IMG/VR virus record: IMGVR_UViG_3300046557_000358
Coordinates: 1 to 35,634 of that record
Reading direction: 5' to 3' (one strand)
Origin: a virus
Length of the DNA: 35,634 bases
Each line of letters opens with the position of its first letter. The stretch's first letter is position 1. Shown piece after piece: positions 1 to 35,634 of the stretch. The notes below the pieces were generated by a model. The model did not search any database and was not told where the DNA came from. It was given only the letters and a program-made list of their open reading frames with translations. Made by a program: the position numbers and the translations under genes.

Positions 1-387
1 ATCCGCGAGTGCCTGTCGGGCGGGCCCGGCATCGTCTACGGCAACGACCTGCTCATGGGCGAGCAGATGCCGACCGCAGTTGCGATGACCGCGGACATCG
101 TCGAGACGCTCGGCTACATGGCGCCACCCGCGCTCGTCCACCTCTGTCTGGATCTCTGCTGGCTGGACTGGGGCCGCGGCATGGGCCGGATCACGTACCT
201 GCCCGACATGGTCATCGAACACCTGCACCCGGCCGCGCAGAAGGCGGCCGTCGATGCGGGCTACGAGGAGTGCAACAGCCCCGAGCAGGTGAGCAGTGAC
301 TCGGCGGCTTACTACGACTACCGCGACAACGGCGGCCTCGAAGCCGACCTGGTCAAGCTGCGGAAGCTCGTCGAGGAGGCAGCATGA
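1..387 (+). CDS. Glycosyltransferase-like protein, C-terminal part (5' end outside window)
   Basis: The frame is open from base 1 and ends in TGA at 385-387, so 128 C-terminal residues are visible and the start lies upstream. The phrase VYGNDLLMGE near the beginning and the ending YLPDMVIEHLHP resemble the C-terminal part of the GT-A (family 2-like) glycosyltransferases carried by actinophages, where an acidic/His motif of the EHLHP type follows the acceptor region. The nucleotide-sugar DxD motif would lie in the missing part, so the assignment is by resemblance only. The gene overlaps the following methyltransferase by 4 bp (ATGA) and belongs to a three-gene sugar-modification block. An unrelated phage protein with a similar motif cannot be excluded. 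Confidence 0.5.
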   Translation: MRECLSGGPGIVYGNDLLMGEQMPTAVAMTADIVETLGYMAPPALVHLCLDLCWLDWGRGMGRITYLPDMVIEHLHPAAQKAAVDAGYEECNSPEQVSSDSAAYYDYRDNGGLEADLVKLRKLVEEAA

Positions 388-983
388 CCGCCGAAGCTGT
401 CATTCAGGCCTGGGATCAGGCCGACCCGGCTGCGATCCATCCGCTGCGACGAGTCTCCGAGGACGCCTACTGGGAGTCTGGCCAGGTTCAGGCGGAGATG
501 CTTGCCACCGTCATCCCCGACGGGACGAAGGTCATGGACTTCGGTTGCGGTGACGGCCGCGTCGCCATCCCCATGGCTGTCCACGGCTACGAGGTCACCG
601 CTGTCGACTCCTCGCAGAGGATGCTCGAACGGCTCGCCGAGCGACTCCCTGACGCCGACACCGTGCTGGCCGACGCCGACGGCATCGCCCGACACCTCGG
701 GCGCCGCCGCATGGACGCCGTCTACAGCCTTGCTGTCCTGATCCACCACAGCTACACGGACTGCCTCGACATCATCGCCAAGCTGCGGGCCGCGACCAAG
801 CTCGGCGGGATCCTCGTCCTCGACTGGCCCGTCTCCGACCAGCCCAGCGAGGCCGACAGCTGGATCGGCGTCACCACCTGGTCGAAGGAACAGCAGGCCG
901 ACGCCTGCGCCACCCTCGGCCTGGAGCCCGTCGACAGCGGACTCCCGTGGGGCGTCTACCGCGCCGTGAAGGCGAGCAGTTGA
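384..983 (+). CDS. Class I SAM-dependent methyltransferase
   Basis: 199 residues with a Rossmann-type SAM-binding core. Motif I is VMDFGCGDGR (about residues 49-58), followed by the acidic end of strand 2 in VTAVDSSQRM, then VLADAD and the strand-4 segment MDAVYSLAVLIHH, all in the order of Methyltransf_11/25-type enzymes. The start at 384 has GAGGAGG upstream and overlaps the preceding stop as ATGA. The stop overlaps the next start as TGATG, so the three genes are probably translated as a unit. Lying between a glycosyltransferase and a sugar epimerase, it is most simply a sugar or small-molecule O/N-methyltransferase. No DNA-methylase motif (DPPY or PCQ) is present. The substrate is unknown. 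Confidence 0.8.
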   Translation: MTAEAVIQAWDQADPAAIHPLRRVSEDAYWESGQVQAEMLATVIPDGTKVMDFGCGDGRVAIPMAVHGYEVTAVDSSQRMLERLAERLPDADTVLADADGIARHLGRRRMDAVYSLAVLIHHSYTDCLDIIAKLRAATKLGGILVLDWPVSDQPSEADSWIGVTTWSKEQQADACATLGLEPVDSGLPWGVYRAVKASS

Positions 984-1864
984 TGCGCGTCCTCCTCACC
1001 GGCGCGTCCGGGTTCGTCGGTCGACACCTGCACCGCGCGCTACTCGACCGCGGTGACTTCGTGGTCGGCATCGACCTCAAGCCCGGCCCCCAGGTCCTCG
1101 AAGGTGACGCCCTCGACTTCTTCCGCCGCGACGAGGAACGGTACGACCTCGCCATCCATTGCGCGGCCATCGTCGGCGGCCGGGCCAGCATCGACGGCAG
1201 TCCCCTCGGTGTCGGCACGAACCTGGCCCTCGACGCCTGGTATATGCGGTGGTTGATCAGGACTGGCACCCCACGTGCCGTCTACTTCAGCAGCTCAGCG
1301 GCCTACCCGGTCGCACTCCAGCAGCCCGGCGACGTGCGGCGCCTATACGAAGAGGACATCAGCCTCGCGTACATGGAAGAGCCCGACGCTAGCTACGGCT
1401 GGGCGAAGCTCACGGGGGAGAAGCTCGCCTCCTACGCCGAAGCCGAAGGCTGCCGGATCCTCATCCCCCGCCCGTTCAGCGGCTACGGCGACGACCAAGA
1501 GCCCTGCTACCCGTTCCCCGCGTTCATCCAGCGGGCCAAGCGGCGCGACGACCCGTTCGAGATCTGGGGATCCGGCGACAGCACACGCGACTGGATCCAC
1601 ATCCACGACCTCGTCGGCGCCACCCTCGCCCTCCTCGACGCGGACGTCACCGGCCCCGTCAACCTCGGCTGGGGACGCGCCACCTCGTTCGACGACCTGG
1701 CCCGCATCGTCACCACAGCCGCCGGCTACCGGCCACAGCTCAAGCACCGGGCCGACGCACCCCGCGGCGTACACCACCGAGTCTGCGACCCGTCCCGGAT
1801 GCTCGACCACTACGTGCCCACCGTCACGCTGGAAGAAGGCGTGAGGCGAGCACTCAACACCTAA
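983..1864 (+). CDS. NAD-dependent epimerase/dehydratase (extended SDR family)
   Basis: 293 residues. The N-terminus MRVLLTGASGFVGRHL carries the GxxGxxG dinucleotide-binding loop, and FSSSAAYP followed by YGWAKLTGE supplies the Ser and YxxxK catalytic residues of extended short-chain dehydrogenases. RDWIHIHDLV and the GxVNLGWG segment are typical of nucleotide-sugar epimerases/dehydratases (GalE/GDP-fucose synthase class). An upstream GTG in frame at 947 is possible, but the ATG at 983 places the Rossmann strand at residue 2 and gives TGATG coupling to the methyltransferase, so 983 is chosen. It probably makes or converts a nucleotide sugar in the cytoplasm for the adjacent glycosyltransferase. 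The exact sugar cannot be read from sequence. Confidence 0.88.
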   Translation: MRVLLTGASGFVGRHLHRALLDRGDFVVGIDLKPGPQVLEGDALDFFRRDEERYDLAIHCAAIVGGRASIDGSPLGVGTNLALDAWYMRWLIRTGTPRAVYFSSSAAYPVALQQPGDVRRLYEEDISLAYMEEPDASYGWAKLTGEKLASYAEAEGCRILIPRPFSGYGDDQEPCYPFPAFIQRAKRRDDPFEIWGSGDSTRDWIHIHDLVGATLALLDADVTGPVNLGWGRATSFDDLARIVTTAAGYRPQLKHRADAPRGVHHRVCDPSRMLDHYVPTVTLEEGVRRALNT

Positions 1865-1888
1865 CCCCACCCCGCAGGAGCCCGCGCC

Positions 1889-2206
1889 ATGGCCCGCTAC
1901 ACGATCAACTACCTCGACGGCAACACCGAGACCGTCGACGCCGAAGGGGTCGAATACGACTCCAGCGCCTGCGACTACACGTTCGTGAAGGACGGCAAGG
2001 TCGTAGCCCTCGCACCTGTCGCCAACGTGCGCAGCGTCCACCGCGAGGGCGACACCAAGGGAGCCGCCGCGTACCCGTACCAGGACGGGGACGTCACGGT
2101 GCTCGGCCCCGAGGTGTTCGCCTCCGCCGACGGAGAGGTCATCTCCTGGGCGGGCGCCAACTACTCCCGGCGCCCTTTCCCGACGCTTGGGAAGGCGGTC
2201 GGCTGA
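1889..2206 (+). CDS. Hypothetical phage protein (105 aa)
   Basis: A small acidic protein beginning MARYTINYLDGNTETVDAEG, with alternating beta-type pattern and the segment DGKVVALAPVANVRSV. This resembles short conserved proteins seen in Streptomyces phages, but no function is known. CAGGAG lies 10 bases before the ATG. The leader AGGAGCCCGCGCCATG is nearly identical to that of the tail chaperone gene at 15410. Its stop overlaps the next start by one base (TGATG). No membrane segment or catalytic motif is visible. Confidence 0.75.
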   Translation: MARYTINYLDGNTETVDAEGVEYDSSACDYTFVKDGKVVALAPVANVRSVHREGDTKGAAAYPYQDGDVTVLGPEVFASADGEVISWAGANYSRRPFPTLGKAVG

Positions 2207-2565
2207 TGGCCCGCCTGCAGATCCTCGAACTCCCTACCGTCGAGCGTCCCGACGGCACCGAGGAAACTCCGTTCGTGCTCGTCGTCGACCAGCACGAGTA
2301 CCAGCGCTACATCCTCGGCGCCGATCAGGAAGCCCCCGCCTCCGAATGGGAAGGCGTAGCCGAGAAAATCGGCGCACGACAAGTCCTCGTCTTCAACGAG
2401 ACCATCGAGATCCCTGCCAATGAAGTCCCGGTCGACCCTGACGGCTATCCGCTGAAGATTCGAGTCGAGCCCGACTTCGAGCAGTTCCGCGAGCAAGTTC
2501 AGGACGAGATCCGCAAGGCGCAAGCAGAACTTGCCGACGCCCTGAACAGGGAAACCCAGCGATGA
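2206..2565 (+). CDS. Hypothetical phage protein (119 aa)
   Basis: Starts at the ATG within TGATG and ends in ATGA overlap with the next gene, a sign of a compact rightward operon. The N-terminal half looks like a small beta domain (RLQILELPTVERPDG, ETPFVLVVDQ). The C-terminus is a highly charged helix (FEQFREQVQDEIRKAQAELA) that could form a coiled coil. No family with known function is recognised. Confidence 0.75.
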   Translation: MARLQILELPTVERPDGTEETPFVLVVDQHEYQRYILGADQEAPASEWEGVAEKIGARQVLVFNETIEIPANEVPVDPDGYPLKIRVEPDFEQFREQVQDEIRKAQAELADALNRETQR

Positions 2566-2879
2566 GCGGCGGCAGCTACAACTACCTGTGCGCTGCCGTG
2601 GACCTCGAAGACCTCCTCACCCGGCGCAACTCCCTGAAGGCCATGGCCGACCGGCTCGCCGAACTCGGCTACGCAGACGACGCCGCCAAAGAGACCGAAG
2701 AGCTGGTGGTCCTCCTCAACCAGTGGGCGATCCGCACCGAAGTTCGCATGCGGCGCCTCGCAGACCTGTGGCAAGCCGTCGAATGGTGGGACTCAAGCGA
2801 CAGTAGCGAAGACGGCGTTCGCGAAGCCCTCGCCAAGTACCGGAGTGAGCACGACGACGCAGGGCAGCCCCGTGCCTGA
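2562..2879 (+). CDS. Hypothetical phage protein (105 aa)
   Basis: A largely helical, charged protein beginning MSGGSYNYLC with repeated Leu/Glu-rich helices (LEDLLTRRNSLKAMADRLAEL) and Trp-rich segments near the C-terminus (LADLWQAVEWWDSS). Similar small helical proteins occur in actinophages but have no assigned role. It overlaps its neighbours at both ends: ATGA at 2562 and about 35 bp with the next gene. Confidence 0.72.
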   Translation: MSGGSYNYLCAAVDLEDLLTRRNSLKAMADRLAELGYADDAAKETEELVVLLNQWAIRTEVRMRRLADLWQAVEWWDSSDSSEDGVREALAKYRSEHDDAGQPRA

Positions 2880-3072
2880 CGTCACCGTCAAGCTCAGCGA
2901 CGGCGTCCGCGAGATCACCATCGAAGCCCAAGGCGACGGCGCCCTCGATGCGGCCGAAGCGGCCGCCATCCGGCTGTACGGCGTCGTCGTCGCCAGCAGT
3001 CCGTTCGGGCAACGCACCGGCTTCGCGAACTGGGCGCTCGGCAGCGACACCGAACGCAGCCCCGAGGAGTAG
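2845..3072 (+). CDS. Hypothetical phage protein (75 aa)
   Basis: Two GTG starts are possible, 2845 and 2872, in the same frame. The second gives a protein beginning VPDVTVKLSDG, reduces the overlap with the upstream gene to 8 bp and starts directly at the first beta strand, so it may be the real one. The protein is short and beta-rich, with a helix DAAEAAAIRLYGVV. No known family is recognised. Confidence 0.65.
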   Translation: MSTTTQGSPVPDVTVKLSDGVREITIEAQGDGALDAAEAAAIRLYGVVVASSPFGQRTGFANWALGSDTERSPEE

Positions 3073-3074
3073 CG

Positions 3075-3350
3075 ATGAGCGGCACCGAGTACGGGCACGT
3101 GCAAGTGACTCGCCACCTCGGCAAAGGCGTCACCGTCGACGCCGCTCCCCAGCGGGCCAAGATGGACGTCGGACTCCTCACCCACCCCGGCCTCTACCTC
3201 CGCGTAGAAGCAGGCGACATCGTCCTCGCGGACCAGGTCGTCTACCGGATCACCGGCTACGACCCCGACGACTACACGCTCACCCTGGAACTCCTCACGG
3301 ACTGGCGACCCGGCGAGAAGGATGACCCCAACGCCAAGTCGCAGCCGTGA
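3075..3350 (+). CDS. Hypothetical phage protein (91 aa)
   Basis: ATG start with GAGGAG a few bases upstream, two bases after the previous stop. The sequence (VTRHLGKGVTVDAAP, LYLRVEAGDIVLADQVVYRITGYDP) is compatible with a small beta-barrel. The last four bases overlap the HNH gene (GTGA). Function unknown. Confidence 0.75.
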   Translation: MSGTEYGHVQVTRHLGKGVTVDAAPQRAKMDVGLLTHPGLYLRVEAGDIVLADQVVYRITGYDPDDYTLTLELLTDWRPGEKDDPNAKSQP

Positions 3351-3640
3351 GCGGCAGCTGGCAGGGTTCGGACCGCAAGGGCCGGCTCCCGTCGAACTGG
3401 CGGACCATCCGCGCCAAGGTGCTCGCCCGCGACCCGGTGTGCAAGATCTGCGGCGTGCGGCCATCCAGCCACTGTGACCACGTCAAAGCCAAGACGGACG
3501 ACCACGCAGAGGATCGCCTACAAGGAGTCTGCGAACCCTGCCACCTGCAGAAGTCTTCGGCCGAGGGCAACGACGCACAGCGCGCCAACCCCCAAGCCGG
3601 ACGGAAGCGACCGCCCGAGCAACACCCCGGACTCCTGTGA
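3347..3640 (+). CDS. HNH endonuclease
   Basis: 97 residues with a zinc-stabilised HNH fold. Cys32 and Cys35 (CKIC) pair with Cys62 and Cys65 (CEPC), and the catalytic first-motif His is in CDHVKAK (Asp44-His45). The second half HAEDRLQGVCEPCHLQKSSAEG-type sequence provides the last His (His66). The Asn of the canonical motif is replaced by Arg57, a variation I believe is common in actinophage members. Free-standing HNH proteins encoded near the terminase genes assist DNA cleavage at packaging in several cos phages (established for HK97-like systems). Here it lies 2 kb upstream of the terminase genes and just before the noncoding gap. It starts with GTG overlapping the previous stop. A homing-type role is less likely given its small size. 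Confidence 0.88.
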   Translation: MSGSWQGSDRKGRLPSNWRTIRAKVLARDPVCKICGVRPSSHCDHVKAKTDDHAEDRLQGVCEPCHLQKSSAEGNDAQRANPQAGRKRPPEQHPGLL

Positions 3641-3656
3641 GCGAGAGGCCCGCACT

Positions 3657-4079
3657 GTGAACGCACTCCAGCAGTTCTGCTACGAGCGCGTCCCCAGCTT
3701 CAAGCGCGAACACGGCGGCCTGTACCGCTTGTACTCCGATACCTACTCGCGCTTCTATGCCGCTCGGATGCGATACCTCCACCGCCACGGACGGCACGCC
3801 GCGCAACGTGGACTCGACCCGCGCTGCTCCTGGTGTGGCGCTCCCTCGGCACGCCGCCACGTGACCGCCTACCTGATCGTCCACCCGCGCGACCAGAAGC
3901 GTGACGACGTCCTCATCGAAGACCCCCACCTCGGCCTCAATGTCACCGACGGATGGGCAGTCTTCACCGACGCCGCCGGGATCTGCCTCGCCATTCCCGC
4001 AGGACTAGGCGCCCAGATCCAACGGGTAGACGAAGACCAGGAGCCCGTCAGCCAGGAGTCCGCGCCGCAGAAGGAGTGA
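3657..4079 (+). CDS. Hypothetical protein with partial zinc-knuckle (140 aa)
   Basis: The reading frame is open from 3474, but that part overlaps the HNH gene. The GTG at 3657 with GAGAGG about 9 bases upstream is the best start. The N-terminus is basic and Tyr-rich (YRLYSDTYSRFYAARMRYLHRHG), followed by RCSWCGAPSARRHV, a CxxC plus His pattern that could be half of a zinc site. The C-terminal half is acidic and beta-rich. Position beside the HNH gene suggests a nucleic-acid-related role, but this is inference only. Confidence 0.65.
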   Translation: MNALQQFCYERVPSFKREHGGLYRLYSDTYSRFYAARMRYLHRHGRHAAQRGLDPRCSWCGAPSARRHVTAYLIVHPRDQKRDDVLIEDPHLGLNVTDGWAVFTDAAGICLAIPAGLGAQIQRVDEDQEPVSQESAPQKE

Positions 4080-4085
4080 CCGACT

Positions 4086-4343
4086 GTGGCCAGCCGCGCC
4101 AAGTCCAACCGCCGCATCGTCCGCGAAGGGCGCCGCTACTGGAGCGACCGCCCCACCAGTCGAGGTAAGGCGGCTGGCATCGGCTTCGCGCCTCGCTCTG
4201 GATCGTTCACGCGCTGTGTGTCCAGGGTGCAGCGCTTCATGGGGCCGCGCGCGAAAGGCTACTGCGCGCTTCGCTTCCACGAGGCCACCGGGATCTGGCC
4301 CGGGTCGAAGGCCAACCGAGGGATCAAGGGACGTGGGCGATAG
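4086..4343 (+). CDS. Small basic hypothetical protein (85 aa)
   Basis: GTG start (MASRAKSNRRIVREGRRYW) six bases after the previous stop. The product is strongly basic throughout and could bind nucleic acid. CSRVQRFMGPRAKGYCALRFHEATG includes two Cys and one His without a clear zinc pattern. It is the last gene before a 567-bp noncoding gap. No family recognised. Confidence 0.6.
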   Translation: MASRAKSNRRIVREGRRYWSDRPTSRGKAAGIGFAPRSGSFTRCVSRVQRFMGPRAKGYCALRFHEATGIWPGSKANRGIKGRGR

Positions 4344-4577
4344 GCCAACCGAGTCGCTCCGAAGCCGACCGTGTCAGCCGGCCTGAGGTCAGGCCCGTCA
4401 CCCAGGAGGACGGGCGACGGGGTGGCTGCTGGTGCACGCCTCCCTCGGCGGCCGGGAGCGGTAGGGGTAGGGCAGGCGCTGCCCCCACCCCACCCACCCA
4501 GGGTGCGTGCCGGCCGAGGGCAGGCGAGGGTGAGGCAGGCGATGTGGTCATGGTCAGTGTCGACTCGTCGAGCTGAG

Positions 4578-4733
4578 TGATCAGTCAGCGAAGGTCGATT
4601 GACTGTTCGATGTGATCAAGGTTCAGGTGTTCGAGATCATCTCAAGATCCATTGGGATTGAAATTCCTTGATCCAATTCAAACTTTTCAAGATCATGCAG
4701 ACCAAGATCACCTGGGGGGATATCCCAAGATCA
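4578..4733. repeat. Array of eight GATC-centred repeats (consensus CAAGATCA)
   Basis: GATC cores lie at 4579, 4614, 4635, 4646, 4670, 4691, 4706 and 4729. Three are exact CAAGATCA (4688-4695, 4703-4710, 4726-4733), one is CAAGATCC (4643-4650), and two are in inverse orientation (TGATCAAG at 4613-4620, CCTTGATCC at 4666-4674). Several spacings are 11 or 21 bp, close to whole helical turns, as expected for cooperative protein binding on one face. This looks like an iteron or multi-operator array. Confidence 0.6.
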
Positions 4734-4898
4734 ACTTTATTTTGGGGTCGGGCCCGTATAGCACCTGACCCCGTGTACGGGTTCCCAGGGCCCTGACCTG
4801 CGGAGACGTCGAGCCGGCGCGGCGCCCCCCTCCGGCGGACTTCGTCTCGGATCAGTAACTGTGCAGGTCAATCGCCTATAGCCGTTAACTCGGCCCGC

Positions 4899-4904
4899 TA
4901 TCCT
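4899..4904 (+). promoter_or_regulatory. Possible -10 box of a leaderless promoter (TATCCT)
   Basis: TATCCT ends six bases before the ATG at 4911, which would put the transcription start at or next to the start codon. No Shine-Dalgarno sequence precedes that ATG, which fits leaderless translation. No good -35 box is seen 16-18 bases upstream. Confidence 0.4.
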
Positions 4905-4910
4905 GGACTC

Positions 4911-5537
4911 ATGCCAGGGACGCTTCAGAAGTGCGAGCACTGCGGGGGAGAGCTGCCGGTCGTGCACCGGTCTGACCGCCGCTACTGCTCGGACTCGCAC
5001 CGCGTCCTCGCAGCTCGGGCCCGTAAGCGCCAGCGCGACGCGGAGCTGATGGCCGAGCAGCAGGCCCGCATCCCGGCCGAGTTGACCTCGCGTCCCCGCT
5101 GGGTGCGACACAAGGGCAAGGTTCCGATGCGCATCGACGGCCGCTTCGCCTCGGTGAAGGATCCCTCGTCCTGGTCGGACTACTCGACGGCTGCGGCCTC
5201 CTGCACCGGTGATGGTGTCGGCTTCGTGCTGACGGCCGGCGACGGCATCGTCGTTGTCGACCTGGACCATGCGGTCGAGGACGGCCAGGTGTTGCCCTGG
5301 GCGCAGGGGATCGTGGACCAGCTGCCGCCGACGTACATGGAGCGTGGCCGGTCGGGTACCGGCCTGCATCTGTGGTTCCGTGGCGCGGTCCCGGCTGGCC
5401 GACGTATCCGCAAGGGGGAGTTGGCGGTCGAGGTGTACTCGGATCGCCGCTACATGATCGTCGGCGACCGGGTTCCGGGTACGCCGCTCAGCCTTGCCGA
5501 GCTGCCTGATGCAGCCGGTTTGATCGCCTCGCTCTGA
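4911..5537 (+). CDS. Primase-polymerase (AEP/Prim-Pol domain) with N-terminal zinc knuckle
   Basis: 208 residues. An N-terminal knuckle (Cys8, Cys11, Cys26, His30) is followed by a basic helix and an archaeo-eukaryotic primase-like domain of the bifunctional primase/polymerase N-terminal type. The metal-binding pair is Asp117/Asp119 in VVVDLDHA, the nucleotide-binding motif is SGTGLHLWF (Ser148-His153), and EVYSDRRYMIVG (from Glu174) is the third motif. The helicase domain often fused to such proteins is absent, so this is a stand-alone Prim-Pol. It probably primes or extends DNA during phage replication. Its placement between the repeat-rich gap and the terminase genes, rather than in an early replication block, is unusual but known in actinophages. 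There is no ribosome site before the ATG. Confidence 0.78.
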   Translation: MPGTLQKCEHCGGELPVVHRSDRRYCSDSHRVLAARARKRQRDAELMAEQQARIPAELTSRPRWVRHKGKVPMRIDGRFASVKDPSSWSDYSTAAASCTGDGVGFVLTAGDGIVVVDLDHAVEDGQVLPWAQGIVDQLPPTYMERGRSGTGLHLWFRGAVPAGRRIRKGELAVEVYSDRRYMIVGDRVPGTPLSLAELPDAAGLIASL

Positions 5538-5574
5538 CGCCCCGGCGGTGTCCTTGGGTGGGGCGTCGTTGTTT
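5536..5574 (+). terminator. Hairpin with T-rich tail after primase-polymerase gene
   Basis: An exact 8-bp stem, GACGCCCC (5536-5543) with GGGGCGTC (5560-5567), is followed by GTTGTTT. It begins at the stop codon and lies before the terminase small-subunit gene, so it is a terminator or attenuator at the entry to the packaging genes. Confidence 0.6.
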
Positions 5575-5622
5575 CCAGCCCTCTGCATGCCCTGGTGGCG
5601 TGCTCTGACCCTGGAGGTCGTC

Positions 5623-6060
5623 ATGGGCGCACACGGACCTATCCCGAAGCGTTCCGAGGAACGCCGTCGCCGCAACAAGGACGACGGCCCCGAGTTGGTC
5701 CAGGCCCCGTCCGGGGCTCCCGAGGATCTACCGGACTTGCCCGAGCCGAACGAGCTGTGGCATCCGATCGCCACAGACTGGTACCTGAGCCTGCGCGAGT
5801 CTGGGCAGGCCGCGTTCTACGAGCCGTCGGACTGGGCGGTCGCCCGCTACGTCGCTGAGCTCATGTCCCGCGGACTGTCGGAGGATCGGCCGCCGAACGG
5901 GCAGTACGTCGCGGCGCTCAACAGCGCGATGGCGTCACTGCTGACGACCGAGGGTGACCGTCGCCGTGCCCGGATGGAGCTGGAGCGGAAGAAGCCTGCC
6001 GGGCCGAGGTTGGCTTCGGTGAGCCCGCTGGATTCCTACCGTGACATCGCAGGCGGTTGA
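5623..6060 (+). CDS. Terminase small subunit
   Basis: 145 residues starting MGAHGPIPKRSEERRRRNKD, the typical opening of actinophage terminase small subunits (P27-like), followed by ELWHPIATDWYLSLRESGQAAFYEPSDWAVARYVAELM and a C-terminal helix with Arg-rich ends. The frame is open from 5548, but the ATG at 5623 has GGAGG seven bases upstream and gives the family N-terminus. The small subunit recognises the packaging site and recruits the large subunit. It overlaps the next gene by 20 bp, as is common for this pair. Confidence 0.88.
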   Translation: MGAHGPIPKRSEERRRRNKDDGPELVQAPSGAPEDLPDLPEPNELWHPIATDWYLSLRESGQAAFYEPSDWAVARYVAELMSRGLSEDRPPNGQYVAALNSAMASLLTTEGDRRRARMELERKKPAGPRLASVSPLDSYRDIAGG

Positions 6061-7795
6061 CGAGCAGGTCCCGGACGTCGTCGAACCCTTCACTCTCGGG
6101 CCGACGTGGAAGCGCGGCCCGAACGGGAAGTTCCTGCTGCCCGAGTACACGCTGGGGTGGCAGTGCCTCGCCTGGACGAAGACGTACCTGCAGCACTACG
6201 TCGGCAAGCCGTGGCAGTACACGCCCGAGCAGGCCCGTTTGACCTTGTGGTGGTACGCGATGGATCCGGTGACGAACCGGTTCCTATGGCGCGACGGCGT
6301 GATCCAGCGCCTGAAGGGTCATGGCAAGGATCCACTGAAGGCGACGTGGGCGGCGTTCGAGTTCGTGGGGCCGTGCCGTTTTGACGGGGTCGCGGACGAG
6401 GGCAACGAGTGGGGTGTCCAGCCGGGGCAGCCGTTGGGGATTCAGCATCCGGCGGCGTGGGTGCAGATCGCGGCCGTGTCGCAGGATCAGACGCGGAACA
6501 CGATGACGCTGTTCCCGCTGATCCTCTCGAAGCGGGCGATCGAAGAGTTCCGGATCGACCTCGGCAAGGAAATCATCTATGCCGACAAGGGCCGGGCTCG
6601 AGTCGAGGCTGTGACGTCGTCGCCGCGCGCCTTGGAAGGTGGGCGGCCAACCTTCACCTCGATGGGGGAGACGCATCACTGGCTGGAGTCGAACTCGGGC
6701 CACGAGATGGCGGCCGTGATCGAGCGCAACGCAACCAAGAGCGCCGACGGGCAGTCGAGGACGCTGGCGGACACGAATGCCTTCGAACCCGGCGAGGACT
6801 CCGTAGCGGAGCGGACCAGGGACGCCTACGAGGCCGCGGAGGCCGGCCGGGCCGTGAATGTCGGGCTGTTCTACGACACGCTGGAGGCTCCGCCCGAGGC
6901 GAAACTGACAGAGGCGTGGATCGAGCCGACGCTTCGCGCGGTCCGCGGGGATTCGACGTGGCTGGACATCGGCCGGCTGAAGGCGTCGATCCTCGACGTC
7001 CGTAACCCGCCGTCCCGGTCACGCCGCTTCTGGTACAACCAGATCGCCGCGGCCGAGGACGCGTGGATGGCCCGCTACGAGTGGGACGCCTGCAAGCGCG
7101 AGGACCTGGCGCTCGCCGACGGCGACGAGGTCGTCCTGTTCTTCGACGGCTCCAAGTCGGACGACGCGACGGGCCTGGCGGCCTGCCGGATGTCGGACGG
7201 GCTGGTGTCCGCGCTCGGCGTGTGGCAGAAGCCAGCGAACTGGCCGGCGCCGAACACTCCAGGCTTCGTGCCCTACCGGGTGCCTCGCGACGAGGTCCAT
7301 GGCGTCGTCGAGAACGCGTTCGGTCGGTTCAAGGTGCTGGCGTTCTTCGCCGACCCAGGCTCTGGTCAGGACGATGACGACGGCGAGATGTACTGGGACG
7401 CCTACATCGACACGTGGGGTCAGGCGTGGGGTTCCAAGCTTGCGCTGCGGTCGGTGATGTCGGGCCCGAAGGCTCATGCTGTGCGTTGGGACATGCGTGA
7501 TACCCGCAATCAGGAGACGTTCACGGAGGCTGTGAAGCGGACTCACGCGGACGTGCTGGAGCGGACGCTCATCCATGACGGGCACAAGGTGCTGCGTACT
7601 CACGTGATCAACGCGAGGCGCAGGACGAACCGTTGGGGGATCACGATCGGCAAGGAGCACCGTGAGTCTGCACGGAAGATCGACCTCGCGGTGTGCGCGA
7701 TCGGGGCGCGAATGCTGCGCCGCATGATCCTCAACTCGCCGAAGCGGCCCAAGAAGAAGACCGGCGGCAAAGGACGGGTGGTGGTGCTGCGATGA
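6041..7795 (+). CDS. Terminase large subunit
   Basis: 584 residues, the usual length. The ATPase domain has a P-loop variant KGHGKDP (Gly93-Pro98), with Asp97 where Thr/Ser is normal; I believe KGxGKDP is frequent in this actinophage branch. A Walker B-like segment FTSMGETHHW has Glu210 as the probable catalytic acid. The RNase H-like nuclease domain has FFDGSKSDDATGL (Asp369), FADPGSGQDDDDG (Asp438) and ARKIDLAVCAIGA (Asp548). It cleaves concatemeric phage DNA and powers packaging through the portal. GTG start at 6041. It is coupled to the portal gene by an ATGA overlap. Confidence 0.95.
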   Translation: MTSQAVDEQVPDVVEPFTLGPTWKRGPNGKFLLPEYTLGWQCLAWTKTYLQHYVGKPWQYTPEQARLTLWWYAMDPVTNRFLWRDGVIQRLKGHGKDPLKATWAAFEFVGPCRFDGVADEGNEWGVQPGQPLGIQHPAAWVQIAAVSQDQTRNTMTLFPLILSKRAIEEFRIDLGKEIIYADKGRARVEAVTSSPRALEGGRPTFTSMGETHHWLESNSGHEMAAVIERNATKSADGQSRTLADTNAFEPGEDSVAERTRDAYEAAEAGRAVNVGLFYDTLEAPPEAKLTEAWIEPTLRAVRGDSTWLDIGRLKASILDVRNPPSRSRRFWYNQIAAAEDAWMARYEWDACKREDLALADGDEVVLFFDGSKSDDATGLAACRMSDGLVSALGVWQKPANWPAPNTPGFVPYRVPRDEVHGVVENAFGRFKVLAFFADPGSGQDDDDGEMYWDAYIDTWGQAWGSKLALRSVMSGPKAHAVRWDMRDTRNQETFTEAVKRTHADVLERTLIHDGHKVLRTHVINARRRTNRWGITIGKEHRESARKIDLAVCAIGARMLRRMILNSPKRPKKKTGGKGRVVVLR

Positions 7796-9258
7796 CCGCT
7801 TACGCCCCCGAGCTCCCGCTGACGTTCCTGTCGGACGACGAACTCGCTCTGATCAACGTCCTGCGTGCGGACATGATGCGCGACCGGTACGAGCTGAAGC
7901 TGCGGGACGCCTACTTCAACGGCGAGCAGTTGGTCCGCGACCTCGGTATTTCGATCCCGCCGCAGCTCAAGGGCCTGCACACGGTGATCGGTTGGCCGCG
8001 CGTTGGTGTCGAGTCCCTGGAGGAGCGCCTCGACCTGGAGGCGTTCAGGTGGGCTGACGGCGCGGACTCGACGGAACTGGAGGAGATCGCCGACGCGAAC
8101 GACTTGTTCGACGAGTCGTCGCTGGCTCACCTGGATGCACTGGTCTACGGCCGCGAGTATCTGGCGGTCGGCTCCGGCGACTGTGGAGGGGACTGCCCGC
8201 CGCTGATCACGGTGGAGTCGCCGCTCGATATGACGCTGCTGTGGGATGCCCGTCTCCGGATGGGCACGGCAGCGCTGCGTGAGTGCGCGGCCGACAGCTA
8301 CATCGAGTCGGGTCCGGAAGAGCGCATGATCGTGCTCTACCTGCCGGACCAGACGATCACGGCCATGCCGAACACCTCGGGCGGCTGGGAGGTTGTCGAG
8401 CGCGACATGCACGGCCTCGGCGTCGTCCCGGTAGTGCGGCTGGCGAACCGGCAGCGCACCGCGGACCGAGTCGGCAAGTCGGAGATCACCAACGACGTCA
8501 TGTCGATCACGGACGCTGCGTGTCGGCGCCTGATGGGTATCGAGGTCGCGGCGGAGTTCTTCGGCGCTCCGCAGCGCTACATCCTCGGCGCGTCCGAGTC
8601 GGCGTTCCAGGACGCCGAGGGCAACGCGAAGTCGGCGTGGGAGACGTACATCGGCCGGGTTCTCGCTTTGGAGCGGGACGAGGACGGCAACGTCCCCGAC
8701 GTCGGCCAGTTTCCTGCGCACGACCCGTCCGGGCAGACGAAGATCGTCGACCTGTATGCGCGGATCATGAGCTCACAGTTCGGTCTCCCGCCGCACATGT
8801 TGGGATACACGACGGACAACCCGGCCTCCGCGGACGCCATCCGGTCGACCGAAGCGAAGCTGGTGAAGAAGTCTGAACGGCGCATCCGACGACTCGGGCG
8901 CGGCTGGCAGGACGCGATGCGCCTCGCCCTGTGGGTGCGTGACGGGGTGCCGCCGGACAAGACACGGCGCATCGAGACGGTGTGGCGGAACCCGGCGACG
9001 CCGACGATCGCGGCCCAGGCGGATGCGACCGTGAAGCTCGTTCAGCAAGGGATCCTGCCGGCCGACAGCGACGTAACGCTGGAGATGGCCGGGCTGACGG
9101 AAAGCCAGCGCAAGCGGGTCCGCGCAGACCGGCAGCGCGCCGCCGGACGTGCAGGCAGCAGCGCCCTGATGGACCGGCTCGCCGAACTCGGCTCCGGGGC
9201 GGCTGCCCCGGCAGCGCCGCAGTCACCGGAGGCCGACCTTGGCATCGACAACCTCTGA
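7792..9258 (+). CDS. Portal protein (SPP1 gp6-like)
   Basis: 488 residues from the ATG at 7792, which overlaps the terminase stop (ATGA). The open frame runs further upstream, but those codons lie inside the terminase gene. Typical features of the SPP1-type portal family are RDAYFNGEQLVRDLG near the N-terminus, GWPRVGVESLEERLDLEAF, LDALVYGREYLAVG, SITDAACRRLMGIEVAAEFFGAPQRY-type central helix and PPHMLGYTTDNPASADAIR. It forms the dodecameric ring at one capsid vertex through which DNA enters and leaves. The end overlaps the MuF-like gene by 20 bp. Confidence 0.93.
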   Translation: MTAYAPELPLTFLSDDELALINVLRADMMRDRYELKLRDAYFNGEQLVRDLGISIPPQLKGLHTVIGWPRVGVESLEERLDLEAFRWADGADSTELEEIADANDLFDESSLAHLDALVYGREYLAVGSGDCGGDCPPLITVESPLDMTLLWDARLRMGTAALRECAADSYIESGPEERMIVLYLPDQTITAMPNTSGGWEVVERDMHGLGVVPVVRLANRQRTADRVGKSEITNDVMSITDAACRRLMGIEVAAEFFGAPQRYILGASESAFQDAEGNAKSAWETYIGRVLALERDEDGNVPDVGQFPAHDPSGQTKIVDLYARIMSSQFGLPPHMLGYTTDNPASADAIRSTEAKLVKKSERRIRRLGRGWQDAMRLALWVRDGVPPDKTRRIETVWRNPATPTIAAQADATVKLVQQGILPADSDVTLEMAGLTESQRKRVRADRQRAAGRAGSSALMDRLAELGSGAAAPAAPQSPEADLGIDNL

Positions 9259-10054
9259 CGGCTCGGAATCGTCCGGAAAGTGGCGGGCGGCTCAGCGTGG
9301 GCTGACGCGCCTGCTCTTGCGGGATCTGCTGGCGTTGCGGCGGCTTATCAACCAGAACCGCCTCCAGGCGACTGTGCCGCCGTGGATCGACGCGGTGACC
9401 GAAGTCGTGGCCCGCTATTCGGAGACGTCGGCGACACTGGCTGCCGATTTCTACGACGGTGAGCGCGAGGCGGCCGGCGTGCCCGGCTCGTTCACGGTGC
9501 CGCTGGCCGATCCGCCGCCGGATGAGCAGGTTGACTCGTCGCTGCGCTGGGCCACGAAGGATCTGTGGCCACACGATGAGGCCGACGCCACGGTCGCGCA
9601 GCAGGAGCCGTTCGACGTTCGACTCGAGGCTGCGATCGTGAAGGCGGACGGGGCGGCCCAGAAGCTGGTCGCCGACCGCGGCCGGGAGACCCTGCGGCAG
9701 GCCGTGAAAGCGGATCGGGAGGCGGTTTCCTACGCGCGCGCCGCAGCGCTCGGCGCCTGCTCGTTCTGCAAGCTCATGGCGTCCCGCGGGGCCGTCTACA
9801 AGAACGCCCAGACCGCCGGTCGAGACGCGAATGACCGCTTCACCGGTGACGCGTCGGTGGTGAAGTTCCACAACAACTGCCACTGCGCGATCATCCCCGT
9901 CTTCCGGGGGCAGCAGTTCGAGTTGTCGCCGCATGCGGCGGAGTGGGATCGCATCTACCGCGAGTACGCCCAAGGCCATCCGGGAGACCAACTCCGCCTG
10001 TTCAGGCGGGCACTGGCGGAGCACGACTCGAACCCGCTCCCCGGATCTTTCTGA
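9239..10054 (+). CDS. MuF-like minor capsid protein
   Basis: 271 residues with a TTG start at 9239, supported by CCGGAGG at 9226-9232. The C-terminal half carries the MuF-like minor head signature: Cys174-x2-Cys177 (CSFCKLMASRGAVY) and FHNNCHCAIIPVF (His211, Cys214, His215, Cys216), probably a zinc site. The N-terminal half is helical. Such proteins sit at the portal vertex and may be injected with the DNA. Location directly after the portal fits. No toxin domain is fused to it. Confidence 0.87.
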   Translation: MASTTSDGSESSGKWRAAQRGLTRLLLRDLLALRRLINQNRLQATVPPWIDAVTEVVARYSETSATLAADFYDGEREAAGVPGSFTVPLADPPPDEQVDSSLRWATKDLWPHDEADATVAQQEPFDVRLEAAIVKADGAAQKLVADRGRETLRQAVKADREAVSYARAAALGACSFCKLMASRGAVYKNAQTAGRDANDRFTGDASVVKFHNNCHCAIIPVFRGQQFELSPHAAEWDRIYREYAQGHPGDQLRLFRRALAEHDSNPLPGSF

Positions 10055-10060
10055 TCAACG

Positions 10061-10084
10061 AGGTCGCCCTGGTGGCGGCCTTTC
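10061..10084 (+). terminator. Hairpin between MuF-like and scaffold genes
   Basis: AGGTCGCC (10061-10068) pairs with GGCGGCCT (10074-10081) with one G-T pair and a CTGGT loop, followed by TTCTCATTT. It is probably a partial terminator or RNA-stabilising hairpin ahead of the highly expressed scaffold and capsid genes. Confidence 0.5.
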
Positions 10085-10117
10085 TCATTTCCACAGCCCC
10101 TGGAGGGCCGATTCGCC

Positions 10118-10771
10118 ATGTCTGAAGAGAACGAGCAGAACAGCGAGCAGCAGGAGTCCGGGACCGAGGGAACTGTCGAGGAGACGGCGACCGAAGGGCA
10201 GGACGGCACTGAGGCGGCGGAGGAAGCCCAGGAGGCGGAGTCCGGCGGCGAGGAGAGGCCGTTCGACCGGAAGCAGGCCGAGGCAAAGATCCGGAAGGCG
10301 AACCAGGAGGCCAAGAACCTCCGGCAGCGCCTGAAGGAGCTGGAGCCAAAGGCCGCTGAGCTGCAGGCCATCAAGGACGCCGAGAAGACGGAGTCTGAGC
10401 GTCTCAACGATCAGCTGCAGCGGGCCAACGACCAGATCGCGAGGACGCGCCAGAGCTTGGCGAAGGCGCGCGTTCAGGCCCTGGCTGGCGCCCCCTCGGA
10501 GGATCGCGCCGCGTTCACGGATCCCGAGGACGCGGTTGGCGCGCTCGATCTCTCCTCGTACATCGACTCTGACGGCGACATCGACGAGTCCGCCATCGAG
10601 GCGGATCTCCAGGCGCTTTTGGAGCGCAAGCCGCACTGGGCGAAGGCCCAGCCCCAGGAGGGCCCGCGGCGTCCCGCACCGGACCGCACTCAGGCGTCTG
10701 GTGCCAACAACCAACGGACCCTCACCCCGGCGGACGAGTTCGCCGCGTGGACCAAGTCGCGGCTTACGTAG
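10118..10771 (+). CDS. Capsid scaffolding protein
   Basis: 217 residues, very acidic at the N-terminus (MSEENEQNSEQQESGTEG), then a long coiled coil (about residues 50-120, with AKIRKANQEAKNLRQRLKEL and heptad-like repeats) and a shorter C-terminal basic/Pro tail ending EFAAWTKSRLT. This composition and position immediately before the major capsid gene are characteristic of siphovirus scaffolds of the DUF4355 type. It would guide procapsid assembly and then be released or degraded; no protease gene is seen nearby. TGGAGG lies about 10 bases before the ATG. Confidence 0.83.
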   Translation: MSEENEQNSEQQESGTEGTVEETATEGQDGTEAAEEAQEAESGGEERPFDRKQAEAKIRKANQEAKNLRQRLKELEPKAAELQAIKDAEKTESERLNDQLQRANDQIARTRQSLAKARVQALAGAPSEDRAAFTDPEDAVGALDLSSYIDSDGDIDESAIEADLQALLERKPHWAKAQPQEGPRRPAPDRTQASGANNQRTLTPADEFAAWTKSRLT

Positions 10772-10791
10772 TCGCTGAAAGCGAGTAGATC

Positions 10792-11751
10792 ATGGTGGCT
10801 ACGGCCCCGCTCAAGCTCTCCGATGTCAACGCTTCACTGCTCCCGAGGACTCTGACCGCTCCGATCTTCGAGAAGAGCGTCGAGCAGTCCGCGGTCATGG
10901 CCCTGGCGCGGCGCGCTCCGCTGGCGATCGACGCGACCACGTCGGTGCCGATCCCGATGGACGTGCCCACCGCGGACTGGGTCGGGCAGGCGGCGAAGAA
11001 GCCCCTGTCCACCTCGTCCGTCGGTGTGAAGCAGATGACGGCGAAGAAGCTCGCCGTTCTCATCCCGGTCGCCGAAGAGGTCGTCATGACCAACGCGGGC
11101 GGCCTGTGGACGCAGCTGCAGACGGACCTGCCGACCGCGTTCGCGCGCGCCTTCGACCACGCCGCGATCCACGGCAAGACCATGAAGGGCGCGACCGGTC
11201 CGTTCGACGACTACCTGGCGGAGACCACCAACGCGGTGGCTCTGGGCACGACGGCACAGGCGAGCGGCGGCATCTGGGCCGACCTGGTCAAGGGCATGGA
11301 GATGGTCATCGACTCGGACTGGGACTACACCGGTACGGTCGCGGACCACCGCCTGAAGCCGAAGCTGCTGCTCGCGACGGACACGACGGGCCGGCCGATC
11401 CTGGTCGACACGACCACGCCGGGAACGAACATGGCGTCGGCCGGCACCCTGATCGGGGAGCCTCTCGCGTACTCCCGTTCGGTGTCGGGCAAGCAGCGCC
11501 GGCAGTCGGCGTCCAGCGACTCCGGTCTGCGTGGCATCGGCGGCGACTGGTCGCAGGCCGCGTTCGGTGTCGGCATGGACATCACCGTGCGGATCTCCAA
11601 GGAGGCCACCTACGTCGACGAGGACGGCGGCGTCCACTCGGCGTTCCAGGAGAACCTGGTCCTGCTGCTCGCCGAGGCCTACTACGGTCTGGTGATCGGT
11701 GACACGGACGCGTTCGTGAAGTTCACGGGCACGCCGTCCGGTAGCGCCTGA
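10792..11751 (+). CDS. Major capsid protein (HK97 fold)
   Basis: 319 residues. The N-arm is followed by SAVMALARRAPLAIDATTSVPIP and ADWVGQAAKKPLSTSSVGVKQMTAKKLAVLIPVAEEV, the E-loop/P-domain strand pattern of HK97-fold capsid proteins. FARAFDHAAIHG and GMDITVRISKEATYVDEDG near the end are also typical. Order after portal, MuF and scaffold confirms the role. A small hairpin TCGCT/AGCGA (10772-10784) lies just before the ATG. The stop overlaps the glycosyltransferase start by one base. Length is normal for this family. Confidence 0.92.
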   Translation: MVATAPLKLSDVNASLLPRTLTAPIFEKSVEQSAVMALARRAPLAIDATTSVPIPMDVPTADWVGQAAKKPLSTSSVGVKQMTAKKLAVLIPVAEEVVMTNAGGLWTQLQTDLPTAFARAFDHAAIHGKTMKGATGPFDDYLAETTNAVALGTTAQASGGIWADLVKGMEMVIDSDWDYTGTVADHRLKPKLLLATDTTGRPILVDTTTPGTNMASAGTLIGEPLAYSRSVSGKQRRQSASSDSGLRGIGGDWSQAAFGVGMDITVRISKEATYVDEDGGVHSAFQENLVLLLAEAYYGLVIGDTDAFVKFTGTPSGSA

Positions 11752-12785
11752 TGGGTAGGGCTGTCCCGGTGTCCGCGCCGGGCGGGGCAGCCAAGCCCCT
11801 GCGAATCGTGGCCCGCGTTCATGCGATGCCGCCGGAGCACAATGCGGGGGCCGAGCACATGCTCGTCTCGATGCTGCGGCCTCTGGTGGAGCGCGGCCAC
11901 GACGTGCAGGTGTGGCTTTCCCGCTACGGCAAGGCCCACAAGGAGTACGAGTACCGCGGCATCAAGGTCATCCCGCTGGAGTCGCGGCTTGACCTTCAGG
12001 CGGCCGTTAAGCGTTCTGACCTGCTGATCGGGCATTTGGAGACGGTGCCGTCGACGGCGTCGATGGCCCGCGGGTACGGAAAGCCGCTGGTGGTCGTGTG
12101 CCACAACACGCACCGACAGTCGTTCCGGGATGCTGCTGCGGGCGGCACAGCTCTGGCTGTCTACAACTCGCAGTGGATGCAGGTCGAGGCGGATCTGTTC
12201 TTCGCCGAGTACCCGAAGTCGGTTCGGCCTGAGTCGTCTCTGATCGTGCGCCCGCCGGTGTTCGCCGAGGAGTACGCGACGAAGCCTGGTAAGGCCATCA
12301 CGCTGATCAACTGCAACCCGGAGAAGGGTGGGAAGGTCCTTGAGGCCTTGGCCCGACGGATGCCGGATCAGCAGTTCATCGCTGTGCGCGGCGCCTATGG
12401 CGAGCAGATCCTCCCGGACCTGCCCAACGTTGAGATCGTCGAGCATGTTCCCGGTGACGAGATGCGGGAGAAGGTCTACGCCCGCACCCGCGTGCTGCTG
12501 ATGCCGTCGTCCTACGAGTCGTGGGGCCGCGCGGGCTGCGAGGCGTTGGCGTCTGGTATCCCCGTCGTTGCTCACCCGACGCCTGGTCTGTGCGAGTCGC
12601 TGGGCGAGGCTGGGATTTTCGTCGACCGGGAGGACGTCGCCGGCTACGAAGCTGTGCTGCGGAAGCTGGGCACGGCTGCCGAGTACCGGCTTGCGTTCAA
12701 GCGCGCCAAGGCCCGCTCTACCGAACTGGATCCCTCCGTCGACCTAGCTGCCTGGTGCAGCGTCGTGGAGGGCCTGGCCCGATAG
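11751..12785 (+). CDS. Glycosyltransferase, GT-B fold (group 1 / GT4-like), inside capsid operon
   Basis: 344 residues. The N-terminal domain has RIVARVHAMPPEHNAGAEHM (acceptor-side loop with the small Gly-rich turn) and a conserved CHNTH. The C-terminal domain has LINCNPEKGGKVLEALARRMP, then VLLMPSSYESWGRAGCEALASG and PGLCESLGEAGIFV, the E-x7-E-type nucleotide-sugar site of group 1 glycosyltransferases. The ATG at 11751 overlaps the capsid stop (TGATG) and lacks a strong ribosome site, implying translational coupling; GTG at 11769 is an alternative. Its position between capsid and connector genes suggests glycosylation of a virion protein, which is known in some mycobacteriophages. Acceptor and sugar are inferred, not seen. 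Confidence 0.88.
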   Translation: MGRAVPVSAPGGAAKPLRIVARVHAMPPEHNAGAEHMLVSMLRPLVERGHDVQVWLSRYGKAHKEYEYRGIKVIPLESRLDLQAAVKRSDLLIGHLETVPSTASMARGYGKPLVVVCHNTHRQSFRDAAAGGTALAVYNSQWMQVEADLFFAEYPKSVRPESSLIVRPPVFAEEYATKPGKAITLINCNPEKGGKVLEALARRMPDQQFIAVRGAYGEQILPDLPNVEIVEHVPGDEMREKVYARTRVLLMPSSYESWGRAGCEALASGIPVVAHPTPGLCESLGEAGIFVDREDVAGYEAVLRKLGTAAEYRLAFKRAKARSTELDPSVDLAAWCSVVEGLAR

Positions 12786-12793
12786 GAGGCGTC

Positions 12794-13210
12794 GTGGCAT
12801 TCACCCCGCCGACCGTCGAAGAGCTGGGCATGTATCTAGGCCTGGGTGAGATCGACGGCAACCGTGGCGATCTGCTGATCGCCAAGGCGATCAGCCTGTG
12901 CCAGACGATCGTGAAGCCGCTGCCAGAAGGTGCGGACGCGGTCGTTCTGTCGGTAGCCGGCCGCGCTTACGTGAATCCGCAGCAGGTGTCCTACGAGACG
13001 ATCGGCCCGATGTCGGTGCAGCGCCCGTCCGGTTCGGGTGGCCTGTATCTGACGAAGGCCGACAAGTCGGCGCTCAAGTCCCTTGCAGGTCGCGGGGGCG
13101 CGTTCACTGTCGATCCGACTCCGGCTACTGCGGATCCGTCGCCGACTTGGCCGCTCGACGATGGCACCGTCTGGGCGGAGGACTACGAGCCGGGCTGGGG
13201 GTATCCCTGA
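12794..13210 (+). CDS. Head-tail connector (adaptor) protein
   Basis: 138 residues from GTG 12794, which has AGGAGG seven bases upstream; the upstream part of the open frame lies inside the glycosyltransferase gene. The sequence FTPPTVEELGMYLGLGEIDGNRGDLLIAKAISLCQTIVKPLP is the helical bundle of HK97 gp6-like adaptors that bind the portal. The later part (SVQRPSGSGGLYLTKADKSALKSL) is typical of actinophage members. It ends in TGATG overlap with the next connector gene. Confidence 0.78.
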   Translation: MAFTPPTVEELGMYLGLGEIDGNRGDLLIAKAISLCQTIVKPLPEGADAVVLSVAGRAYVNPQQVSYETIGPMSVQRPSGSGGLYLTKADKSALKSLAGRGGAFTVDPTPATADPSPTWPLDDGTVWAEDYEPGWGYP

Positions 13211-13572
13211 TGCCCGCCCCGTATCCCTTCGGCGAGACGGTGCGGATCCTGCGCACCGGTGAATCGCCGGGCCGCGGTCCGCGCGGTCAGCCCGAGCCGG
13301 GGCCGGACGAGTCGTTCGACTTGGACGGCTGCGTGGTCACGCCACGGGCGGAGACGCCTCAGGTGGGCGGAGACAAGCAACAGGCGAGAGACACGGTCAT
13401 CGTCGGATGGACGGTCTACGCCCCGGCCGGGAGGCCGATTCGCACCACAGACCAGGCCATGATTCGGGGCGTGAAGTGCGACATCACCGGCGAGCCCGGC
13501 GACTGGGGACACAGTCCATTCACCGGCACTCGCGGGCCGATCCAGTTCGCTGCGGACCGGGTGACGGGCTAG
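13210..13572 (+). CDS. Head closure / head-tail connector protein
   Basis: 120 residues beginning MPAPYPFGETVRILRTGE, with DLDGCVVTPRAET and VDVIVGWTVYAP-like strands (here VIVGWTVYAPAGRPIR), a small beta-barrel pattern typical of SPP1 gp16-like head-closure proteins in actinophages. Start at 13210 overlaps the preceding stop. Its stop (13570-13572) overlaps the stop of the opposite-strand gene at 13569. Assignment depends on order as well as sequence. Confidence 0.7.
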   Translation: MPAPYPFGETVRILRTGESPGRGPRGQPEPGPDESFDLDGCVVTPRAETPQVGGDKQQARDTVIVGWTVYAPAGRPIRTTDQAMIRGVKCDITGEPGDWGHSPFTGTRGPIQFAADRVTG

Positions 13573-13889
13573 GGCCGTGCCTGCTCAACTGCGGCGACGA
13601 GCTTCTCGGCGGCGTCGTTGCTCTTTCGCGGGATGGACAGGCTGTGCGGGTCTTCGTAGGGTGGGCGACCGCCGTGGGACAGCCCGCTCTTCTCGCCCGC
13701 AGCCGTACTGCCAGGCAGTACGAACTGCACATAGCCGTGGAACAGACGGCTGCCCGCCTTGAAGCGGGTTCCGGTGATGTCGGCCGCCCGGATCCGTACT
13801 GGTGCCGGCTTGGGTCCGACGGGCGTCTTGGTGATGGTCACCCATTCCCCGTCGAAGCTGATCGTGCCGAGCACGCCCTTGACGTCCAT
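13569..13889 (-). CDS. DUF4429-like (PH-like fold) protein, opposite-strand insertion in the structural operon
   Basis: 106 residues: GVLGTISFDGEWVTITKT, IRAADITGTRFKAGSRLFHGYVQFVLPG and PYEDPHSLSIPRKSNDAAEKL follow the pattern of DUF4429/bacterial PH-like domains found in Streptomyces (strands, then a final helix after a Phe/Tyr-Asn/Asp-Pro turn). The ATG has a GGGGGCGGA ribosome site on the minus strand. It sits reversed between two connector genes and overlaps the end of one by four bases. This is the classic form of a moron: a cargo gene that can be expressed from the prophage independently of late genes. Function unknown. Confidence 0.7.
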   Translation of the reverse strand: MDVKGVLGTISFDGEWVTITKTPVGPKPAPVRIRAADITGTRFKAGSRLFHGYVQFVLPGSTAAGEKSGLSHGGRPPYEDPHSLSIPRKSNDAAEKLVAAVEQARP

Positions 13890-13924
13890 GTCCGCCCCCA
13901 GTTGCGTGAGTTCTTGGAGGGGCT

Positions 13925-14257
13925 ATGGCAGCACGGTTCAAGATGAAGCGCAAAGGTGTAGGTCAGCTCTTGAAGTCGCCGATGATCCAGGCGGAGATGC
14001 TGCGCCGAGCCGAGCGCATCAAGGGCGTCGCGGTGGCGATCTCTCCCGTGGACGTTGGGGGGCCGCATCCCGGGCACTACAAGGCGGCATGGAAGGCGGA
14101 CAGCACTTCCCGCGGTGGTCGCCGCCGGGACAGGGCTGTCGGCCGGGTCCGGAACGGTGCCTACTACGCCCGCTGGGTGGAGTACGGCAACGGTCCAGGT
14201 GGCGGTCCGGCCCATCACGTTCTGCTACGTGCAGCATTGCAGGGTGGGCGGAACTAG
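13925..14257 (+). CDS. HK97 gp10-like tail completion / neck protein
   Basis: 110 residues, basic, beginning MAARFKMKRKGVGQLLKSPMI, with AISPVDVGGPHPGHYKAAW and NGAYYARWVEYGNG, the characteristic pattern of the HK97 gp10 family (P-x-D-x-G ... A-x-x-V-E-x-G). GGAGGGG precedes the ATG. The stop overlaps the GTG of the tail terminator gene by one base. Confidence 0.82.
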   Translation: MAARFKMKRKGVGQLLKSPMIQAEMLRRAERIKGVAVAISPVDVGGPHPGHYKAAWKADSTSRGGRRRDRAVGRVRNGAYYARWVEYGNGPGGGPAHHVLLRAALQGGRN

Positions 14258-14649
14258 TGACTGCTCTCGTCGACATTGAACTGGAGCTCATCACCCGTGC
14301 GACCGCCCGCTTTCCGGATGCGGTGGTGCGGGATGAGCTGGACAACAACCTGGCCGGCGAGTTGCCGACGATCCAGATCGAGCAGATCCCCGGTGGCAAC
14401 GATGACGGGCTGAAACTGAGTCGGGCCATCGTCGACATCAACGTGTACGCCGAGACCAGAGCCGATGCGATCGCCCTGGCAAACCAGGTGCATAGCTGGG
14501 TGACCGGTGAGCTCCGGGGCTCGACGAGCGCGACGGCGGCGTTCGGCCGCACCGGGAGTTTCGCGCTGCCTGCGATCCGCCCCTACGAGAACACCTCGCT
14601 CCGCCGTGTCGGGGCGACCTACGAAATCTTCTGCCACCCGGTCTCCTGA
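14257..14649 (+). CDS. Tail terminator protein
   Basis: 130 residues from GTG 14257. The long open frame upstream is inside other genes. The sequence IELELITRATARFPDAVVRDELDNNLAGELPTIQI followed by VDINVYAETRADAIALANQVHSW fits the gpU/tail-terminator fold (two strands, helix, then strands) found directly before major tail genes. It probably caps the tail tube and contacts the connector. Confidence 0.72.
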   Translation: MTALVDIELELITRATARFPDAVVRDELDNNLAGELPTIQIEQIPGGNDDGLKLSRAIVDINVYAETRADAIALANQVHSWVTGELRGSTSATAAFGRTGSFALPAIRPYENTSLRRVGATYEIFCHPVS

Positions 14650-14662
14650 CGGCCGGTTTTGG

Positions 14663-14703
14663 GCCCGCGCCGGACCCTGTACCCGCCCGTGCGCGGGCTC
14701 TTC
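14663..14703 (+). terminator. Hairpin before the major tail gene
   Basis: GCCCGCGC (14663-14670) pairs exactly with GCGCGGGC (14691-14698), followed by TCTTCC. It lies 24 bases before the major tail start codon and may reduce read-through or protect the downstream mRNA end. Confidence 0.5.
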
Positions 14704-14721
14704 CATGTCTGGAGACATCTC

Positions 14722-15309
14722 ATGGTCAACATCACCCGCGCCGCGGACCTCGCGCTCGTCGGCGCGAACGGCGGAGGATGGGTAGCGCCGGTCGGTTCGA
14801 CGGCTCCCGCCTCCCCGCTGGTCCAGCCCGCCTCGCCGTGGGAGCCGCTCGGCGCGATCAGCGACGACGGCCTCACCTATGGGTTCGACGAGGACTCGCA
14901 GGAGTTCACGCCGTGGGGTCTGAGCAGCCCGTTCCGTACTCAGATCACCAAGTCGGTGCGCACGTTCGGGCTCACGGTCTGGGAGACGAGCCGAGTCGCG
15001 GTGCAGTCGCTGCAGTACCGCCTGGACGCCGCCGACCTTGCGCCCGACGAGGACGGGATCACCAAGTTCGCCGAGACCGCGTCGCCCGTTCCGGACCGCA
15101 GGGCGTTCTGGTTCCTGGTGATCGACGGCGACGCCTACAAGGGCTTCTACGTGCCGCAGGGCGAGATCAACGACCGCTCTGACGTGTCCTTCAAGCAGGA
15201 CGAGATGTCCGGCTACGAGTGGACGATCACCACCTACCCGGACGAGTCCGGGAACACCGTCTACCACGTCGACAAGATCCCCGCCACGCCCGTCTACTCG
15301 GGCTCCTGA
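14722..15309 (+). CDS. Major tail (tube) protein
   Basis: 195 residues, ATG 14722 with GGAGAC upstream. The segments LGAISDDGLTYGFDEDSQEFTPWG, TFGLTVWETSRVAV and RRAFWFLVIDGDAYKGFYVPQGEI are typical of actinophage major tail proteins (lambda gpV-like tube fold). Its placement between tail terminator and tail chaperone genes agrees. It is bracketed by hairpins at 14663-14698 and 15313-15360, consistent with a separately abundant mRNA. Confidence 0.88.
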   Translation: MVNITRAADLALVGANGGGWVAPVGSTAPASPLVQPASPWEPLGAISDDGLTYGFDEDSQEFTPWGLSSPFRTQITKSVRTFGLTVWETSRVAVQSLQYRLDAADLAPDEDGITKFAETASPVPDRRAFWFLVIDGDAYKGFYVPQGEINDRSDVSFKQDEMSGYEWTITTYPDESGNTVYHVDKIPATPVYSGS

Positions 15310-15312
15310 ACG

Positions 15313-15360
15313 GGTGGGCGGGCTGGAATAGCCAGCCGGCGCGGGCCCGGCCCGCCCACC
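15313..15360 (+). terminator. Strong hairpin after the major tail gene
   Basis: An exact 11-bp stem, GGTGGGCGGGC (15313-15323) with GCCCGCCCACC (15350-15360), competes with a nested stem GGCTGG/CCAGCC. There is only a weak T-run after it. It likely attenuates transcription between the abundant tail tube and the less needed downstream tail genes. Confidence 0.6.
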
Positions 15361-15409
15361 TCTATCGACCCCCCAACCCCGCCCGCGCCCCACAGAAGGA
15401 GCCCGCGCC

Positions 15410-15841
15410 ATGCCCACACCCCGCAAGACCACTGCTAGCAGCAGGAAGCCCCGCACCGCCGCGAGGTCCGCTTCCCGGCCGCCGGCCAGCCGCACCGTCG
15501 AACCCGACGAGGACTTCGACGAGCAGGACGTCTCCGAAGCAGACGCCCAGGAGATCGAAGCCGAAGGCCACTACGTGACCGCGGCGCTGGCCGACGAGGA
15601 TCTGCGGATCATCCCCCCGGCTGCATGGCGGCAGTCGTGGCACCGGCTGCTGAACGCCGGCCAGTTCGACGAGTTCGCCGAGCTGGTGCTGCACCCGGAC
15701 GACCTGGACCGGTATTTCGAGATCGATCCGACGAACGGCGAGTTCAACGACTTCGTGACGGATGCCGCGAACCACTCGGGTGAGAGCCTGGGGAAATCGC
15801 GTGGACCCGCTCCGTCGTCGAGGCGCACGCGGAGGCGGTAG
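15410..15841 (+). CDS. Tail assembly chaperone (gpG-like, unshifted product)
   Basis: 143 residues. A basic, low-complexity N-terminus (PRKTTASSRKPRTAARSAS) leads to an acidic linker and a helical domain: WRQSWHRLLNAGQFDEFAELVLHPDDLDRYFEIDP and FNDFVTDAANHSGESLGKS. This arrangement, downstream of the major tail gene and upstream of the tape measure, marks the G-type chaperone. AAGGAG precedes the ATG. The last dozen codons after the slippery site (basic, RRTRRR end) are the read-through ending when no frameshift occurs. Confidence 0.88.
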   Translation: MPTPRKTTASSRKPRTAARSASRPPASRTVEPDEDFDEQDVSEADAQEIEAEGHYVTAALADEDLRIIPPAAWRQSWHRLLNAGQFDEFAELVLHPDDLDRYFEIDPTNGEFNDFVTDAANHSGESLGKSRGPAPSSRRTRRR

Positions 15842-16257
15842 AAGCGGATCTCGCCTTCTACTACCAGCGTGACGCCGACCAGCTCGACGCCTATCACCGC
15901 GGCGAGATGACGTCCCGGCGCCTGCGGGTGCTGATCCAGCGGTTGCCGCCGGAGTCCGCCACGTGGACCGTTCTCCGTAACGCGATGTCGGACGAGGAGC
16001 TTGCGGAGCAGGGCAACAAGGGTGACCCGGAGAAGGATCGCTGGTCGAAGTTGGAGCAGCTGGTTGCCGTGGTCGCCGACCGAGTAGCGGGTCTGACCTA
16101 CGCCTACGCCAGTGCGAACACTGAGAAGGGCAAGGCCAAGCCGAAACCGCCTGAGCCTATTCGTAGGCCGGGCGGCAAGCAGGTGAAACCGAAACAGCAG
16201 ATCAGCGACGAGCAGGCGACTCTCCTGTTCGAGATGCTCAAGGAACGCCCGCTGTAG
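15410..16257 (+). CDS. Tail assembly chaperone fusion made by -1 frameshift (gpGT-like)
   Basis: Ribosomes that slip back one base at GGGGAAA (15790-15796) continue from 15796 in the other frame with IAWTRSVVEAHAEAVEADLAF and end at 16257, giving about 282 residues. The second frame has no good start codon or ribosome site of its own until 15907, where an ATG lies inside the conserved segment, so frameshifting explains it best. The two chaperone forms coat the tape measure during tail tube polymerisation. This is an established feature of long-tailed phages; the specific site here is read from sequence. Confidence 0.87.
15790..15796 (+). promoter_or_regulatory. Programmed -1 ribosomal frameshift site GGGGAAA
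   Basis: In the zero frame this reads G.GGG.AAA. A -1 slip gives GGG in the P site (perfect re-pairing) and GAA in the A site. It is located near the end of the first chaperone frame and at the start of the overlapping open second frame, the conserved position for this event. Confidence 0.85.
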
Positions 16258-16278
16258 GGCACTGGGAGGAGGCTCCCG

Positions 16279-19200
16279 GTGCCTGCAATCTCTGTCGGAT
16301 CGGTCGAGGTCGATGTCATCCCCAACACTCAGGGGATCTACAACCGGCTAAGGGGTGCTCTGGTTCCTGCCGCGACGCGCGCGGGCCAGGACGCAGGGAA
16401 CGCCGCTGGTCGGGCTTTTGGGCCTGCGCTGCAGCGTCAGGTTGGAAACGTCGGCCTTCAGATCGGGCAGCAGATCGGCCAGCAGATTGCCAGCCGGATC
16501 ACTGCGGCGCTGCGTACTTCGGTGCGCAACGGCATCACGCAGGCTGGCCAGGCGGCGCGTCCTGCAGCAGCTCGGCAGGGTGAAGAGACGGGCGGCGCCT
16601 TCGCCCGCTCACTGCGGGCGAAGTTGCAGGAAGCCTTCCGCAGCATGCCGAAGCTCGATGTCCGCCTGTCGGACACGGGTGTCGACGCTGATCTGGCGCG
16701 CCTGCGGGCCCGCATGGAGACCCTGTCGAACAAGACCATCGGCATCGACATCGACGCCGAGACGGCCAGGGCGCAGGCGGCGGACATCGAGGAGCGGCTG
16801 CGCCGCCTCGGAGCAGCTCACCCGAATGTCGCGGTGCGGGCGGACACAGCCCGCGCTATCGCTTCTCTGCAGGCCCTTCAGGCGCAGATCGATGAGGTGA
16901 CTGCCGACCCTGCCCGGGTACGAGTGGAGACGGACGGCACGTTCGGGCAGCGGCTGCGCGCACAGGTGCAGGCTGCGGAGGCTTCCCTCCCGAACATCAA
17001 CCTCCGAGCCGACTCCTCGGACGTCGACGTGGAGATCGCACGGCTGCGCGCACAGCTCACCGCATTGCGGGACGTGCGCATCGGCGTCGACATGGACACC
17101 GCCACGGCCAGGGCCCGCATCGAAGCAATCCAGGCTCGGCTGCAACGACTGTCCGCTTCTGACGCGGATGTCGCCGTCCGTGTGGACGCGGCTGCCGCAG
17201 CAGCACAGCTGGCAGCGATGCAGACTCTCGTCAACAGGCTGGACGGCCAGACGGCGACCGTGAACGTGAATGTCAGCGGCATGCAGCTGCTGGTGACGAC
17301 GGCCCTCGCGCTCGGCCCGGCACTCATCCCGGTTCTGCCGGTGATTGCCGCCGGCTTGGGTGCGATCACTTCGGCTGCTGTTGCGGCGGCGGCCGGGATC
17401 GGGGCGATCGCGCTGGTCGCGGTGCCCGCGTTCAAGCAGATCGGTGGCGTGCTGCAGGCGCAGAAGGCTGCCCAGGATGCCGCTACCGCGGCGACCAACA
17501 AGGGCGGTCAGGCGTCCTCGCAGGCGGCGTCGAAGGCCTTGCAGATGGCTGGCGCGCAGCAGTCTCTCGCCTCCGCGCAGCGCAATGCGTCCCGCCAGAT
17601 CGCCGATGCCCAGCGTGCTGTCGGCGATGCGGTGCGGCAGGCAGCGCAGGCGAACGCCCAGGCCGCAGCACAGGTGAAGCAGGCTCGGACCGGCCTGGCG
17701 GATGCGTATGCGGCTGCTGCGGACCGCATGCAGCAGGCGAACCAGGCGGTCGACGGTGCCGAGCGGGATCTCGCGCAGGCACAGAAGAGCTCTCGGCAGG
17801 CGCAGTTGGACCTGACGGCCGCCCGCGCGGAGGCATCCCGGCAGCTGCAGGACATGAACAACCAGCTCACCGACTCCAAGCTCAGCGAGCGGGACGCCGA
17901 GATCGCCCTGACCGAGGCGACCGCACGGCGCAACGCGGTCTTGGACAACGCCAACGCGAGCGACCTCGACAAGCAGAAGGCGCTGCTCGCCTACGACCAG
18001 GCAGTACAGCGGCTCAACGAACAGCGCCTGGAAACCAAGCGCCTCACGACGGACACGGCGAAGGCGAACAAGGCTGGCGTCGAGGGCTCACAGGCCGTGA
18101 AGTCGGCTCAGGAGCAGTTGGCTTCGGCGCAGCAGGATGTCGTCGACAAGACGGCGGCGCTGAAGACCGCTCAGCAGGACGTCACGAAGACGCAGCTCGA
18201 GAACACGCGCGCCATCGCCGAGGCGCAGAACAAGCTGGCCGAGGCACAGAAGAACGTCGCGGAGGCGCAGCGCCAAGGCGCCGAGAACATTGCGCGGGCT
18301 CAGGAGCGCGTCGTGCAGGCGCAGGAGTCTGGTGCGGACTCGGTCGCATCGGCGCAGCGAGCGATCCAGTCGGCCTCGATGGGGGCTGCTGGCGGGGTGG
18401 ATCAGGCGGCGATCGCGCAGGCCAAGTACCGGGCTGAGCTGGAGAAGTTGACGCCGGCGGCCCGGGACACGATGAATGCGTACCTCGATCTGCGGACCGC
18501 GTTCGGTGCCTGGTCGAAGTCTCTGCAGCCGGATGTGATGCCGATTTTCACGCGGGGGCTCGGGTCGCTGCGGAAGATGCTGCCAACGCTGACCCCGTTC
18601 GTGAAGAGTGCTGCTTCGGCGATCAAGGAGCTGCAGGACCGGGCCTCGAAGTCCGTGAAGTCACCGTTCTGGCAGGGCTTCAAGAAGGATCTGCAGTCCA
18701 ATGTGAAGCCAGCGATCGTTGGCCTGGGTGTCGCGTTCGGGAATGTCCTTAAGGGGATGGCGGGCATTGTCGATGCCTTCCTGCCGCACATGGACGGCAT
18801 CTCGTCCCGCATGCAGCGCATCACGAAGCGGTTCGCCAACTGGGGTGCAGGGCTGAAGGGTTCGCCGGAGTTCGAGCGGTTCTTGACGTTCGCGTCGGAG
18901 AAGGCCCCGCTCCTCGGGGACGCTTTCAGGAAGCTCGGGTCTGCGTTCCTTCAGGTTGGAGAGGCCCTGTCGCCGCTTTCGGGCCCGCTGCTGAGGCTTC
19001 TTGGCGGGGTTGCCCAGGCTATCGGCATCATCGCGGACAAGGCTCCGTGGATGATCCAGCTGATCTACGGGATCATTGTCGCGGTCAGGCTGTGGACGAT
19101 CGCCCAGGCAATTTTCAACTTCGTCATGAACCAGAACCCGCTGGTCAGGGTTGCGATGTTGATCGGCCTACTGATTGCTGCGGTCATCTACGCGTACACC

Positions 19201-20919
19201 AAGTTCGGCTGGTTCCGGACGGCCGTGGATGCAGTCTGGTCAGCCCTGAAGACGGGCGGGACGGCGGTCGTCAACTGGTTCACTGGGCCGTTCAAGAATT
19301 TCTTCACCAAGACCATCCCTGGGATTTTCCAGTTCACGTTGGACTGGGTGAAGCGGAACTGGCCTTGGATCCTCGGTGCGCTCGGCGGGCCGATCGGCCT
19401 CGCAGTCGTGGCCATCATCAAGCACTGGGACGACATCAAGCGCGGCTTGTCCAGCGCCTGGTCCGCAATCAAGCGGACCACGCTCTACCCCATCCGTGAT
19501 TTCTTTACCAAGACCATCCCGGGGTGGGGAAACACCCTGCGCGACAGAATGGTTGGCGCGTTTGACGGGGCCCGCAAGGGCATCAAGACGGCCTGGGACA
19601 AGATCAAGGGCATTGCCAAGGCCCCTGTCCAGTACGTGGTGGATGTCGTGTACAACAACGGCATCCGTGGCGTCTGGAACATGATCGCCGGGGCGTTCGG
19701 TGCTCCCAAGCTGAAGCGGTTCGAGTTCGCCTCCGGCGGCATCATGCCTGGCTACACCCCGGGCAGGGATGTGCACCGCTTCTTCTCGCCGACGGGCGGG
19801 CAGTTGGATCTGTCCGGCGGCGAGGCCATCATGCGGCCCGAGTTCACCCGCGCGGTCGGCTCGGGGTTCATCAACACGCTGAACTCGATCGCGTCCTCGC
19901 GAGGCGCGCAGGGCGTCAAGGCGGCCTTGGCGCCGGTGTTCGGAGGCAGTGCGCCGATGAGCACGGACCGGTCGTCGCAGTACGCCCGTGGCGGCATCGT
20001 GCAGTCGTTCGCGGACGGCGGCGTCTTCGGATGGATCAAGTCCGCCGGATCGGCACTGAAGGGCGCCGGATCGGACGCCTGGAACGCCATCAAGAAGGGC
20101 GCCAGTTGGCTCGCCGACACCCTGGAGGCGTCGGCTCGTGCAGGCGTCAAGCACGTCGTCGACCCGCTTCTCGCCCGGTTCCCCGGCATGGACACCGGGA
20201 TCGGGAAGATGATCCGCCACATCCCCAACAAAATCATTGATGCCCTGTTCGGCTACAGCAAGCAGGCCGACGACAAGGGCGCCGGAGGGATCGGGGGACC
20301 GCGGATCGCGGCAGGCCTGAAGTGGGCGAAGACGCAGGCCGGGAAGCCCTACCAGTGGGCCGGAAACGGGAACCCCAGCTGGGACTGCTCCGGTTTCATG
20401 TCGGCGATCGAGTCCGTCATCCGAGGTCAGAAGCCTCACCGCAGGTGGGCGACTGGCGCCTTCTCGGGCAAGACGGCCCCGCCCGGCTGGGTCTACCACG
20501 GCAATAGCCCATTCAAGATCGGCATCACCAACGCCGGCGTCGGCCACACGGCGGGAACGATCGCCAAGACCAACGTCGAAAGCCGCGGCGGTGCTGGTGT
20601 CGTCGTGGGCTCCCGGGCTCGCGGCTACAACGACCGGCTGTTCGGCAGCTGGTATGGCTTCAAGCCCGGCACCTACGACTCCGGCGGCTACATCCCGCCC
20701 GGCCTCAACCTCGTCAACAACGGCACGGGCCGGCCGGAGCCGGTGTTCACGACGGCGCAGGCCAACGCGCTCACCTCGATGGCGAACCGGTCTGCAAGCC
20801 AGCAGCTCGGCGATCTGTCGCTGAACGTGTGGGTCGGCAACGAGGGCATCGCTTCCATCGCCCGAGCTGAAGTGCATAACGCCCAGGGCGAGCTCATCCA
20901 GGTACTCAACGCGAGCTGA
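16279..20919 (+). CDS. Tape measure protein with NlpC/P60-like peptidase domain
   Basis: 1546 residues, GTG start after GGGAGGAGG. Order: an N-terminal region with two tandem repeats of about 113 residues (about 124-206 and 237-320), a hydrophobic segment (about 335-380), a very long Ala/Gln-rich coiled coil (about 395-700), a second membrane-like stretch (about 920-980), Gly-rich SGGIMPGYTPGRD turns, then a peptidase-like domain WAGNGNPSWDCSGF (Cys1370) with GHTAG (His1423). The C-terminal YDSGGYIPPGLNLVNNGTGRPEPV signature follows. The protein sets tail length and probably helps DNA cross the cell wall by local peptidoglycan cleavage. At roughly 1.5 Angstrom per residue the tail would be near 230 nm (inference). 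Confidence 0.93.
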   Translation: MPAISVGSVEVDVIPNTQGIYNRLRGALVPAATRAGQDAGNAAGRAFGPALQRQVGNVGLQIGQQIGQQIASRITAALRTSVRNGITQAGQAARPAAARQGEETGGAFARSLRAKLQEAFRSMPKLDVRLSDTGVDADLARLRARMETLSNKTIGIDIDAETARAQAADIEERLRRLGAAHPNVAVRADTARAIASLQALQAQIDEVTADPARVRVETDGTFGQRLRAQVQAAEASLPNINLRADSSDVDVEIARLRAQLTALRDVRIGVDMDTATARARIEAIQARLQRLSASDADVAVRVDAAAAAAQLAAMQTLVNRLDGQTATVNVNVSGMQLLVTTALALGPALIPVLPVIAAGLGAITSAAVAAAAGIGAIALVAVPAFKQIGGVLQAQKAAQDAATAATNKGGQASSQAASKALQMAGAQQSLASAQRNASRQIADAQRAVGDAVRQAAQANAQAAAQVKQARTGLADAYAAAADRMQQANQAVDGAERDLAQAQKSSRQAQLDLTAARAEASRQLQDMNNQLTDSKLSERDAEIALTEATARRNAVLDNANASDLDKQKALLAYDQAVQRLNEQRLETKRLTTDTAKANKAGVEGSQAVKSAQEQLASAQQDVVDKTAALKTAQQDVTKTQLENTRAIAEAQNKLAEAQKNVAEAQRQGAENIARAQERVVQAQESGADSVASAQRAIQSASMGAAGGVDQAAIAQAKYRAELEKLTPAARDTMNAYLDLRTAFGAWSKSLQPDVMPIFTRGLGSLRKMLPTLTPFVKSAASAIKELQDRASKSVKSPFWQGFKKDLQSNVKPAIVGLGVAFGNVLKGMAGIVDAFLPHMDGISSRMQRITKRFANWGAGLKGSPEFERFLTFASEKAPLLGDAFRKLGSAFLQVGEALSPLSGPLLRLLGGVAQAIGIIADKAPWMIQLIYGIIVAVRLWTIAQAIFNFVMNQNPLVRVAMLIGLLIAAVIYAYTKFGWFRTAVDAVWSALKTGGTAVVNWFTGPFKNFFTKTIPGIFQFTLDWVKRNWPWILGALGGPIGLAVVAIIKHWDDIKRGLSSAWSAIKRTTLYPIRDFFTKTIPGWGNTLRDRMVGAFDGARKGIKTAWDKIKGIAKAPVQYVVDVVYNNGIRGVWNMIAGAFGAPKLKRFEFASGGIMPGYTPGRDVHRFFSPTGGQLDLSGGEAIMRPEFTRAVGSGFINTLNSIASSRGAQGVKAALAPVFGGSAPMSTDRSSQYARGGIVQSFADGGVFGWIKSAGSALKGAGSDAWNAIKKGASWLADTLEASARAGVKHVVDPLLARFPGMDTGIGKMIRHIPNKIIDALFGYSKQADDKGAGGIGGPRIAAGLKWAKTQAGKPYQWAGNGNPSWDCSGFMSAIESVIRGQKPHRRWATGAFSGKTAPPGWVYHGNSPFKIGITNAGVGHTAGTIAKTNVESRGGAGVVVGSRARGYNDRLFGSWYGFKPGTYDSGGYIPPGLNLVNNGTGRPEPVFTTAQANALTSMANRSASQQLGDLSLNVWVGNEGIASIARAEVHNAQGELIQVLNAS
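16648..17247 (+). repeat. Two tandem ~113-residue repeats within the tape measure
   Basis: PKLDVRLSDTGVDADLARLRA (from 16648) aligns with PNINLRADSSDVDVEIARLRA (from about 16987). The following TIGIDIDAETARAQAADIEERL matches RIGVDMDTATARARIEAIQARL, and VAVRADTARAIASLQALQ matches VAVRVDAAAAAAQLAAMQ. The alignment is clear at protein level and diverged at DNA level. Such repeats adjust tail length by duplication. Confidence 0.75.
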
Positions 20920-20929
20920 GGAGGTTCTC

Positions 20930-23161
20930 TTGGCGATCCCCGGAAACCTCCTCAGCGCGACAACCGAGACCGTCGACCCGAACACCTCCGGGTGGACGGC
21001 CAAGCTGAACTGCACGCTGCTGCAGGGCGTGGGCGGCCGGACTGGAGGAGCGGGCTGCCTGCAGGTCAAGTCGTCGGCAGCGGGCGAAGTCCAGGCCCGC
21101 ACCGTCTCCTCGTATGCGGTCACGCCCGGCGTCGTCTACCAGGTGTTCGCGGACGCTGCCGGATCGAGTGTCCCGGAGCGGATCGGGATCCGCTGGCTGA
21201 CCCCGATCGGCACCGAGGTCAGCGTCAGCTGGTCGCAGACGACACTGACAGCGTCCGGAGCCTGGCACCGCGTCGGCATGGCTGCTGCGGCACCTGCAAT
21301 GGCATCCAAGGCGCAGGTTCTGCTGTCCTCCACCCCAGCCGCGGCGAACGTCAACCAGTTCTGGGAGAACGTCTACCTCGGCCTGCCTATCCGCACGAAC
21401 GGCAACCTGTTGCCGTTCAATACCGAGTCCGCAGAGGTCGACGCCTCGTCGTGGGCGGCCGTCGTCAACGCCGCCGTCGCCCGTCAGGCGCCGGTGGTCA
21501 CGTGGGCCGTCGACAACTACCTGGCCGGCGGCGAGACGCTCGCGATGACCGCGGTCGCCGCAGGCAACGCCTCGATCCTCGCCGTCGACCGACCGACGGT
21601 CACGCCGGGCGTCGAGTACCTGGCCTACGCCTATCTCCAGCCGCCCACACTGGCGTCGACAGCATGGCTTGAGCTGCGGTTCTACGACAGCGTCGGCAAC
21701 CAGGTAGGAGCTCAACGCTCCACTCTGGCTGCGCCGGGAACAGGCATGTACCGGCAGCGGGCCTCCATGGTCGCACCGGGCAACGCCGCCACCTGCTCTG
21801 TCGCGGCCGGCCTGGACACGGCATCTGCGGGGCAGGTGCTGCGACTGGAGACAGTCGTCGTCACGGCCGCACCGAAACTCCAGGCCGGGTCTGTTCTGTC
21901 CTACGCCGACTCCGGCTTCGAGCAGGGTGTCGGCGGCTGGACGACCGGGAGCGGCGTAGCAACGCTGGCCCGCACCACACCTTGGGGCAGCTCTTTCTTC
22001 GAGGGCTCCTACGCTCTCGCCGTCACCTCGAGCACGGCAACACAGTCCTCGATCCGGTCCGGCAAATTCGGAGGCATCACGGCGGGCCTGAATTTCCGGG
22101 CCCAGGTCTGCGTCCACATCGCCGCCGGATCATGGTCGTCCATTGGGGTGCGGATCCGCTGGTACGACGCAGCCAACGTCGACCTCGGCGCATCCATCGG
22201 CGTCTCATGGGCGGTCTCCGGCGGCGGCTGGTACGCCATCAACTCCGATGCGGTCGCCCCGGCCGGGGCGACGCAGGCCGCGATCGACCTGCTCGTCACT
22301 GCCTCGGCAACCAGCAGCATCCTCCACGTCGACCAGGCAGTTCTGTGGCAGGTTCTCCCGCAGACGGAAGCGGTGGCCGTCGACGACGGCGGCTACATCA
22401 GCCTCACCCTGCGAGAGCTCACCGTCGACTACGAACTGTCGGTCTACCGGGTTACAACCGATGGCTCTCGTTCCCTCGTGCGCAGCAGCTCCGGGCTCGT
22501 GGACCGCCAGCCCATCACCAGCGACCTGGTCGTCATCGAGGACCATGAAGCACCGTTGAACACGCTGGTCCGCTACACGATCGAGCAGAGCCCGCCAGGC
22601 TCTCTCGCCTCAACGAACCGCACCAGCGCCTACGTGCGCGTCACCCTCGCGGACGTCAACGAGGCGTGGCTGAAGGACCCAGGAAACCCGCAGCGCAACC
22701 TGAAGGTGCTGGTACAGACGGCCCCGGACTGGCAGCGCCCCATCGAGCAGGCGACGTTCGTGGTCCGCGGCCGGCGCAACAAGGTCGTCCTGTCCGGTCG
22801 CAGAAACGGCCTCGAGGGAGACCTCGCCGTGTGGACCCGCTCCGACGAGGAACGCCGCAGCCTGCACCTGCTGCTCGACTCCGGGAACACGCTGCTGTGG
22901 CAGGCCGTACCCGGGATGGGCGTCGACGACATGTACGTCGCCGTCGCCCAGATCACCGAGGGTCGAGTGGGTGGACTCGCCCAGGAACAGTGGCGGACGT
23001 GGACGCTACCGCTCACCGAGACCGACATGCCCATCACCACGGTCGTGAACGGTGCAGCCGGCCGCACCTGGCAGGACGAACTCACTGAATTCGATACGTG
23101 GCAGGACGTTCGCACCACGTACACGACGTGGGAGGACGTGCTCCTCGACCGGCGGGGGTGA
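20930..23161 (+). CDS. Minor tail protein with three carbohydrate-binding-like modules
   Basis: 743 residues, TTG start supported by GAGGAGG. The first ~490 residues hold three diverged beta-sandwich modules of about 160 residues, each with a GGxxCLQV/ETLAMTAV/SYALAVTS strand, a 'TPGVxY' turn (SYAVTPGVVYQVFAD, PTVTPGVEYLAYA, FGGITAGLNFRAQV) and a final 'RLETVVV/LHVDQAVLW' strand, the pattern of CBM_4_9-like domains. The C-terminal part (RELTVDYELSVYRV, TFVVRGRRNKVVLSGRRNG, then a Trp-rich end WQDELTEFDTWQDV) is the part expected to attach to the tail tip. Function is probably surface glycan binding. Order between tape measure and hub gene fits a distal tail role. Confidence 0.75.
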   Translation: MAIPGNLLSATTETVDPNTSGWTAKLNCTLLQGVGGRTGGAGCLQVKSSAAGEVQARTVSSYAVTPGVVYQVFADAAGSSVPERIGIRWLTPIGTEVSVSWSQTTLTASGAWHRVGMAAAAPAMASKAQVLLSSTPAAANVNQFWENVYLGLPIRTNGNLLPFNTESAEVDASSWAAVVNAAVARQAPVVTWAVDNYLAGGETLAMTAVAAGNASILAVDRPTVTPGVEYLAYAYLQPPTLASTAWLELRFYDSVGNQVGAQRSTLAAPGTGMYRQRASMVAPGNAATCSVAAGLDTASAGQVLRLETVVVTAAPKLQAGSVLSYADSGFEQGVGGWTTGSGVATLARTTPWGSSFFEGSYALAVTSSTATQSSIRSGKFGGITAGLNFRAQVCVHIAAGSWSSIGVRIRWYDAANVDLGASIGVSWAVSGGGWYAINSDAVAPAGATQAAIDLLVTASATSSILHVDQAVLWQVLPQTEAVAVDDGGYISLTLRELTVDYELSVYRVTTDGSRSLVRSSSGLVDRQPITSDLVVIEDHEAPLNTLVRYTIEQSPPGSLASTNRTSAYVRVTLADVNEAWLKDPGNPQRNLKVLVQTAPDWQRPIEQATFVVRGRRNKVVLSGRRNGLEGDLAVWTRSDEERRSLHLLLDSGNTLLWQAVPGMGVDDMYVAVAQITEGRVGGLAQEQWRTWTLPLTETDMPITTVVNGAAGRTWQDELTEFDTWQDVRTTYTTWEDVLLDRRG

Positions 23162-23164
23162 ACC

Positions 23165-24256
23165 GTGTACCCCGTCTCCGATCGGTTCCTGGCACGCCTC
23201 GCCGAGTCCCACCGCATCGCTACACGGGTGCAGTTGTTCCTCAACAGCGGACAGGTTGTGGACCTGGAGCACACGGGCGGTTCCGTCAACGTCGACCGCT
23301 CCCAGGCGATCCGTCGTACCTGCACGGTCACGATCGCTGATCCGACGCTGATCCCGCGAGCCGCATCCGACCAGCTCGCCACCTACGGCGCCCGCCTCCG
23401 TGTCGCCCGCGGCGTCGAGTACGGAGATGGCTCTCAGGAGCTCGTGCCGCTCGGCGTGTTCAGGCTCGACTCGGTCGATGGCGATGTCAACGACGGGCCG
23501 GTCACCCTGGCCGGGAAAGCCCTGGAAGCGGCGGTCGCCGACGACAAGCTCACGGCCGTCTACACCGCTACCGGCACCGTCGTCGGCGCCATCACCGCAC
23601 TCATCCAGCGCAGCCTGCCCGGCGCCGACGTGATCAGTCAGATCGTCGACGTACCCATCGGAACCCGCGCTTTCGATGTGCAGGCTGATCCGTGGGCAGG
23701 CTGCCAGGAGATCGCCGCCGCTGCGGGTGCCGAGGTGTACTCCAACGCGGACGGCGTGTTCATCATCGCGCAACTGCCGGACCTGCTCACGACGCCGCCT
23801 GTGTGGGCGGTGGAGGCTGTCGAGGGCGGCGTCTACATCTCGGCTAACCGGGCCATGTCCAGCGACGGCGTCCACAACGGCATCCTCGCCTACGGCGAGA
23901 ACACGGCCGACGGAGTCCCGCCCGTTTCTTACCTGGCCACCGACGGCGACACCGGGAGCCCCACTTACTGGGGCGGCCCGTTCGGTCGCCGGCCCGACTT
24001 CTACAGCTCGTCGACACTGATCTCCATGGCAGCCTGCCAGCAGGCAGCGAATCTGAAGCTCGCGCAGGCGAAGGCCCCGAACGCCACCGGCGACATCAGT
24101 AGCCTGCCGAACCCGGCGCTCGAACCGGGCGACGTCTTTCGGGTGACGCACGAGGACGGCAGTCGCGAACTCCACCAGGCCGCCTCTTTCAGCGTGCCAC
24201 TGGATGAGGGCGGCGACTTCCCGATCAGCACGATCAGCGCCAAGGAGGATGCGTGA
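23165..24256 (+). CDS. Tail tip hub protein (DUF5047-like)
   Basis: 363 residues, GTG start (MYPVSDRFLARLAESHRIATRVQLF). The opening and the segments SVNVDRSQAIRRTCTVTIADP, LVPLGVFRLDSVDGD and DPWAGCQEIAAAAGAEVYSNADG match the DUF5047 family, whose members look like a gp27/gpJ-type baseplate hub. The C-terminal FSVPLDEGGDFPISTISAKED is typical of hub ends. It overlaps the next gene as GTGA. It probably forms the ring below the distal tail protein and holds the receptor-binding proteins. Confidence 0.75.
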   Translation: MYPVSDRFLARLAESHRIATRVQLFLNSGQVVDLEHTGGSVNVDRSQAIRRTCTVTIADPTLIPRAASDQLATYGARLRVARGVEYGDGSQELVPLGVFRLDSVDGDVNDGPVTLAGKALEAAVADDKLTAVYTATGTVVGAITALIQRSLPGADVISQIVDVPIGTRAFDVQADPWAGCQEIAAAAGAEVYSNADGVFIIAQLPDLLTTPPVWAVEAVEGGVYISANRAMSSDGVHNGILAYGENTADGVPPVSYLATDGDTGSPTYWGGPFGRRPDFYSSSTLISMAACQQAANLKLAQAKAPNATGDISSLPNPALEPGDVFRVTHEDGSRELHQAASFSVPLDEGGDFPISTISAKEDA

Positions 24257-24918
24257 AGTCCTCCCACGCCAGCACCCGCGACCTCGCCTACGCGCTCGCG
24301 CAGCGGGCGAAACGGGCTGGGGAGAAGGCGCCCACAGTGCGCGGCTCGGACTGGCGTCTCGCCACCGTCTCCGCAGTCGCCTCTGACGGGACTGTCACGG
24401 CGGACGGCCTCAAGGTCCGCCGCATGGAGACCTACCAGAACCCGCTCGTCGGCGACGTCGTCGTCATCGGCCAGTCCAGCAGCGGCAATTGGATCACGCA
24501 CGGACGTCTGTCGGCGGGCACGGAGACCGTCTGGGTGAAGCCGACGTTGGCGACCGGGTTCACGCACGACGGGAACACGAACGGCGACGTCATGTACCGG
24601 CTGGCCATCGTCGCCGGCACTCGCTTCATGCAGTGGCGTGGCGGCCTCGGCATCACCTACGCGTCGAATGCGATCCAAAACTCCGGCGACTTCCTCAGCG
24701 CTGCGGTGGCAGCTGCTTTGAGGCCGCCGTCCACGCGGTCGCTTTCCGCGGCCTGCTCTGCCTCCACCTCGTCGTCCCTCTCTTTGAAGGTCGATGCGAG
24801 GCCGGACGGGCAGATGCGCGTCATCGGTACGACGACCAGCACGTCTGACACCTACACGACGCCGATCATCCGGCCGCCGTGGGTGTCCCTCAATGGCCTG
24901 CAATACACGATCGACTAG
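24253..24918 (+). CDS. Minor tail protein with OB-like N-domain and putative receptor-binding C-domain
   Basis: 221 residues, GTG start overlapping the hub gene, with AAGGAGG upstream. Residues about 30-85 (DWRLATVSAVASDGTVTADGL ... YQNPLVGDVVVIGQ) look like the OB-fold of gp5/gpV-type spike proteins. Residues about 92-221 form a beta-rich domain (MYRLAIVAGTRFMQWRGGLG ... IIRPPWVSLNGLQYTID) that is clearly paralogous to the C-domain of the next gene. Likely a spike or receptor-binding subunit at the tail tip. Confidence 0.65.
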   Translation: MKSSHASTRDLAYALAQRAKRAGEKAPTVRGSDWRLATVSAVASDGTVTADGLKVRRMETYQNPLVGDVVVIGQSSSGNWITHGRLSAGTETVWVKPTLATGFTHDGNTNGDVMYRLAIVAGTRFMQWRGGLGITYASNAIQNSGDFLSAAVAAALRPPSTRSLSAACSASTSSSLSLKVDARPDGQMRVIGTTTSTSDTYTTPIIRPPWVSLNGLQYTID

Positions 24919-24927
24919 GAGGCCGCG

Positions 24928-25548
24928 TTGAGCACCACGGACGCCTACGGCCAGAGCATCTCGCTCGCGTCGCTGACAGATGCACCGGACCTGCCCAAGG
25001 CGATTGCCGACCTCGCGGCCGGCGTCATCCCCCGCGGCATTCTGCGGTTCGCGTCGGCGTCCGCGCGCGGTGCCACGCTCGTCGGCACGCAAGCCCCGGT
25101 CGAGGGGATGCTGACGTGGCTACAGGACGTCGACCGGCTCGACCTGTATGACGGCACCGCCTGGGTGACGGTGTCGGTCGCCAGCCGGACCTGGACGACG
25201 ATCAACCTTGCGTCGGGCTGGGCGCAGAACGGCAACAGCCAGGGGTCATTCCAGTACCGCATCGTCAACTTCGCAGGCGACGACACGATCATGTTCCGGG
25301 GCGGTATCTCCCGCAGCTCCTATCCGAGCAGCATGCCGGACCACTTCACCCTCAACTCGACGCTCCTGCCCGCCTCGGCGCGTCCATCGACACTCCGCAC
25401 CATCGTCGTCCCCTGCTCCGATGTGGCATCGGACCGGATCACGCTGAAGCTCGACATCACTACCGGCGGACAGCTCGACCTGTACGGCACCACCGCCACG
25501 GCGAAACCCCCATGGATCGGCTTCAACGGCTGCTCTGCCAGCCTCTAA
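24928..25548 (+). CDS. Minor tail protein, putative receptor-binding protein
   Basis: 206 residues, TTG start after AGGAGG nine bases downstream of the preceding stop. The N-terminal ~80 residues (PRGILRFASASARGATLVGTQAPVEGMLTWLQDVDRLDLYDGTAWVTV) match the short N-terminal stalk common in Streptomyces phage tail-tip proteins. The C-terminal ~120 residues repeat the domain of the previous gene (FQYRIVNFAGDDTIMFRGGI ... LKLDITTGGQL, GTT, PPWIGFNG). The order hub, OB protein, this protein and then endolysin indicates a host-recognition element. Confidence 0.68.
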   Translation: MSTTDAYGQSISLASLTDAPDLPKAIADLAAGVIPRGILRFASASARGATLVGTQAPVEGMLTWLQDVDRLDLYDGTAWVTVSVASRTWTTINLASGWAQNGNSQGSFQYRIVNFAGDDTIMFRGGISRSSYPSSMPDHFTLNSTLLPASARPSTLRTIVVPCSDVASDRITLKLDITTGGQLDLYGTTATAKPPWIGFNGCSASL

Positions 25549-25568
25549 CCCCCGCACCGCCACAGCCC

Positions 25569-25590
25569 GCGCCCCAGAGGGCGCTTTTTT
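25569..25590 (+). terminator. Rho-independent terminator at end of tail genes
   Basis: GCGCCC (25569-25574), CAGA loop, GGGCGC (25579-25584) and six T residues (25585-25590). It is the most canonical terminator of the window and separates the structural genes from the lysis genes. Confidence 0.85.
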
Positions 25591-25611
25591 CACGCCTGAA
25601 AGGGGTCTGCC

Positions 25612-26688
25612 TTGGCCGCGCCAATGACAGCCGCACAGGTCGTTGCCCAGCTGAAGAAGTGGGGCCTCAAGTACGTCGAGATCCCCGGCTGGGCCACGCA
25701 CAACCGCAACAGCAAGGGCGTCTGGGGGCCGGTGAACGGCTTCATCTGGCACCACACCGGCGCGTCCGTCGGCGCCGCGAACGCCAAGGCCTACGCTTCC
25801 AGCACTCTCTACAACGGCCTAGCCGACCTGCCCGGCCCGCTCTGCCACTTCTCCATCGGCGCCGACGGTGTCGTGTACCTCGTCGGCTGGGGCCGCGCCA
25901 ACCACGCCGGCGGCGGGGACCCGACAGTCCTGCAGCACGTGATCGACGAGGACTACAGCGGCCAGCTGCACCCGACCCGCGGCAACAGCAACGGAGTCGA
26001 CGGCAACGCCCACTTCTACGGCGTCGAAATCCAGTACTCCGGCAGCCAGCAGATGGCCGACATCCAGTACCAGACGGCCCTGAAGCTGTCGGCCGCAATC
26101 CTCGACTTCCACTCCCGGCCCGAGAACGGCGACTGGGGCGAGGACGCGCTGTCCGTCATCGCGCACGGCGAATGGTCCTCCGACAAGTGGGACCCCGGCT
26201 ACGCCCCCGGAAGGATCATGGCCATGTCCGGCGTTCGTGCCGACGTCACGGCCACCCTCGCAGCAGGACCCACTCAGGAGGACGACGTGGCCCTGACCAC
26301 GGACGACATCAACAAGATCGCCGCAGCGGTCGCGACCAAGCTCATCGCTGGTGGTGGCGTGCTGGAGGACGGCGACCTCGACCGTGTGTGGGGTCGGGAC
26401 GTGATCCCCGCTGCCCGGCCGCCGTACAACAACGTCGACTACTTCGCTGCCGACGGCAAGACCGTCGCGAATCCGACCTGGACAGCGAAGTACGCCGTGC
26501 AGGCAAGTGTCGAAGGGGTCCGCGAGACCCTCGCCCGCGTGAAGAACGTGGAGGCCGGGCTCGGCGCTGTCGGTATCACCGACGTCCAGATCGCGTCCCT
26601 CGCCAACCAGGTCGCCGCGAGCACCAACCTCGTTGACCTCATCGCCGAGAAGGTCGCCGCGAACCTCGCCGACCGGCTCGCCAAGTAG
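25612..26688 (+). CDS. Endolysin: N-acetylmuramoyl-L-alanine amidase (Amidase_2/PGRP)
   Basis: 358 residues, TTG start with AAGGGG upstream; ATG at 25624 is an alternative. The amidase_2 domain spans about residues 25-205: GFIWHHTGAS (His47/His48), then CHFSIGADGVVYLVGWGRANHAG, YGVEIQYSG (Glu of the catalytic centre) and IAHGEWSSDKWDPG (His185, Lys192, Asp194). The His/His/Asp set is the zinc site and catalytic Lys seen in actinophage amidases, with Asp in place of the T7 lysozyme Cys. The C-terminal ~130 residues are helical without a recognised cell-wall-binding motif. It hydrolyses the bond between muramic acid and the stem peptide at the end of infection. Confidence 0.92.
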   Translation: MAAPMTAAQVVAQLKKWGLKYVEIPGWATHNRNSKGVWGPVNGFIWHHTGASVGAANAKAYASSTLYNGLADLPGPLCHFSIGADGVVYLVGWGRANHAGGGDPTVLQHVIDEDYSGQLHPTRGNSNGVDGNAHFYGVEIQYSGSQQMADIQYQTALKLSAAILDFHSRPENGDWGEDALSVIAHGEWSSDKWDPGYAPGRIMAMSGVRADVTATLAAGPTQEDDVALTTDDINKIAAAVATKLIAGGGVLEDGDLDRVWGRDVIPAARPPYNNVDYFAADGKTVANPTWTAKYAVQASVEGVRETLARVKNVEAGLGAVGITDVQIASLANQVAASTNLVDLIAEKVAANLADRLAK

Positions 26689-26719
26689 CCCCCGACCTAC
26701 GAGCAGAATCGAGACCATC

Positions 26720-27103
26720 GTGAAGATATTCGGCAGAGAGCCCGTCTACCTGCTGGCAGCTGTGGCCATCGCCCTGAAGTTGGCCGCCGCCTACGGGCTC
26801 GACGTCAGCGGCGACCAGCAGACGCTGATCAACACCGTGCTGTCGTGCCTCGTCGCAGTCGCCTCCGCCGTCGTCCTGCGCAACGGCGCCCTCGGCGCGG
26901 CCATCCTTCAGCTCGCCTCGGCCGGCCTGGCTCTGTTCGTCGGCTTCGGTCTCGACCTGTCTGCCGAGCAGCAGGCCGGATGGATGTCCCTCGTCGCCGC
27001 GATCCTGGCCCTGTTCGAGCACCGCGAGGTGACGGCCCCCGTGCCCGCGGTCGCTCTCGAGCAGTCCAGTCCCGTGAAGGCTGGCCCGGCGGCAGGCGTC
27101 TGA
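26720..27103 (+). CDS. Putative holin (multi-span membrane protein, 127 aa)
   Basis: From GTG 26720 the product has hydrophobic segments PVYLLAAVAIALKLAAAYGL, TLINTVLSCLVAVASAVVL, GALGAAILQLASAGLALFVGFGL and a weaker one at WMSLVAAILALF, then a polar C-terminal tail. Size, three to four spans and place right after the endolysin point to a holin. The ribosome site is poor. Holin sequences are not conserved, so the call rests on context. Confidence 0.68.
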   Translation: MKIFGREPVYLLAAVAIALKLAAAYGLDVSGDQQTLINTVLSCLVAVASAVVLRNGALGAAILQLASAGLALFVGFGLDLSAEQQAGWMSLVAAILALFEHREVTAPVPAVALEQSSPVKAGPAAGV

Positions 27104-27139
27104 CCGGGTGGGCAGCTTACGACTGGGGGAGGGCGCCCC

Positions 27140-27460
27140 GTGAGCGAGATCTTCGGCATCAACGCGAGTGACGCCGGGCTCGGCGCCCTCCTCACGCTTG
27201 TCGTCCTCCTCATCCTGACCGGCCGGCTCATTCCCAGACGCACGCACGAGGACGTCATCACCGACCGCGACAACTGGAGGTCGGCATATCTGGAGTCCGA
27301 GAAGGCCCGTCAGGCCGAGCACGACCAGACCGGGGAGCTCCTGGAGATGGCCAAGCTCGGCGGCCACATCCTCACCGCCCTGCCCCACCCGGGGCACGCG
27401 GACGAGGGGGAGGTGAACGGCGGTGATCGGTTGGATCCGACGCCTCGTGCACGGACGTGA
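27140..27460 (+). CDS. Single-span membrane protein of the lysis module (106 aa)
   Basis: GTG start after GGGGGAGGG. One N-terminal membrane segment (AGLGALLTLVVLLILTGRLI) is followed by a basic stop-transfer stretch and a charged helix (THEDVITDRDNWRSAYLESEKARQ), a layout I recognise from actinophage lysis cassettes. It may be a second holin, an antiholin or a lysis accessory protein. It overlaps the next gene by 38 bp. Confidence 0.65.
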   Translation: MSEIFGINASDAGLGALLTLVVLLILTGRLIPRRTHEDVITDRDNWRSAYLESEKARQAEHDQTGELLEMAKLGGHILTALPHPGHADEGEVNGGDRLDPTPRART

Positions 27461-27635
27461 CGACGCTCAACCGTCCGACTCCGAAGTAGCGCTCGCCCAC
27501 GCCCAGAACGCCCGCCAGCAAGCAGAAGCCCGCAGGCCGGCCGTAGACGCGATCGCCGCGACGCTGAGAAGGGCCCGGGAGGAAAACCACTTCCGGGAGA
27601 AGATCGAAGAATTGTTCCGGGGAGCAGCACCATGA
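27423..27635 (+). CDS. Small basic/helical protein of the lysis module (DUF7620-like, 70 aa)
   Basis: GTG start at 27423 within the end of the previous gene. MIGWIRRLVHGRDD is followed by a charged helical body and the ending RAREENHFREKIEELFRGA. Proteins with this ending are frequent next to holins in actinophages, with no known function. The stop overlaps the next ATG by four bases. Confidence 0.62.
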   Translation: MIGWIRRLVHGRDDAQPSDSEVALAHAQNARQQAEARRPAVDAIAATLRRAREENHFREKIEELFRGAAP

Positions 27636-27958
27636 GTGAGTTGAGCGTCGACCAGTGGGTGAACGTCGCCGGCTCGGCGATCGCGGCCCTGGTCTGCGCC
27701 GCCTTCTGCCTGACCTATCATCTGAAGGCGTCCTGGTGGCATTCCGGAACTGGCCGCAACCTCATGGGGCTGCCGGCCGCGATCGGCGCACTTTTCCTGT
27801 ACACGGTGCTTGTCAGTCTCTGGCCGGACGGATGCTTCGCCGTGGTCATGCGGGGAGTCCGAACGATGCTGGCCCTCGCCATCAGCGCGTTGATCCTCCA
27901 GCGGATCCGCATCCTGTTGAAAGCTCAGCGTGAACACCGTGATCGAACTGGAGTCTGA
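27632..27958 (+). CDS. Three-span membrane protein of the lysis module (108 aa)
   Basis: ATGA overlap with the preceding gene. Three hydrophobic segments are visible: VNVAGSAIAALVCAAFCLTY, MGLPAAIGALFLYTVLVSLW and RTMLALAISALILQRIRILL, with a basic C-terminal tail. Similar proteins are labelled phage holin-like in actinophages. Together with 26720 and 27140 this makes three membrane proteins behind one endolysin, so which one forms the lethal hole is unclear. Confidence 0.68.
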   Translation: MSELSVDQWVNVAGSAIAALVCAAFCLTYHLKASWWHSGTGRNLMGLPAAIGALFLYTVLVSLWPDGCFAVVMRGVRTMLALAISALILQRIRILLKAQREHRDRTGV

Positions 27959-27960
27959 CG

Positions 27961-28125
27961 ATGCCTGAGCCAATCCCGCGGTCACCGCGCCGCGACGACG
28001 CGGCGGCGGACGCCACCTCGCTGTTCTCCGCTGGCAGGCTCGAGGAACAGCCCGTGCCGACCGAGGTTCCACCACCAAGTATCGACCCGTTCCAGGAGCC
28101 TGACCTGGTCGACGAACCTGCATGA
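27961..28125 (+). CDS. Small Pro/acid-rich protein (54 aa)
   Basis: ATG two bases after the previous stop with CTGGAG upstream at 27947-27951. The product begins MPEPIPRSPRRDDAAADA and ends PFQEPDLVDEPA, probably disordered. It is the last rightward gene before a strong bidirectional terminator. No known function. Confidence 0.55.
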   Translation: MPEPIPRSPRRDDAAADATSLFSAGRLEEQPVPTEVPPPSIDPFQEPDLVDEPA

Positions 28126-28126
28126 C

Positions 28127-28166
28127 AGTGCCCCCGCAGTCTGCTTCGGCAGGCCGCGGGGGCACT
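28127..28166. terminator. Bidirectional terminator between convergent genes
   Basis: An exact 11-bp stem, AGTGCCCCCGC (28127-28137) with GCGGGGGCACT (28156-28166), lies between the rightward lysis genes and the leftward lipoprotein gene. It ends the late transcription unit on one side and the cargo genes on the other. Confidence 0.72.
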
Positions 28167-28174
28167 CTGCCGTT

Positions 28175-28801
28175 TCAGGACGCGAGCTGCTTCTTCACCT
28201 CAGCGACGCTCGGCCCGCTGTCCGTGGACGGCATGTCCCACCGGAACGCCTTCTCTTCACCGTCGATGTAGATCAGGGTCCCGCCCTTCGCCTGTGCTGG
28301 CGTGAGGTCGAAGGCCTGGGACCGCCACTGGTACGAGCCGGGTTGGACGGGGTCGGCGTTGTTGTACTTGTCCATGGTCACGTTCGACGAGTTGCCGGCG
28401 TCGAAGGCGACCATCTCCCCGTCCGCCGCCATCCACTTCCATCCACCGCCGCTGATCGGTGCGGGCTCGTCGGCGGCAACCGCAGTCATTGCCTTGTCCT
28501 TCATCGTGACGACGGCGAACACCCCATTCGCCGCGGCCTCACCGGAGGCTTCCTTCGTGAACACCACCGTGTCCGGGGTGATCTCCAGGACGCCTGTTCC
28601 GCCGTCGCCCGTCGTCTGGGCTGGCGTCCCGAACTTCAGCCCCTTTTCGACCTGGCCGCTCGGCTGTTCACTCGGCACGGTCTCGCCAGCCGCGGACTCC
28701 TGAGCGTTGGCCTTGTCGTTGCTGCTGTCGTCTCCGCCTCCGCAAGCGGTAAGTGCAGCCAGAAGCAGAGCGGCCGTCGCCGCCGTCGCGCGAACGCGCA
28801 T
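28175..28801 (-). CDS. Secreted lipoprotein, candidate lysogenic-conversion gene
   Basis: 208 residues from ATG 28801, with GGGGGGA as ribosome site; an upstream extension lacks this. MRVRATAATAALLLAALTAC is a classical lipoprotein signal with lipobox LTAC, followed by a Gly/Ser/Asp-rich linker and a beta-rich domain (GTGVLEITPDTVVF, NGVFAVVTMKDKAM, SYQWRSQAFDLTPAQAKGGTLIYIDG) that resembles DUF4352-like extracellular domains. It would be anchored outside the membrane. A surface lipoprotein expressed from a prophage may block superinfection, as known for some streptococcal phages; that role is inference. TACGGT (28837-28832, minus) is a possible -10 box. Confidence 0.75.
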   Translation of the reverse strand: MRVRATAATAALLLAALTACGGGDDSSNDKANAQESAAGETVPSEQPSGQVEKGLKFGTPAQTTGDGGTGVLEITPDTVVFTKEASGEAAANGVFAVVTMKDKAMTAVAADEPAPISGGGWKWMAADGEMVAFDAGNSSNVTMDKYNNADPVQPGSYQWRSQAFDLTPAQAKGGTLIYIDGEEKAFRWDMPSTDSGPSVAEVKKQLAS

Positions 28802-28896
28802 ATGTCCCCCCAGGGTTGAGCTAGTCGGGACACCGTAGGACAGACGGGACGGACGGGGATGGGCGGTTGCAGGGCTGTTACGCGGACCGCTGGCTG

Positions 28897-29520
28897 TCAG
28901 CCAACCCAGCGCATACGCGGCGTCCCTGGGACCTCGACCTCGACAGGGACCGTCCACTCCTTGAAGCCCTCACGCCGACAGGTCAGGACGAGCCGCATCG
29001 GTTTGTTCAACCACTGGTCCCGCCAGCGGCTGGCTCTGTCATCGCCTTGCTGCCAGTGCGGAGGCCGCGTGAGCTCAAGACTGAACGGACGCCCCGCACC
29101 GACCTGCAGAGCGATCGGGCTAACGGTCTGGCCGTCAACGTCCGCGCCGTCGGCGCCATACGTGAACCGGAGAGGCCCCCATACCTGGGCGTCGAGCTCC
29201 GCTTGGGACGGTGGGCCAGGGGGTCGCTCAAGCCGTGCCATATCGTCGCTGGGCATGATCTTGATACGGATCTCGTCCAGGCTGCAGAGCGGAAGCGGCC
29301 CGATCAAGCGCACGCTGAGCGTGGCCCGATCGCCTTCCGTGCGCTCGATCGCAAGCTGAAACTGTGGGAGCAAATCCGCATGCCACCGGTCCTCCTCGAT
29401 CCGAGCAACGATGACGGCGGTGTCGTTTGAGGTACGGGCTGACTTCCACGATCCGACAGCAGCGACCGCGCTGAGGGCGGCAGCGGACAGGCCAGCAATC
29501 TCCAGCCAGGGGATGTTCAT
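28897..29520 (-). CDS. Membrane-anchored protein of unknown function (207 aa)
   Basis: The minus-strand frame is open to 29895, but ATG 29520 gives a natural N-terminus: MNIPWLEIAGLSAAALSAVAAVGSW, a single membrane anchor, then a helix (ARTSNDTAVIVARIEEDRWHADLLPQFQ) and a beta-rich cytoplasmic part ending in WTVPVEVEVPG. Similar proteins occur across Streptomyces without known role. It is the middle of three minus-strand membrane or surface genes between the lysis module and the repressor, and has its own terminator-like hairpin upstream (29575-29616). Confidence 0.7.
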   Translation of the reverse strand: MNIPWLEIAGLSAAALSAVAAVGSWKSARTSNDTAVIVARIEEDRWHADLLPQFQLAIERTEGDRATLSVRLIGPLPLCSLDEIRIKIMPSDDMARLERPPGPPSQAELDAQVWGPLRFTYGADGADVDGQTVSPIALQVGAGRPFSLELTRPPHWQQGDDRASRWRDQWLNKPMRLVLTCRREGFKEWTVPVEVEVPGTPRMRWVG

Positions 29521-29574
29521 GGCGCGCGAGCGTACAGGGAGTTGGTCCCGCTCACCTGCTGTGCGAACAAGCCA

Positions 29575-29616
29575 GCGCCCCGCTCCTCTCGCCTCAATGG
29601 CGGGGGAGCGGGGCGC
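29575..29616. terminator. Terminator between MmpS-like and membrane-protein genes
   Basis: GCGCCCCGCT (29575-29584) pairs exactly with AGCGGGGCGC (29607-29616); an inner CGCC/GGCG stem extends it. On the minus strand it directly follows the MmpS-like gene, which stops at 29634. A partial copy of its right arm recurs at about 30440. Confidence 0.65.
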
Positions 29617-29633
29617 TTCGTCGTGCAGGGGGT

Positions 29634-30251
29634 CTAGCTCCAGTCGCCGAACAGGCCGCCGCTGAGCTGCGCGGAGCAGATGTTGTAGCTGCCGACGGCG
29701 TGGCCCGTCTTGGTCTTGCCGTCCACGGTCACCGAGCAGTGGATGTCGCCGCCGCCCTGGAGCTGCGCGGTGACGCTGTAGTACATGGCGTCGTCCTTCA
29801 GCGGGAGCGTCTTCGTCATCGGCAGACCGCGGCCTTGAATGTTGTCGGAGTCGCTGCCGTAGGTGATGTCTACGCCAGCCGGGGCGGAACCCCACACCTT
29901 GAACACGACCTTGTCCTTGGGTGCGGCTGCTTCCGTCTTCTTCGGCTTGGCCTTCGTGGTTGCCGCCTTGGCGGTCTTCGTCACGGTCACCGTCGGGGCC
30001 GGCGCCGGCTTCCCCTTGCCCGCAGCGGTCTGAGTGACGGTCACGCGCGGCGCGGGCTTCGCGTCGGCGGCCGTCTTCTGGTCGCTACCAGAAGAGCCGA
30101 TGCCGACTCCGACGAAGAAGATGAGAGCAGCGGCGGGGATGGCGATGCGCTTACGCGCCCACTTCGGGAGGCCAGCGGGCTGCGGCGGCATCGGAGGCGG
30201 CGGCACCTGGCCCCAGGTGGGTCCCGACGGCGGCGGCTGGTTGTGCGACAT
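29634..30251 (-). CDS. MmpS-like membrane protein
   Basis: 205 residues from ATG 30251, with GGGGGAA as ribosome site. A Pro-rich cytoplasmic N-terminus (SGPTWGQVPPPPMPPQP) is followed by one membrane segment (RIAIPAAALIFFVGVGIG), a Lys/Ala/Thr linker with TVTVTKT-type repeats, and a C-terminal domain VVFKVWGSAPAGVDITYGSD ... YYSVTAQLQGGGDIHCSVTVDGKTKTGHAVGSYNICSAQL that matches the MmpS family of transport accessory proteins. No MmpL partner is present. As phage cargo it would change the envelope of the lysogen. A palindrome with paired TACGGT boxes lies about 80 bases upstream. Confidence 0.8.
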   Translation of the reverse strand: MSHNQPPPSGPTWGQVPPPPMPPQPAGLPKWARKRIAIPAAALIFFVGVGIGSSGSDQKTAADAKPAPRVTVTQTAAGKGKPAPAPTVTVTKTAKAATTKAKPKKTEAAAPKDKVVFKVWGSAPAGVDITYGSDSDNIQGRGLPMTKTLPLKDDAMYYSVTAQLQGGGDIHCSVTVDGKTKTGHAVGSYNICSAQLSGGLFGDWS

Positions 30252-30325
30252 GCGTTCCCCCAGGGGTGGTGCGTGGAGGGATGAACGTAACGGTGCAGGT
30301 GAGAATTTTGTAAGAGCTGTGGATC

Positions 30326-30343
30326 TACGGTGATGAAACCGTA
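30326..30343. promoter_or_regulatory. Palindrome TACGGT-N6-ACCGTA in the divergent MmpS/repressor region
   Basis: TACGGT (30326-30331) and ACCGTA (30338-30343) form an inverted repeat with a six-base spacer. Each arm also fits the actinobacterial -10 consensus TANNNT, one per strand. It may be an operator, or a pair of back-to-back -10 boxes. It lies 75 bases upstream of the MmpS-like gene. Confidence 0.4.
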
Positions 30344-30369
30344 ACGAAATGTGAACCTTCAACGAACAA

Positions 30370-30402
30370 GCCCCGCTCCCAGAACGGGGGGCGGGGCGCT
30401 TT
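30370..30402. terminator. GC-rich hairpin in the divergent region
   Basis: GCCCCGC (30370-30376) pairs with GCGGGGC (30391-30397), extended by four further pairs inside, and followed by GCTTT on the plus strand and TTGTT on the minus. It lies between the possible promoter at 30326-30343 and the repressor gene, so it may insulate the two divergent units. Confidence 0.5.
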
Positions 30403-30489
30403 GGGGTTGTGCGTTATCGGACCCGCTTCGTTGCCAACCGGCGGGGGAGCGGGGGCGTCTCGTCGTGGGCGTCGGGAGCAGGGAGCCTG

Positions 30490-30495
30490 TACGGT
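30490..30495 (+). promoter_or_regulatory. Possible -10 box of leaderless repressor transcript (TACGGT)
   Basis: TACGGT ends six bases before the ATG at 30502, so the mRNA would begin at or near the start codon. No Shine-Dalgarno sequence is near the ATG. The -35 region has no clear match. Confidence 0.45.
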
Positions 30496-30501
30496 CCCGC
30501 T

Positions 30502-30867
30502 ATGACGCAGCAACATCCCTTCAGTTCCTGGCTGACCAGGGAACTAACCCTTCGCGGGTACGACTTCGGCAAGTACGGCACCCAGTCGCGGTTCGCCCGC
30601 GACGCCGGCCTTGGCGAGAGCATCGTTTCGCGCGTGCTGCGTGACAATGCGGTACCCGACATCAAGACCTGCACCGCCATCGCCCGGGTGCTCGGCTGCA
30701 AGACCACTGAAGTTCTCATCGCCGCCGGACTCATCCCCGACGAAGGCGACCTGGATCCGCGGCCCCTCACTCCGCGAGAGCACCTCGTTGGCCTTGTCGG
30801 CGACGACGTCCTCGCCCAGGAAGCGGTCATCGTCCTGCTTCGCGCCCTGGGCAAGTGGACGGCCTGA
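30502..30867 (+). CDS. XRE-family helix-turn-helix repressor, candidate immunity repressor
   Basis: 121 residues. The HTH spans about residues 25-75: YGTQSRFARDAGLGESIVSRVLRDNAVPDIKTCTAIARVLG, with recognition helix ESIVSRVLRD, followed by TTEVLIAAGLIP typical of Cro/C1-type domains. The C-terminal part (LTPREHLVGLVGDDVLAQEAVIVLLRAL) is helical and may dimerise. There is no peptidase domain, so inactivation would not be LexA-like. The start is ATG 30502 because the upstream part lacks coding character. Position between cargo genes and integrase suits a lysogeny regulator, but a different regulatory role is possible. Confidence 0.75.
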   Translation: MTQQHPFSSWLTRELTLRGYDFGKYGTQSRFARDAGLGESIVSRVLRDNAVPDIKTCTAIARVLGCKTTEVLIAAGLIPDEGDLDPRPLTPREHLVGLVGDDVLAQEAVIVLLRALGKWTA

Positions 30868-30932
30868 CGGTGGGAGGCCCGCTCAGCTAGCGGAGCGGAG
30901 GGCCGGAGGCGACAGGCGTCGGCTCTCCGGTC

Positions 30933-31274
30933 TCACGACTGAGGCTTCACGAAGGGCGCCGGGCCGAGTCCCGCAAGGCCAACTTCGCCTACACCGCTTG
31001 TCGCCATGAACTCGCTCTCGCGGCCGTCTGGCATCCGCAACACCCCGGGCGCCGCATCGAACAAGTCGACATCGCTGGACGAGTCGGCCAGCGTGACGCT
31101 GCCAGCCCAGGTGCTGTCTCTGTCGGACTCTCGGTTGTCGGTGCGACTGGGGTCGTAGCGCAGCACCAGGGATGCGGTGACAGAGACTTCCCGTCCGTCG
31201 GGAAGCGTGACCGTCGCGGGCCCGACGTAGCGGTGCCGGCCGTCGCCGGAATGGAAACGCGCTCGTTCAGTCAT
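30933..31274 (-). CDS. Small conserved actinobacterial protein, paralogue of the next gene (113 aa)
   Basis: A beta-rich protein with YVGPATVTLPDGREVSV, TWAGSVTLADSS, LRMPDGRESEF and the ending GLAGLGPAPF. It shares this framework with the gene at 31293-31568 (SWAGTL, HGREGSF, ILGSGDAPF). No function known. ATG 31274 has no ribosome site, but TACTCT ends six bases upstream on the minus strand, which suggests a leaderless mRNA. It is convergent with the repressor gene. Confidence 0.7.
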   Translation of the reverse strand: MTERARFHSGDGRHRYVGPATVTLPDGREVSVTASLVLRYDPSRTDNRESDRDSTWAGSVTLADSSSDVDLFDAAPGVLRMPDGRESEFMATSGVGEVGLAGLGPAPFVKPQS

Positions 31275-31280
31275 GCCGGG

Positions 31281-31286
31281 AGAGTA
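31281..31286 (-). promoter_or_regulatory. Possible -10 box (TACTCT) of a leaderless minus-strand gene
   Basis: Read on the minus strand, TACTCT is followed by six bases and the ATG at 31274. The spacing is the same as at 30490 and 31575. Confidence 0.4.
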
Positions 31287-31292
31287 GCGAGG

Positions 31293-31568
31293 CTAGAACG
31301 GTGCGTCGCCGCTTCCCAGGATCCGGATGCGGAACTGGCCGGTGGGGGAGTTGACCCAGTCCGAGGTGTCCGGGCGGACGAAGGAACCCTCGCGACCGTG
31401 GACCCACAGCTGACACTCGGTCAGATTGAGGAGCTCCGGGGTCCGGGTCTCGGACGGGAAGATCAGAGTTCCGGCCCAGGAGCCGGCCTCATCCTTCGTC
31501 AGGTCGGCTGCCGCCGCGGGCTTTGAGTCCGCGAGTTGAAGGATGACGGTCCCTCGGTAAGTGCTCAT
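31293..31568 (-). CDS. Small conserved actinobacterial protein, paralogue of the 30933 gene (91 aa)
   Basis: MSTYRGTVILQLADSKPAAAADL is followed by GSWAGTLIFPSETRTPELLNL, WVHGREGSFVRPDTSDW and the ending FRIRILGSGDAPF. The pattern parallels the neighbouring gene at the start, at the WAG motif, at GRE and at the APF end, so the two arose by duplication or are two members of one fold family. It is separated from that gene by 18 bases. TAGCCT lies six bases before the ATG on the minus strand. Confidence 0.7.
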   Translation of the reverse strand: MSTYRGTVILQLADSKPAAAADLTKDEAGSWAGTLIFPSETRTPELLNLTECQLWVHGREGSFVRPDTSDWVNSPTGQFRIRILGSGDAPF

Positions 31569-31574
31569 GCTCGG

Positions 31575-31580
31575 AGGCTA
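31575..31580 (-). promoter_or_regulatory. Possible -10 box (TAGCCT) of a leaderless minus-strand gene
   Basis: TAGCCT on the minus strand, then CCGAGC and the ATG at 31568. There is no Shine-Dalgarno sequence. A TTGACG lies only seven bases further upstream, too close to act as a -35 box for it. Confidence 0.4.
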
Positions 31581-31634
31581 GCGACGGCGTCAAGTTGGAG
31601 GGGAGAAACGCCCCTCGCGGAATCGAACAACTGA

Positions 31635-31668
31635 CTCACCTTCCATAACTCCACTTATGGAAGGTGAG
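31635..31668. promoter_or_regulatory. Perfect palindrome, 14-bp arms, candidate operator
   Basis: CTCACCTTCCATAA (31635-31648), a six-base spacer CTCCAC, and TTATGGAAGGTGAG (31655-31668). The arms match exactly and are AT-richer than their surroundings. It lies between divergent genes, 47 bases before the start of the gene that is coupled to integrase, and close to a possible -10 box TAGGCT (31674-31679). A dimeric repressor or activator site is the simplest reading. A terminator is unlikely because of position and composition. Confidence 0.75.
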
Positions 31669-31714
31669 ATTGATAGGCTGTCAGCACCAATCCGCCAACA
31701 TCCCGGAGGCCCGC

Positions 31715-32353
31715 ATGGGGCGAGCGATGCACGCGCAGATCTCAGAGAACTACGCCAGGAAGCTCCGCGAGACCGGTGAAGGACGCTCGCTCATAGCCAG
31801 CTACCGCAACATGATCGAGGACCGCGCAGGCATCGAGTACACCAACGCGATCGGACAGCCCTACGGCGGCTGGACCGACGGGCAGGTCGCTGCCTACTCA
31901 CGCGTCCATTACCTGGTGGCCACAGGCAAGGTCACCAAGCTGACCATCCCGGTGGACGCCGCACCCGGCAGGGATGCCGACCGGGACGGCAACCAAAGGC
32001 GCCTCACCGAAGGATTGCCGGCCGAGTTCGCCGCCGAGGTCTACGAAGGAAACAGCCACGACGGTGACGCGCTCCTCTCCTGGGACGGCGACAGCGTGAT
32101 GCCGTGGATCGACGGAGACGGAAACGAGTCCGAACACCCTCTGTGCTCCTGGACGAACTGCGCGCCCCTGGAGATTGGTCACACCGACGCCTCGCGAACC
32201 TTCCTGCACCTCGCCGAGGGTGGGATCGTCGCCCGTTGGCCCTATGGATCGAGTGACATCTGGCTGCTCTTCTACGAGTCCATGGAGGACCGCATCGCGA
32301 TGGCCGACCCGGGAGGCGTCATCCAGTCCGCAGTTGAACGGCTCACCGTATGA
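31715..32353 (+). CDS. Unknown protein coupled to integrase (212 aa)
   Basis: The frame is open from GTG 31664, but ATG 31715 has CGGAGG at 31704-31709 and begins MGRAMHAQISENYARKLRETGEG. The protein has a helical N-terminus, a DGQVAAYSRVHYLVATGKVTK segment, an acidic middle (GNSHDGDALLSWDGDSVMPWIDGDGNE) and a beta-rich C-terminus. No family recognised. The stop overlaps the integrase start as ATGA, so both are made from one mRNA under the palindrome at 31635. This tight link suggests a role in integration or excision control, but nothing in the sequence looks like a typical small basic Xis. Confidence 0.75.
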   Translation: MGRAMHAQISENYARKLRETGEGRSLIASYRNMIEDRAGIEYTNAIGQPYGGWTDGQVAAYSRVHYLVATGKVTKLTIPVDAAPGRDADRDGNQRRLTEGLPAEFAAEVYEGNSHDGDALLSWDGDSVMPWIDGDGNESEHPLCSWTNCAPLEIGHTDASRTFLHLAEGGIVARWPYGSSDIWLLFYESMEDRIAMADPGGVIQSAVERLTV

Positions 32354-33462
32354 ACACCGAAGTCGAGATCGTCCACGAAGCCGAACTCGTCGACCCTGCC
32401 GTGGAGAGCCTGCCGGTTGCCGTCGACATCAACGCCACCCTCACCGCGGAAGCCTCCGAAGATCTCGCGAACAGCGGGCGTGAGAACACGCGCCTCACCT
32501 ACCAGGATCGTTGGAAGGCGTTCGCTCGCTGGTGCGTCAGTAGCGGGCGTACTCCAGGGCCGCCTACCAGTGAACAGAACCTCACCTCGTACATCTCCTA
32601 CCTGCGCAGGCGGGACACGCAACCCGGGGTTCTGCGGTTGAGCATTGCCGCCGTCAGGCACATGAACGCGCGAGCCGGATATGAGCAGCACCCCGACCAG
32701 GCAGCCGCCCTGAAGATCTACCAGGATCACAGGTATGTCTGGCAGAAGGCAGGTCGCGGTCAGAAGTCCTCCGCCCCTCTGGACTTGGAACGCCTGCGCC
32801 TGATGCTCAAGACGTGCGACACAGAGACCGCCGCAGGGAAGCGTGACCAGGCCCTCCTGCTCCTCGGCTACTACATGCGCGCTCGCGCGTCCGAACTCTC
32901 GCAACTACGCATAGGTGATCTGGAGTTCGTCAGCGCGGAGCTCCTCGTGGCGGTGAAGCGGGTGAGCAAGAACGACAAGTCCGACGACGGGCGCGAGTAC
33001 GAAATCGATGACCCTGCCTGCCTCACGGCCGTTCGTGAATGGATCTCCGAACTCGCACAGGCCGGCCAGGGCGGACGCCACCTGCCCTTGCTTCGAACTG
33101 TCGATCAGTGGGGGAATCTGGGGCCGATCAGCCCGAAGGGGTGGGGGCTGACGAGGCAGGCCGTGAACGTACTCGTCAAGCAGATCGCCGCGAAGGCCGA
33201 GCTGGACGTCGCCTCCGATGTCACCGCCCACGGTCTGCGGGCTGGCGTGCCGACCGATCTTGGCGCTAACGGCTACACGGCCGGAGAGATTAAGGAGATC
33301 ACTGGAGACTGGTCCAGCACCGAGATGGTGGAGAAGTATCGCAAGGTCGGCCTCAGGAGAGCGGGCAAGAGGACCAGCGACGGGACACGCGCCCGCGCGC
33401 TGAGCATGCTGCGCGTGGAGGCATCCCAGGCAGACTCCGCGGCTGAACCCACCCACGACTGA
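32350..33462 (+). CDS. int: Tyrosine recombinase (phage integrase)
   Basis: 370 residues. An N-terminal SAM-like core-binding domain (about 35-125: RENTRLTYQDRWKAFARWCVSSGRTPGPPT, SYISYLRRR) precedes the catalytic domain. Visible catalytic residues are Arg179 (RARASEL), a Lys in VSKNDKSD, His294 and Arg297 (AHGLRAG), Trp321 (GDWSS) and Tyr330 (VEKYRKVG). The set is complete, so the enzyme should be active in att-site recombination. The ATG overlaps the preceding gene. A strong hairpin follows the stop. For this family attP usually lies next to the gene, but no core or tRNA-like sequence could be recognised here. Confidence 0.93.
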   Translation: MNTEVEIVHEAELVDPAVESLPVAVDINATLTAEASEDLANSGRENTRLTYQDRWKAFARWCVSSGRTPGPPTSEQNLTSYISYLRRRDTQPGVLRLSIAAVRHMNARAGYEQHPDQAAALKIYQDHRYVWQKAGRGQKSSAPLDLERLRLMLKTCDTETAAGKRDQALLLLGYYMRARASELSQLRIGDLEFVSAELLVAVKRVSKNDKSDDGREYEIDDPACLTAVREWISELAQAGQGGRHLPLLRTVDQWGNLGPISPKGWGLTRQAVNVLVKQIAAKAELDVASDVTAHGLRAGVPTDLGANGYTAGEIKEITGDWSSTEMVEKYRKVGLRRAGKRTSDGTRARALSMLRVEASQADSAAEPTHD

Positions 33463-33478
33463 GATCGTGTCCAGCCTT

Positions 33479-33504
33479 GCGCCCCGCCCTTGCGGGCGGG
33501 GCGC
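33479..33504. terminator. Terminator after integrase, shared by convergent genes
   Basis: GCGCCCCGCCC (33479-33489), TTGC loop, GGGCGGGGCGC (33494-33504): an exact 11-bp stem with a short loop. It lies between the integrase stop and the end of the opposite-strand gene at 33512 and can serve both. Confidence 0.75.
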
Positions 33505-33511
33505 TCGTGCG

Positions 33512-33829
33512 TTAGTCGCCATACTCCCGCACTGACCAGCCAGCGGGTACTTCGCGGACCGAGAAGCCTGGCGCCATGATCTGGTGCAGGGTTTCGCCGT
33601 CCGTCCAGTCGTGGAGCGTGTCGGCAAGGGTCGTGATCAGCGGGTCGTCGACGTTGTCGAAGAGGATCACGGGTTCTATCGCCAGCGCCTCGTCGGTCCG
33701 TCGCATGCCGTGAACCGGGCTGGCCCACCCGACGATCGGCATCACCATGATGGTCTTGTCGCCTGGGCACTTGATGGCCACTCGCCATCCATCCGGGGCT
33801 GCGGCAAAAGGGAACGAGGCTGCGGTCAT
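33512..33829 (-). CDS. Hypothetical protein (105 aa)
   Basis: MTAASFPFAAAPDGWRVAIK followed by MVMPIVGWASPVHGMRR, a mixed acidic middle (AIEPVILFDNVDDPLITTLAD) and a Trp-containing end (VPAGWSVREYGD). No known family. TAAAGT (33843-33838 on the minus strand) lies eight bases before the ATG, so the mRNA may have almost no leader. That box overlaps the stop of the next minus-strand gene. Confidence 0.62.
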   Translation of the reverse strand: MTAASFPFAAAPDGWRVAIKCPGDKTIMVMPIVGWASPVHGMRRTDEALAIEPVILFDNVDDPLITTLADTLHDWTDGETLHQIMAPGFSVREVPAGWSVREYGD

Positions 33830-33837
33830 GGGGCCGC

Positions 33838-33843
33838 ACTTTA
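33838..33843 (-). promoter_or_regulatory. Possible -10 box (TAAAGT) for the 33512-33829 gene
   Basis: Read on the minus strand, TAAAGT is followed by eight bases and the ATG at 33829, which would leave a leader of only one or two bases. No clear -35 box is present. Confidence 0.35.
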
Positions 33844-34014
33844 GCTCGCTGGCTGGAGCCGCTCACCCGGCTTCGTCTCGACGACCTCCACTGCGGTGCA
33901 CCCCTCGGCTTCAAGCCGCGCCTTCCGGCTGTCGGCGCTGCCCTTGTCGTAGCTGACGGCTGCCGCGCGGGGGACGCCGTCGGGGTCGGTCCAGGTGAGG
34001 CCGTAGTTCTTCAT
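33841..34014 (-). CDS. Small hypothetical protein (57 aa)
   Basis: The frame is open to 34095, but ATG 34014 starts a well-formed small protein, MKNYGLTWTDPDGVPRAAAV, continuing with SYDKGSADSRKARLEAEG and ending in CTAVEVVETKPG, a beta-alpha-beta pattern. This is the kind of small protein common on Streptomyces phages and integrative elements. It diverges from the gene at 34078. Function unknown. Confidence 0.58.
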   Translation of the reverse strand: MKNYGLTWTDPDGVPRAAAVSYDKGSADSRKARLEAEGCTAVEVVETKPGERLQPAS

Positions 34015-34077
34015 GCGGTCATCATCGCTGGTGGGTCTGACAGTGGCCCGGGTCGGGCGGCGTGGCAGGCTGACCGT

Positions 34078-34284
34078 GTGGACGACCGCTATCACCTCTG
34101 CCTGACCCTCGACGGCCGGCCCGCGATGCAGGGCTGGTGGGCCGAGGAGGAGACCGCGCGCAAGCGGTTCACGTCGTGGATCGGTGAGCGCGGCAGGCCC
34201 GGGGTGCGCATCACTCTCGTCGACGAGCTGGTGCAGCGGGAGCTCGCGTCCTGGCCCGACGGTCCGCCCCAGCTGCGAGACTGA
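34078..34284 (+). CDS. Small hypothetical protein (68 aa)
   Basis: GTG start; MDDRYHLCLTLDGRPAMQGWW followed by a charged helix (EEETARKRFTSWIGERG) and VRITLVDELVQREL. The beta-alpha-beta layout resembles that of the divergent neighbour. CAGGCT lies six bases before the GTG, a weak match to a leaderless -10 box. A hairpin terminator follows the stop. No function known. Confidence 0.6.
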   Translation: MDDRYHLCLTLDGRPAMQGWWAEEETARKRFTSWIGERGRPGVRITLVDELVQRELASWPDGPPQLRD

Positions 34285-34288
34285 GGCC

Positions 34289-34320
34289 GCCCCTCGCTTT
34301 CATCCCCGTCGGCGAGGGGC
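34289..34320 (+). terminator. Hairpin after the 34078 gene
   Basis: GCCCCTCGC (34289-34297) pairs exactly with GCGAGGGGC (34312-34320), followed by ACCCGTTGTC. It starts five bases after the stop codon. There is no long T-run. Confidence 0.6.
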
Positions 34321-34393
34321 ACCCGTTGTCAGTGGCGGCTCGTAAGCTGGTGTGAACATCCCAGCGATCTAGTCGGGTTGTTGCTGCTGAGGG

Positions 34394-34422
34394 GCCCCGC
34401 CGGAGTGATGCCCGAGCGGGGC
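34394..34422. terminator. Hairpin downstream of the minus-strand regulator operon
   Basis: GCCCCGC (34394-34400) pairs with GCGGGGC (34416-34422). On the minus strand it lies 9 bases after the stop of the 34432 gene and would end the transcript of the two-gene regulator operon. Confidence 0.5.
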
Positions 34423-34431
34423 ACTCGACTG

Positions 34432-34638
34432 TCAGGCGGCCGCGGCCGCCGGGTGCCGGACGGTCCGCTTGAGCCCCATCTCGACGTCGTACCGCGGGAT
34501 CCCGGCCTGCTCGGCGAAGGCGGCGACCGCCTCCTGAACGGCCCGCGCCGTGTCCACGGTCAGCGTGCCGGCCTGGATCGCCTCCCAGGCGGAACGTTCC
34601 AGCGCGAGCAGATCCGGGGGGAAGTCGATGTCAGCCAC
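34432..34638 (-). CDS. Small helical protein, second gene of the RHH operon (68 aa)
   Basis: GTG start at 34638 with AGGATC upstream, nine bases after the stop of the regulator gene. MADIDFPPDLLALERSAWEAI is followed by TVDTARAVQEAVAAFAEQAG and IPRYDVEMGLKRTVRHP. It is helical, without a recognised toxin or nuclease motif. A two-gene operon of a DNA-binding protein plus a small helical protein superficially resembles a toxin-antitoxin pair, but nothing supports toxicity. Confidence 0.62.
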   Translation of the reverse strand: MADIDFPPDLLALERSAWEAIQAGTLTVDTARAVQEAVAAFAEQAGIPRYDVEMGLKRTVRHPAAAAA

Positions 34639-34647
34639 CGCAGGATC

Positions 34648-34875
34648 CTAAGCGGTGGTGTCGTCGTTCTCTGCGGCGGCTGGCCGTTCGGGCAGTTCGG
34701 CGCCGGGGCGCCGTAGGTACCACTCCCAAAGTTGCCGCGTGATGTGGCTGCGGTCGCTGCCCATGCTGCGGGTGGCTGCGTCGAAGTCGTTGACCAGGTC
34801 GTCGTCGATGCCGCGCAGTACCCGCTGCTTGTGGCGGTGCCTGTGCTGCTTGCGGCGTTCTTCTTCGCTGGTCAT
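34648..34875 (-). CDS. Ribbon-helix-helix type DNA-binding regulator (75 aa)
   Basis: The frame is open to 35115, but ATG 34875 gives MTSEEERRKQHRHRHKQRVL followed by RGIDDDLVNDFDAATRSMGSDRSHITRQLWEWYLRRPG. The strand RVLRGIDDDLVNDF, helix, GSDRS turn and second helix match the RHH (Arc/CopG) fold, and the His/Arg-rich N-terminus can contact DNA. Its promoter contains a 14-bp dyad in the spacer between TTGACC and CATGAT, and a second dyad lies 36 bp away, so it probably represses itself and the divergent gene at 34955. Confidence 0.75.
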   Translation of the reverse strand: MTSEEERRKQHRHRHKQRVLRGIDDDLVNDFDAATRSMGSDRSHITRQLWEWYLRRPGAELPERPAAAENDDTTA

Positions 34876-34881
34876 GGGCGA

Positions 34882-34910
34882 ATCATGGCAGGTGGCTTGC
34901 CACCGGTCAA
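34882..34910 (-). promoter_or_regulatory. Promoter of the RHH regulator (TTGACC-17-CATGAT), leaderless
   Basis: On the minus strand TTGACC (34910-34905), a 17-base spacer, CATGAT (34887-34882), six bases and the ATG at 34875. This is the best -35/-10 pair in the window. The spacer holds the dyad GGTGGCAAGCCACC, so occupancy would block RNA polymerase. Confidence 0.65.
34891..34904. promoter_or_regulatory. Operator dyad 1, GGTGGC-TT-GCCACC
   Basis: A dyad with perfect 6-bp arms, sitting in the spacer of the minus-strand promoter and over a possible -35 box (TTGCCA, 34897-34902) of the plus-strand promoter. It is the reverse complement of the core of operator 2. Confidence 0.75.
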
Positions 34911-34923
34911 AGGGTGCGGCAAG

Positions 34924-34943
34924 CTTGGTGGCAAGCCACCAAG
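34924..34943. promoter_or_regulatory. Operator dyad 2, 20-bp palindrome CTTGGTGGCAAGCCACCAAG
   Basis: Perfect 9-bp arms around AA. The core GGTGGCAAGCCACC is the reverse complement of operator 1, and the centres are 36 bp apart. It overlaps a possible -10 box CAAGCT (34920-34925), which lies 17 bases after TTGCCA, and is immediately upstream of the ribosome site for 34955. Confidence 0.75.
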
Positions 34944-34954
34944 AGGGAGAAGGC

Positions 34955-35470
34955 ATGGGCCACCCGCACCACCTGACCGTCACCGACATCGACGGCGAGC
35001 GCAGCATCGACTGGACCCATCCGACCGACTGCCCTGACGGCGAGCGCTGCGACATCGCCCGCCGCACCCACCGCATGGGCGAGTACGACATGGCTGGCCT
35101 CGTCGAAGGCCGCAAGCCCGGCCGCTACCTCCTCGGCCGCTTCGGCTTCCACGGGCTCGTCCTCGTCGACGAGCAGGGCGTCGTACTCCCCGACGTGGTG
35201 GAGGCGCTGAGCCCGGCCGCGCAGGCCGCCCGGGAGATCGCCGTGCAGATGATCCGGGATCTCGTAGAGGGCATCTGTGAGGACACCGAACGCCTCAAGG
35301 AACTCGGTGAGGTCATCCGCCGCGCGGAAGTCCTCGACCACTGGGAGGGCGAAGCCAACGACGCCATCACCGCGATCATCGACGAGAACCTCGGCAGCAT
35401 GCGCGGGTACACCGCCCCCATCGACCGGCTCCTCGGAAGTCCCGCATACAGGCCTGGCGGAGAGGGCTGA
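34955..35470 (+). CDS. Hypothetical protein divergent from the RHH regulator (171 aa)
   Basis: ATG 34955 with GAGGGAGAAGG upstream; the earlier open frame covers the operator region and is not used. The N-terminus has MGHPHHLTVTDIDGERSIDW, then HPTDCPDGERCDIARRTH with two Cys and several His, which could bind a metal. The C-terminal half is helical (EIAVQMIRDLVEGICEDTERLKELGEVIRRAEVLDHW). Similar proteins occur in actinophage early regions. Expression is probably controlled by the two operator dyads. Confidence 0.7.
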   Translation: MGHPHHLTVTDIDGERSIDWTHPTDCPDGERCDIARRTHRMGEYDMAGLVEGRKPGRYLLGRFGFHGLVLVDEQGVVLPDVVEALSPAAQAAREIAVQMIRDLVEGICEDTERLKELGEVIRRAEVLDHWEGEANDAITAIIDENLGSMRGYTAPIDRLLGSPAYRPGGEG

Positions 35471-35472
35471 CT

Positions 35473-35634
35473 ATGGCCCTGGTTTGGAAGTCGCCGTGCG
35501 CCAACCACCGGTACACGGCACGCTTCGGGGCCCTCGTCGACCCCCGGCTGCTCGCCGAGTGCATCGAGTGTGAGTTCTGCGGGAGCTGCGTCACTCACAT
35601 GTGCTACCGAGACGACGCGTCCACGCTCCTCCAC
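35473..35634 (+). CDS. Cys-rich zinc-ribbon-like protein, 5' part (runs off window)
   Basis: ATG 35473, two bases after the previous stop; the frame stays open to the window end (54 codons). MALVWKSPCANHRYTARFGA is followed by a Cys-rich stretch (ECIECEFCGSCVTHMCYRDD), with five Cys in 18 residues that suggest a zinc ribbon. It is probably the next gene of the rightward operon from 34955. The rest is not visible. Confidence 0.55.
   Translation, partial: MALVWKSPCANHRYTARFGALVDPRLLAECIECEFCGSCVTHMCYRDDASTLLH

Follow-up and report, generated by a model that had tools for sequence, protein, structure and literature searches.

A cluster of GATC sites at 4579–4732 of the viral record IMGVR_UViG_3300046557_000358 is probably a conserved part of a cos site, flanking the predicted cut at the right end of the genome. 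The window referred to below is the whole stretch of DNA analysed, positions 1–35,634 of that record. Comparison of related loci makes it likely that, in this family of temperate Streptomyces phages, the array is a protein-binding part of cos that does not depend on the terminase, and the best reading, by analogy, is a cosQ-like multi-site nucleoprotein element. It probably serves neither as a replication origin nor as a regulatory switch linked to the adjacent primase gene.

The GATC array

The array (unstranded) was defined by listing its sites and analysing their register. Eight GATC sites, starting at 4579, 4614, 4635, 4646, 4670, 4691, 4706 and 4729, are all located within 4579–4732, in agreement with the first-pass annotation, which had counted eight cores in about 150 bp. 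Three exact copies of CAAGATCA begin at 4688, 4703 and 4726, two copies with one mismatch at 4632 and 4643, and copies in the inverse orientation are found at 4614 (GATCAAG) and 4667 (CTTGATC), as had also been described. The array is the GC minimum of the window (41.7% over 156 bp, compared with never less than 53% elsewhere), which upholds the claim that this is its only AT-rich stretch, and it is followed after 178 bp by the start codon of Prim-Pol (ATG at 4911), as reported. Spacings of 11 or 21 bp, said to recur, both occur, but 11 bp just once and 21 bp twice; from one GATC to the next the array runs 35, 21, 11, 24, 21, 15 and 23 bp.

GATC is common throughout the window (287 copies). 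When the window was simulated 200 times with an order-1 Markov model, eight GATC never fell within 156 bp; with an order-3 model they did so in 6 of 200 runs, because the tetramer is so abundant. Judged on this single window alone, the significance of the cluster is only marginal. The doubt is removed by conservation of the array in dozens of loci, which also bears out the earlier view of an unusual multi-site element, one that comparison of these loci suggests is most likely protein-bound. In the open-access literature we found no GATC or other repeat array at an actinophage cos, and thus no described counterpart, as the first-pass annotation had supposed.

A predicted cos site beside the array

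With the Prim-Pol as query, IMG/VR yielded 32 loci, and named genomes a further 10, of which nine are from Streptomyces and one is from Yinghuangia. Further loci were drawn from 393 Streptomyces genomes and from DNA-pattern searches. A search for the repeats upstream of homologous Prim-Pol genes, proposed earlier as a check, gave a GATC-rich stretch in most loci, together with a highly conserved core, CGGGGCCGTAT-AGCACCTGAC-N4-TGTACGGGTTCCCNAGG; the GATC-rich stretch is otherwise poorly conserved in sequence. In the window the core reads CGGGCCCGTAT at 4749–4759 and continues from 4760 with AGCACCTGACC, and the array ends 16 bp to its left.

In the record of Streptomyces phage Samy, an 11-bp cos, CGTTAAGGTGC, is annotated at the right end, where the authors predicted it from virion read coverage at the termini (PMC11302927). 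The Samy junction aligns with the window over cosN and its flanks, and by this homology an 11-nt 3′ overhang is predicted at 4749–4759 (+ strand), CGGGCCCGTAT in the window and CGGGGCCGTAT in the family consensus. Samy also has Prim-Pol as its first gene, an HNH gene near the right end, TGTACGGGT from +15 and a G-run/C-run repeat left of the cut. Unlike the array family, it has only 5 GATC over 230 bp, mostly within a coding gene, and lacks the small right-end gene g85 described below. Six public viral contigs (L004, L011, L014, L015, L021 and L027) start close to the predicted cut, between −1 and about +12, L014 exactly at AGCACC and L015 at the same place after adapter-like sequence; the predicted virion left end is at 4760–4773 (+ strand; AGCACCTGACCCCG). 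Among the contigs searched, none was found to terminate at cos from the right-hand side. The linear record of Corynebacterium phage Juicebox has the same end gene order as the window's family, with Prim-Pol, a TerS homologue and TerL at the left end and HNH at the right.

The terminase and HNH genes adjoin the predicted cos in the window's family. In the window these are TerS (5623–6060, +), assigned by its Pfam match to PF25673 (Terminase_7), TerL (6041–7795, +; phrog_9) and an HNH endonuclease (3347–3640, +; phrog_333) that by analogy with HK97 gp74 may be the right-end packaging nuclease. TerS also matches phrog_226, labelled 'minor tail protein', a label that looks wrong. On the strength of the Samy alignment, the contig ends and the end gene order of Juicebox, the conserved core is predicted to be the cos of a Streptomyces temperate phage family.

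Left of the cut lies an imperfect inverted repeat of a G-run and a C-run, GGGGGGATATCCC, which contains the palindrome GGGATATCCC (4714–4726, unstranded). Its form is kept by the whole family as well as by Samy and VWB, and GGGG was the most conserved tetramer in both pairwise tetramer comparisons (793 pairs and 22 closer pairs). Such a repeat stands shortly left of the cos or record end in a diverse set of actinophages, namely Samy, VWB, Juicebox, Bauer and EmiRose. Elsewhere, two cos-like cores in opposite orientation were seen about 100 bp apart beside an HNH gene (L113, around 9400–9600). Three Streptomyces genomes (L110, L111 and L115) carry cos-like cores of the form CGTATAGCAGC...GTACGGGTTYC, possibly from other phages or satellites; the gene search at L110 and L111 did not find the array, g85 or TerL of the window's phage family.

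Register of the array relative to the cut

GATC density is 3.0–3.8 per 100 bp from −200 to the cut and about 0.5 further upstream; to the right of the cut it is 0.39 per 100 bp (0 to +100) and 0.16 (+100 to +200). The array is thus on the upstream side of the predicted cosN, the end predicted to be packaged last. For analysis of spacing, loci with 0–1 GATC and those of other families were excluded and the rest dereplicated, leaving 39 loci, all with at least 3 GATC, that hold 311 sites and 272 adjacent intervals. Intervals of 14–16 bp made up 80 of the 272, compared with 19.4 ± 4.2 expected and a maximum of 36 in 5000 simulations. In these 39 loci the sites pile up at −14 (28 loci), −24/−23 (27 loci), −31, −39, −54 and −69; the three exact CAAGATCA copies of the window (GATC at 4691, 4706 and 4729) occupy positions −69, −54 and −31. 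Helical phasing was considered and rejected, as distances between sites peak at about 15 bp and not at 10.5 bp.

TGATCA accounts for 22% of array sites but 4.6% elsewhere; A/T-flanked cores in general are enriched, the favoured core being TGATCA/AGATCA. In 22 related pairs, which share loci and are therefore non-independent, GATC was retained in 66% of cases and ranked 11th of 139 tetramers; the figure for tetramers as a whole was 42%. These closer pairs were used instead of a 793-pair comparison, which was set aside because most of its pairs were barely alignable. Within the family the array reaches 14 sites over about 230 bp. Three relatives with the same cosN have only 0–1 GATC (L049, L109 and L044), so that not all cos sites of this type require the array.

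The small right-end protein g85

The best covarying candidate for a partner of the array is g85, an 85-residue basic protein (phrog_6439) encoded at 4086–4343 on the + strand. When right-arm open reading frames in the forward direction were compared, g85 and the HNH gene were both present in all 35 array loci with a complete right end. Among four array-less relatives g85 was present in one (L044) and missing from L049, L109 and L051. Fisher's test gives p = 4e-4 for the association, a value that ignores kinship, includes only four array-less relatives and uses GATC cut-offs (array at least 3, array-less at most 1) set after the counts were seen. The exceptions are L044, with g85 and one GATC, EmiRose, with a g85 homologue and none, and Samy, with 5 GATC and no g85.

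A structure model of g85 is all-helical (pLDDT 76). The structures it matches, in other actinophages, are domains of proteins for capsid maturation or morphogenesis, not known DNA binders. A Pfam search with g85 gave nothing above the family cut-off, and matches of its fold in the PDB were insignificant. We tentatively regard g85 as the most likely binder of the array, on grounds of its distribution. It is conceivable, although rather doubtful, that array and g85 form a GATC-reading packaging module that links the DNA end packaged last with the head and is exchangeable between phages with different terminases; g85 would then be a free-standing version of a domain that elsewhere is fused to proteins of capsid maturation or morphogenesis. 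Also in the right arm, at 384–1864, the window encodes a methyltransferase-fold protein and an NAD-dependent epimerase.

Alternative explanations

The array adjoins cosN, and P1 pac, a close analogue, is a 161-bp site of seven TGATCA/G hexamers bound by the pacase (PMC10028697), so the small terminase itself might bind the array, like the R sites of lambda cosB or the PacA-bound hexamers of P1. In HK97, TerS binds from +15 to +29 (PMC11331095), and it is for this reason very likely that bases +15 to +31 are the TerS site of the present family. They read GGGTTYCCNAGG, GGGTCTGGGG or TGCGTGCG according to TerS type; the predicted recognition site of the window is TGTACGGGTTCCCAGG (+15 to +30; 4774–4789, + strand). 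The array is kept in loci whose TerS is undetected by the main-family profile (L163 and L132) or distantly related (L142, L145, L016 and L050), and it is absent from L049 and L109, which have the main-family TerS. TerS swaps thus alter +15 to +31 but spare the array, which is therefore not explained by TerS, and binding by the small terminase appears unlikely. The binder need not be phage-encoded, and the array is AT-rich in some loci, so a host DNA-bending or nucleoid protein could occupy it, just as lambda cos and P1 pac are bound by IHF. However, presence of the array follows the phage gene g85 and not the host, the named hosts being nearly all Streptomyces whether or not the array is present, and we consider a host protein extremely improbable.

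The first-pass annotation had linked the array to the Prim-Pol gene (4911–5537, +) and read it as an origin or multi-site operator. Gene search and comparison of loci indicate that this gene is an optional insert between cosN and TerS. The array is kept where Prim-Pol is missing from cos (L163 with 13 GATC, L112 with 10, L142 and L131 with 8 each, L147 with 7, and also L114, L128, L146, L159, L122 and L132), and the predicted cut separates the two, which would therefore lie at opposite genome ends in the virion; the link is not supported. AT-rich, iteron-like repeats and a change in the sign of GC skew around cos would suit an origin. In the family the skew passes from about −0.12 to +0.09 around cos (about 4000–5000 in the window), although in the window the genes on both sides of cos run in the same direction; most loci show a change of sign there, with or without the array. 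The same switch is seen in the array-less relatives L049, L044 and L051 and in VWB, SF3 and Bauer, and therefore follows cos or the gene arms rather than the array; the GC-skew check proposed earlier is thus uninformative about the array in particular. With Prim-Pol dispensable and no other replication genes found near the array, we regard it as very unlikely that the array is an origin, although one could lie near cos. An operator or promoter region for Prim-Pol or the right-arm genes would fit the intergenic position of the array in the window and the presence of repeats in both orientations. The GATC sites, however, are in register with the cos cut and not with any start codon, holding their positions relative to cosN while genes on both sides change, and in L016, L019 and L056 the array appears, by eye, to enter coding sequence. 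A separate inverted repeat, TGACCTGC (4794–4801) and GCAGGTCA (4863–4870), unstranded and assigned to the Prim-Pol cassette rather than the core cos, travels with Prim-Pol, being absent where the gene is absent (L109, L112 and L114) and present near it in Juicebox, and would better suit its control region. Control by the array is thus highly improbable.

Together, Prim-Pol and the TGACCTGC...GCAGGTCA leader that precedes it (4794–5537) have the look of an optional cassette inserted between cosN and TerS. In two more distant Streptomyces Prim-Pol phages (L089 and L094), repeated TGACCTGC/GCAGGTCA stands on the right-end side in place of GATC repeats.

Discussion

As a protein-binding part of cos, the array would be bound by several copies of one protein, side by side on the GATC cores, with g85 as a tentative candidate. 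The bound protein would mark or shape the right half of cos, where TerL and the HNH nuclease would stop and cut at the end of packaging, a role like that of cosQ; alternatively, it might hold or protect the last-in DNA end. TerS would read +15 to +31 across the cut, as in HK97.

The array can be seen as resembling either an enlarged counterpart of lambda cosQ or the P1 pac hexamers. In lambda, termination requires cosQ, which is situated upstream of cosN and does not depend on TerS/cosB specificity (PMC4669245). The array is similar in its position upstream of cosN and its TerS independence, but cosQ is a single 7-bp site, and no cosB-like R repeats were found at the array-family cos. HK97 cos is similar in the position of its TerS site, the HNH nuclease and the 3′ overhang, and differs in that the accessible part of its description names no upstream repeat array (PMC11331095). 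As in P1 pac, GATC hexamers cluster at the packaging site, with TGATCA the most enriched core. Unlike the array, which is one-sided and next to cos, the P1 site serves headful packaging and lies inside pacA, its hexamers fall into two groups, and Dam methylation regulates cleavage. The hexamer groups of P1 reportedly stand on both sides of the cut, an arrangement that is not seen in the array family, given its low GATC density just right of the cut. A search for phage-encoded Dam-type (D12) methylases (PF02086) in 18 viral records of the family, several of them possibly fragments, gave one match and 17 records with none; PF01555 was above the cut-off in one of the same 18. With so few phage-encoded methylases in these records, a methylation-controlled pac was rejected.

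Little is known of the packaging sites of Streptomyces prophages, which are relevant to cosmids, transduction and satellites. In this family the TerS swaps are a natural experiment in which array and terminase site are separated. If a GATC array stands on one side of cos in phage records that mostly have no Dam-type methylase, another packaging system would have arrived at a solution like that of P1 pac.
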